A stretch of 48,607 bases of DNA from an uncultured Synechococcus sp. (lineage in GTDB: Bacteria > Cyanobacteriota > Cyanobacteriia > PCC-6307 > Cyanobiaceae): positions 1-48,607 of the forward strand of contig CAJWXK010000002.1 of NCBI GenBank assembly GCA_913048995.1, given 5' to 3'. Position numbers and translations under genes: made by a program. This document shows, one piece after another, positions 1-48,607 of the stretch. The notes beneath the pieces were generated by a model. That model ran no database searches. It had not been told where the DNA came from and saw only the letters and a program-made list of their open reading frames with translations. Numbering within the stretch: position 1 is the first letter of the stretch; each line of letters begins with the position of its first letter.

Positions 1-27
1 CACCACCCTTCTCACACACACACACCG

Positions 28-56
28 AGCCCCTCCGCAAGGAGGGGCTTTTTTTT
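28..56 (+). terminator. Rho-independent terminator-like hairpin
   Basis: AGCCCCTCC-GCAA-GGAGGGGCT perfect 9-bp stem with GCAA tetraloop followed by a run of T. Confidence 0.85.
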
Positions 57-182
57 GCCTTCAAGTCAAGATTGCAAAGTGCACACGGGGCCCTGCTCTG
101 TGCTTGATGCTGCACCTGGTAAATTTTGAGCTTGCCTTTCCTGTTTCACCCCTCTAGGACTGGCTTTTACCGTTTAGAGGGC

Positions 183-407
183 ATGAATTCATCTCTATCG
201 CCTCTTGAAATCAGAGAAATACTAGATTGGGAAGATGCCGATCTTGCCAAGCTCGACTCCTCTATTCTTGGTCATACTGAGGAGGTCATTCTCTTAAAGT
301 TAAGGAGCATGCGTGAAGAAATAGATGCGCTTAATCAGCTACTTCAACGCCGTAGAATTACTGCAAATATCACAGCGGCCAATCTAAGAAGTCTCTTTTC
401 TTTGTAG
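183..407 (+). CDS. Small hypothetical protein, helical/coiled
   Basis: ORF 126..407 with internal ATG at 183 (MNSSLSPLEIREILDWEDADLAKL...); no family recognised. Confidence 0.45.
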   Translation: MNSSLSPLEIREILDWEDADLAKLDSSILGHTEEVILLKLRSMREEIDALNQLLQRRRITANITAANLRSLFSL

Positions 408-741
408 ATGACTGCTTGCTGGCCTGCTTCAAATCTTGGCTATTGAGAAGCAAACGTAGCTTGCGATCGCGAAGTTGCCTCCGCCTTGGGTTCAGTAAAT
501 AGCGTCGGATAAAACGAAGAATCGTCATCAGATTCACTCTTCGTTTTCATGATGGGCAGACTCCAGCCCCTGCGTAGCGAAATAATTACACCTAAAAGAA
601 TCAAATGATCTACTTGCAAGTGCTTGATGTTGCGGCTGCGCCAATGCCTCTGTGCTGGCTTCCTGGCAATTGAGAAGCACTTGCAAAAAGCGGCCTATTG
701 CCGTACATTGAGATGAATTCTCAATTGCAATACCAGTCTCG

Positions 742-1335
742 ATGTCGTTTCGGTTCTTGCCGGATGAGCCCGTTGCTTCGATCAAGCTGAGGTCAGGTCA
801 GACCGTGATGGTTGACCCCTCGGCCAGGCAGGGCGGCACCTGTCTGGAGGTGATCGATGGAGTGGCAAGGGTTTATTGCCCTTGTGAGGAGACCGAGGGC
901 ATGACCCTTGCCTTCCTCCAGGAAGGAGACCAGCTCTGCACTGATCGTCTTTGCAGTGAGGGCATTTGCGTTGAAGCCCTGACGGCTCTCTGCTTCCGCA
1001 GCGATGCAGATGTCAATCCCGACACTGGATACGACCCCGTTAATGAGTGGACCTTGCAGCTGCTGCGTATTCGCCATCTCGGTAGTGCTGAAAAGCGCCT
1101 ACATGCCTTGCTTGCTCTCTTGGTGAATCGACTCGGTCGTCGTTGTGGAGATTGGTGTGACCTGCCCTTTCGAATCACCCATGACCGTATTGGTGAGCTG
1201 ATTGGCTCCACCAGGGTGACTTCAACACGATTGATCTCCAAACTGCGTAGCGGTAATCAACTGGACACTCCTCCTGGAGAGTCGAGCCTCCGTCTTGCTG
1301 CCACGTTGATCGAATCTGCGCCTGCAGTTGGTTAA
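742..1335 (+). CDS. CRP/FNR-family transcriptional regulator (short form)
   Basis: C-terminal helix-turn-helix-like segment LPFRITHDRIGELIGSTRVTSTRLISKLR typical of the CRP family; N-terminal beta-rich domain. Confidence 0.75.
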   Translation: MSFRFLPDEPVASIKLRSGQTVMVDPSARQGGTCLEVIDGVARVYCPCEETEGMTLAFLQEGDQLCTDRLCSEGICVEALTALCFRSDADVNPDTGYDPVNEWTLQLLRIRHLGSAEKRLHALLALLVNRLGRRCGDWCDLPFRITHDRIGELIGSTRVTSTRLISKLRSGNQLDTPPGESSLRLAATLIESAPAVG

Positions 1336-1632
1336 GTGAAACAGCTTTACTCCTACACAATTGCCTGCTCCGACACGCTCATCGGCAATTTATGCAGGCA
1401 ATTTGATTGCATTCTGGGCCAGCAACGCTCAACAAGTGCATTGGTTAATCAATGCACAGATGCAATTTTACTGACGAGACTCGAGGGGGAGCTGAATCTT
1501 CTCAAAGATCAAGCCATAAGATTACAGAAGATAGTGCTATCCCCCTCGATGGACGATATGTCTGATCAACTTTCGATTGACTTCCTTCGGGAGGTCAGTC
1601 GACGCACCTTGAGACTATTTAGTTGTTATTGA
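1336..1632 (+). CDS. Hypothetical protein, 98 aa
   Basis: ORF starting directly after the CRP-like stop; no family recognised. Confidence 0.45.
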   Translation: MKQLYSYTIACSDTLIGNLCRQFDCILGQQRSTSALVNQCTDAILLTRLEGELNLLKDQAIRLQKIVLSPSMDDMSDQLSIDFLREVSRRTLRLFSCY

Positions 1633-2224
1633 AGCGTTCTCCCAGGTAGAAGGGATTGTATTGGCCGTTGGTGAATTCTGCATCAAGGATCAAAAGAGCT
1701 GCTTGTTGCTCTCCAGCAAAGCGAACTCTTCCAAGCAGGTGTGCAAACAGGTTCTCTGATTGAATCTGCCCCTCCATAATCGGATCAAGGAAGACGATTG
1801 TCCGATTATCTGATGCTCGTTCAGCTTGGGAATAGAGTTGTTGCAGTGAAGCAGTTACATCAGCCTCGAGCAGAAAGGAAGCAGCCATCACATCCTCGAA
1901 GCTGTCCCAGCTTTGTCTAGGTGCAGCGACCTCTTCCAGTTGGACGGTCTGTCCACGGGCAATCAAATAATCAGCGAAGCTGGCTGCATGGGTTGCTTCT
2001 GACTGAGATTCTTGCTGGAAAAAGCGAGAGAAGCCACGTAATTCACGTTCGCCAAACCACAGTGAATTCGCGAAGTAGAAGGCGCTGGCCCGGCGCTCCA
2101 TGGTCAAGTGCTGAAGCAGGCCCTCTAAAAGAGCCGGTTCCATCGGTTGGGCCATCGCGCGACCAGATGGCCCAACTGAAACTGAAGGAACAGTGGTGCT
2201 GCCTTGAGCTTGCAAATTGGTCAT
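1619..2224 (-). CDS. Ferritin-like protein
   Basis: Ferritin-type four-helix motifs: LTMERRASAFYFANSLWFGERELRGFSRFFQQESQSEATHAASFADYLIARG. Confidence 0.8.
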   Translation of the reverse strand: MTNLQAQGSTTVPSVSVGPSGRAMAQPMEPALLEGLLQHLTMERRASAFYFANSLWFGERELRGFSRFFQQESQSEATHAASFADYLIARGQTVQLEEVAAPRQSWDSFEDVMAASFLLEADVTASLQQLYSQAERASDNRTIVFLDPIMEGQIQSENLFAHLLGRVRFAGEQQAALLILDAEFTNGQYNPFYLGERFNNN

Positions 2225-2506
2225 CGGCGTAGCCTCAAATCGAGTGGAAGGGCCTTTTGTACCTTAACTTTTACACATTAGAAATAGAAGGCGATTGATG
2301 CATGTATCAAATGTACATTGACAAATGCTGAAGCTGCATTAAGGTTGTAGGCTGCTAATGCTTCAAAACGTTGGCGAAAGAGGTCAAGCTTCAGATCCAG
2401 GTTGCATCAAGCAATCGAAAGAAAGGTTGCAAGAAGCAGAAATGTTCAAAATGGAAGGGAGGAAAATGTCGCTGCGGTCGCGAGTGAACTAAGGCGAGAT
2501 GTTCAG

Positions 2507-3082
2507 TTAGTAGTCAAAATGTCTATCAACGATCATGGCGTCAATGTCCATGAGGCGACTGGAGATGAAGAATCCTCCATGCGCTGGATCGACTGTGAGG
2601 TCTTGATTCTTTCTAAGTAATGTAATTTGTCGTGTAATGGTTCCTCTACTGGTTGCAGCCATTTCAGCCATGCGTGAATGGCTAATCCAGAATGGCAAGC
2701 TGTAGTTGTCTTGATGCCTGAAGCCAAACTTTGCAACCAAGAGTTGGAATAATGCAATGATTCTGGCATCAGCTCTGACGAGTTGGCGTACCAGGTGCAT
2801 ATCAATCAGCCAGTCGTGGATGATTGACGTCTGGTTCGTTTGAGATGACTTGTTGAACCGGCTGTCGGTCAATGCTTCCAAGCCCAGGCTGGCTCCGGAA
2901 ATTGGCTCAATGCACTGAACCTCTCCGGGCGAGCAAAGGGCTAGGGTGACATCTTCGGCATCGCTGCCAAAGTCTCCATATACCCGCAGAATTCCCTGTT
3001 GCAGACGAAAGCAAAAAGGTTCTGTGATGCCTGAAATTTGAAGAACTTCTTTCTCCCCAAGTTCGTGGGCGACGCCAGGCAA
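2507..3082 (-). CDS. CRP/FNR-family transcriptional regulator (short form), paralogous to 742..1335
   Basis: HTH-like LPFWISHSRMAEMAATSRGTITRQITLLR aligns by eye with the 742..1335 product. Confidence 0.7.
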   Translation of the reverse strand: MPGVAHELGEKEVLQISGITEPFCFRLQQGILRVYGDFGSDAEDVTLALCSPGEVQCIEPISGASLGLEALTDSRFNKSSQTNQTSIIHDWLIDMHLVRQLVRADARIIALFQLLVAKFGFRHQDNYSLPFWISHSRMAEMAATSRGTITRQITLLRKNQDLTVDPAHGGFFISSRLMDIDAMIVDRHFDY

Positions 3083-3205
3083 TTCTTAAAGCTTCAGGGG
3101 CAAGGTGACTATTGTTCTGCGCCGAGCAAGCTTTTGCTCAAGCAGGTATACGCAAATACGTTTTAAATCTTGCCTGCAGAGGTATAAAATGATACTCCAA
3201 AGGAG

Positions 3206-3484
3206 TTAGCGCTGATTGTGGTCGCTTGCTTCCGTGCGCATCCATAGGGTCGTGCCTTGGTCAAGGATTCGCAGGGACTCAAGGTGCTCTGCCGTTAGAG
3301 CTGTTGCGTCTTCAATGGAATGCTCAAGCGATAGGTATGAAATTCGACTAAGGCACCAGTCTTGGAGAGTTTCTAGTTGATCCATCCGCTGAGCCTTGAT
3401 GGCTTGAGGGGAATCCACAATCGTTTTTCCAACGGATGTCAAAACAGTACTTAGCTGTATGCCTTTGTCTTGTTCGGGTTGCAC
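3206..3484 (-). CDS. Hypothetical protein, 92 aa
   Basis: Complete ORF in the gap between regulators; no family recognised. Confidence 0.45.
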   Translation of the reverse strand: MQPEQDKGIQLSTVLTSVGKTIVDSPQAIKAQRMDQLETLQDWCLSRISYLSLEHSIEDATALTAEHLESLRILDQGTTLWMRTEASDHNQR

Positions 3485-3640
3485 GATTTGGATTTATTGA
3501 TGATGAAAGTTCATGTCATCGTTGATACTTAACCTCTGCTGGCCTGGCTGGTGTGGAACTTGAGGCCTTGGTTTAAGGGCGTAATAAAGGGTTGGCCTTC
3601 TCTCAATAAGCCCTACTATTAAGAACAGGCGCGACCATCC

Positions 3641-4102
3641 GTGGCTGTTTCGGGCAATCTTCGCCAGGACTTGCATGGTCGTGGACAGCGGCTGACCCCC
3701 CAGCGTCAGCGCGTGCTTGACCTGTTTGAGCGCATGGGTGCTGGACATCACCTCAGCGCAGAGGACGTTCATCAGCAGCTTCTCAAGGCAGACGCGCGTG
3801 TTTCGTTGGCCACGGTCTACAGGACGCTTCGCCTCCTCTCCTCCATGGATCTTCTCCATGAATTGGAGCTGCCAGAGGGAAGTCGCCGTTTTGAACTCGC
3901 TAATGCAGAAGACGACGAGCACCACCACTTGGTGTGTGCGGTTTGCGGTCGAACAGAAGAGTTTGAAAGTCAGGCTGTCCTTGATGCCGGAGCCAGTGCC
4001 GCCGAAATCAAGGGTTTCACGCTGCTTAGCTCCCGACTTACGGTGAGAGGTTTGTGCCCCTCCTGCGCTGCTTTGCAAGGTGGCGGGAGCAGTGAATCTT
4101 GA
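3641..4102 (+). CDS. Fur-family transcriptional regulator
   Basis: LTPQRQRVLDLFE...HHLSAEDVHQQLLK...VSLATVYRTLRLL plus EHHHLVCAVCGRTEEF and CPSC: canonical Fur architecture. Confidence 0.9.
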   Translation: MAVSGNLRQDLHGRGQRLTPQRQRVLDLFERMGAGHHLSAEDVHQQLLKADARVSLATVYRTLRLLSSMDLLHELELPEGSRRFELANAEDDEHHHLVCAVCGRTEEFESQAVLDAGASAAEIKGFTLLSSRLTVRGLCPSCAALQGGGSSES

Positions 4103-5169
4103 CCCCGTTTTTAGACGTTCACAAGCTCTGGCATCGGTATCAAACCAGCGAGTGGTCACTGCAGAACATCAGTTTTCAGTTGCCAGCTGGTCAGCTCCTC
4201 GGTTTGTTGGGCCCTTCCGGTTGCGGCAAGACAACACTGCTGCGGTTGATCGCCGGTTTTGAGCGGCCGTCCCATGGCGCAATTGCGATTGATGGACGCG
4301 AGGTCGCTTCCTCTCAGCGCTGGTTGACACCTGAGCGGCGGGGCGTGGGCATGTTGTTTCAGGACTATGCGCTCTTCCCCCATCTCAGTGCTTGGCAGAA
4401 CGCTTGTTTTGGGCTCAGGCCTCGCGCAGATCAGTCTCGTGTGGCCTGGCTTATGGAATTGCTAGGTCTGTCAGGACTTGGCAAACGGTTTCCGCACGAG
4501 CTCTCAGGCGGCCAGCGGCAGCGACTTGCTTTGGTGCGTGCGCTGGCGCCCAACCCTCAGTTGCTCCTGCTGGATGAGCCCTTCTCGAACCTTGATGTTG
4601 ACGTGCGTCTGCGGCTTCGTGGGGAGTTGCCTCGGGTGTTGAGAGAGTGTGGCGTCACGGCAGTGATGGTCACCCATGATCCAGAGGAGGCTCTAGCAAT
4701 TTGTGACGAGGTGGCCGTGATTTCAGGTGGCCTTTGGCATCAGTGCGCTCCCCCACGTCAACTCGTGGCTCGTCCGGCAACGAGTTTTGTGGCGAGCTTT
4801 GTGCTTCAGGCCAATGTCATGAAACCGTCTGACCTCATTCCCTTACTCTCTAGTCAGCAACAGGATGCTCTGAGTCGTTTAGATCAGTGCGACAGCAGCG
4901 CTTTGCTTGTACGTCTGGAGGACTGCCGCGTTGATCTAAATCCTTCAGGTTCTGCAGAAGTGCTTTCCCGAGAATTTCTTGGCCACGAGTGGATGTATCA
5001 AGTCAGGCTCAGCACTGGCCAGCGTTTGAGGCTCAAAGTTGGCCTTGATCAGGATATTGCTCCCGGCCAGCGTTGTGATTTCAGCCTGCAAGGCTGCTGG
5101 ACCCCCCAGCTGATCCATTGCCAAGCCGAGGAACCAGAAGCACCGTTGCAACCAGCCCCAAAAGCATGA
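4099..5169 (+). CDS. futC: Fe3+-type ABC transporter ATP-binding protein (FutC/FbpC-like)
   Basis: Walker A GPSGCGKTT, signature LSGGQRQRLALVRAL, Walker B LLLLDEPFSNLD; TTG start overlaps the fur-like stop by 4 bp. Confidence 0.85.
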   Translation: MTPFLDVHKLWHRYQTSEWSLQNISFQLPAGQLLGLLGPSGCGKTTLLRLIAGFERPSHGAIAIDGREVASSQRWLTPERRGVGMLFQDYALFPHLSAWQNACFGLRPRADQSRVAWLMELLGLSGLGKRFPHELSGGQRQRLALVRALAPNPQLLLLDEPFSNLDVDVRLRLRGELPRVLRECGVTAVMVTHDPEEALAICDEVAVISGGLWHQCAPPRQLVARPATSFVASFVLQANVMKPSDLIPLLSSQQQDALSRLDQCDSSALLVRLEDCRVDLNPSGSAEVLSREFLGHEWMYQVRLSTGQRLRLKVGLDQDIAPGQRCDFSLQGCWTPQLIHCQAEEPEAPLQPAPKA

Positions 5170-6784
5170 TCAACAGGGCCGGGGCGATCGCTGCTCCGAG
5201 ACGTTCATCACCTGCATATTGAAAAACCCTGACCGCAAGGGTGTCGAAATCAAAGGGTCTCAAGGCAAAGGTCAGGGGTAGTTCTTTGACCGTGTCCACA
5301 AAAATCAGTAAGCCCCCTAAGAGCATTGGGCTTCGCAGTAAGGGAAGGTGGATCCGCTTAAGGATGCCTGGCCATTTCTCTCCAAGGCTTGTGGCTGCTT
5401 CTTCCACACTGGGAGGTAGACGTTCCAAGCCAGCATCAAGTCCTCCTTTGGCGACGGCGATAAAACGATTCCCATAGCCAAAGAGCAGCAGCAGCATCGG
5501 AGGCACTCCCAATGGAGCTAACAGCAACAGCATGGCGATGGCCAGAACTGTTCCAGGGACTGCATAGCCAAGGCTTGCTGTAAACATCAGTCGTTTAAGA
5601 AATCCTGGTGCGGTCCATCGGTTTCCAATTGAAAAAATCACTGCCATCGAAGTGGCAATTACAGCGCCAAGCAGGGCCAAAGTCAGGCTGTGAGTGCTGA
5701 GGGTCAGCAGTTCAGTGAGTGATTCATTGCGTATCTGATCAAGGCTGCTAAACAGCCATACCAGTGGCAGGCCAAGACTGATGCAAGGCGGAATAAGGCA
5801 TAGCAATTGCGCCGAGAGTGCCCTCCATCCTTGGAGATCCCAACCTTCTCCTGAGTCTGTGGGCCCTCCCATATCCCAGCGTCGGCTCCGTCGCCGTTGC
5901 CATCGCTCAGCAATGATCAGCACCGCTACCACCATCAGGGCCATCAAGGCCAGTGCCACTGCGCCTTGAGGGTCGTCTTCTCCTTGCCAACGTTCTAGTA
6001 GCCCTGTTGAGAGAGTCGGCAAGCCAAGCAGTTCGACGGCGCCAAACTCATTGATGACCTCCATACCCGTGAGCGCAACTCCAGCCGCAACTGCGGGTAT
6101 GGCCATTGGCAGACTGACCCTTAGAAAACTTCTCCATGGCCCGAGTCCAAGACTTCGGGCAGCCTCTTGTTGGCGTCGACCACTAAGTCGAAAACTGTCT
6201 CGGGTCAGCAGGACGACGTAAGGAAGGTTGGCCAGGGTGAGCACGGCAATGCACCACCCCAGACCGTGAATTTGTGTGCCCTCTCGACTGCCGAGATCGA
6301 GTAGGACCGCTGCCTGAAGATAGGCGGGGGTTGCAAGGGGCAGAAGTTGCCCAAAGGTCAGTAGAGGTCTGCCAGGGAAGCGGCAATTGGCTGTCAGCCA
6401 GCCGATTGCCGTACCCAGAACGGCCACACCCATCCCAACGAAGAAAACCAATAAAACCGTGTTGCTGAATTGCTCAGCTCCATCGATGCCGATACTTAGA
6501 AGATTGCCCTCCCCGCTGAGGCTGAAGCCCAGCAAAGCCACAAACGGCAGAAGATTGATGCAGGCAGTAGTCGCCAGAATCAGGCTGAGTCCTGGTCTTG
6601 CAGGGAGCCAGTGCCTTTTCAGGGGTGTGTCCAGGCGAATGCCTCCATTTGAAGTGCGGCCTGATGCCTTGTGGCTTCCGGGTCCTGGCTTCTGAGCTGA
6701 CACCACGTGGCTTAACGGTGCCTGACCTCTTGAGATCGGTCCGTTTGATGAATCCGAGTCGAGGATGGCGCTCAGTTGATGCAA
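5081..6784 (-). CDS. futB: Fe3+-type ABC transporter permease, fused double permease (FutB/FbpB-like)
   Basis: Two permease-type EAA loops (QEAARSLGLGPWRSFLRVSLPMAIPA; EEAATSLGEKWPGILKRIHLPLLRSPM); 567 aa, multi-TM. Confidence 0.85.
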   Translation of the reverse strand: MHQLSAILDSDSSNGPISRGQAPLSHVVSAQKPGPGSHKASGRTSNGGIRLDTPLKRHWLPARPGLSLILATTACINLLPFVALLGFSLSGEGNLLSIGIDGAEQFSNTVLLVFFVGMGVAVLGTAIGWLTANCRFPGRPLLTFGQLLPLATPAYLQAAVLLDLGSREGTQIHGLGWCIAVLTLANLPYVVLLTRDSFRLSGRRQQEAARSLGLGPWRSFLRVSLPMAIPAVAAGVALTGMEVINEFGAVELLGLPTLSTGLLERWQGEDDPQGAVALALMALMVVAVLIIAERWQRRRSRRWDMGGPTDSGEGWDLQGWRALSAQLLCLIPPCISLGLPLVWLFSSLDQIRNESLTELLTLSTHSLTLALLGAVIATSMAVIFSIGNRWTAPGFLKRLMFTASLGYAVPGTVLAIAMLLLLAPLGVPPMLLLLFGYGNRFIAVAKGGLDAGLERLPPSVEEAATSLGEKWPGILKRIHLPLLRSPMLLGGLLIFVDTVKELPLTFALRPFDFDTLAVRVFQYAGDERLGAAIAPALLIMLLGLVATVLLVPRLGNGSAGGSSSLAG

Positions 6785-6809
6785 GTGCCTCTCAATTGTA
6801 TTAGGCGAT

Positions 6810-6843
6810 ACCTCCTTTTCCTGCCTCAGCGGGAAAAGGAGGT
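6810..6843. other. Strong stem-loop between futA and futB
   Basis: ACCTCCTTTTCC / GGAAAAGGAGGT, perfect 12-bp stem with 10-nt loop; no clear U-tract on the minus strand. Confidence 0.8.
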
Positions 6844-6894
6844 AAAAAGGCCCTCCGATCAGTCAGCAGTGCTGCTTGATCGGGGGGCTCCAGC

Positions 6895-7935
6895 TCACTT
6901 CCAGCCGTTGGCTTTCATGAGCTCTTTGGCCTGCTTGTTCTTGGCACCGAGCTGCTCGATTGAAACCCCATCAGCTTTGAAGGTCCCCCAGCTCTTCAAG
7001 ATGGAATTGTCGCCAAAACCCTTGACTGGATATTCGAAGTTGGCTGCGGCGTAACCCTTGCCGGAATTGGGAGAAGCAAGGAACTCGATCAGTTTCAGGG
7101 CTGCTTCAGGGTTGTCAGACGAAGCTGTAACCCCTGCGCCACTCACATTGACGTGGGTGGGGTTGGGGAACACAACTTTGACTTTTTCAGCTAGAGCCTT
7201 GTTGTCTTCTCCTTTGCGTCCGCCGAGCATCCTGCCAACGTAGTAAGTGTTTACTACGGCTACGCCACAGGTGCCTTTGCCAACAGCCTGAACCTGAGGC
7301 GTGTCTTTAGGAAAGAATTCCTGGCTCACGTTTGCGGCCATGCCGCGAATCCATTTTGCTGTTGCAGCTTCGCCGCGCAGGATGATTTGATCAGCTACGA
7401 GTGATTGGTTGTAAGGGCTTTTGCGGTTGCGTAAGCACAGCTTCCCTTTTAGTGCGGGGTTGGCCAGATCCGCATAGCTTTTGATGCTGGCAGGGTCGAC
7501 GATGTCAGGATTAACGATGGGTACACGAGCTCTGCGGGTCAGCGCGTACCACTTGCCGTTTGGATCGCGAAGGTTGGCAGGAACCATCCTTTGCAGTTTC
7601 GGAGAAATGCTTGGACGGAAGAGGCCGGCGTTGGAGGCTTTGACCAGGCGGGCAGCATCAACAAGAACGAGTACATCAGCTGGGCTGTTCTCACCCTCAC
7701 TCTCAAGACGCTTGAGAAGCACCTTGTCCTTGGCTTCTAAAACTTTGATTTTGATTCCTGGATTTTGTCTCTCAAACTCTCGATAGAGCTCCTTATCCGT
7801 GTTGTAGTGCCGGCCGCTGTAGACACCAAGTTCGATGTTCTGCTGAGCCTGCAGAGGACGGATGGACGGTGAAAGGATCAGGGCGGTCGCTGTCAGACCA
7901 CTGAGGGCCAGAAAGGAGGTGGACAGGCGCAACAA
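6895..7935 (-). CDS. futA: Fe3+ ABC transporter substrate-binding protein (FutA/IdiA-like)
   Basis: N-terminal signal-like region then ELGVYSGRHYNTDKELYREFERQNPGIKIKVLEAK and YALTRRARVPIVN, characteristic of FutA/IdiA. Confidence 0.9.
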   Translation of the reverse strand: MLRLSTSFLALSGLTATALILSPSIRPLQAQQNIELGVYSGRHYNTDKELYREFERQNPGIKIKVLEAKDKVLLKRLESEGENSPADVLVLVDAARLVKASNAGLFRPSISPKLQRMVPANLRDPNGKWYALTRRARVPIVNPDIVDPASIKSYADLANPALKGKLCLRNRKSPYNQSLVADQIILRGEAATAKWIRGMAANVSQEFFPKDTPQVQAVGKGTCGVAVVNTYYVGRMLGGRKGEDNKALAEKVKVVFPNPTHVNVSGAGVTASSDNPEAALKLIEFLASPNSGKGYAAANFEYPVKGFGDNSILKSWGTFKADGVSIEQLGAKNKQAKELMKANGWK

Positions 7936-7943
7936 AAGATCAA

Positions 7944-7960
7944 TTGCGAATCATTCGCAA
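7944..7960. promoter_or_regulatory. Candidate Fur-type operator upstream of futA
   Basis: Perfect palindrome TTGCGAAT-C-ATTCGCAA, 8 bp upstream of the futA start. Confidence 0.5.
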
Positions 7961-8297
7961 CGTACACATAGCGCTGGGGTTTATGCAAGTATTTCTAAAT
8001 AGCTTTTTGATGATTACTGAGCCAACTTTATCTGATAAATGCTTGCAGTATCATTCAGCGGATTCGCTTGATGCTTAAAAGAAATAACCTGTCCGTTTAT
8101 AAGATACTGGTCAACGTATAAAAAGCTACGCTTCGCATTCCCTCAGCCTACAGCGCAAAGGCATTGTGTTGGTTGAATGGTCGATCCTGGAGTAGCGATA
8201 GGAGCCACTGATCGCTTAAAAGCACACCTAATGACATATCAAATGTCCTCGTTTTTACGGCTTCATTCGATTGAATAGAAAGGCATGGTCATTCTCT

Positions 8298-8807
8298 ATG
8301 GCACCAACAATTTTCTTCGCAACCTCAACAGGTAAAACAGAAGACATTGCAGATCAAATCAAAGAACTTATGCCGGGTTCTGTTCTAAAAGATGTTGATG
8401 ATCTCTCCTCGGCTGATGAGCTGGAAGCTGCCGAGTCTTTAATTTGTTGTATACCAACGTGGAACACAGGTGCTGATGAGGATCGTTCAGGCACAGCTTG
8501 GGATCAGCACATCAAAGACATCCCAACAATGAACTTTGCCGGTAAAACAGTTGCGATTGTCGGTTTGGGTGATTCTGCCTCTTATGGAGACTTCTTCTGT
8601 GATGCAATGGAAGAGCTGTATACAGCATTCGTTCAATCAGGTGCCAATCTAGTCGGCAAGGTCCCAACTGATGGTTATACCTTTAATGAATCAAAAAGCG
8701 TTGTTGATGGGATGTTTTGCGGATTACCCATTGATGAAGATAATGAGTCAGATCTGACAGCAGAACGCCTTAAAAGCTGGATCACAAGCATTCAGGTCAA
8801 GTTCTGA
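8298..8807 (+). CDS. isiB: Flavodoxin
   Basis: MAPTIFFATSTGKTEDIADQI (FMN phosphate loop), CIPTWNTGADEDRSGTAWDQ, VGLGDSASYGDFFCDAM; ATG at 8298 preferred over 8271. Confidence 0.93.
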   Translation: MAPTIFFATSTGKTEDIADQIKELMPGSVLKDVDDLSSADELEAAESLICCIPTWNTGADEDRSGTAWDQHIKDIPTMNFAGKTVAIVGLGDSASYGDFFCDAMEELYTAFVQSGANLVGKVPTDGYTFNESKSVVDGMFCGLPIDEDNESDLTAERLKSWITSIQVKF

Positions 8808-8833
8808 ATCTTGGTATTTGCTTCGACCTGCTT

Positions 8834-8860
8834 AAGCGCCACAATAATGTGGCGCTTTTT
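8834..8860. terminator. Terminator hairpin between isiB and the TrxB-like gene, possibly bidirectional
   Basis: AAGCGCCACA-ataa-TGTGGCGCTT perfect 10-bp stem followed by T-run on +, A-containing 5' flank. Confidence 0.8.
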
Positions 8861-9818
8861 ATTGATGGACCCAATCAACTAATATCCCTTGCCGCTGATT
8901 GAGGTATTTGTCAATTGACATGGCTGCGATGCATCCATCAGAGCAGGCGACGACAGCTTGTTTATAGGGGGTATTGCGAATATCACCAATTGCCCAAACA
9001 CCAGGCATAGATGTCATCATATTGGCATCGACCTCCACACCACCTTCATCTGTAAGAGACAACTGATCATGAAGGTAATCAGTGATTGGTTTTGACCCTG
9101 AAGAATAAATGAATACCCCTCCTAACTGGAGCTCAGTGAGTTGACCATCAGTTTTTGATTTGATGCTAACGCTAGTTACTCCTGTTTCATCCCCGATGAC
9201 CTCATCGATTTTTGACCGCTTCCAGTGCTGGATTTGAGCCAAGCCCTCCAGATGTTCCAAGCCAGATAGGTTTTGCTTGGGTGGACGAGCGGTAATCCAA
9301 TGAATCTTCGAGGCAAATTTACTCAGGTGGATTGCTTCATCAATTGCTTCTTGATTCTCTCCATAAACAGCAACTTCTTTCTGTTTATAGAAAGCACCGT
9401 CACATGTTGCACAATAACTGACACCACGACCAAGAAAGGTATCTTCCCCTTTCACAAGTGAGGATCGTCCCATCGCTCCCGTTGCGAGCACGAGTGCACG
9501 GCACCTAAAGCAGCCATCTGGTGTATAAACTAATTTTTTATCACCCTCTAACGACACTCCATAGACCTGAGTCTTACGATATTCAGTCCCATATTCAATT
9601 GCCTGTGAGCGCATTTGTTCAAGAAGCTGTGCTCCACTGAGTCGCGCGGGAGTGCCAGGATAGTTCGCAATTTTATGCGTGATCGCGAGAGCCCCGGCTG
9701 ATGGGTTTTTATCGAGTATTACTGTGCTCAGTGATGATCGTGATGTATATAGTGCGCATGAGCACCCAGCTGGCCCACCTCCAATAATCAAAACATCTGA
9801 ATCAATAGAAGCTTCCAT
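8859..9818 (-). CDS. Thioredoxin-reductase-like FAD/NAD(P) oxidoreductase
   Basis: IIGGGPAGCSCALYTSR FAD-binding motif, redox motif CATC in SYCATCDGAFY, C-terminal WAIGDIRNTPYKQAVVACSDGCIAAMSI. Confidence 0.85.
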   Translation of the reverse strand: MEASIDSDVLIIGGGPAGCSCALYTSRSSLSTVILDKNPSAGALAITHKIANYPGTPARLSGAQLLEQMRSQAIEYGTEYRKTQVYGVSLEGDKKLVYTPDGCFRCRALVLATGAMGRSSLVKGEDTFLGRGVSYCATCDGAFYKQKEVAVYGENQEAIDEAIHLSKFASKIHWITARPPKQNLSGLEHLEGLAQIQHWKRSKIDEVIGDETGVTSVSIKSKTDGQLTELQLGGVFIYSSGSKPITDYLHDQLSLTDEGGVEVDANMMTSMPGVWAIGDIRNTPYKQAVVACSDGCIAAMSIDKYLNQRQGILVDWVHQ

Positions 9819-9825
9819 TAGTCCC

Positions 9826-10602
9826 TCAATTCTCTAGTTGACTCAGTGAGCTAATACACTCATCAATTTGCTTATCATTTAAAAGCATCTCTGTGAAATT
9901 TGCTATCTCAGCGGAAATTTGGTCGGTATGGGTATGCTGATGAAAATGTCGTCCGTCGTTTATCGATACATAGCGATCTCCATTTTTAAGGAGATGATTC
10001 CATCTGTTTTTGCTATTTCGATCAATAACAAAATCATTATCACCGTTGATCACAAGGATTGGGCGCTCAATTCTTTTATATGGAGCTTCTGATTCTGAAT
10101 CTCCTATGGAGCTTAGGCAGAATTCACTGTCAACACTCTTTTCAAGTAATTTTGTTGTAGCAGCAAGGAAATTTGGACAGTGATGACCAGTTAATAGATG
10201 GCTTAGGTGTGTCAGAATATTTTTGCGGCTGCATGGCATCATCTTTCTGATTTTGTGATACTGGTCCTGCCATGTTGAGTGTCTTGATGCATCTGCTGAG
10301 AGAAGAATCAAGGCTCGAACCTGATTGGGAAAAGCCTCGGCTAATTGATAGGCAATGATGCTGCTTATTCCATGAGATATGAGAACTGTGGGTTCTCCTG
10401 ATTCTGCCAGGCTTTTGTGCAATAGGTCTACAATCTCACGGCTCTGGCAGGCTTCATCTGGGTCCATATTGAAGCACCAGCGCTTTACTTCTGATCCTTG
10501 AGCTGCCAGTGTTTTTGCAAGCTTATTACTGAAGCAGGCTAGGCTTGGGTTCAGTTCAATAAATAAAAACTTGGTTTTGCTTCTAGGTGCTGTGATCTGC
10601 AT
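9826..10602 (-). CDS. Alpha/beta-hydrolase-fold protein with non-canonical nucleophile elbow
   Basis: Fold-like order: LISHGISSIIAYQLAEAFPNQVRALILLSAD, then VINGDNDFV, then DGRHFHQHTH. Confidence 0.7.
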   Translation of the reverse strand: MQITAPRSKTKFLFIELNPSLACFSNKLAKTLAAQGSEVKRWCFNMDPDEACQSREIVDLLHKSLAESGEPTVLISHGISSIIAYQLAEAFPNQVRALILLSADASRHSTWQDQYHKIRKMMPCSRKNILTHLSHLLTGHHCPNFLAATTKLLEKSVDSEFCLSSIGDSESEAPYKRIERPILVINGDNDFVIDRNSKNRWNHLLKNGDRYVSINDGRHFHQHTHTDQISAEIANFTEMLLNDKQIDECISSLSQLEN

Positions 10603-10603
10603 T

Positions 10604-10846
10604 TTAACCGACTTTCTTTGTGTGGATAATGTTGATTGCTTTGTTGTGAATCTCTTTGATTAAACATGTATGCAGCTTCTTCTCGGCTGATGACATTGAT
10701 TGTTTCATGGATTCCAGCCAAGTAAGCTGTTCATGATCGATTCTGCGCGTTTTGATCGAGTCCAGATAAATCAAAGCAATTTGACTTTGCTTGTGAGATT
10801 CAGTGTGTCGCATAGCTCCACTTCTTGGTTGAAAATAGGTTTTCAT
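10604..10846 (-). CDS. Hypothetical protein, 80 aa
   Basis: ORF directly upstream of the hydrolase-like gene (2-bp gap); no family recognised. Confidence 0.5.
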   Translation of the reverse strand: MKTYFQPRSGAMRHTESHKQSQIALIYLDSIKTRRIDHEQLTWLESMKQSMSSAEKKLHTCLIKEIHNKAINIIHTKKVG

Positions 10847-11149
10847 GATTGCGGCTGCCCATGACTACTGTTTTTCAGGTAGTCACTTTCGCGATCCTCT
10901 TTAATCATTTAGAGCCTAGATCTTGGGCTGAGCCCTATAACTATCGCTGCTTACAAGCCTGAGCGGTCATCAGATGAATTGGAAGGATGTAGCTTTTGTT
11001 TTAGTGATATCTTTCAATTGAGATGCATGCTGTCTCTTTCGCTGAAGCCTCGGGATTGGCTTGCTAATTACGTGAAGTGATGGGCGCTAAATGATTTGCT
11101 TTGCTGTTTGATTGGAGGTCTCTTATTGTCTAAGTTGTCTGCCTAGATA

Positions 11150-11389
11150 GTGATTCGCGGGCATAGTTTGTGGCTTGCATTTGTCTATGGTTTTGTTGTC
11201 TTGGCGCTTTCAATGGAACCCGCATTTCTTGATCGACTTGCATGGATACTGCTTCTGCAATTCTTGAGTGTTATTTCTCTGCAGGCATATATGATTTCAT
11301 CGGAAACCTGTGGTTACACACGAGGTGGTGAAATGCGTGACTATCGGCGAATGCAGAAAAGGCTTCAGCGCATGTTGAATGATGCCTAA
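11150..11389 (+). CDS. Small membrane protein, hypothetical
   Basis: Two hydrophobic stretches (LWLAFVYGFVVLALSM; LAWILLLQFLSVISLQAYMI) and basic C-terminus. Confidence 0.5.
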   Translation: MIRGHSLWLAFVYGFVVLALSMEPAFLDRLAWILLLQFLSVISLQAYMISSETCGYTRGGEMRDYRRMQKRLQRMLNDA

Positions 11390-11586
11390 ATGGGGATAAA
11401 TAGTGTCTTTATTTCATGGAGAGAACTGGTGATGAAGCTCTTGAGCTTATGGATCCCTCCTATTAGGAGCTTCTTGTATGCCTCGGGTTGGTGACATTCA
11501 GCTTTAGAGGCAGGCTGCTAAGTCTGGTCGCTTCTCCTAGTCTGCCCTTTGTGCCTCTTGCTCAGTGGTGACAGTTTTCTAGTCTT

Positions 11587-11802
11587 TTATTGTTTTGGCT
11601 GTTCATTCGCAATTTGCTTGCCTTGTTCTGGCTTGAGCTTTGTTTTCTTGACGCTCGTTACTGCTTCTGTGCTGCTTTCATCTGTCGATGCTAGAGCTGC
11701 TTTTGATTGTCCTTGAACGATCTTGTCAGCGATTAAGGCAATGATAATTAAGACTGGTATTGATGCCAATCCACCAATTGTCACGTCAGAAGCAGAAAGC
11801 AT
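11587..11802 (-). CDS. Single-TM small protein downstream of isiA
   Basis: Likely start at 11802: MLSASDVTIGGLASIPVLIIIALIADKIVQGQ...; hydrophobic helix plus charged tail. Confidence 0.5.
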   Translation of the reverse strand: MLSASDVTIGGLASIPVLIIIALIADKIVQGQSKAALASTDESSTEAVTSVKKTKLKPEQGKQIANEQPKQ

Positions 11803-11930
11803 GCCTTGGTCAGATGCAATTTTGTATTCTTGCCTTTTTAACAGCCTAGGCTTGGCGCATATGATGTGTGCATGGCTGTCATTTTGTACGCACGTCGTGA
11901 TCAGATTGGCCAAAGAGGATTTTTATGCAT

Positions 11931-11963
11931 AAAAAATGTCCCTCTAGGTTTACCCTAGAGGGA
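11931..11963 (-). terminator. Intrinsic terminator of isiA
   Basis: TCCCTCTAGG-tttac-CCTAGAGGGA perfect 10-bp stem; the minus strand continues into a T-run (plus-strand AAAAAA at 11931-11936). Confidence 0.85.
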
Positions 11964-11995
11964 CCTGCTTCTCGATCAATTTCTGATGCCTTGAT

Positions 11996-13057
11996 CTAGG
12001 CAGAGATCCGAGATGTGTCCATATTCTCGAGTGCCTGGGATACCTTTTTAAAATCAAATCCCATTCCCCGCAGAGCATGCCAAAGATGACCTTGCAAGAA
12101 GAAGAATGCTAGAAATAAGTGCGTATTAGCCAGCCAAGCGCGTGAAGTATAGGTGTCTGTTCCTAGCGAAACAGTGTCTTGGAAGTATGGTGCAACTCCA
12201 AAGCTGAGTTTTAGTGCATCTCCGTAAAGCTCTACCGGATAAATTGTTGTGTTCTGCGAGCACCAGAGAGCTGTCACAAAACCCATTAAGGCTAGTCCTG
12301 CAAGTGAATAGGAAAGAATGGCTTCACCTGAGTACACAAGGACTTTTTTGAAAATCCCAAAAGGTCTCGATGCGATATGCCATGCTCCGCCTGAAATCAA
12401 AATAAAGGCGAGGACTGCGTGGCCTCCCATGACGTCTTCGAGACTGTTAATGCTGAGGAAGGTGGTTTGGTAGTTCCAGACCATACCAAAGTTGATGTTG
12501 GGCTCAACGGTTCTTACAGCACCAGCAGCTGTGTCGTAAATGCCATGACGTTTAGCCCATTCAACAAAAGCAATGGCTCCTAGGCCGAGGAAAATTAGAT
12601 GGTGGCCAAGAATAAAAGTCAATTTATTTGGGTCATCCCATGTGAAATGGAATTTCTTGGCTCTGCCTTCCGCTTGTGAAAGGTCTTTTGGTGACCGGAA
12701 CAGATGCCAGAACCCTGCAGCTCCTAGAACCGCTGATGAAACCATATGAAATGCCGCAATGGCGATATACGGCTGGCTATCGATGATTGTTCCATTCTCT
12801 CCCAGTCCAAACCCAAGTCCAGCCAAGTGAGGTAGAACAATCAACCCTTGCTCGCCCATCGGAATTCCGGCGTTATAGCGAGATAGCTCAAACAGGGTGA
12901 AAGCCCCTGCCCAAAACATGATCAACCCTGCATGCGCTGCGTGAGCTGCGATGAATGATCCTGATCGGTTTGCTACTCCTGAATTGCCAGCCCACCATCC
13001 GTAGGTGACACCAGGAGATCCATAAGACTGCACAGGTGAATTGCGGTTCTTCGCCAA
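11996..13057 (-). CDS. isiA: Iron-stress chlorophyll-binding protein IsiA/CP43'-type (Pcb superfamily)
   Basis: WWAGNSGVANRSGSFIAAHAAHAGLIMFWAGAFTLFELSRY and FILGHHLIFLGLGAIAFVEWAK..., six-TM CP43-like without the large lumenal loop. Confidence 0.92.
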   Translation of the reverse strand: MAKNRNSPVQSYGSPGVTYGWWAGNSGVANRSGSFIAAHAAHAGLIMFWAGAFTLFELSRYNAGIPMGEQGLIVLPHLAGLGFGLGENGTIIDSQPYIAIAAFHMVSSAVLGAAGFWHLFRSPKDLSQAEGRAKKFHFTWDDPNKLTFILGHHLIFLGLGAIAFVEWAKRHGIYDTAAGAVRTVEPNINFGMVWNYQTTFLSINSLEDVMGGHAVLAFILISGGAWHIASRPFGIFKKVLVYSGEAILSYSLAGLALMGFVTALWCSQNTTIYPVELYGDALKLSFGVAPYFQDTVSLGTDTYTSRAWLANTHLFLAFFFLQGHLWHALRGMGFDFKKVSQALENMDTSRISA

Positions 13058-13274
13058 GCTATTGGCTGTTCTTCCTTGTTCTCCAACTGGCTTTACATAA
13101 TTAAGGCCGCATGTTCATATTCTGCGTCTTGCTTGATTCATTCGTTACCTCGTGATGTCCGATGGTTTCATTTGATTGGGTCCGCCCAGTTTCTTTTCGG
13201 AAGGAAGAACAATTCACTGTTATCGATTTAGCTTTGTGATGTATTCATTGTCTATAGCCTACTGGGCTTCCTTC

Positions 13275-13487
13275 TCAGGGAATCAGGGTTTGTCTCCACC
13301 AAGGTTGATGTCCAAGGGCATCAAGTAGTGCTTGATAAGCTCCTACTTCAACCCAGCCCCAGTCAGCCGGATAAGTTTTTGCGGTTTTTAAAATCTGTTG
13401 GTCCAGTCTCGCCAGAGTTGGTGGGAGTTCGTTGAGCCCGAAGTGTGCAAGTGCTTGCTTTTGAGTGGGCGTTAGGTCTCCATTCAT
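13275..13487 (-). CDS. Hypothetical protein, 70 aa
   Basis: MNGDLTPTQKQALAHFGLNELPPTLARLDQQILKTAKTYPADWGWVEVGAYQALLDALGH; globular composition. Confidence 0.6.
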   Translation of the reverse strand: MNGDLTPTQKQALAHFGLNELPPTLARLDQQILKTAKTYPADWGWVEVGAYQALLDALGHQPWWRQTLIP

Positions 13488-13915
13488 TCTCGAGCCCAGT
13501 CAGTCATTTTTATTTTGGCAAACCCTTTGTTCAGAGTCGTAAAAAATGATCTGCTGTCGGGTATGCCTTTTTACTTGCACTCGGTTTGACTTCTACCCAT
13601 TCTTCTCTATTCCTAGCAATGAGCTGTACCTAATCTCTAATGAAATAGATCAGCCTGTGATTTTAGTTACCAATTGGTGTGTGGCTTTGCTTTTTTGAAG
13701 TTGATTTGCGCGCAATGGTAGCAATCAGCACATGTAGAGGAAGCGCAAACCACATGCGATTGGCCGGGGTTGATCGACACTTTCATTGCTCAGAGCAGGG
13801 AGCGCTTGTTCTGGGAAGTCAGGGGAGTCGTTCACCCCAGGCGACGCACTTGGTCTGGGTCGGCCAATGCAGAAGTCCCGGGGCTCCTCGACTCCGGGCA
13901 CCTCATTCAGCAAAT

Positions 13916-14062
13916 TCAGTGTCTTTGATGCCTTACAGGTACAGGGATCAAGACGGGTTGGCGCAAACCCCCACTTGAATCATCGTCATCAGAATCAGCA
14001 AACAGCCAAAGGGCAAACCCGACTAACAGAAAAACAGTGCCCAGAAGCGAGAGCTCCAGCAT
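13916..14062 (-). CDS. Small single-TM protein, 48 aa (not in supplied ORF track)
   Basis: Manual translation: MLELSLLGTVFLLVGFALWLFADSDDDDSSGGLRQPVLIPVPVRHQRH*; starts 26 bp downstream of the ClC gene on the same strand. Confidence 0.55.
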   Translation of the reverse strand: MLELSLLGTVFLLVGFALWLFADSDDDDSSGGLRQPVLIPVPVRHQRH

Positions 14063-14088
14063 GGCTAGTCCAGGAGTTGCAAGAAACT

Positions 14089-15315
14089 CTAATCAGCTTT
14101 TGCCTTAAATGTGATTTGTCGCACCCCTAGGCCCATAACACTGCCCACCATCGCTCCTGCCATGGCGTGTCCCTTGAGGACTCCTGCCGTGATGAGCAAA
14201 GGCAGGAGTGCCTGACCCAGTACTGCGCTTTGAATCGCCGCAGCCATGCTGCTCACCGCTACTTGGCTTGGAATCATGTCCGGCCAGCAGAGGGCTAGGC
14301 CTTGTCCAATGGCGGTGGCGGAAAAGATCAGCGGGAAGAACACTCCTCCGATCCAGCCGCAGCTCAGACACAAGCCGCAGACCATCAATTTGAGCAAGCC
14401 AAGCATGACCATGGCGCTACCGCCCAATTCCAGATCTCCTTTCAGCAATGGGGTGATCTGTTGCTCGCCGGAAAACAGCGTCAGCGGTTGCACCAGACTC
14501 ATGCTTGCTATCACTGAAGCGCTCAGCAACGCTTTGGCTAGAGGACCCTGGTCCCAACGCATTAGCAGCACTGTGCTCCAACGACGCCAGTTCACAAACG
14601 CCAGGCCCAGGAAGCCGCCAACGATTCCCAACAGCAGCGCCCAGACCAAGTGTGCAAGCAGTTGCTGTCCGTTGTCTGGCCAGGCGTAGGGAATGCTCTG
14701 CTCGCCCACCCCGAAGCGGCTAAATCCCTGGAAGACAGCAAATCCAGCAATCCCGCTGCAGATCCCGGGTAGCCATCGCCACAGCCCGCTCGGCAATGGT
14801 CGATTCGGACGTTCTACAAGGGCCACGCCGCCAATCAGCGGGAGTCCGAAAAGCCCAAGTCCCCCGCTGATGGCACAGGCAGCTGTTGATGGAATGGCCT
14901 TGAGCCAGCGCCAGCGCGAAAGAGCCAACGTCCACTCAGCCAGGGCCCGGCTCAGCAAAGCTTCCGGTCCCAGGCTTCCTCCCCCCAGCAGCGCCAAAAG
15001 CCCAAGCAGTAGATGGCTTCCTCTCGGCTGAATCTTTGGGGGAGTCTGTTGGTGGAGCTCCTCCAACGTCGCGTGCAGTTCTGGGAGCGGTTGAGCACCC
15101 CGTCGGCGCAACAGGCCGATGGTGAGTCCTGCCAGAAGGGGTATGGCCAGCCGTAATGGAAGGGGAGCTGTTGATGGGAAACCGGCAATGACGGCCTCCC
15201 CCCACCCCAGTTCGGTGCCCCAGCTGATCAGCCCCATCAGTAGAGCGCCAAGACACCCGGCCACAGCCCCGATCAGGGCGCTGCTGATCGCAACAGCAAG
15301 TGCCTCTGCGCCCAT
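14089..15315 (-). CDS. ClC-family chloride channel/antiporter
   Basis: Multi-TM protein with GGSLGPEALLSR (ClC GxEGP-like motif) and GWIGGVFFPLIFSATAIG. Confidence 0.85.
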   Translation of the reverse strand: MGAEALAVAISSALIGAVAGCLGALLMGLISWGTELGWGEAVIAGFPSTAPLPLRLAIPLLAGLTIGLLRRRGAQPLPELHATLEELHQQTPPKIQPRGSHLLLGLLALLGGGSLGPEALLSRALAEWTLALSRWRWLKAIPSTAACAISGGLGLFGLPLIGGVALVERPNRPLPSGLWRWLPGICSGIAGFAVFQGFSRFGVGEQSIPYAWPDNGQQLLAHLVWALLLGIVGGFLGLAFVNWRRWSTVLLMRWDQGPLAKALLSASVIASMSLVQPLTLFSGEQQITPLLKGDLELGGSAMVMLGLLKLMVCGLCLSCGWIGGVFFPLIFSATAIGQGLALCWPDMIPSQVAVSSMAAAIQSAVLGQALLPLLITAGVLKGHAMAGAMVGSVMGLGVRQITFKAKAD

Positions 15316-15323
15316 CAGCCGAT

Positions 15324-16400
15324 TCAGCTGTCCTCGTCTTCAATCACACAGGCCTGCAACTGCTGGCGCAGATTTTCATGATCGAGATCCCGACCAATCA
15401 TCACCAGTTGATTGCTGCGCTCGCCTTCCCAGTCGCTGTCGTCGATGGAGAAACGCTTGCCAGCGAGGTGAAACACATGGCGGCGTTCACTCTCTTTGAA
15501 CCAGAGAATTCCCTTGGCCCGGAAGACTGTCGCGGGCAATTGGTTGTCGAGGAAATTCTGAAATTGGCGCAGGTTTAGGGGCTTTTCTGTCCTGAAAGAC
15601 ACTGATGTGAATCCCTCGATTGCGCCGTCATGGTTGTGGTGATGGGCATGGTCGTGTGAGTGCCCATGGTCATGGTCGTGGTGGCTATGGGCATGGTCGT
15701 GTGAGTGCCCATGGTCGTGGTGGTTATGGGCGTGGTCGTGGTCGTGGCCATGCGCATCAGTCCCTTCAGTCGCGACCCGGTCGGATTCAAATAACCCGAC
15801 ACTCAGCAGCAGTGGTAACTGAACATCCCCTTTGACGGAGTGAAGAATTCGCGGATCACTCTTCACATCTGAAATCATCTGCTCGACTTGCTGCACTCGC
15901 TCACTACTGACTAGATCAGTTTTGTTCAGCAGCAGGATGTCGCCATAAACCACTTGGGCTCTGCCGACGGACGTATCAAGAATTTCTTCGCCGAAGTTTT
16001 CAGCATCAATGACAGTAATGATTGAATCTAGCCGTGTGAGATCGCGAAGGTCGCTACCGAGAAATGTCATTGCCACCGGTAGAGGGTCGGCAAGTCCTGT
16101 GGTTTCCACCACCATGTAGTCCAGCGGCTCAGGGCGTTCGAGCACTTTGTAGATCGTGTTCAGCAGCTCATCGTTGATGGTGCAGCAGATGCAGCCATTC
16201 GTGAGCTCCACCATGTCGTCGCCTGTGCTGATGATCAGCTCATTGTCGATGCCAATTTCGCCGAACTCATTCACCAGGACTGCAGTCTTGAGGCCTTCCT
16301 GGTTCGCCAGGATGTGGTTCATCAACGTGGTTTTCCCTGCTCCCAGAAAGCCAGTCAGGATCGTCACGGGTACCGGAGGCCGGCTTGTCATCGCCGTCAT
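15324..16400 (-). CDS. COG0523/CobW-family GTPase metallochaperone with His-rich insert
   Basis: Walker A GFLGAGKTTLMNHIL, metal-binding CICC in NGCICCTIN, VVETTGLADP, and HGHDHDHAHNHHDHGHSHDHAHSHHDH... tract. Confidence 0.92.
   Translation of the reverse strand: MTAMTSRPPVPVTILTGFLGAGKTTLMNHILANQEGLKTAVLVNEFGEIGIDNELIISTGDDMVELTNGCICCTINDELLNTIYKVLERPEPLDYMVVETTGLADPLPVAMTFLGSDLRDLTRLDSIITVIDAENFGEEILDTSVGRAQVVYGDILLLNKTDLVSSERVQQVEQMISDVKSDPRILHSVKGDVQLPLLLSVGLFESDRVATEGTDAHGHDHDHAHNHHDHGHSHDHAHSHHDHDHGHSHDHAHHHNHDGAIEGFTSVSFRTEKPLNLRQFQNFLDNQLPATVFRAKGILWFKESERRHVFHLAGKRFSIDDSDWEGERSNQLVMIGRDLDHENLRQQLQACVIEDEDS
15644..15760. repeat. Degenerate tandem repeat encoding His/Asp-rich metal loop
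   Basis: GGGCATGGTCGTGTGAGTGCCCATGG occurs at ~15644 and again at ~15689 (45-bp period), with further degenerate copies. Confidence 0.75.
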
Positions 16401-16592
16401 GCAATCGCTTTAAGACACTCCCCTTCAGTCTGGCGCTCTTAATCGGAGCTCGGCAGCACGGCCTTCAGGATTCGATAGCATCTGTACAGATTCCGGCTCC
16501 ATCGATTGTTGAATCACGCCAAAATTGGTATCAGATCAGCTTTGGCATCGCTTGAGATGCCCTGCTCACCTTTCTGGCTCAGAACTCAATAG

Positions 16593-16796
16593 ATGTCCCG
16601 GTTCCTTGTCATTGCTGCCGTGATCTTTCTCGTGCCGTCGCCGTTGTGGGCCCATGGCAAGGGTCTCTACAAAACGCAGGCCGAGGCCAGGGCGCGGGCG
16701 GAGCAACTTGGGTGTCAGTCCATTCATGAAAACAAGGGGCGCTGGATGCCCTGCTCAGATGAAGCAGAGCTGCATCGCATGCTCAGACGTCAATGA
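16593..16796 (+). CDS. DUF3721-like small exported protein
   Basis: Signal-like N-terminus MSRFLVIAAVIFLVPSPLWA followed by GCQSIHENKGRWMPCSDEAELHRM (WMPC motif). Confidence 0.65.
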   Translation: MSRFLVIAAVIFLVPSPLWAHGKGLYKTQAEARARAEQLGCQSIHENKGRWMPCSDEAELHRMLRRQ

Positions 16797-17056
16797 AAGC
16801 TCGTGTTCTGCATCGTTGTGTGGTGATCATTGCCGCAGCTCCATTGATGCTGACGTCAGCCACTGGGTCGCTTTACAGTCTGTTGCTGGAACAAGGTGTC
16901 GATGCGTTCTGGTTGCTGAAGATGCATACCGGACGTTTCGGCGTCATTAACCTTCAGCCCTATTACTCCTGGCTTCTGGGGCTGCTCACTTTGGTGGCGA
17001 TAGGGTCAGGGCTTGCGTTGCTGAGACCCAGGCGCGGTCGCTTTTTTAAAAGCTGA
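16793..17056 (+). CDS. Small two-TM protein, PepSY-associated-TM-like
   Basis: ATGA overlap with upstream ORF; TGSLYSLLLEQ...WLLKMHTGRFGVI...YYSWLLGLLTLVAIGSGLALL resembles PepSY-TM helices. Confidence 0.55.
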   Translation: MKARVLHRCVVIIAAAPLMLTSATGSLYSLLLEQGVDAFWLLKMHTGRFGVINLQPYYSWLLGLLTLVAIGSGLALLRPRRGRFFKS

Positions 17057-17816
17057 AGACCACTCCGCCTTTGAGTACATGCTCCAGCCCTTGGCTGATA
17101 TTTACAAAGATGTAGGTGGGCTCATATTCCATAAATAGTTCCCATCGCTCAGATGGAGTCACGCTGAAATCAACCTTGCCCAGCAGGTTGGTCTGAGGGG
17201 TTGTTGAGTCACTCCAAGCGAAACCGGGGCCGATTTCAAAGGCCATTGTCATCTGTCCGGCTTCAAAGCCGTAGCCCAGGCGCGGGCTCGCTTGAATCTG
17301 TTCCTGATGACCGCCGACGGCCCACGCACCGTCCTGCTCAAGCTTGAGATAGATGCCACTGGCATCGGCAAAGCCTTGAAGCAGATCAAAGCGCGCGCTG
17401 CCGCTCTCGAGCAGGGGGATCACAAGGCCCGCTTTACCTGCTTGATAGAGGCCCTCACTGCCACTTTCCGTGCTGATCGCCGGCTCGTATTCGCCGTAAA
17501 ACTCGAGCTTGGATCCTTCAGGGACCCAAGCTGCCTCGAGTTTGGCGCTCCAGTCGGTTCGCTGCTCAACGTCAAAGCCCGTGATGATGCGGGCACCGAC
17601 CTCGGCTGCCCAGCTGAACTGGGCTTGCTCCTGGCCATAGCCCAGTCGTAGTGAGGTCCAAGCTTCAGATGGTTGGCCTTGATCCCAACTCCCATCTTGT
17701 TCGCTGAAAAGGAAGAAACCCTCACTGAAGTTCTCCTCATTGGTCTCATCAGCACTGGCAATGAGAGGCAGCAGAGCGGATCCGATCAGAAGGATTCGAG
17801 CCAGAGAGGTAAACAC
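17046..17816 (-). CDS. Outer-membrane beta-barrel-like protein
   Basis: Signal-like N-terminus, repeated amphipathic strands, C-terminal aromatic end ...LKGGVVFSF. Confidence 0.65.
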   Translation of the reverse strand: MFTSLARILLIGSALLPLIASADETNEENFSEGFFLFSEQDGSWDQGQPSEAWTSLRLGYGQEQAQFSWAAEVGARIITGFDVEQRTDWSAKLEAAWVPEGSKLEFYGEYEPAISTESGSEGLYQAGKAGLVIPLLESGSARFDLLQGFADASGIYLKLEQDGAWAVGGHQEQIQASPRLGYGFEAGQMTMAFEIGPGFAWSDSTTPQTNLLGKVDFSVTPSERWELFMEYEPTYIFVNISQGLEHVLKGGVVFSF

Positions 17817-17848
17817 AAGTTGGACACTTCAGAGTTTTTTGTAGCTGG

Positions 17849-17872
17849 GGGGTGAGGTGTTGGCCTCACCCC
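17849..17872. other. Intergenic stem-loop between two outer-membrane-like genes
   Basis: GGGGTGAGG-tgttgg-CCTCACCCC perfect 9-bp stem; no U-tract on the minus strand. Confidence 0.7.
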
Positions 17873-17882
17873 GCGTGCCAAC

Positions 17883-18896
17883 TCAGAAGCTGAAGCTCAC
17901 GCCGGTGCCGATGTGGTGGGAGAAGCCGGTGCCCCAACCTTCCCCGCCTTTTGTGCTGTACATCGGCTCCCAGTGAGCAAACACCACCGCTTTCTCGCTA
18001 ATGGGGTACTCGAGCGCCAGTTCACCGCCCCAGTCAGTGCGTTGCGGGAGCTTGGCGTAGTCACCAGGCACATAGAAACGCGGACCAACCGTGAGGGTGA
18101 CGTTCAATTTGTCGTAGTTGAAGCCAAATCCTGGGCGGACATCGGTGTAGTTGCCGATGTAAAGGCCATCGCTCTCCCAGCCGGTGGCGTTCTTGGCCGA
18201 GATGAAAATTCCATCAACGACGTCCTCGAGGCCATCGCCGAGGGCGAAGTTCACATCGCCATCACCAAAGGCGTAGATCGCGCCAAAGTGCATTTCATTT
18301 TTGAGACCCTTCTTCTCGTCCTCGCCTTGATTAGCGGTGACGTAGTAGGGCTTCCAAGTGGCAGAGAGAGCGAGCTGCTCAGTGGGTTCGTAGCGAACCT
18401 GCAGGTAACCCTTGAGATCGGTGCGGCGGTAAGGGGCGCCATCGCTGTGGCTGTGGGCATGCTCCTCATGTTCATGCTCCTCTTCGGCGTGCTCCTCGCC
18501 TTCGTGCTCTTCTTCTTCGTGGTGATGGTCGTCATGGTCATCCTTGTGGACCAGTCCGTAAAAGTGCTCGGCCTCACCCCATACGGCAGCTCCACCCACC
18601 TGGGCTTCGATAGCGAGGCTGCCGTTGTTGGAGAGGCCCCACTCAAAAACAGCCCCGGCCATGGCATCGATGGCGTAGTGCTGTGGCTGTCCAAGTTCAA
18701 CGAGATTGTTCTCAAAGCCGCCGTGGCCTTCGATGGTGATCACGGGGCGCACATTGAATTCGCCAGGGGCGAGTTCCTCACCACCGGCAGCGCCGTGGGC
18801 ATGGGCGGATGAGAGGAGCGCGTCTGGGATGCCGAGGCTGAGGCCGACGCTGGCACCGAGGAGACAGGTCGTGAGGCGGGGAAAGCGAAAGTTCAT
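17883..18896 (-). CDS. Outer-membrane-like protein with His/Glu-rich loop
   Basis: Signal-like N-terminus, beta-strand repeats, HKDDHDDHHHEEEEHEGEEHAEEEHEHEEHAHSHSDGA insert, C-terminal ...HIGTGVSFSF. Confidence 0.7.
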   Translation of the reverse strand: MNFRFPRLTTCLLGASVGLSLGIPDALLSSAHAHGAAGGEELAPGEFNVRPVITIEGHGGFENNLVELGQPQHYAIDAMAGAVFEWGLSNNGSLAIEAQVGGAAVWGEAEHFYGLVHKDDHDDHHHEEEEHEGEEHAEEEHEHEEHAHSHSDGAPYRRTDLKGYLQVRYEPTEQLALSATWKPYYVTANQGEDEKKGLKNEMHFGAIYAFGDGDVNFALGDGLEDVVDGIFISAKNATGWESDGLYIGNYTDVRPGFGFNYDKLNVTLTVGPRFYVPGDYAKLPQRTDWGGELALEYPISEKAVVFAHWEPMYSTKGGEGWGTGFSHHIGTGVSFSF

Positions 18897-18951
18897 GGTT
18901 GATAAGGAAAGGGGTTAAGCGGGTTGGTTAGGAGAAAAGGAACGAGGTGCT

Positions 18952-19860
18952 TCAGGAAATGGCAGCCCAGCGGGTTTGAAGTTCTTCAGCGGCCTTGGTG
19001 TCGCAGCGGCCCCCTTGGGCATCCACGAAGTTGCAGACGTTGTCCGTAGCGGTTTGCACCAGGCTGCGGCCAGGGGCAGTGCCCTCGCTGTAGAGGGGCT
19101 TTGGTGCAATCGGTACGCCAGAGCTGCGGCTGATGCGCCTCATGGTTTTGGAGGGGGGCAGGCTGTCGGCAAAGATCGCCTTGGAGCCGGAAGCCTTGAT
19201 GGCTGCAGTAATGCTGCGCAGGCTGGAGGGACGCAGAGTGCCGCCGGTGGTGAATTCATCCAGCAGGGGCAGCTCTTTGATGCCGTAACGACGAGCCATG
19301 GGGGCAAAGCTCTTGTGGCTGGTGACCAGAACGCGTTGATCCTTGGGCACGGTCTGGATCTGAGCTTTGATCCAGCCATCGAGATCCTTGAGCACAGCAC
19401 TGGCTTGCTGCTGGCGCTTAGTAATTGCTGAGCTGGCGGTTCCTTCAGCCACACCCTGCAACTTGATGCTCACAACCTCGCCGATGGCGATCACCTGTTT
19501 GGGGTCATGCCACAGATGAGGATCGTTGCCTGGGTGATTCGGAACAGCAATCTCGCCAACGCGAATCACCGTGGCTTTGGTGTCGATGTCATCAAGGGCT
19601 GGCGTCAGGCTGTAGCCGTTGATCAAAACCAGGTCGGCTTCCGCCAGTTGTTGCCGTTCACTGGGCCGCAATCTCAGGGAATGAGGGTCACTACCAGGTT
19701 TGACGATGCATTGGACCTCTGCCTGATCAGCGGCAAGGGTCTCGGTCAGATCGCAGAGGACGCCATCAGCGCCAATGACCAGCGGGGCTGCAACACCAGT
19801 GGTCGGAGCGAAGACAGCTGCTGCCACAGGCAGCAAGGCCACCAGAGGAACGAGGCGCAT
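18952..19860 (-). CDS. znuA: Zinc ABC transporter substrate-binding protein (ZnuA-like, no His-rich loop)
   Basis: VQCIVKPGSDPHSLRLRPSERQQLAEADLVLINGYSL; DPHLWHDPKQVI; LVTSHKSFAPMARRYGI, cluster A-I SBP hallmarks. Confidence 0.88.
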   Translation of the reverse strand: MRLVPLVALLPVAAAVFAPTTGVAAPLVIGADGVLCDLTETLAADQAEVQCIVKPGSDPHSLRLRPSERQQLAEADLVLINGYSLTPALDDIDTKATVIRVGEIAVPNHPGNDPHLWHDPKQVIAIGEVVSIKLQGVAEGTASSAITKRQQQASAVLKDLDGWIKAQIQTVPKDQRVLVTSHKSFAPMARRYGIKELPLLDEFTTGGTLRPSSLRSITAAIKASGSKAIFADSLPPSKTMRRISRSSGVPIAPKPLYSEGTAPGRSLVQTATDNVCNFVDAQGGRCDTKAAEELQTRWAAIS

Positions 19861-19878
19861 GAATTTTCTTTGACCAAA

Positions 19879-19893
19879 CGATAATCATTCTCA
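19879..19893. promoter_or_regulatory. Candidate Zur operator upstream of znuA
   Basis: CGATAATCATTCTCA, AT-rich imperfect palindrome resembling TGATAAT-N-ATTATCA, ~19 bp upstream of znuA. Confidence 0.6.
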
Positions 19894-19924
19894 TTTTGAA
19901 GCCTGAATTTGCTGCTCTTTGTGT

Positions 19925-20713
19925 TCAGTTCAGTCTGTGGCCTGTTTTTGGTAGCAAAAGAAGCAGCAAGCAGAGCCAGCCAATCAGGGGGCCAGGAGGG
20001 AGATCAAGCATCAGTGCGAGTCCAAATCCCGCGAGACTGCAGCTGGCTCCAATGACGGAGGCGCGCACCATGGCGCCCGATAGGCTCGTGGCCCATTGCA
20101 GCGCAAGCACAGCGGGGGCACAGAGCAGCGCGATCACCAAGATGATCCCAACAGCAGCAATGGCACTCACTACAACGAGCGTTGTCACTACTGCAAGAAC
20201 CGTGCGGAGGCGAGACACGCGCAGACCGGCAGATTCGGCGCCTTCGGGATCGACGCCGCTGAACACCAGCGGCCTGTACTGAGTGGTGATGAACACCAGG
20301 CTCACGCCTGCTGCCACAAGTGTCTGGATTAAGTCCCTCCAGCCGGCGGTCAACAGATCGCCGAACAGCAGTGATTCCAGCTCCACACGCTGCTCAAGTA
20401 ACGCCAGCAGCAGGACTCCTGTGGCTAATGCGCCGGCCAACACAGTGTTGATCACTGCTTCCTGTTGCTGGCTGTGGGAGCGGATCAGCCGTTCGGCTAA
20501 CAACGCAGCAGCCAGGCCGCTCAGCCAGCCACCGAGAGCCGGATCCAGCTGCAGGGCGATGGCAATTGCCAGACCTGGAAGGACGCCATGGGCAATGAGA
20601 TTGGCCTGCAGGATGCGTCGCTGCGTCAACAGAACCGTGCCCACCGTGGAGCACAGGGCCCCTTCCAGAATGGCGAAGATCAATGGCAGGGCCCACCAGG
20701 GCAGGTCTTCCAT
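19925..20713 (-). CDS. znuB: Zinc ABC transporter permease
   Basis: Multi-TM ABC-3 family protein: LLTQRRILQANLIAHGVLPGLAIAIAL...LLFGDLLTAGWRDL. Confidence 0.88.
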   Translation of the reverse strand: MEDLPWWALPLIFAILEGALCSTVGTVLLTQRRILQANLIAHGVLPGLAIAIALQLDPALGGWLSGLAAALLAERLIRSHSQQQEAVINTVLAGALATGVLLLALLEQRVELESLLFGDLLTAGWRDLIQTLVAAGVSLVFITTQYRPLVFSGVDPEGAESAGLRVSRLRTVLAVVTTLVVVSAIAAVGIILVIALLCAPAVLALQWATSLSGAMVRASVIGASCSLAGFGLALMLDLPPGPLIGWLCLLLLLLPKTGHRLN

Positions 20714-20716
20714 GGC

Positions 20717-21445
20717 TTAGTGCGGGCAACGTGTTGCGCTGCTCATCAGATCATTGAGCTGTTGGCCGACATCAGCGGGGGACCCGTCAAACAGCACTTG
20801 GCCATCCAGCACGATCACCCGGTCGTATTGCATTAAGGCCGTCCCCCAGTCGTGGCTGGTCAGGCAGATACTCCGGCCCTCGCGGGCGAGCTCTTGCAGC
20901 AACTCAATCACCTGGGCTCGTGTAGGAGGGTCCATCGCTGAGCACGGTTCATCGAGCAGCAGGGTTTGAACGTTCTGGGCGATCGCTGCAGCCAGGAGAA
21001 CCCGCTGCTGCTGACCACCAGAGAGCATGCCTAGTCGGTCTGTGGCGCGATCGATTAGGCCCACTCTCTCGAGCGCCTCTTGGGCCGTCATGCCTCGAGT
21101 GCCCGACTGACGGCGAGGCTGTCGTAGATGCACCATCTCAAGCGCAGTAATTGGGAAGGACCAATCGATGCGCCCTCGCTGCGGCATGAGGGCGATCTGC
21201 TGGCGGCAGGATTGCAGCGCTGCTTCTCCGATGAGCACCTTGCCAGCGGTGGGGTTGAGCATGCCCTGCATGATCTGCAGCAAGGTGGATTTGCCAGCGC
21301 CATTAGGACCAATTAACGCTGTCAGTTCGCCGCTTCGCAGCTTGAGGTTGATCTCATGCAGCACCGTATTGCGGCCATAGGAGTGGCTAATTCCTCGCGC
21401 TTCGAGGCAGGCCTTGTTTGAGAACTCAGGGCTCAGGGTCGGCAC
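20717..21445 (-). CDS. znuC: Zinc ABC transporter ATP-binding protein
   Basis: Walker A GPNGAGKST, signature LSGGQQQRVLLAAAI, Walker B LLLDEPCSAMD. Confidence 0.88.
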   Translation of the reverse strand: MPTLSPEFSNKACLEARGISHSYGRNTVLHEINLKLRSGELTALIGPNGAGKSTLLQIMQGMLNPTAGKVLIGEAALQSCRQQIALMPQRGRIDWSFPITALEMVHLRQPRRQSGTRGMTAQEALERVGLIDRATDRLGMLSGGQQQRVLLAAAIAQNVQTLLLDEPCSAMDPPTRAQVIELLQELAREGRSICLTSHDWGTALMQYDRVIVLDGQVLFDGSPADVGQQLNDLMSSATRCPH

Positions 21446-21813
21446 TTGATGCAGTGACCGAATACTTCAAGGGTGTGGAACAGTGGGGTGAAGCCTTCTG
21501 GCGAGTGCAACTGAAGATCATCCCTTTCCACGGGGCATTTTGGCAGGGGCAAGCTCTTGCCGCACTCCAGACAGGTGAGGTGATGCACATCTCGCGCGAG
21601 CGGGGCATAAAGGGCTTCACCCGAGGGAAGATGACGGCAGCGCACCTCTCCCTTCTGCTGCAACAAGTGCAGATTGCGGTAGACCGTGGCTAATCCCATC
21701 GATTGGGATTGAGCCTTCAACAAGCTGTGCAAGGCTTGACCGCTCAATTCATCCTTGCTCGATTCAAGGATGGTAAGTATCTGTTGTTGGCGAGCGCTCA
21801 GGCTTTTAGCCAT
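21433..21813 (-). CDS. zur: Fur-family regulator, probable Zur
   Basis: Fur-fold GLATVYRNLHLLQQKGEVRCRHLPSGEALYAP, HHLTCLECGKSLPLPKCPV; overlaps znuC start by 13 bp. Confidence 0.85.
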   Translation of the reverse strand: MAKSLSARQQQILTILESSKDELSGQALHSLLKAQSQSMGLATVYRNLHLLQQKGEVRCRHLPSGEALYAPLARDVHHLTCLECGKSLPLPKCPVERDDLQLHSPEGFTPLFHTLEVFGHCIKCRP

Positions 21814-21837
21814 GGCGAATTTTTAGACAGAAGTAGC

Positions 21838-22299
21838 TTAAGCGGTTTTTTCGCTAGCCCAACTGGGTCTGGCTTCCCAGCAGGCGGCATTGCTGCTGTT
21901 CTCGCGAGCTTCCACTTTCCAGCACCAGGAACGCCCACCATCGCGTTCGAGCAACAGCTCATTGGCGCGTTCCCATACCCAGCGCGCACTGCCTTCCATG
22001 CCCACATTGGCCATCACGCGCAGATCCAGAGCTCCGAGCTCATGAAGACGTTGCCATTCGCCTAAAAGCGGATCGTTGGCATTGGCCAAAAAAGTGTGGT
22101 CGAACTGTTCAGTGAGCTGTGCTCGCAGCTGCTTGAGCCCTGAGAAATCAACAACAAAGCCTGTGCCATCAAGTTTGCCTGCAGCAAACCAACAGGTGAA
22201 GCTGCGGTTGTATCCATGCACAAAGCGGCAGTGGCCTGGGTGGTTTGGCTGGCGATGGCAGCAGGGAAATCCCTCGAAGCGTTTGGAGCAGGTGTACAT
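21838..22299 (-). CDS. 6-pyruvoyl-tetrahydropterin synthase/QueD-family protein
   Basis: [38 protein letters not shown] (zinc-ligand His pattern), [25 protein letters not shown]. Confidence 0.78.
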
Positions 22300-22346
22300 G
22301 GCGCTGCCGTGCGCTGCGAAGCTGTTCACTCAGTGTCCCTTGTTCC

Positions 22347-23015
22347 ATGGCCGAGCCACTGCAACTTCCGCTCGAGCAGCTTCGCTTCAATGCCGATGGA
22401 CTCATTCCGGCAATTGCTCAGGACTGGCTCGACGGCGCGGTGCTCATGGTGGCCTGGATGAACCGCAATGCCCTTGAGCAGACGCTGGCGACCCGCGAGG
22501 TGCACTACTGGAGTCGATCGCGTCAGGAGCTCTGGCATAAGGGAGCCACCAGTGGTCACTTCCAGGATCTTCGTGAAATCCGCTACGACTGTGATGCCGA
22601 TGTGCTGCTCTTGACGATTGAGCAGCGTGGTGATGTGGCCTGTCACACCGGGGCCCGCAGTTGTTTTTACGAGGCTGGCCCTGTTCCCACCGCCGGCGGT
22701 CCGGCAGCTCTACCGCCCCCGGCTGATGCCTGCACCGAACTGGCCAGGGTCATTAGCGAGCGGCGCGATCAGCCGGAGGAGGGCAGCTACACCAACAAGC
22801 TCTTGGCTGGTGGTGACAATCGCATCCTCAAGAAGATCGGAGAGGAGAGTGCCGAGTTCGTGATGGCCTGCAAAGACGACGACCCCGAGCAGATCGCGGG
22901 GGAGGCGGCTGACGTGATTTATCACTTGCAAGTAGCACTGGCGCATCACGGTGTCGACTGGCGCCGCGTCCAGGAGGTGCTGGCAGAACGCCGCGGTGCA
23001 CCACGCCGCGATTAG
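22347..23015 (+). CDS. hisI: Bifunctional phosphoribosyl-AMP cyclohydrolase/phosphoribosyl-ATP diphosphatase
   Basis: [50 protein letters not shown], then [12 protein letters not shown]...[13 protein letters not shown] (HisE). Confidence 0.93.
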
Positions 23016-23020
23016 TGGAG

Positions 23021-24334
23021 CTAGCGCAATTGTTCCAGCTGTCGTGATGGCAGCCAACCCACATGTCCCACGGCTCCAGGGATGCCCTTCAAGCTGAGGT
23101 CATCGACCTTCAGCAGGTAGGCCTGCGGTAGGCGCAAAGGTTCCAGCTCCAGCCGCAAGGGGCGCAGTAGCAGGAGTAAGGCGCGTCGACTGGGGTCGTA
23201 GTGCATGGAGCTTCCTGGGTCAAGTTCATAGCCAGTCAGTGGCTGTCGCAGCAGCGTTTCCCCATTGCGATTGAGCTCTACGAGTTCAAGCAGCGGCGTG
23301 CGGATTCCGCTCAGTAGCAGGATCCAGATGCGATCTGCAGCGCCAGCGCAAGCACTTGCCACCAAGGCTTCGTTGCCGATCCACAGCTGCTGCGGTGCTT
23401 TGCCCGGCTCAAGTAGCTCCAGGGAACGTCGGTAGTCAGGCCAGTGGCGCACTAGCAGGGCGCGGCCGGCCTGGGGACAGAAGCTGCTGAGGTCCCTGAG
23501 TCCGGGCAACACATCACGGCGCGGCGGAAGCGGCGGCAGGGATTGCAGCACGAGGCCATCGCGTTCGGGTACGACTGCCAGGCCTCCTTGGGGTACTAGT
23601 CGAATGGGGCCGCCGGCGCTGATGGCCAGTTCGCGTCTCTGGCCACCTGCGGACCACAGCTTCACTGAGGCCTGGCGCTGCTCCAGAGTTGAGCGCTGTA
23701 CAAGCAGATCGCCTGGGTTGTTGGTGCTGAGGCTGGCGAAGACCACCGGTTCGCGCTCCAGTTCCTGCGGTGTTCCGGCCTGCAGTTGGGGTGAGAGCGG
23801 CAGGCGCCAGACCCGTTTTTCCAAAGGATCACGGGCACTGACCAGGGCCACCCCGCTGCCATCACCCAAGGGAAGGAGGTCGTGCACCTCTCCGGGAAAC
23901 CGGTTCAGGACTTGCCAGCCGCTGTCTTCCTTCCAGTGCAACAGCTGCTCGTGGCTCCCCTCGGGCCGACTGGCCACTAGTGCTGGTCGCGGCTCCCAGC
24001 GCCAGTGGCTCGCTGCGAGCGTTTGGCCCCGTTGATCCTGTCCTCCCAGTCGAAGTTCCACCGGCCCCTCAATAGCCTGGGTACCTGTCAGTTGCAGGCG
24101 CCAGCGGGTGCCTTCCCCCAGCAGTTCATGGGGCAGATCAGGAACCAGCTCAAGCTGTTGGCGCAGGCTGGCGCCATCCATCGGCCGGCTGAAGCGCAGC
24201 CCAAGCGCTGCCAGGGCAGAGCCAGGTGCTTCCGGCTCCAGACGCTGTAGTCGCGGTGGACGTCGCTGCAGCAGTTGCTGCTGAATCAAGGCCAGCCCTA
24301 GACCGGCCAGCAGCAGTGCACCCCAGCGTTTCAT
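23021..24334 (-). CDS. Uncharacterised 437-aa exported/membrane-anchored protein in zinc operon
   Basis: N-terminal hydrophobic anchor, SbsA Ig-like LRFSRPMD motif, then beta-rich region; 4-bp overlap with the TIGR03943 gene. Confidence 0.65.
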   Translation of the reverse strand: MKRWGALLLAGLGLALIQQQLLQRRPPRLQRLEPEAPGSALAALGLRFSRPMDGASLRQQLELVPDLPHELLGEGTRWRLQLTGTQAIEGPVELRLGGQDQRGQTLAASHWRWEPRPALVASRPEGSHEQLLHWKEDSGWQVLNRFPGEVHDLLPLGDGSGVALVSARDPLEKRVWRLPLSPQLQAGTPQELEREPVVFASLSTNNPGDLLVQRSTLEQRQASVKLWSAGGQRRELAISAGGPIRLVPQGGLAVVPERDGLVLQSLPPLPPRRDVLPGLRDLSSFCPQAGRALLVRHWPDYRRSLELLEPGKAPQQLWIGNEALVASACAGAADRIWILLLSGIRTPLLELVELNRNGETLLRQPLTGYELDPGSSMHYDPSRRALLLLLRPLRLELEPLRLPQAYLLKVDDLSLKGIPGAVGHVGWLPSRQLEQLR

Positions 24335-25014
24335 GGCTCCAGGGGGCGCTCCGGTTTGGGGATTAACTCGATTGCATCGGCCACCACAATGCTGCGCAAT
24401 CCACCTTGATGGCGTTCAACTCCCATTGAGCCACTGACCTCAAACCACTGGTCCGCTTTGGGCTGGCTGCCTGTGGGCCAGAGGACCGGCAGGCCGACGG
24501 GGGTTGCATCGGCCAGACAGCACCGCACGGTCAGTCGCGCCAGCTGCGGGGGGGCTCCTGGCACCGGCAGTACAAATCCGCTGATGCGAACTGGATCGTC
24601 GCGGTAGAGCTCGGGGTCAGGTTGACTTCGTAGCAGACGCACCCAGTCCGTGAGGCTGCGTTGCTCTGGCGGTGAGAAAAAGGTCAGGGCCTGATCTGCA
24701 TCGCCCAGATCACTGGTGGAGCGGTTGGCGGCCAGGGTGGAGAGAGAGGGCCTTGGTGGCAAGACCAGCAGGAGCGGTGCTGCCAGAAGCATCACCAATG
24801 CGGGCCTTTGACCGCTGCGCCGCGGTGGAGGGAATCGCAGGGCCATCAGCGCAAGGCCCAGGAGCAGCAATGCAGCCACAAAGACCAGCCAGTGGAAATC
24901 GGCCTGAAGCAGCAAGTTGAGTCGGCCGCTGCTCCATGCCTGAAGAAGCACAGCGCCCCAAAAGCCCAAGGCCAGAGGAGGGAGCCAGTTCATAGCAGCA
25001 GCATGTTGAGCCAT
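24331..25014 (-). CDS. TIGR03943/DUF1980-family protein (YcgQ-like)
   Basis: Two N-terminal TM segments and DPELYRDDPVRISGFVLPVPGAPPQLARLTVRCCLADATPVGLPVLWP. Confidence 0.75.
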   Translation of the reverse strand: MAQHAAAMNWLPPLALGFWGAVLLQAWSSGRLNLLLQADFHWLVFVAALLLLGLALMALRFPPPRRSGQRPALVMLLAAPLLLVLPPRPSLSTLAANRSTSDLGDADQALTFFSPPEQRSLTDWVRLLRSQPDPELYRDDPVRISGFVLPVPGAPPQLARLTVRCCLADATPVGLPVLWPTGSQPKADQWFEVSGSMGVERHQGGLRSIVVADAIELIPKPERPLEP

Positions 25015-25991
25015 TGGCCGATCAGCAGCACCGCCAGGACAACGCCGCCAAGCATCAGCAGGATGCCGCGGCGGCGAAAGAGTCGCGCAAACAGGCTCAG
25101 GCTTTTGAGGTCGATCACTGGGCCCAGGAGCAGAAAGGCCAGCAGAGCTCCTGGGGTCACTAGGGCGGCAAAGCCCAGGGCAAGAAAAGCATCGACGCTC
25201 GAGCAGACGCTCACTACCACGGCCAGCACCATCAGGCTGATGACGGAGAGGGTGGGTGCCTGTCCCACCGTGAGGAAGAGATCCCTGGGAATCAGGGTCT
25301 GAATCGTGGCAGCAATGGCACAGCCCAGCAGCAGCAGGCTGCCTAGTTCAAGAAATTCCCGCAATCCATGGTCAAGGAGCACTGATAGTGGAGGCCGTGC
25401 TGGCTCCATCACTGGCGATGCAGGCGTCATGGGTGGCGGGCCGATCAGACCGCCCCGGCGCTCAAGCAGGCTGGCGCGCTCCAAGGGTTGTCCCATGCGC
25501 CGCTCCTCCAGCAGGTCGGGAGCCAGTAAGGCGGCTTCGCTGAGCTGCTGCAGTAAAGCGGTCAGGGCCAGGGCAATGAGCACGCTCCCCAATGGACGCA
25601 GCAGTAACAACCAGGGACGATCAGGGAAGGCTGCCCAGGTGCTCAGCAGCACGATCGGATTCAGCACCGGGGCGGCGAAGAGGAATCCCAGGGCTGCCCC
25701 CATCGGAGCCCCCTGGGCCAGTAGGCGCCTTGCTACTGGCACATTGCCGCACTCGCAGGCTGGGAGGGCAAAGCCAAGAGCGGCACCACTGAGGGGGCCT
25801 AGTAGTGGATGTGTCGGGAGTTTCTGCAGCCAGCGGCCTCGTGGATCCCAGGCACGCGCCACTGTCGCAATGGCCACACCGATGAGCAAAAAAGGGATCG
25901 CTTCAAGCAGCAGGCCTTGGAAAACAGCCCAGACGGTCTGCAGCTGAGGGCCAAACGGCAGATTCACCCCTAGTTTGAGAACGATTCCCAT
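24990..25991 (-). CDS. COG0701-family permease (YraQ/YcgR-like)
   Basis: LPACECGNVPVARRLLAQGAPMGAALGFLFAAPVLNPIVLLSTW motif; eight or so TM segments. Confidence 0.82.
   Translation of the reverse strand: MGIVLKLGVNLPFGPQLQTVWAVFQGLLLEAIPFLLIGVAIATVARAWDPRGRWLQKLPTHPLLGPLSGAALGFALPACECGNVPVARRLLAQGAPMGAALGFLFAAPVLNPIVLLSTWAAFPDRPWLLLLRPLGSVLIALALTALLQQLSEAALLAPDLLEERRMGQPLERASLLERRGGLIGPPPMTPASPVMEPARPPLSVLLDHGLREFLELGSLLLLGCAIAATIQTLIPRDLFLTVGQAPTLSVISLMVLAVVVSVCSSVDAFLALGFAALVTPGALLAFLLLGPVIDLKSLSLFARLFRRRGILLMLGGVVLAVLLIGQWLNMLLL
25976..25990. promoter_or_regulatory. Candidate Zur operator in divergent zinc promoter
   Basis: TGAGAACGATTCCCA, imperfect palindrome matching the znuA box CGATAATCATTCTCA at 10 of 14 core positions. 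Confidence 0.45.
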
Positions 25992-26006
25992 TCAGGTTGA
26001 TCTGGC

Positions 26007-27020
26007 GTGGCGCGTGTGTTGAACAGGATCGCTGGGACTTTGGCATCTGTCCCCCTCCTGACGCTGCTTGTTGCTTGTGGTTCAGGCTCCGAACAGGCAT
26101 CAGCTCCCACGGCGGAGAGTGAAGCGTCGCCTCAAGAGCCGCTGCAGGTGGTGACTACCGTGCTGCCGGTCAATCTCTTCACCCAGGCGGTGGCGGGAGA
26201 TTGCGCCACGGTTACTTCTCTTCTTCCTGCTGGAGCTGACACCCACGCCTTCCAGGCCCGTCCCCAGGATGTGGCCACCTTGCGCAAGGCGCAGGTCCTG
26301 GTCGTCAACGGCCTCGGTCTTGAGGCATTTCTCAAACCACTCCTGGAGAGTGCCGAAAATCCTGCCCTGATTGAAATTGACACCAGCAAGGGCATCACCC
26401 CTATGAAACTTGAAGCGGAAGAGGAGGGTGGACACCACCATCACCATGGCCATGGTCACGACCACGGCCATCACCATGGTCACGGTGATGGGGAAGAAGC
26501 GGTGGATCCCCATATCTGGCTCGATCCGATGCTGGCCTCCAAACAGGTGGAGAACATTCGTGATGGTCTGATCCAGGCTGATCCGGGCTGCGCTGATGGC
26601 TATCGCCAGCGTGCAGCGAACTACCTCTCTGAGTTGAAGCGGTTAGATCAAGACCTGGCCACCACGCTTGCGCCTCATAAAGGAGGCACTGTGGTCAGTT
26701 ACCACGAAGCTCTTGGATATTTCGTGCGCCGCTACGACCTCAAGGCTGAGGCCCTGGTGACCTTGCCGGAGGATCAGCCCACTCCCGCCGATGTCCAGCG
26801 CGTTAGTGCAGCGCTGAAACAAGCCAAGGCCAATGCTGTGCTGACTGAACCTGGTGGCGGTAGTGCTGCCTTGCAGTCCATCGCCAAAGATCTGGACTTG
26901 TCATTGGAGGTGTTTGATCCAATGGAGCTGGTGCCCGCCGATCAGCAGCGCACCCCGCAGCTTTACGTCAAGGTGATGCAGAGCAACGGTGCAGCGGTGG
27001 CAGCCACCTTTCAGCCTTGA
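26007..27020 (+). CDS. Second zinc-type ABC substrate-binding lipoprotein with His-rich loop
   Basis: Lipobox-like LLVACGSG, HHHHHGHGHDHGHHHGHGDGEE, DPHIWLDPMLASKQVENI; GTG start (alternatives 26016/26019). Confidence 0.88.
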   Translation: MARVLNRIAGTLASVPLLTLLVACGSGSEQASAPTAESEASPQEPLQVVTTVLPVNLFTQAVAGDCATVTSLLPAGADTHAFQARPQDVATLRKAQVLVVNGLGLEAFLKPLLESAENPALIEIDTSKGITPMKLEAEEEGGHHHHHGHGHDHGHHHGHGDGEEAVDPHIWLDPMLASKQVENIRDGLIQADPGCADGYRQRAANYLSELKRLDQDLATTLAPHKGGTVVSYHEALGYFVRRYDLKAEALVTLPEDQPTPADVQRVSAALKQAKANAVLTEPGGGSAALQSIAKDLDLSLEVFDPMELVPADQQRTPQLYVKVMQSNGAAVAATFQP

Positions 27021-27766
27021 ATCCACCCCTGCTTGCCGTTCGTGATCTGCAGGTGCGGCGCGGAGAAGCACTGGTGATCGATGGAGTCAGCTTTGAGCTT
27101 GAGGCTGGCTGCGATACGGCTTTAATCGGCCCCAACGGTGCTGGTAAAAGCACCTTGGTGCAGGCGCTGCTGGGGCTTTTGCCCCATCACGGTGGCGTCA
27201 TTGAGCTGCTCGGTCATCCCCTGTCACGCAGTGGTCGTCTGCCGGCTGCCATTCGTGATCAGGTGGCTTACCTCCCGCAGAAGCTGCAGCTCGATGGCCG
27301 TTTCCCGCTGGCGGTCGAGGAGTTTGTGCGCTTGGGGTGCAGCCCCTGCTGCAATCAGCGCACCGCGGTACCAGCAGTACTGGATCGGTTGCAAGTGCGT
27401 CATCTGCGCCGCCGCCTGCTCAGTGAACTCTCCGGGGGTGAGTTGCAGCGGGTTCTGTTGGCGTTTTGCACGGTGCATCCCAGGCGCTTGCTGGTCTTTG
27501 ATGAGCCTCGAACCGGCCTGGATCCACAGGCTGCGGAGCAGTTTCACGAGCTCCTTCAGCAGCTGCGCCGTGAGCAGGGGCTGACGATCATGCAAATCAC
27601 CCATGATCTCCAAATGGTGCGTCGCAGTTGCGACTGGGTGCTGTGTCTCAACCGCAGGCTCTGTTGCCAGGGCCCGCCCCAACAGACCCTTAGCCGAGAC
27701 GAACTGGAGCGCCTCTTCGGTGGCGATTTCGTCCTTTATGAGCACAACCATCACCATTTTCGATGA
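27017..27766 (+). CDS. Second zinc-type ABC ATP-binding protein
   Basis: GPNGAGKSTLVQALLG, LSGGELQRVLLAF, LLVFDEPRTGLD. Confidence 0.88.
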   Translation: MNPPLLAVRDLQVRRGEALVIDGVSFELEAGCDTALIGPNGAGKSTLVQALLGLLPHHGGVIELLGHPLSRSGRLPAAIRDQVAYLPQKLQLDGRFPLAVEEFVRLGCSPCCNQRTAVPAVLDRLQVRHLRRRLLSELSGGELQRVLLAFCTVHPRRLLVFDEPRTGLDPQAAEQFHELLQQLRREQGLTIMQITHDLQMVRRSCDWVLCLNRRLCCQGPPQQTLSRDELERLFGGDFVLYEHNHHHFR

Positions 27767-28638
27767 GTTCTGATCTGAGTGGCAGCCTGGCCCTGCTACA
27801 GGAGCCGTTTATGCAGCGGGCCTTGTTCGGCGGGTTGATCACCGGCGTGCTCGGAGGTTGGGTGGGCAGCTTGGCCGTGCTGCGACAGCTGTCCTTCTTT
27901 GCTGAGGCCCTAGGGCAGGCCTCGTTGCTAGGGATCAGCTTCGCCTTGCTCATGAGCTTGAGCCCGTCGTTGTTGCTGCTGCCATTTGCACTTGGTTTTG
28001 CCGTGCTGCTGCGGTTGCTGCTCAAGCGCAGTTCACTGTCAGCTGATGCTCTTTTGAGCCTGATGTGCTCTAGCGCCTTGGCGCTGTCGGTGGTGTTGCT
28101 GAGTTCTTTGCCTGGGGCGCGGTTGAGCCTTCAGCAGCTTCTCTTTGGGGACATCCTCGGCATCAGCTGGAGTGATCTGGTGCCGATGCTGCTGTTGCTG
28201 ATCATCACCTTGACTTACGGCGTGATCAGTCGACGCGCCCAGATCCTGATCAGTGTGGATCCGCTGCTGGCGCGTTCGCGGGGGGTGGCTGTTGAGACCC
28301 ATCGCATGGCCTTGCTGGGCCTTTTGGCCCTGGTGGTGGCAGTGTCGATTAAGGCCGTCGGGGTTCTATTAATCAGCGGTTTTGTGGTGATTCCAGCCTG
28401 TACAGCCCGGCTTCTGAGCCGCAGTTTCACGGCTTACGTGCTTCTTGCTTCTGGCATCGGAGCCCTCTCGGCGGTTCTTGGTCTGCTGGGTTCAGCTGTG
28501 CTCAATCAGCCTTCTGGGCCGATGGTGGTGCTGATGCAGGCTTTTCTTTTTGGGCTGACTTTTGCTCTGGCAGGGCTCTTGGCACAGCGCTGGGCTGGCG
28601 CAGCAGCCACTGCAGCGTCTGCTGATCACGGGGGCTGA
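27763..28638 (+). CDS. Second zinc-type ABC permease
   Basis: ABC-3 family: MQRALFGGLITGVLGGWVGSLAVLRQLSFFAEALGQASLLGISFALL; 4-bp overlap with ATPase. Confidence 0.87.
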   Translation: MSSDLSGSLALLQEPFMQRALFGGLITGVLGGWVGSLAVLRQLSFFAEALGQASLLGISFALLMSLSPSLLLLPFALGFAVLLRLLLKRSSLSADALLSLMCSSALALSVVLLSSLPGARLSLQQLLFGDILGISWSDLVPMLLLLIITLTYGVISRRAQILISVDPLLARSRGVAVETHRMALLGLLALVVAVSIKAVGVLLISGFVVIPACTARLLSRSFTAYVLLASGIGALSAVLGLLGSAVLNQPSGPMVVLMQAFLFGLTFALAGLLAQRWAGAAATAASADHGG

Positions 28639-29182
28639 GTTTTAGCGGTGGGGCCGACCCCTGGCTGGTGGCCATGACATCTCCGTTTTCGCTGCTGTGC
28701 CCCCAAAGGCCAAAGCCATGGCCCAGTTCATGGAGAGCAGTGGACTGCAGTACCTCCCGGCGTAGCCCCGGGCTAAGGAGCACTTCGACCTGGGGTTCGA
28801 GCATCGGATTGCTGTAGTCCTCTCTCAGCACCTGTTGCAGACGGAGATAGGCGCGGCCATTGCTGGCACGGCCATCACGAAGGGGTGGACGCCGCCGCCA
28901 CAAGCGAAGGTGGGCATCCTCCGCTGACTCGACGCGTTCGATCTTGATGTGGTCACCCCATTCCGTTAGGGCACCTTCCACCGCCTGGCTCCAACGGCGG
29001 CTCCAGCGATCGTCGCCGCCAGGTTCGACCCACACACACCACCGCGGCAATGTGATCCAACCGGCCCTCGAGGGCTTGAGGCTGGCGGCATACCCCGGAG
29101 CGGAAGCGGGTGCTGGAGCCGCTGCCTGCTGAGGTGGGTCAGGCGGTGGCAGGCGCCACTGCACTGGAGCACAGGGAATCAT
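28502..29182 (-). CDS. Metzincin-like (matrixin-type) metallopeptidase
   Basis: HELGHGFGLWGHS matches HExxHxxGxxH. Confidence 0.72.
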   Translation of the reverse strand: MIPCAPVQWRLPPPDPPQQAAAPAPASAPGYAASLKPSRAGWITLPRWCVWVEPGGDDRWSRRWSQAVEGALTEWGDHIKIERVESAEDAHLRLWRRRPPLRDGRASNGRAYLRLQQVLREDYSNPMLEPQVEVLLSPGLRREVLQSTALHELGHGFGLWGHSSENGDVMATSQGSAPPLKLSPRDQQTLQWLLRQPSAVPRALPEQKSAQKEKPASAPPSAQKAD

Positions 29183-29703
29183 CCGGGCAGACCGACTCCG
29201 CGTGCCATCAGGCTGGCCATGAAGGGGAGACTGCCGAAGGCCAATAGTTCGATATTGATGATCCAGCTGATGCGACCTGCTGTGCTCTCGCTGACGCTCG
29301 GCGCCTCACCTTTGCGCAGCGGGATGGCCCAGAGGATGTAGGTGATGGTTGGGTACAGCGAGAGAGCCCCGGCACTGAGGTAGAGCCCGACTTTCCACCA
29401 GAACAGAGGATTCTCGGTGTAAAACTCGCTCCCCTGACCGAAGTAGAGCACCCGCAGGATGCCGCTTCCAAGGAGGGTCAGGGCTGCCAGGCCGTAGATC
29501 ACATCAGTGATGATCAACTTTGTGGCTGTGCCCTGATCGGGATTGGGGCGAATCATCAGGCGCTCCGCGGTCAGGGCTGCAAAGCAGACCATGAAGCTGA
29601 GTTCGTGGGCATAGGCCATGCCGGCCCGGCTGAGAATCTCCTGGGGCATCACTGCGCTGTAGAGAGCGTGACGGTACCCCGAAGCGGCCGTTCGCTGCGG
29701 CAT
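29179..29703 (-). CDS. DUF2214-family membrane protein
   Basis: YAHELSFMVCFAALTAERLMI...ITDVIYGLAALTLLGSGILRVLYFGQGSEFYTENPLFWWKVGLYLSAGALS. Confidence 0.75.
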   Translation of the reverse strand: MPQRTAASGYRHALYSAVMPQEILSRAGMAYAHELSFMVCFAALTAERLMIRPNPDQGTATKLIITDVIYGLAALTLLGSGILRVLYFGQGSEFYTENPLFWWKVGLYLSAGALSLYPTITYILWAIPLRKGEAPSVSESTAGRISWIINIELLAFGSLPFMASLMARGVGLPG

Positions 29704-29913
29704 CGCTGTATGCCCCCTTATGAAGACCCTGGCGAGAGTGATTGAAGAACTAAAGGTTTGCCACTGAATGTGTTGCCGATTCGTTGCACAAAGCGAAAGG
29801 GAATATTCAGTTGTTACGCGCGTATTAACTACGAACGAAATAGAAACTTGGAAGCCTTTGTGAGAGCTGCCAAGAAGGGAAAGTTGTCCCCTAGTTTCAA
29901 AACATGCAACCGC

Positions 29914-30828
29914 ATGGGAGACGTTATGACAACCAGTTCACTGAGCGCATTTCTCGGAGAAATTGGTCGCCACAAACTTCTCACGCCTGAACAGGAACTG
30001 ACTTTGGGTCGCAAGGTTCAGGCCATGGTTCCTTTGCTTGAAAAGCCGGCCTCAGAGTTGACCGATGAGGAGAGAAAGCTTCTGCGGCAAGGGGAGCGGG
30101 CTAAGAATCAGATGATTACGGCCAACCTTCGTTTGGTGGTCAATTTGGCCAAGCGTTATCAGGGCAAAGGTCTTGAATTGCTCGATCTGATTCAGGAAGG
30201 GACCTTGGGGTTGACCCGTGCGGTGGAGAAATTTGATCCAACACGTGGACATCGTTTCAGTACATATGCCTACTGGTGGATTCGTCAGGGATTGAACCGT
30301 GCTCTCTCTACGCAAAGCCGCACGATTCGCATTCCAGTAAATATCAATGAAAAGCTCACCAAGTTGCGTGCAGCCAAAGCGCGGTTGTTTCAGCAAAGCG
30401 GCAAGCAGCCTGGAGCGAATGAGTTGGCAGAAGCTCTCAACCTGCCCCTTGATGAAGTGGAGGATCTGCTGGGCTGCGAACTGCGCAGCGTCACCGTCAG
30501 CCTTCAGGGGGTGGTGAAGTCCAAATCCGATCCTTCCGAACTCGTAGATGTCCTGCCCAGTGAGGAGATGCCGCCGATGGAGCGCGCTGAACTCGATGAG
30601 CGCACTCAGACGGTCTGGAAGTTGCTGGATCAGGCCAATCTCACCCCCAAGGAGCGCACGGTGGTGATGCTGCGCTTTGGCCTTGATGGAACCAATGAGT
30701 GGCGCACTTTGGCTGAGGTGGCCCGGCAGATGAGCTGCAGCCGCGAGTACTGCCGTCAGGTTGTGCAGCGATCCCTGCGCAAACTGCGTCGCGCTGGTAT
30801 CCAGTCCGGTCTAGTGGAAGCCAGCTGA
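29914..30828 (+). CDS. RNA polymerase sigma factor, sigma-70 group 2 type
   Basis: [61 protein letters not shown] and C-terminal region 4 HTH; start could be 29758. Confidence 0.92.
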
Positions 30829-30885
30829 AATTGACCTGACGCTGCGGAATGGCAATCTGGAAGCCTTCGGGGCATCCAATGGACC

Positions 30886-31212
30886 ATGGCCTCCAGCAGC
30901 ACCAGCCTCAATCCCGACCAGCTTGAGCAGTTGGAGTCCTTCCTCAAGGATTGGCTGCGACACAGTGGGCGCACCCAGTCGGACCTGCGACGCGCCCTTC
31001 ACGCTGGATCGATCCGGATGCCAGTGCTGCTGCAGGAGCTGCAACGCACTGTGGCAACAGGTGGCGTGAGTGCCTTGGCCGAGCGCCTCTGCGGTATCGA
31101 GGCCAAGTGGTTGAGTGGCAATGAAGACCCTGCGGCTGACTCGACTGCTCTGGTCGATGACATGTCTCAGCTGGATCTGTTGTTGAAATCAATCCAGAAC
31201 GACGCCGCTTAA
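30886..31212 (+). CDS. Hypothetical protein, 108 aa
   Basis: MASSSTSLNPDQLEQLESFLKDWLRHSGRTQSDLRRALHAGSIRMPVLLQEL; conserved-looking globular ORF. Confidence 0.65.
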   Translation: MASSSTSLNPDQLEQLESFLKDWLRHSGRTQSDLRRALHAGSIRMPVLLQELQRTVATGGVSALAERLCGIEAKWLSGNEDPAADSTALVDDMSQLDLLLKSIQNDAA

Positions 31213-31487
31213 TGCTCATCTGGGGCAGAGTGATCGGAGCTTTCAACCGCGGGATGTCGCAATTGCTCACCCTGGCATTGGCATTTGCGGCCCTGATGCA
31301 GGCACCAGCCCTGGCCCAGTCGGGCAGCTACATGCTCGGACCCGGCTCCAATGTTGATGAGGCCACCGAAGTGAAGGAAGACAATTGCGTGACTTCAGCC
31401 GATGGTTCGATCACCTGCAACACCAAGCTTGTGAACCCGGCCACCGACACCATGGCCAAGCCACAGTTCGAACCGTTCTCTAACTGA
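31212..31487 (+). CDS. Small exported hypothetical protein
   Basis: Signal-like LLTLALAFAALMQAPALAQ then polar mature part with two Cys. Confidence 0.55.
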   Translation: MLIWGRVIGAFNRGMSQLLTLALAFAALMQAPALAQSGSYMLGPGSNVDEATEVKEDNCVTSADGSITCNTKLVNPATDTMAKPQFEPFSN

Positions 31488-31499
31488 CTCCCTCAGCTT

Positions 31500-31967
31500 G
31501 TGGCACCTCTGCGGCGTTTACTTGATGACGATGGCCTGTTCCAGCAGGGGCTGCTGCGTTTTCAGCGTGTATTAGCCAAGGTTCTGGCTGCGGCCATGGT
31601 GCTCGTTATCGTCGCGGCCACAGTCCAGCTGCTGATCGTCATCGGCTACGAGATGTCGCCAGCGGAATTTCCATTTCTGGTCGATGAATTAGAGACCGTC
31701 CTGGGCCAGGTGCTCGAGTTGCTGATTGCCATCGAGGTGCTGGAGAACATCACCGCTTACCTCAAGGATCATCAGATTCAGGTGGAATTGGTCCTGGCCA
31801 CCGCGATTACAGCTCTTGCTCGCAAGATCATCGTGATGCCGGAGGCCACGGCTGCGTCCGATAAACCGCTTTTGGTGCTCGCTCTGGGGGTGAGTTGTGT
31901 CAGCCTCAGCGCGGCCTATTGGTTGGTGCAGCGCAGCAGATCGCGGATGCGCTCCAGTTCTCGCTGA
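31500..31967 (+). CDS. PsiE-like membrane protein
   Basis: VLELLIAIEVLENITAYLKDHQIQVELVLATAITALARKIIVMP is PsiE-family-like; GTG start. Confidence 0.75.
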   Translation: MAPLRRLLDDDGLFQQGLLRFQRVLAKVLAAAMVLVIVAATVQLLIVIGYEMSPAEFPFLVDELETVLGQVLELLIAIEVLENITAYLKDHQIQVELVLATAITALARKIIVMPEATAASDKPLLVLALGVSCVSLSAAYWLVQRSRSRMRSSSR

Positions 31968-32158
31968 CGTGATTCCAGATCATGGCCCTCGTTCAAGCAG
32001 ATGGCGCAATGGCTGATTGCACCGTCATTCATTGATCAGCGAAGACATCCAATCAGCTGAAGTGCGTTGCAGCGCTGCTCAGTTTCGAGGCCCTGACGGA
32101 CGGCGCTGAGCGAGAGGGACCTGGCCACAGAGCGCTTTTACTTTTTTTTGATGAGGGC

Positions 32159-32560
32159 TTACGGCCTGCCTGGCTCCAGCAATGGGCCCATCCCCTGCTG
32201 CTGCAGAACACTGCGAACACCCTGGTGGAAGCTGCTCCAGTTGCGTGGCAGTTCTCGTTCCAGGACTCCCTGGCTACATCCCATGGCGATCCATTGCCCT
32301 TTTTGGCGCATCTCCTGGCTGTAAGCGCGCACCATGGCCTGCAGCAGCTGATCGCGGGGCAGGGCCTCCTCAGCGGCTGATGGGGCTGAGTCCAGCCAGG
32401 CCTGAGCCGCTTGCCGGCCAACTTTCTCGTCTCGATCGTTTTTGGCGATCTGGCGACAGATCTTGAACGCATTGGCAGCATCCTTCATGGTCTGCCGGGA
32501 TGGTTGGGCCTGCGCCCCTGTAGCCATTAGCAGGATCAGCAGCAGGGCAAGGCGGGCCAT
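32159..32560 (-). CDS. Exported hypothetical protein
   Basis: Start at 32560: MARLALLLILLMATGAQAQPSRQTMKDAANAFKICRQIAKNDRDEKVG; signal peptide. Confidence 0.65.
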   Translation of the reverse strand: MARLALLLILLMATGAQAQPSRQTMKDAANAFKICRQIAKNDRDEKVGRQAAQAWLDSAPSAAEEALPRDQLLQAMVRAYSQEMRQKGQWIAMGCSQGVLERELPRNWSSFHQGVRSVLQQQGMGPLLEPGRP

Positions 32561-32589
32561 GGCAAAGCGGGGCACAGCTGGGCGACAAC

Positions 32590-33132
32590 TTACGGGGCTT
32601 TGGGGGTGCTGTCGGGATTGATAAAGAGGGCAAGCCAGAGGCAGCCCCGCCCTCCATCGGTCGCTTCTACCCGGTGGCGGCGGCGCGGTTCGATCCAGAG
32701 CCAATCGCCGGGTTGCAGCTGTCGGGGCTCAGTTTCATCGGCAAAGCGCAGCTTCGCGCTGCCCTGGAGCAGAGCCACCCATTCCCCTTGGCTCTGGTCA
32801 TACCACTGGCCCGGAGCGGTAGCAGCAGCGCAGGAGTGGATTCGCTCCAGCCGTATGGGGCCTTGCTGCAACAGAACGTCGCTGCGTTCCTGGCCCGGCG
32901 GCGGGGGCTCACTCGCTAGCAGGTTGGCTAAGCCGCCTGGTTTGGGCGGTTCCCTTTCGCCCCACCGTCGGCCTATCTCGAGCCCTAGCCCTGTGGCCAG
33001 ATCCACCACTTGCTGATGGGTGTCGCAGGAAGCCAGCCGCTGACGTAGCGCTGGATCGGCATCGACCAGTGCCACGAAGTCATTGAGCTGTTTTACTTTG
33101 TCAAGGAAGCGCTGCAGTTGCTCTTCTGCCAT
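32590..33132 (-). CDS. Nif11-like/cupin-domain protein
   Basis: N-terminal Nif11-like MAEEQLQRFLDKVKQLNDFVALVDADPALRQRLASC; C-terminal cupin GSAKLRFADETEPRQLQPGDWLWIEPRRRHRVEAT. Confidence 0.75.
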   Translation of the reverse strand: MAEEQLQRFLDKVKQLNDFVALVDADPALRQRLASCDTHQQVVDLATGLGLEIGRRWGEREPPKPGGLANLLASEPPPPGQERSDVLLQQGPIRLERIHSCAAATAPGQWYDQSQGEWVALLQGSAKLRFADETEPRQLQPGDWLWIEPRRRHRVEATDGGRGCLWLALFINPDSTPKAP

Positions 33133-33173
33133 CGGAGCTCGTGATGCATCTCGACGATGATGGCTCTGTGCCT

Positions 33174-33247
33174 GCCCGTGTAATCCAATTGGCAGAGATA
33201 GGCGACTTAAAATCGCTCCAGTGCGGGTTCGAATCCCGCCACGGGCA
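33174..33247 (+). tRNA. tRNA with UAA anticodon (Leu by anticodon), short variable loop
   Basis: Perfect 7-bp acceptor stem GCCCGTG/CACGGGC, anticodon arm GGCGA-CTTAAAA-TCGCT, T arm GCGGG-TTCGAAT-CCCGC, discriminator A; 74 nt. Confidence 0.85.
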
Positions 33248-33268
33248 CTGAACCTTCGCTCACGCGCT

Positions 33269-33517
33269 TTGCTGGACTCCCTCCTGACATTTTTGACTGG
33301 CCCGGCCCTGCCTGTGCTGTTGGCTTATGGCGCCATTGGTGGTGCCTACCTGCTGGTGATGCCCCTGGTTCTCATCCTTTGGATGAACCGCCGTTGGCAC
33401 GAGATGGGCAAGATCGAGCGCACCGCGATCTACGGGCTGGTGTTTTTGTTCTTCCCCGGATTGATCCTCTTTGCTCCTTTCATCAACCTGCGTATGGCAG
33501 GGCAGGGCGAGGCTTGA
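33269..33517 (+). CDS. ndhL: NAD(P)H-quinone oxidoreductase subunit L
   Basis: [62 protein letters not shown] start likely because the 5' ORF extension runs into the tRNA. Confidence 0.8.
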
Positions 33518-33521
33518 TCGG

Positions 33522-33845
33522 ATGACAAGGGCCAAGGCACTGCTGCTCACCTTGGCGGTGTTTCTGCTTGGAGGCGTGGGCTACTGGGGGTTTGCAGCAG
33601 CTGGATTTGAGGACTTCGATGCCGGCATTGCTGCTTCAGTTGTGCTGCTCGTGGTGGTGCTGGGCTGGACAGCCACCTACCTCACTCGTGTGGTGACTGG
33701 AAAGATGACCTTCATGGAGCAGCGCCGGCGCTACCGCAGCGCTTATGACGACCTGACTACTGAGGAACTGCGGGCCAAGTTCAACAGCCTCAGCCCTGAA
33801 GAGCAAGAAGCGCTGCTCAAGGAAGTAGGCCAGCTGGAGCCATAG
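33522..33845 (+). CDS. DUF3007-family protein
   Basis: MTRAKALLLTLAVFLLGGVGYWGFAAAGF...VTGKMTFMEQRRRYRSAYDDLTTEEL; position between ndhL and trpA. Confidence 0.75.
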   Translation: MTRAKALLLTLAVFLLGGVGYWGFAAAGFEDFDAGIAASVVLLVVVLGWTATYLTRVVTGKMTFMEQRRRYRSAYDDLTTEELRAKFNSLSPEEQEALLKEVGQLEP

Positions 33846-33875
33846 GCTGCGCCGCAGCAACCTGCGCCTGCTCCG

Positions 33876-34697
33876 ATGACAGTGGCCCCTGGCTCTAGTG
33901 CGATCTCCAGCTGCTTTGCCGGGCTGAAGCAGCAGGGGCGCTGTGCGCTGATGCCGTTTCTCACTGCCGGTGATCCGGACCTAGCCACCACGTCTGAGGC
34001 CTTGCTGGCCCTACAGGCCAACGGTGCTGATCTCGTTGAGCTCGGTATTCCCTACAGCGATCCACTGGCGGATGGACCGGTGATCCAGGCCGCCGCCAGC
34101 CGTGCTCTAAAGGCAGGCACCACCCCAGGGGCCGTGCTTGAGATGCTCAGCGCACTCCAAGGGCAACTCACCATGCCAGTGGTGCTCTTTACCTACAGCA
34201 ACCCCTTGCTCAATGTGGGCATGGAGGCGTTTTGTGCCAAGGCTGCCAACGCCGGTGCAGCGGGTTTGGTGGTGCCTGATCTGCCCTTGGAGGAGGCCGA
34301 GAAACTTTCGCCTATTGCTGCCGCTGCAGGATTGGACCTGGTGTTGTTGGTGGCTCCCACGACCCCAGCTGAGCGCATGGCCCGCATTGCTGCGGCTAGC
34401 CGAGGCTTCACGTATCTGGTCAGCGTCACGGGGGTGACTGGTGAGCGTGCCCAAATGGAATCACGGGTGTCGGGTCTGGTGGGCCAGCTGAAGGAGCTTG
34501 GCCCCACCCCGGTCGCGGTGGGCTTTGGCATCTCTGGACCGACGCAGGCGATCGAGGTGCGTAATTGGGGAGCCGATGGCGCCATTGTCGGCAGTGCCCT
34601 GGTCAAGCGCATGGCCCAGGCCAAAGCTGACGGTGGCGATGCTGTGGTCACTGCCGGGGCCTTCTGCGCCGAGCTGCGCAGCGCCCTCGATAGCTGA
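33876..34697 (+). CDS. trpA: Tryptophan synthase alpha subunit
   Basis: [62 protein letters not shown]. Confidence 0.96.
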
Positions 34698-34729
34698 GCC
34701 GTAGGCTCCGCAGACCTGCTGAACAGGCC

Positions 34730-34996
34730 ATGCGTTTTGTCCTTTGGGGCACCTACTGCGATAACGCCTTGGAAAGGCGCACTCCTTACCGGGAGAAGCA
34801 TCTGGCTGGCCTGCAGCAACAGAAGGATGAAGGGGTGCTGATCACGCTTGGTCCCACTGAAGGCAGCACCCATGTGTTTGCGATCTACGAGGCCGCGAGC
34901 CGTGAGCAAGTGGAAACCCTCGTCAAAGGAGACATCTACTGGCTTAACGGCATCTGGACGTCAGTCAAGATTTACCCTTGGGTCCAGGCCTTTTGA
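34730..34996 (+). CDS. YCII-related domain protein
   Basis: MRFVLWGTYCDNALERRTPYREKHLAGLQQQKDEGVLITLGPTEGSTHVFAIYEA. Confidence 0.75.
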   Translation: MRFVLWGTYCDNALERRTPYREKHLAGLQQQKDEGVLITLGPTEGSTHVFAIYEAASREQVETLVKGDIYWLNGIWTSVKIYPWVQAF

Positions 34997-36748
34997 TCAG
35001 AACTGAAAGGTGATGCCTCCTGAGGTGCGCCAGTCAGCAGCTTTGTTGACCCAGAGTTTGGCGCCGCCTTTGGCATAGAACTTCCAAGCTGAAGTGGGAC
35101 CTTGGGCGATGGCGTAGTCAAAACCGCCTTCTACGAGCAAGCCATTTTGGGTTTCTTGATCGGAAGGAATTCTCCCGACCACATTGGCCTTGCTGTAGGC
35201 GCGTTTGAACTTCACCGCACCATTGTTGGTATCCCAATCAGCAAGCCAAGCAACTTTGATGTTGGGAACCAGTAGCTTGCGATCACCTTGCTGGATAGGC
35301 CAAGCGAGCTTGGCACCAACTGCGGTGCGAATGAAATTGTCGGAATAAGAGTCGAGCTTGAGAGCAAAGGCTTTGTACCGGCCTGATTCGGTGTACGACG
35401 AATCTTCATTGCCGTTCCAGACAGCCGTGGCTTGCGGTTCAAAGATCAAGCTGCCCCAGGTCAAGGGAGCACCGACTCGGACGGTGCCCATATAAGAGGT
35501 GGTGTCTTTGGTGGCCGTATAGGTCTCATCAAGGACGCCAGCCACTTTTACTTGGCGTTTGTTGTCACCGGAGAACGCTGTGATGCCAAAGGCGCCCTGT
35601 ACATAGAACTTGTCAGCCCAGTAGCTGGCCATGACGCCGCCGCCGTAACCATTGGGATCCCAGGAGCCACCTCCGGTATCGCTGGTGGCGAACTGCTGCA
35701 GGTTGATGTTGCCGTAATTGCCAAAAACACCGAGTTGAACATTCTCGGAAATCGAGGTGTCGACACCAACGACGAGACCACCATGGGTGGAATAGAAGTT
35801 GTTGTAGACATCGGGGTAATAGACCAATCCCCTTTTGCCGTAAGCGCCACCGGTTTGATAGGGGCTCATGGAACCACCGAAGCCACGCACCCAGGCACGG
35901 GTGCCAGTGGACTCGGTGTAGATGGATTGGAGATTGGGGTTGTCAGTATAGATGGTGCCATCAATCTCGATGGTGGCGATTTCAACATCAACCGATTCAG
36001 AATCTGATATTTTCCACATGCCGCGAACGGGCTCAGTGGTGGTTTCCTCGGTCTCGACTTCCGTTATTTGTTCTTCTATTTGAAGCTTTTGGAATTGACG
36101 TGTGGGAAGACGCTCAAGGATGGTATCAGCAAGATCATTGACGTAGGCTTGGGTGGCTAGACCGCCTGCAGCAACAACGTTTCGAGGGAATATCAGCGCA
36201 CTGATGAGCTTCCCGATTTTTCTTCGGTCAGCACCTCTGAGCTTGTTGATTAATCCGGGAATTTTTAGATTATCAAATGCGCCTTCGCCAGGCGTTTCGC
36301 CTACGCAAGCGTATTCAAATCCTTCGGCAAATGTCGAAACATCCTCTGCATCATTGTAGTAGCCAGTACTGCTATTGGGGTTGTTTGGGCGAACTTGATC
36401 TCTGGCGTAATACCAGGTGTTTAGTGCGTCTGTCTGCCCGTTATTTGTATTTTGGCTGGTTGCTTGCCATGCGAATCTCCAGGTTTGACCTGTGGCGTCC
36501 CAGAATTTGGTTGCGGCTAATTGAGTTGTGGCTTGATCTCCGTACCACGGATTCTCTTCAAGGAGCGCTTTGCTGTAGGCGCCACGGTTGTAGTCGAGTT
36601 TTTGGTTGTTCTCGATGAAATAGCATTTCCCATCCCCAGGATAGGGGTCAATTTCAATGGCTTTGGCTGCTTGTAGTGTTGGGCTAAGGCTGCAAATGGC
36701 CGCCCCGCAAATTAAAGATAATGTCTTGAAGATATTTTTACTGTCCAC
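34997..36748 (-). CDS. Autotransporter/outer-membrane beta-barrel-like protein
   Basis: Signal-like N-terminus and C-terminal repeated beta strands (RAWVRGFGGSMSPYQ...GGITFQF), terminal Phe. Confidence 0.65.
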   Translation of the reverse strand: MDSKNIFKTLSLICGAAICSLSPTLQAAKAIEIDPYPGDGKCYFIENNQKLDYNRGAYSKALLEENPWYGDQATTQLAATKFWDATGQTWRFAWQATSQNTNNGQTDALNTWYYARDQVRPNNPNSSTGYYNDAEDVSTFAEGFEYACVGETPGEGAFDNLKIPGLINKLRGADRRKIGKLISALIFPRNVVAAGGLATQAYVNDLADTILERLPTRQFQKLQIEEQITEVETEETTTEPVRGMWKISDSESVDVEIATIEIDGTIYTDNPNLQSIYTESTGTRAWVRGFGGSMSPYQTGGAYGKRGLVYYPDVYNNFYSTHGGLVVGVDTSISENVQLGVFGNYGNINLQQFATSDTGGGSWDPNGYGGGVMASYWADKFYVQGAFGITAFSGDNKRQVKVAGVLDETYTATKDTTSYMGTVRVGAPLTWGSLIFEPQATAVWNGNEDSSYTESGRYKAFALKLDSYSDNFIRTAVGAKLAWPIQQGDRKLLVPNIKVAWLADWDTNNGAVKFKRAYSKANVVGRIPSDQETQNGLLVEGGFDYAIAQGPTSAWKFYAKGGAKLWVNKAADWRTSGGITFQF

Positions 36749-36862
36749 CGAAGGGTTTGTATTGCGCTTACGAAGGATAAGGAGCTGCAGGCTTTTGTCA
36801 TTCTTTTGTTGCGCGCTGCGCGTAGAGGGTGATCGTTATGGTTTGCCTCGAGCTGAATGATC

Positions 36863-37201
36863 TTAAGAGGCATCACTTTTCCAGTCGTTCTGTGCTTGCT
36901 GCCAGATCCATTCTGCAACGGCTTCTGCGCCATCGGCTCCAAGTACTTCGCCATAGCCGCTCATCTGGCCGCGGCCTTCCGTGGCGATCATCGCGATGTC
37001 CACTGGGCCATGAATCCCATTTCGCTCAAGCGCTTTGAGCTTGAGTGTCTTGCCGCGGCGAATGATGTTGCCGCCATTGAGATGGCAGCCTGCGCAATGG
37101 GCCTCAAATAACATTGCACCTTCTGATGCGGCCAGGGCGGGGCGGGTCCAAAGTCCCACCAGTAACACCACGGCCATCAATCCACGCAGCAGAACAATCA
37201 C
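36863..37201 (-). CDS. petJ: Cytochrome c6-like (class I c-type cytochrome)
   Basis: Signal peptide, haem motif CAGCH in LFEAHCAGCHLNGGNIIRRGKTL, Met ligand region GQMSGYGEVL. Confidence 0.82.
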   Translation of the reverse strand: MIVLLRGLMAVVLLVGLWTRPALAASEGAMLFEAHCAGCHLNGGNIIRRGKTLKLKALERNGIHGPVDIAMIATEGRGQMSGYGEVLGADGAEAVAEWIWQQAQNDWKSDAS

Positions 37202-37584
37202 CAGCTTGAGAAGGTGGGCTGGGAATACTTTGCCGTCTCCAGCACCCAGCCCCTGCCGGCCAACTGACGCAGCCCTTGCATTAATGAGGTTGTGTCGCCG
37301 CTCTTGATCCAGTGGGATTTGAGCTTGGGCAGTGCCTCAATGAAGCAGTCCATCGGCAGCTCGAGCAGCAGCAGGCTCTGCGTTCCCTCGCAGCGCTGGA
37401 TGGCACCGTCATCACTCTGCTGCCATAGCCGTAGCAGCAGGTCCAGGGCCATCGCCCGGCCGGCTTCTCCGGGATCGGCGCCTTCTGCGATCGGTTCGGA
37501 CAGGCTGCCGCCACCAATCGGCAGGCGGCGTTGGCCGTTCTGCTCGATCAGAGCCAGGCATACCAAATAAGGACTCTCTGCCAT
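37198..37584 (-). CDS. Hypothetical protein, 128 aa
   Basis: Overlaps petJ start by 4 bp; no family recognised. Confidence 0.6.
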   Translation of the reverse strand: MAESPYLVCLALIEQNGQRRLPIGGGSLSEPIAEGADPGEAGRAMALDLLLRLWQQSDDGAIQRCEGTQSLLLLELPMDCFIEALPKLKSHWIKSGDTTSLMQGLRQLAGRGWVLETAKYSQPTFSSW

Positions 37585-37643
37585 GGTTCGGTCACCAAGC
37601 TGTTGACTGGCCGAAACTAGAGGTCTGCAGTCCCATTACTGCT

Positions 37644-38261
37644 GTGGTTAGGCCTAGCGCGCGTCCACTGGTGCTGGTGCATGGGTTGTGGGATACACCC
37701 CATGTCTTTTGCCGGTTGCGGCAGCACCTTGAGCCGCATCCAGGCGAAATCCTGGCGCCACACTTGCCCCATCGCCTGGGCTGCACACCGTTATTCACCC
37801 TTGCGCAGGATCTGGATCAGGCCATCGGGGTTCGCTTTGGCCCAGATCAACCTATTGATCTGCTGGGGTTTTCAATGGGCGCCATCATTGCGCGCACCTG
37901 GATTCAGTTGCTGGGGGGGCACCGGCGCACTTGCTGCTTCATTTCACTGGGCAGCCCGCAGCATGGAACCCTTCTGGCGCAACCTTGGCCACGTGTCCTG
38001 CTGCCAGGTGTGGCGGATATGAAAATCGGCAGTGCTTTGTTGAGGCGACTTAACGCTGACGTCTCCACCTTGGGCCGCATTGATTGCATGAGCTTCTATT
38101 GCCCTGTGGATCTGATGGTGATCCCGGCCTGGACGGGCGTGCTCCCCATTGGCCCCAAGCGAACGCTGCCGGTCTGGAATCATCGTCAGCTGATTCAATC
38201 GACGCGCTCGCTGGAGCCGGTCACCGCTCATCTGCTGGAGTGCGCCCAGCGCGGGGCTTAA
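37644..38261 (+). CDS. Alpha/beta hydrolase (lipase/acyltransferase-like)
   Basis: LVLVHGLWDTPHVF oxyanion region, LLGFSMGAIIARTW nucleophile elbow (GFSMG). Confidence 0.78.
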   Translation: MVRPSARPLVLVHGLWDTPHVFCRLRQHLEPHPGEILAPHLPHRLGCTPLFTLAQDLDQAIGVRFGPDQPIDLLGFSMGAIIARTWIQLLGGHRRTCCFISLGSPQHGTLLAQPWPRVLLPGVADMKIGSALLRRLNADVSTLGRIDCMSFYCPVDLMVIPAWTGVLPIGPKRTLPVWNHRQLIQSTRSLEPVTAHLLECAQRGA

Positions 38262-38326
38262 GAAAACCCCACTCGATGGCTCGCTGTAGTTGTTGTTACT
38301 AGTTTGAGGCGGAACATTCCATTCCC

Positions 38327-39010
38327 ATGTGCTTTTCCGCTTCCGCCAGCTTCACGGCGGCTGCTGTGCTGGTCCCAATCGGTCTGTACGGCACTCACAT
38401 CGCCCGCAGCACGGATCAGAAGGCCTATGTGCCATTGGCGATGACTCCGGCTTTCTTTGGTACGCAGCAGTTCGTTGAAGGTCTGCAGTGGATCTCTATT
38501 AACAATGGCGGCCTTGAGCCTCTCGGTACGATCACTGCAAAGGGCTTTCTGTTTTTTGCCTACTGCTTCTGGATGATCTGGATTCCTTTTTGTGCTTACC
38601 GCATCAGTCAGGCCACCGAAAGTGAAGCGATGCAGAATCGTTTGAAATGGGTCTGGCTGGTGGCTTCATTGTTGGGAATTGGTTTCTATATTCCTGTGTT
38701 ATTTCAGCCGGACTTGGTTCAACCGGCAATCACGGCCGGAAGTATTTCCTACAATGTCAATACGGTCTGGCATAATTTTATCAACACCGAGCCTGTTGGT
38801 CAGCTGGTGTATTGGGGTTTCATTGTTCTTCCTTTGGTAGCCCTGCGCGATAAGGCCGTGCGCTTATTTGGAGTCATGATCTTTGTGTCAATTTTCCTGA
38901 CCTGGTTCACCCATGCTATGGCCTTTAATTCGGTGTGGTGCTTCTACTCTGCTGTGCTCTCGGTCATGATCCTCTGGATTATTAACCGCCCTCGACTTAA
39001 GAATGTTTGA
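38327..39010 (+). CDS. DUF6629-like membrane protein
   Basis: MCFSASASFTAAAVLVPIGLY...LAMTPAFFGTQQFVEGLQWISI; multi-TM. Confidence 0.7.
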   Translation: MCFSASASFTAAAVLVPIGLYGTHIARSTDQKAYVPLAMTPAFFGTQQFVEGLQWISINNGGLEPLGTITAKGFLFFAYCFWMIWIPFCAYRISQATESEAMQNRLKWVWLVASLLGIGFYIPVLFQPDLVQPAITAGSISYNVNTVWHNFINTEPVGQLVYWGFIVLPLVALRDKAVRLFGVMIFVSIFLTWFTHAMAFNSVWCFYSAVLSVMILWIINRPRLKNV

Positions 39011-39545
39011 GCATCATCTTGAACAACTTGTTGAGAGTTCTGTTTTGGCAATTCCCCAGGCCCAAAGGGGCCTGGGGCTCACGATTGCCGTAGGCTTTTC
39101 TTTCTCCCTGGCGCACGTGTTCTCGCTGATGGCGAACCGGCTACGGCCACGCCAGATCCTTGTGCACGTGATTCTTGATTCCCTTGTCCTTGGTTCGGCC
39201 CTGCTGATCGGTAGCTTTCTCAATCTGTTGATGATTGCGCTTGTGGCTGGTCAGGTGCTTGAGCCCCAGGTGTTCTTCAATGCAATGGCAGGTGCTCTGG
39301 CTCCGGGGCTTTTCTATGTGTTGGTGGCAGCTCCTTACATCAGCGATTTGATTGCCATCGTGATCTGGTTCTTGGTTCATCTCAACGTGGTTACCCTCGT
39401 GCACCTGCGCTTTGGTCTGCCCTATGAACAGGTGCTGTTGATCACCGCTCCGGGATACATCCTTACTTTGGGGATGGTGGGGCTGGTGTTTCGCCAGAGT
39501 TGGCGCCGCAGTTATCTGCGTTTGGCCTCAGCGTTGAAAGACTGA
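39003..39545 (+). CDS. Uncharacterised multi-TM protein
   Basis: 8-bp overlap with upstream gene; at least four hydrophobic segments. Confidence 0.7.
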   Translation: MFEHHLEQLVESSVLAIPQAQRGLGLTIAVGFSFSLAHVFSLMANRLRPRQILVHVILDSLVLGSALLIGSFLNLLMIALVAGQVLEPQVFFNAMAGALAPGLFYVLVAAPYISDLIAIVIWFLVHLNVVTLVHLRFGLPYEQVLLITAPGYILTLGMVGLVFRQSWRRSYLRLASALKD

Positions 39546-39548
39546 GCT

Positions 39549-40640
39549 ATGGCAGTGTCTGACCATGCCCGCGATCTGGCTAAGCAGAACCGGCGCAATT
39601 TCCGCGGGCTGATCTTGACCGTGGTGTTGGTTGTCTTTGGTGCAGCTCTGGTTTTCCTGCCGAGCTCTTGGACGAAACCACTGGATCAAGGTGTTGGCGC
39701 CCTGGTGCTCCTTGGCCGTGACCTGTTGTTGGCGCTGCTGCTGATTATTCCGATCGCAGGGATCTATTCACTTGTTAATCAATTTGCTTTCTGGGAGGGA
39801 TGGCTTGATGGGATCCCCCAACCCTCGGAGGTGTTGGCCAGCGGCAAGAGTGCGGCCAGCCGAAAGGTACGCCGTTTTGTTATCTATCTCGATGGCATTC
39901 ATCAGCTCGAGCGGGATCACCCTCCCAGGGTCAGCGCGTTCCTCGAAGAACTTCAAGCCCGCCTGCAGCAGGATCACCAGCTTGTTCGAGGCCTTGAAAC
40001 CTACACCGTGTTTCAGGTCGATCTGGCTGAAGATCATGGCACTGCTTGGTTTTGGCGTCGTCTCTTTGCCTTGCAGGAGCATCACCCCAGTGCGGTGATC
40101 TGCCTTTTAGCCAGCGTGCTGGTGCAGGCCAATAATGTCATCAAGGTGGGGATTTCTTCGGATCGCCGTTATGGCCCGATTCTCAACTATGAGCTTGCTT
40201 TGAAGATCACATTGCGCTTAGTGGAGGAGGGCTTTGATCCGGCCCATGGTTCTGAACTCGTGCTTCTGGGCTATAGCGGTGGTGGGGAGATGGCTATGGG
40301 TGTTGCCGACTATCTCCGCCGCATCTGTGGTGTGCCGGTGCAGATCATTACCTTCTGCGGGGTCTTCAGCGGCAATCAGTGGTTGCTTGATCTCAAAAGG
40401 GTCACGATGATCCTGGGCACCGTGGATCCAGTTGCCGCCCTCGGCCAGATCGCTTACCCGGGGCGCCTTGGCATCCTGCCCTTCACGAAGTGGAACCGTG
40501 CCCGCCGTTCGGGTCTGGTGCATCGCTCCATGGTCAAGGGCATGACCCACAACGGTGCCAGCGGTCCTTTTTCAGATCGATACCGCAGTGAGGTCGTCGG
40601 GCGCATTCTGCAGGTTCTCGACCAACAACAGGGGACTTGA
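39549..40640 (+). CDS. Membrane-anchored alpha/beta-hydrolase-like protein
   Basis: Two N-terminal TM segments; nucleophile elbow-like LVLLGYSGGGEMAMGVADYL. Confidence 0.65.
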   Translation: MAVSDHARDLAKQNRRNFRGLILTVVLVVFGAALVFLPSSWTKPLDQGVGALVLLGRDLLLALLLIIPIAGIYSLVNQFAFWEGWLDGIPQPSEVLASGKSAASRKVRRFVIYLDGIHQLERDHPPRVSAFLEELQARLQQDHQLVRGLETYTVFQVDLAEDHGTAWFWRRLFALQEHHPSAVICLLASVLVQANNVIKVGISSDRRYGPILNYELALKITLRLVEEGFDPAHGSELVLLGYSGGGEMAMGVADYLRRICGVPVQIITFCGVFSGNQWLLDLKRVTMILGTVDPVAALGQIAYPGRLGILPFTKWNRARRSGLVHRSMVKGMTHNGASGPFSDRYRSEVVGRILQVLDQQQGT

Positions 40641-42047
40641 TGTCGGTTGAGTGGCTTTAAGGCGCTGCCAGGCGGCCTGGGCTGTGGTTCCCTGAAGCGA
40701 AACATCCAGGGGAAGTTCTTTCAGCGCGTGTAGGTAACGATCAATGGCAGGGCCATGGCTTGAAGGCAGCCGCGAACGCAGCTCAGTGGCGCAGCGACTC
40801 AGCCGCTCGCGCCATAGGCCACTGATGACGACGGGAAAAAGCTCGCAATGCCCCCAGCTGGCCTGCTGAATCAGGGCGGTGGTGTCAATGCAGTAGCCCA
40901 AGGTGCCGTAGCCCCCCAGGCGCAGATGCTGCGCATCGGCGACGGTGTTGTGCACCCAGCCCATCACATCGGTGAGGTCCATCAGCTCCAGGAGCGCTTC
41001 GCCCTGCCATGGCTCCCCCTGGTAGCGAACTGTTCCATTACTTCGATCATTTTGCCAAGGGCGATGGAGATCATTTAGCGCTTCCCAGCCGCAGAGCCCT
41101 TCAGTGCCTTGATAAAACTGCAAGAGCAATGATGCGTTCTCTCCTTGCAACTCCAGCTCAATGCTGCTGTGGGGCAGCACGGCGTGGATCTCATGGCCAT
41201 CGCGATCAATCAGTCCGGTGCGCAGGGGTAGGCCGATCGGCACCTGACTCCAGCTGTCATCCTCCTCGCGCAGGCTGGCTCCCAAGCCAAAGCTTGCAAC
41301 ACTTGCGCGGCAGCGGGCTCTGGCCTGCCAGCCGTTCTCTAGGAGTTCAGCCAGCCAGACTCGGCTGCCCGCCCCAGCAGCTGAGCTGGCGTGAAGCGCG
41401 CTTGCCGCTTGGTTCAGAGCTCTGGCTACGTCGCCATTGGCCTGACGTTGGCAGGCGTTCTGGCTGTGCCGCAGGCCTACGTTTTGCCACACCAGCCCAG
41501 GGGCCAATTGGCTTTCCCGTTTTGGTGGTTCGATTCGATCGGGCGTGCCATGCTGTTGCGCCAGTTTCAGCACATCTGGCCAGGGTGGGATCGGTCCACC
41601 CTGATCGCCGCGCCAACGCTTCAGGGCAGTCGGCCCATTGCCGGAAGCTGGCAGCATTCCCGCAAGCTCATCGCCAAGCAGGGCCAGGAGCGCTGGGCTT
41701 AGCAGTCCCTGTTCCAGCAGCTGAGCCAGTCCATGAAGCTGTTCTGGTAGCTGGGCTGGTGCCAGCCGCCAGCGGCGCGGCAGCAACCACAGCAAAGGCT
41801 GCAAGCGCGGATGCTTCAGATCCACGACCAGACGCCGCAGATAGTCTTCGCGACTAAGGCCGCTCTGCAGCAAGCTGCGCTCGAGTGCAGCTTCGAGGCT
41901 GATCAGGTCAACTCCGAGCTGAGTTGAGGTGCTGATCTCCAACAGGTCGTTGCCCATGGCCCTGGATGCCTTCCTGCACTGTGGCCTCTGCATTGCGAAT
42001 TGGGGAGAACAACTCATGACCTGATCTTTTGCTCCGGGTAGGTTCAA
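40572..42047 (-). CDS. Hypothetical protein, ~460-490 aa
   Basis: Long ORF with protein-like composition; start uncertain (internal ATG MGNDLLEISTSTQLGVDL). Confidence 0.7.
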   Translation of the reverse strand: MNLPGAKDQVMSCSPQFAMQRPQCRKASRAMGNDLLEISTSTQLGVDLISLEAALERSLLQSGLSREDYLRRLVVDLKHPRLQPLLWLLPRRWRLAPAQLPEQLHGLAQLLEQGLLSPALLALLGDELAGMLPASGNGPTALKRWRGDQGGPIPPWPDVLKLAQQHGTPDRIEPPKRESQLAPGLVWQNVGLRHSQNACQRQANGDVARALNQAASALHASSAAGAGSRVWLAELLENGWQARARCRASVASFGLGASLREEDDSWSQVPIGLPLRTGLIDRDGHEIHAVLPHSSIELELQGENASLLLQFYQGTEGLCGWEALNDLHRPWQNDRSNGTVRYQGEPWQGEALLELMDLTDVMGWVHNTVADAQHLRLGGYGTLGYCIDTTALIQQASWGHCELFPVVISGLWRERLSRCATELRSRLPSSHGPAIDRYLHALKELPLDVSLQGTTAQAAWQRLKATQPTSSPLLLVENLQNAPDDLTAVSI

Positions 42048-42101
42048 AAACCAACCGCTGCAGGAGCTATGAGCAGTCTTCCCGTTGTTGCCGGTTTTGC
42101 C

Positions 42102-42338
42102 TCAGTCCTTTTGCTCCTGGTGATCAGTTCCCAGCGTTTCTGATCCTTCTAAGGGTGTTGTGTAAGGCACCACGACCAGGAACAAACCCCACCAGGCCAG
42201 CACAACCAACGCGACTGGCGCTGTCACCCACCATCGCCCCAGCACAAGCCAGCTCGCCGCAATGGCTGCGATGCCGCTGAGCAATATTGACCAGGGCTGA
42301 CACCACCAGGGTTTCAGCGACCAGAAACCCTGGGCCAT
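42102..42338 (-). CDS. Small two-TM protein (DUF6737-like)
   Basis: FWSLKPWWCQPWSILLSGIAAIAASWLVLGRWWVTAPVALVVLAWWGLFLVVVPY. Confidence 0.65.
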   Translation of the reverse strand: MAQGFWSLKPWWCQPWSILLSGIAAIAASWLVLGRWWVTAPVALVVLAWWGLFLVVVPYTTPLEGSETLGTDHQEQKD

Positions 42339-42370
42339 CGTGGGGGAACCTCCTCTACGTCAAGGCTGGC

Positions 42371-42985
42371 ATGGATGCGCGGCTCTGGTTTCCTGCCACC
42401 GAACGAAATCGTGATCCTTTGGCGGCGGTGTTGCAGCCGCTGCTGCCGAACTCCGGCCTGGTCCTGGAGGTTGCCAGTGGCAGCGGAGAGCACCTTTGCT
42501 ATTTCCAGCAGCGCTTTGCGGCTAGCCATCCCCGGTTGCGCTGGCAGGGCAGTGATCCCCTCGAAGAGCACCGCGCCAGCTTGGTGGCGTGGGGCGAGCA
42601 TCTCAATTTGATGACCATGGAACCTCCGTTGGCGCTTGACGCCACCCGACGTCCCTGGCCAGCTCTGAATCCTGCGCTGATGCTCTGTATCAATATGATT
42701 CACATCGCTCCTTGGCAGGCCTGTGAGGGATTGATGGTTGAGGCCAGTGCCCAGCTCTCGCCAGGTGGGCGATTGGTGCTCTACGGCCCCTTTGTTGAGG
42801 ATGCTGTCCCCACCAGTCCTAGTAATAAAGACTTTGATGCCAGTCTGCGCAACCGCGATGCCCGGTGGGGGTTACGGCGGCTTGAGGAGGTCACAGCCCT
42901 GGCTGCTCGCTTTGGTCTTCAACAGGATCGCCGCTGGTCGATGCCGGCCAACAACTTGACAGTGACTTTTAGGCGGCTTGGCTGA
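42371..42985 (+). CDS. DUF938-family SAM-dependent methyltransferase-like protein
   Basis: FPATERNRDPLAAVLQPLLPNSGLVLEVASGSGEHLCYFQQRF and MLCINMIHIAPWQACEGLMVEASAQLSPGGRLVLYGPF. Confidence 0.85.
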   Translation: MDARLWFPATERNRDPLAAVLQPLLPNSGLVLEVASGSGEHLCYFQQRFAASHPRLRWQGSDPLEEHRASLVAWGEHLNLMTMEPPLALDATRRPWPALNPALMLCINMIHIAPWQACEGLMVEASAQLSPGGRLVLYGPFVEDAVPTSPSNKDFDASLRNRDARWGLRRLEEVTALAARFGLQQDRRWSMPANNLTVTFRRLG

Positions 42986-43742
42986 CGATGCTGCTCCACT
43001 GCACCGCTTTGACTTGATCGCGGCGCCAGGAGTGGAACAGCTCTGCTTCGGCCACGGTGCATAGGGGGCATCGATGGATCTGACTTTCCTTCAGCCCCAG
43101 TTGGTTTAGCTGCTGGGATGCAGCGATTCGGATGTCCAGTCGGTCCCGTCCGGGCTGAGGGTCATCGAGTACGGCTCCTGCCGCCTGGAGTATCTCGAGG
43201 GAGCCGAGCTGTTCGCTGACACTGCGCTTCACCTGATAGTTCTTGCCACTCACGGCAGGCCCAAGGGCCACCTGTAGATGCTCGCGTCGACTGCCTTTGC
43301 GCTCCAGTTGCTCGATGGCCTTCTCCAGGATGCCGGCTGCTACTCCGCGCCAGCCGGCATGGCACGCCGCCACCCGGCCGCTGTGCTGATCGGCCAGTAG
43401 GGCCGGTGTGCAGTCCGCTCCGGCGACCCAGAGGCTTTGGCCTGGTTGATCACTCACGAGGCCGTCCGCTTCCGGCCAGGGCTCCGACGTCGCCGTACTG
43501 GCCTCGATGACGGTGCCGCTATGGATCTGCTTGAGACGGTGCACACTCACACCGGCACTGACGTAACCAACCAGCTCATCTGGCTCACGGCCATGCCATT
43601 GGCGCGTGAAGAAGCCGTGTTCAAAGCTCTGCAGTGCATCGCATTGCAGGTAATAGCCGCCGTAGGTGCCAATCCAGGTCCACCCCTGGAGATCGTTGAA
43701 GCCCTTATCGGGTCGTGCAAACGGCGACTGCTTTTCAGACAT
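42969..43742 (-). CDS. YfiH/laccase-domain protein (purine nucleoside phosphorylase/polyphenol oxidase family)
   Basis: HGFFTRQWHG, KQIHSGTVIEA, VAGADCTPALLADQHSGRVAACHAGWRGVAAGILEKAI, HRCPLCT. Confidence 0.85.
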   Translation of the reverse strand: MSEKQSPFARPDKGFNDLQGWTWIGTYGGYYLQCDALQSFEHGFFTRQWHGREPDELVGYVSAGVSVHRLKQIHSGTVIEASTATSEPWPEADGLVSDQPGQSLWVAGADCTPALLADQHSGRVAACHAGWRGVAAGILEKAIEQLERKGSRREHLQVALGPAVSGKNYQVKRSVSEQLGSLEILQAAGAVLDDPQPGRDRLDIRIAASQQLNQLGLKESQIHRCPLCTVAEAELFHSWRRDQVKAVQWSSIVSQAA

Positions 43743-44586
43743 CGGGTAGGTCGCGCAGCAGCCAGAAACCAGCAAAATCGTTCGCTTCTGCGCTGCGCTG
43801 TACGGCCAGAAATTGCAACCCTCCGGCCTGCTTCCGAGCTGCAGCGAGGGCTTCGGCGGCGGAGCTGGCCTCTTCTTCCTTGAGATCACTTACCAGCCAG
43901 CGATCCTCCATGCCGGCCTCAAGAACCAGCTGACGGCCGCTCACCTCAAGTCGAACCGGCTCGAGTCCGCTGAGCCAGCCGGCAAGAGCTAGAGCACGGC
44001 TGCTGCTGAAAAGACGTAGTCCGGGCACCATCGCCTCTCCATCGCATGAGGGCAGAGGCACCAGTCCGCTGAAATCAATGGGCCAATCGGCTGCATCGGC
44101 CAGGCTGGCAGCAGGCAAGCTCGCCCAGCCCCAACTGTCGCCGCGTATGGCCTCCGGCAGTGGCAGCGCTACAGGTTGAAGAGCATTTGGCGGTGGTGCA
44201 AGTGGACCGCTCATGTGGCCTTCCATTTCCGGATAGACCTGAGCTTCGCGCTGCAGCAACCACTCGATTAGGGCGTAGCAGCGCCGGCTGGGAACCATCT
44301 CGATACCTAATTGCTCGGCGGCCCGCTGCACCATTGTGCGCATTGAGTTTCGCCAGCAGCGCAGGCGTTTTGGGACCGCTGCTCCCTCATCGTTGGCTTG
44401 CTCAATGGCATCGGTGAGGGCCTGCTTCAGCCACAGGGAGTTGACGCTGCTGGCAGCACAGAATCGCTGCCAGCGGAAGCTCCCGTCACCATTGCTGATC
44501 AGAAGCTCCCAGCGCTTCTTGCCGTTCTCGTCAAGCAGGGGACGGGAGTAATAGTCCAACTCCCAGACGTCGGTTGGGACGCTCAT
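43735..44586 (-). CDS. Tab2/Atab2-like RNA-binding protein
   Basis: WELDYYSRPLLDENGKKRWELLISN...RRCYALIEWLLQREAQVYPEMEGHM, Tab2 family features. Confidence 0.82.
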   Translation of the reverse strand: MSVPTDVWELDYYSRPLLDENGKKRWELLISNGDGSFRWQRFCAASSVNSLWLKQALTDAIEQANDEGAAVPKRLRCWRNSMRTMVQRAAEQLGIEMVPSRRCYALIEWLLQREAQVYPEMEGHMSGPLAPPPNALQPVALPLPEAIRGDSWGWASLPAASLADAADWPIDFSGLVPLPSCDGEAMVPGLRLFSSSRALALAGWLSGLEPVRLEVSGRQLVLEAGMEDRWLVSDLKEEEASSAAEALAAARKQAGGLQFLAVQRSAEANDFAGFWLLRDLPDV

Positions 44587-45812
44587 CCGGCGTTCTGTTC
44601 CTCGACGCGCATCATGTTGCGGGCACGGTTGGCCCGATCCTGGGCCTCAGCCATCAGGGCTTCTTTGCTTACCAGCAGCTCACCGGGCTGATTCTCGAGC
44701 AAAGCGGTGTTGAGCCCAATGCGTCCCCGTCCAGGGTCGAGCTCAGTGACCAGCGCCTTCACCTCATCGCCCTGTTGAAAGGCCTCGCGCAGGTCACGCA
44801 TGGCGCCGCCGGTGACGCAGCTCTGGTGAAGCAGGCCGCTGACGCCGCCGAGATCAACAAAGAAGCCGTAGGGCTTGATGCTGGCTACATGGCCGCTCAC
44901 GAGTTGGCCGACCTCAAGTTCAGAGAAGCGGGCGGCCAGGGCTGCCTTCTTCTCGGAGAGAACGAGCTTGCGAGTGTCAGGGTTGACCTCCAAGAAGGCT
45001 GCCCCGAGGGTCTTACCCACTAGGGCTTCATGGTTCTCACCCTCGTTGAGTTGAGAACGCGGGATGAAGCCCCGAAGGCCTTCGAGATCGCAGGTGCAGC
45101 CGCCCCGGTTGAAACCGTTGATTTTGACCTGCACCACTTTTCCATCCTTTTCCAGCTGTCGAACTTTCTCCCATGCCTGTCGCAGGGCAAGAGCGCGACA
45201 ACTGATGGTCACCATGCCATCGGCATTTTGTTCGCGGGTGACAAGAACCTGAACCTCCATCCCTTTGGGGAAGCGGTTTTTGAGGTCGGTAATCACTCCA
45301 AGTCCACATTCGCTCTTGGGCATGAAACCCGGCGCTTTACCGCCGATGTCCACATAGATCCCATCGCTTTCGTGCTCGATGACCTTGCCGGTGACCACGT
45401 CACCTGTGGCTCCGATCGGCTCGTTCTCATCCAGGGCTGCCAGGAAAGCTTCTTCGTCGAAATCAAAGTCATCCACTTGGCGATTCTTCGTTTGCTCTGC
45501 CCTCTGCTGCTGAGGGGGAGCTTGGCGGCGCCGCTCCTGATCCGCTGGCCCAAGCAGATCAGCCATCGTCATGCCCGCCATCGGGTCGGCAGCCTCGAGA
45601 TCGCCTGCACTGGGACGAGCAGCTTGCTTGGGCCCGTCTAGGCGTGGCTGGGAGGCCGCCTCGGTTTGCCTTCGTTCCTCTGCTGCGCGCTGCCGGCGCT
45701 CCTCTTCTTCCTTTTTATTGATCGCCAGGATGGCAAGGGGCTTCTGCAGGGACCCCGGTGAAAAGGGCTTGTTGGGGCTGTCGCTGCCGGGGCCGCTCAT
45801 GACCTGATTCAT
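44583..45812 (-). CDS. S1-domain RNA-binding protein (ribosomal protein S1 homologue)
   Basis: Three S1-like repeats: GDVVTGKVIEHESDGIYVDIGGKAPGFMPKSE; VQVKINGFNRGGCTCDLEGLRGFIPRSQL; VGQLVSGHVASIKPYGFFVDLGGVSGLLHQS. Confidence 0.88.
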   Translation of the reverse strand: MNQVMSGPGSDSPNKPFSPGSLQKPLAILAINKKEEEERRQRAAEERRQTEAASQPRLDGPKQAARPSAGDLEAADPMAGMTMADLLGPADQERRRQAPPQQQRAEQTKNRQVDDFDFDEEAFLAALDENEPIGATGDVVTGKVIEHESDGIYVDIGGKAPGFMPKSECGLGVITDLKNRFPKGMEVQVLVTREQNADGMVTISCRALALRQAWEKVRQLEKDGKVVQVKINGFNRGGCTCDLEGLRGFIPRSQLNEGENHEALVGKTLGAAFLEVNPDTRKLVLSEKKAALAARFSELEVGQLVSGHVASIKPYGFFVDLGGVSGLLHQSCVTGGAMRDLREAFQQGDEVKALVTELDPGRGRIGLNTALLENQPGELLVSKEALMAEAQDRANRARNMMRVEEQNAG

Positions 45813-45851
45813 GCGATTTCACACTGTAGGCAGCATTCCCATGCTTGAGCT

Positions 45852-46658
45852 GTGTTTCCAAGGCGACTTGATCATCTGTCCTGGCCAGTGCTCGAGCGCT
45901 GGGCCGGCCTGCCCGGGGCTACAGCTGTGCTGCCGATAGGTGCGGTGGAGCAGCACGGACCACACCTTCCCCTGGGCACCGACTATCTCTTTGCTGAAGC
46001 GGTTCTTGACCGCGTTCTCAAACGCTTGCCCCCGGAGTTGCCACTCGCCCGTCTCCCCGTGCTGAGTTATGGCTTCTCGCCGGAGCATTTGGGCTTTCCC
46101 GGCACGGTCACTTTGTCGGCCGAGACGCTGCTGGCCCAGCTCGAAGCAGTCGGGGCGGCCCTTTCGGAGGCGGGCGTGCGTCGATTAGTACTTTTTAACG
46201 CTCACGGCGGTCAGATCGCTTTGCTGCAGGTCGCAGCGCGGCAGCTGCAGCAGCGTTTGCCCGCTCTTGCAGTGTTGCCCTGGTTTCTCTGGAGTGGTCC
46301 ACCTGGGGTGATCGATCAAATCCCTGAACCTGAGCGAAGCCAGGGCCTTCATGCTGGCCGGTTGGAGACCAGTCTGATGTTGGCTCTTCATCCTGAGCTG
46401 GTCGGACCGCTGCCCTCTCCAGAGCCGTTGCCACAGCCTCCCGCTGGCCTCTCACTGGAGGGCACTGTTCCCAGCGCCTGGCGCACCCGCACCATCAGTC
46501 AGAACGGGGTCGTAGGTGATCCTGCTGGGGCGACGGCCGAAGAGGGGGAAGCGCTTCTAGAAGGGCTAGTCAAGGGTTGGTGTGAGCTCTTCCAGACTTT
46601 GGTGGACTCAAACTGGCCCCATCATTCGGCTTGCATCGGTACAGTGCAGCGTCAATAA
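45852..46658 (+). CDS. Creatininase-family amidohydrolase
   Basis: [26 protein letters not shown] and [21 protein letters not shown]. Confidence 0.87.
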
Positions 46659-46675
46659 CTCTCCGCGCAGCTGTA

Positions 46676-47401
46676 ATGGCCTCCTCCGTTCTGGATTCCT
46701 GCGTCGACGGCACTCCTGCCCTCGAGGTAGAGCTGCCTGATTTCACAACGGAGGCCTACAAGTCCGCCTACAGCCGTATTAACGCCATTGTGATCGAGGG
46801 GGAGCAGGAGGCTCATGACAACTACATCTCCCTAGGCACCTTGATTCCCGAGCAGGCCGATGAGTTGGCCGGTCTGGCTCGCATGGAGATGAAGCATATG
46901 AAAGGTTTCCAGGCTTGTGGCCGCAATCTGAGCGTCGAGCCGGACATGGTTTTCGCTAAGACCTTTTTCTCTGATCTGCACGGAAATTTCCGTACGGCGC
47001 TTGATCAGAACAAAGTCGTCACCTGTCTGGTCATTCAGGCGCTGATGATCGAAGCCTTCGCCATCGCCGCTTATCACATCTATATCCCTGTTGCTGATCC
47101 CTTCGCCCGCAAGATCACCGAGGGTGTGGTCAAGGATGAGTACACCCACCTCAATTACGGCCAGGAATGGCTCAAGGCCAATTTCGATGCTTCCCGTGAG
47201 GAGATCGAGCAGGCCAACCGTGAGAACCTGCCCATCATCCGACGCATGCTCGAAGAGGTGGCTGACGATGCGGCCGTTTTGAAGATGGAGAAGGAAAGCC
47301 TGATTGAGGACTTCCTGATTGCTTATCAGGAAGCACTTATGGAAATCGGCTTTGGTCCGCGCGATCTCGCAAGAATGAGTGCAGCTGCGCTAGCGGTCTG
47401 A
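46676..47401 (+). CDS. ado: Aldehyde-deformylating oxygenase (alkane biosynthesis)
   Basis: [51 protein letters not shown] and [16 protein letters not shown] diiron ligands. Confidence 0.95.
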
Positions 47402-47487
47402 GCTTGGCTCCGTCCTGCTCGGTGTCGTGGGACACTTTTTGAATCTCTTTGCTCCCGGTGATTGCTCCCGGGCGTAGTGCTTAAGGC

Positions 47488-48537
47488 ATGTTCGGTCTGA
47501 TCGGTCACTCCAGCAGCTTTCGTGATGCGCGCATCACGGCCCGTGACCTCGGATACGAGGATCTGGCAGACGGCGAGCTTGATCTTTGGTGCAGTGCTCC
47601 TCCGCAGCTGGTTGAGACCTTTGAAGTGACCAGCAATACCGGCAAGGTGATCGAAGGCACTTACATCGATTCCTGTTTTGTGCCGGAGATGCTGAGTCGC
47701 TTCAAGACAGCCACTCGCAAGGTGCAGAACGCCATGGAGCTGGCTCAGAAGCGGGGCATCAACATCACAGCCCTGGGCGGCTTTACCTCGATCATTTTCG
47801 AGAATTTCAGCCTGGCCAAGTTCCAGCAGATCCGCTCGACCCTCTTGCAGTGGGACAAGTTCACGACGGGCAACACCCATACCGCCTGGGTGATTTGTCG
47901 TCAGGTCGAGCAGAACGCCCCACGCCTGGGCATTGACCTTTCAACCGCCAAGGTGGCTGTGGTGGGAGCAACCGGAGATATTGGCAGTGCTGTCTGCCGC
48001 TGGATGGCGAATCGCACCAATGTTGGTGAGCTCTTACTCGTGGCGCGCCAACAGCAGCGCCTTGAGTCTCTTCAGCAGGAACTTGGCGGTGGGCGCATCC
48101 TTGGTCTTGACGATGCCCTGCCGCAAGCTGATGTGGTGGTCTGGGTGGCCTCTCTTCCCCAAACCCTGAGTCTTGACGGTATGGCTTTGCGCAAGCCCTG
48201 CCTGATGATTGACGGTGGTTACCCCAAGAACCTTGACAGCAAGGTGATGGCTGAACACGTCACCGTGCTCAAAGGGGGAATCGTTGAATTTGCGCGGGAC
48301 ATTGGCTGGCAGATGATGGCTGTGGCTGATATGGCCAATCCGCGCCGTCAGCTGTTCGCTTGCTTCGCTGAAGCGATGTTGCTGGAGTTCGAGGGCTGGC
48401 ACACCAACTTCAGCTGGGGTCGCAACAACATCACCCTTGAGGCCATGGAGCAGATCGGAGCAGCCTCCCTGCGCCATGGGTTCTCCGCCCTAGGCCTTGG
48501 TCCTTCTTCTTCGCCTGCGGCCCCTGTTGCCGCCTGA
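47488..48537 (+). CDS. aar: Long-chain acyl-[acyl-carrier-protein] reductase (alkane biosynthesis)
   Basis: [43 protein letters not shown] and [18 protein letters not shown] Rossmann motif. Confidence 0.95.
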
Positions 48538-48543
48538 TCTTCC

Positions 48544-48607
48544 ATGGCTACCCGCCGCATCCTGCTGGACTTTGAAAAGCCTCTGGTGGATCTGGAGGAG
48601 CAGATCG
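48544..48607 (+). CDS. accA: Acetyl-CoA carboxylase carboxyltransferase subunit alpha, 5' end only
   Basis: ATG at 48544: MATRRILLDFEKPLVDLEEQI; truncated by the window edge; follows aar. Confidence 0.8.
   Translation, partial: MATRRILLDFEKPLVDLEEQI

Follow-up and report, generated by a model that had tools for sequence, protein, structure and literature searches.

The window, a 48,607-nucleotide stretch of DNA from an uncultured Synechococcus sp., belongs to a picocyanobacterial draft genome of 1.8 Mb that is 82% complete. Three genes follow each other on its minus strand, encoding a COG0701 permease (24990-25991), a TIGR03943 protein (24331-25014) and a protein of 437 aa (23021-24334). According to the ORF list, the first two overlap by 25 bp (24990-25014) and the last two by 4 bp, as the first-pass annotation had described. 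The shorter overlap is an ATGA stop/start (24331-24334, minus strand), which was kept in 44/49 Cyanobiaceae loci. The arrangement is therefore not due to chance, and the translational coupling proposed for the three genes is supported. The start of the permease gene was ambiguous, with an ATG at 25991 or a GTG 24 bp downstream.

The zinc block in which these genes had been placed proved to be real. It comprises a Fur-family regulator (21433-21813, minus strand; PF01475), probably Zur, whose position beside znu genes is conserved, two znuABC sets, a COG0523 GTPase and a His-rich barrel protein. Divergent from the permease gene lies znuA2 (26007-27020, plus strand; PF01297, 239 bits), followed on the same strand by the genes of the ATPase ZnuC2 (27017-27766) and the permease ZnuB2 (27763-28638), both assigned from the ORFs and synteny. 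The barrel-type protein (17883-18896, minus strand) contains a long His/Glu-rich stretch, is encoded next to znuA1 and is a candidate zinc porin. A short protein (28502-29182, minus strand) gave a weak match to matrixin-type (M10) metalloproteases; the last 137 bp of its ORF overlap znuB2, which is on the other strand, and this position is kept in many relatives.

The permease and the TIGR03943 protein

The permease matched PF03773 (ArsP_1) with 203.3 bits, against a cut-off of 32.3 (E 6e-60, Pfam), and its neighbor matched TIGR03943 with 151.5 bits, against a cut-off of 88.8, which agrees with the identities first given to them. The TIGR03943 protein is made of N-terminal membrane segments and a C-terminal OB-like beta domain, corresponding to the DUF1980 C-terminal domain (PF21537). 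Its model was of modest confidence (pLDDT 72.6), and the fold search with it indicated an OB-like fold, with nothing below E 0.001. Among solved structures we found no relative of the permease and chance matches only for the TIGR03943 protein.

We also compared the permease with curated families of the same Pfam family. It scored 85.5 bits against NF033936 (SO_0444 Cu/Zn efflux transporter; cut-off 300) and 56.9 bits against NF040736 (SaoE efflux transporter; cut-off 325). Being so far below both cut-offs, it cannot be given a substrate by homology. It shares with the PF03773 permeases, including ArsP, SO_0444 and SaoE, the conserved membrane cysteine motif, but differs from SO_0444 and SaoE in being paired with a TIGR03943 protein wherever this was checked. 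ArsP methylarsenite exporters export trivalent organoarsenicals, and relatives that are exporters fit poorly with an induction at low zinc.

Two cysteine motifs of the permease, CECG (residues 79-82, 25746-25757, minus strand) and CS(S/T)VD (residues 263-267, 25191-25205, minus strand), were invariant in 17/17 cyanobacterial sequences, also in the wider forms CECGNVP and S-CS-VD-F. In the TIGR03943 protein, a Cys-Cys pair (residues 165-166, 24517-24522, minus strand) at the start of the OB-like C-terminal domain was found in all 18 cyanobacterial sequences covering the site. These invariant motifs favor a soft metal, a metalloid or a thiol-bound compound as the putative substrate of the permease system.

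COG0701-TIGR03943 pairs are known as ycgR/ycgQ and scfA/scfB and are of unknown function (PMC5584981). As in the trio, the genes of the two families are adjacent, with the permease first; in the trio this adjacency is conserved. YcgR-YcgQ and ScfA-ScfB form a two-gene unit (bicistronic in GAS), whereas the trio has a coupled and apparently obligate third gene. The Zur control that the first-pass annotation had attributed to ycgR/ycgQ in Bacillus subtilis was not found in the B. subtilis Zur literature searched. The pair is instead reported to be under ECF sigma factors, in connection with stress and envelope homeostasis (PMC5584981), while the trio of the window adjoins a Zur box. In GAS, scfAB is required for fitness in soft tissue, and mutants of scfAB/SMU.746-747 show phenotypes in acid stress, in biofilms and in fitness in vivo (PMC5584981). 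YcgR has also been found to be 23% similar to ArsP, a transport of organic arsenic being merely suggested (PMC12607644).

Domains of the 437-residue protein

The protein encoded by the third gene had been described as an undescribed partner, and indeed it matched no family in Pfam, NCBIfam or PHROGs; it belongs to an unnamed cyanobacterial family. Its structure was modeled with AlphaFold from its own sequence and those of 15 named marine relatives (pLDDT 82.8). The model consists of a helix (residues 2-23; 24266-24331, minus strand), a small Ig-like domain (residues 29-117; 23984-24250, minus strand) that carries the RFSRPMD motif, and a beta-propeller (residues 118-437; 23024-23983, minus strand). 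The helix is a predicted membrane anchor, of which the hydropathy by itself is marginal in the window sequence. The window protein did not match PF13205 (Big_5, the SbsA Ig-like domain), but three aligned homologues did, with 26.0, 24.5 and 24.3 bits against a cut-off of 23.6. The best Foldseek matches of the model were TolB, at about 12% identity, and other propellers, and a profile widened to distant cyanobacterial homologues matched TolB weakly by sequence. These distant homologues have about 460-570 aa, are 17-24% identical and mostly start with a basic stretch followed by a hydrophobic helix (i.e., a longer anchor); they share a C-terminal W-L-P-like motif. The Big_5 matches of the homologues and the propeller found by modeling and Foldseek indicate that the architecture initially proposed, with an Ig-like domain and a propeller, is correct.

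In its fold and extracytoplasmic type, the protein resembles beta-propellers that are anchored or periplasmic, TolB among them. Unlike in TolB, an Ig domain and a membrane anchor take the place of the N-terminal domain; furthermore, there was no Pfam match to the TolB family, no tol/pal-like ORF among the neighbors and no Pal/TolA context.

We compared 24 members of the family in search of metal ligands and found no conserved His/Cys/acidic cluster and no metal-ligand set. Zinc sensing by the 437-residue protein, as had been suggested, thus has no support from the sequence. Direct zinc binding was also considered and rejected, since the only invariant cysteines, Cys286 and Cys329, are invariant within Cyanobiaceae and gone in the distant homologues.

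Distribution and gene order in cyanobacteria

The co-occurrence of the three genes had been named beforehand as the test that could refute a functional link, and its outcome spoke strongly for such a link. In 292 genomes across the phylum, the 437-residue family (searched with a deep profile) and TIGR03943 occurred in an identical set of 119; two and one additional weak matches were left out of this count. Among 400 Cyanobiaceae genomes, each of the two was present in 192; 190 genomes had both and 206 neither. The four exceptions consisted of two genomes with the 437-residue family only, where the genes are fragments cut by contig ends (G231 and G191), and two with TIGR03943 only, one being 73% complete (G187) and the other containing a match below the cut-off (G049). 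The permease was present in 49/49 genomes of the class that were positive for both and tested for it, and in 0/8 Cyanobiaceae genomes devoid of both. The trio was found nearly everywhere in the class Cyanobacteriia and is missing from Prochlorococcus-like lineages; it is probably absent from the non-photosynthetic outgroups. The third component has so far been seen only in cyanobacteria.

The Fisher values for this co-occurrence were tiny, but they are inflated by shared ancestry, and the class-wide pattern is partly due to phylogenetic inertia. Losses within a genus are therefore a stronger argument. Three genomes (G005, G009 and G081; 99% complete) lacked all three genes, which their congeners have. 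G009 is a complete genome in one contig; the trio is cleanly absent from the interval between its znuB and hisIE genes, whereas it has retained znuABC, zur and the barrel gene. The two other near-complete Cyanobiaceae genomes, G005 and G081, also gave only weak znuA1 matches and may have lost the entire zinc block. Taken together, the co-occurrence, the presence or absence of the permease and the joint loss indicate that the three genes form one system. It is well supported that this system is genuine and has three parts, the third of them undescribed and cyanobacteria-wide.

The order of the genes (permease, TIGR03943, 437-residue family) was the same in nearly all the Cyanobiaceae loci that we read. 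Outside this family, the gene for the 437-residue protein lies downstream of the TIGR03943 gene on the same strand in 70/102 genomes (within 500 bp in 65), and all three genes were adjacent in the five loci out of five where the permease was also read. It did not adjoin the TIGR03943 gene in the 32 other genomes, yet still co-occurred with it. Two copies of the 437-residue family were present in 21 cyanobacterial genomes (including G413, G457, G475, G482, G492 and G494), in tandem in a few of them (G457, G482 and G595), and mostly with a single TIGR03943 gene. These unlinked and second copies are what one would expect if the third gene were a mere conserved neighbor, translated with the operon and acting elsewhere. 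We regard this as very improbable, because the gene co-occurs with the TIGR03943 gene without exception even when unlinked and is lost together with the other two.

Zur boxes, WH8102 and the role of the trio

The window was scanned with a Zur motif (PWM) built from the znuA boxes of other genera. The best site, upstream of znuA1 (19879-19893), scored 22.3. The second best, TGAGAACGATTCCCA (25976-25990; score 21.2), lies between the start of the permease gene and znuA2, which is divergent from it. Its score was reached by 0/60 random sequences of the same length, and the box was conserved in 4/4 aligned genomes of the genus. The box is about 30 bp ahead of the start codon of znuA2 and overlaps the start of the permease gene, and may therefore act on znuA2 only. 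Nonetheless, a Zur box shared with znuA2 adjoins the operon in this genus, so that low zinc probably raises expression of the trio there, to judge from the sequence. The third-best palindrome of the Zur/Fur type, TGCGAATCATTCGCA (7945-7959), is just upstream of the gene for an iron-binding protein (6895-7935). The adjacent iron block contains a Fur-like gene, an ABC iron uptake system, a flavodoxin and an isiA-like gene, and the palindrome is probably a Fur box belonging to it.

Published data on Synechococcus WH8102 bear on this point. In the portion of the study available, which used strand-specific RNA-seq libraries, synw0968-0973 are Zur-repressed and synw0970-0973 are also increased at low zinc; synw0972 and synw0973 are termed uncharacterized, and the control of synw0973 is termed unclear (PMC9337993). 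In related marine genomes, divergent znuB-znuC (minus strand) and znuA-barrel (plus strand) genes are followed by the convergent genes for the 437-residue protein, TIGR03943 and COG0701 (minus strand), the stops of the barrel gene and of the 437-residue protein gene being usually 0-145 bp apart. By synteny, synw0972 would encode the barrel protein and synw0973 the homologue of the 437-residue protein, its gene standing directly after znuA and the barrel gene and convergent with the latter. The presumed SYNW0973 gene would then be oriented against the induced transcript of SYNW0972. Among the three presumed trio genes, SYNW0973 is the only one included in the regulon data of the available portion (PMC9337993). 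Regulation of the two genes upstream of it in the operon is not reported there. Read-through is therefore the simplest explanation, and the Zur response of SYNW0973 is probably convergent read-through rather than regulation. The accessible part of a paper on Synechocystis zur names no trio gene.

The interpretation that we favor, with a probability of about 0.6, is that the trio is one membrane system, near-universal in Cyanobacteriia, composed of the permease, the TIGR03943 subunit and the 437-residue protein as a third subunit, and probably transporting a thiophilic metal. The permease would most likely move this metal, or a metal/metalloid complex, across the membrane, and the TIGR03943 membrane subunit, with its Cys-Cys, would pass or gate the substrate. 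The propeller would act as a docking or scaffold part, borne by the anchored Ig domain, most likely on the outer side of the membrane. We infer that the three proteins form a complex, and likewise its substrate, direction and topology. With the same better-than-even confidence, we consider the 437-residue protein to be the representative of an undescribed class-wide family, the obligate propeller-bearing third subunit of a core COG0701-TIGR03943 complex, of which SYNW0973 would be the marine member.

A dedicated zinc system, importing or delivering zinc under the control of Zur at low zinc and using the propeller as a periplasmic zinc-handling partner, appears unlikely to us, even though most Cyanobiaceae loci examined had the trio inside or beside zur/znu clusters, the Zur box is present here and in the aligned genomes of the genus, and the presumed SYNW0973 is increased both when zinc is low and when zur is mutated, in the portion of the WH8102 study available (PMC9337993). 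In other genera no Zur box was found at COG0701 except in two loci (L036 and L041), where znuA2 is again divergent, and no zinc gene was present within a 12-kb stretch in seven loci outside Cyanobiaceae with the 437-residue protein gene beside the TIGR03943 gene. The trio was lost while znu and zur were retained in G009, Prochlorococcus-like genomes have kept znuA homologues without the trio, and the lack of a conserved His/Cys cluster in the 437-residue family and the simpler read-through account for WH8102 point in the same direction. Of the zinc role first proposed, which is weakly supported, the link through the Zur box and the zinc block holds for this genus, where a zinc-specific role is possible, but such a role is not a general property of the trio. 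The trio joined the zinc block in Cyanobiaceae, and the zinc link is local to this one branch. We find equally doubtful a role in the envelope or in stress, apart from metals, such as the membrane or cell-wall homeostasis in which ycgRQ and scfAB may take part, with the location in the zinc block being regulatory hitch-hiking. It would be consistent with the control of ycgR/ycgQ by envelope-stress ECF sigma factors and the scfAB/SMU.746-747 mutant phenotypes (PMC5584981), with the near-universal presence in the class, which suggests a general function, and with propeller and Ig domains being common envelope scaffolds. On the other hand, two of the three proteins have invariant cysteine motifs, which point to a soft metal or a thiol as the substrate, and the trio is repeatedly placed in the zinc blocks of Cyanobiaceae.

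COG0701-TIGR03943 pairs are widespread and uncharacterized, and in streptococci they matter for infection. A class-wide third subunit with a soluble, foldable domain of periplasmic type offers a concrete handle for finding the substrate. The family also provides a proposed identity for SYNW0973, and suggests that its apparent response to Zur is due to read-through. One locus of the genus to which the window belongs deserves mention here: in the complete genome G024 (L031, 8092-8524), the TIGR03943 gene is spread over two frames, as if frameshifted, and the permease and 437-residue protein genes appear intact beside it.
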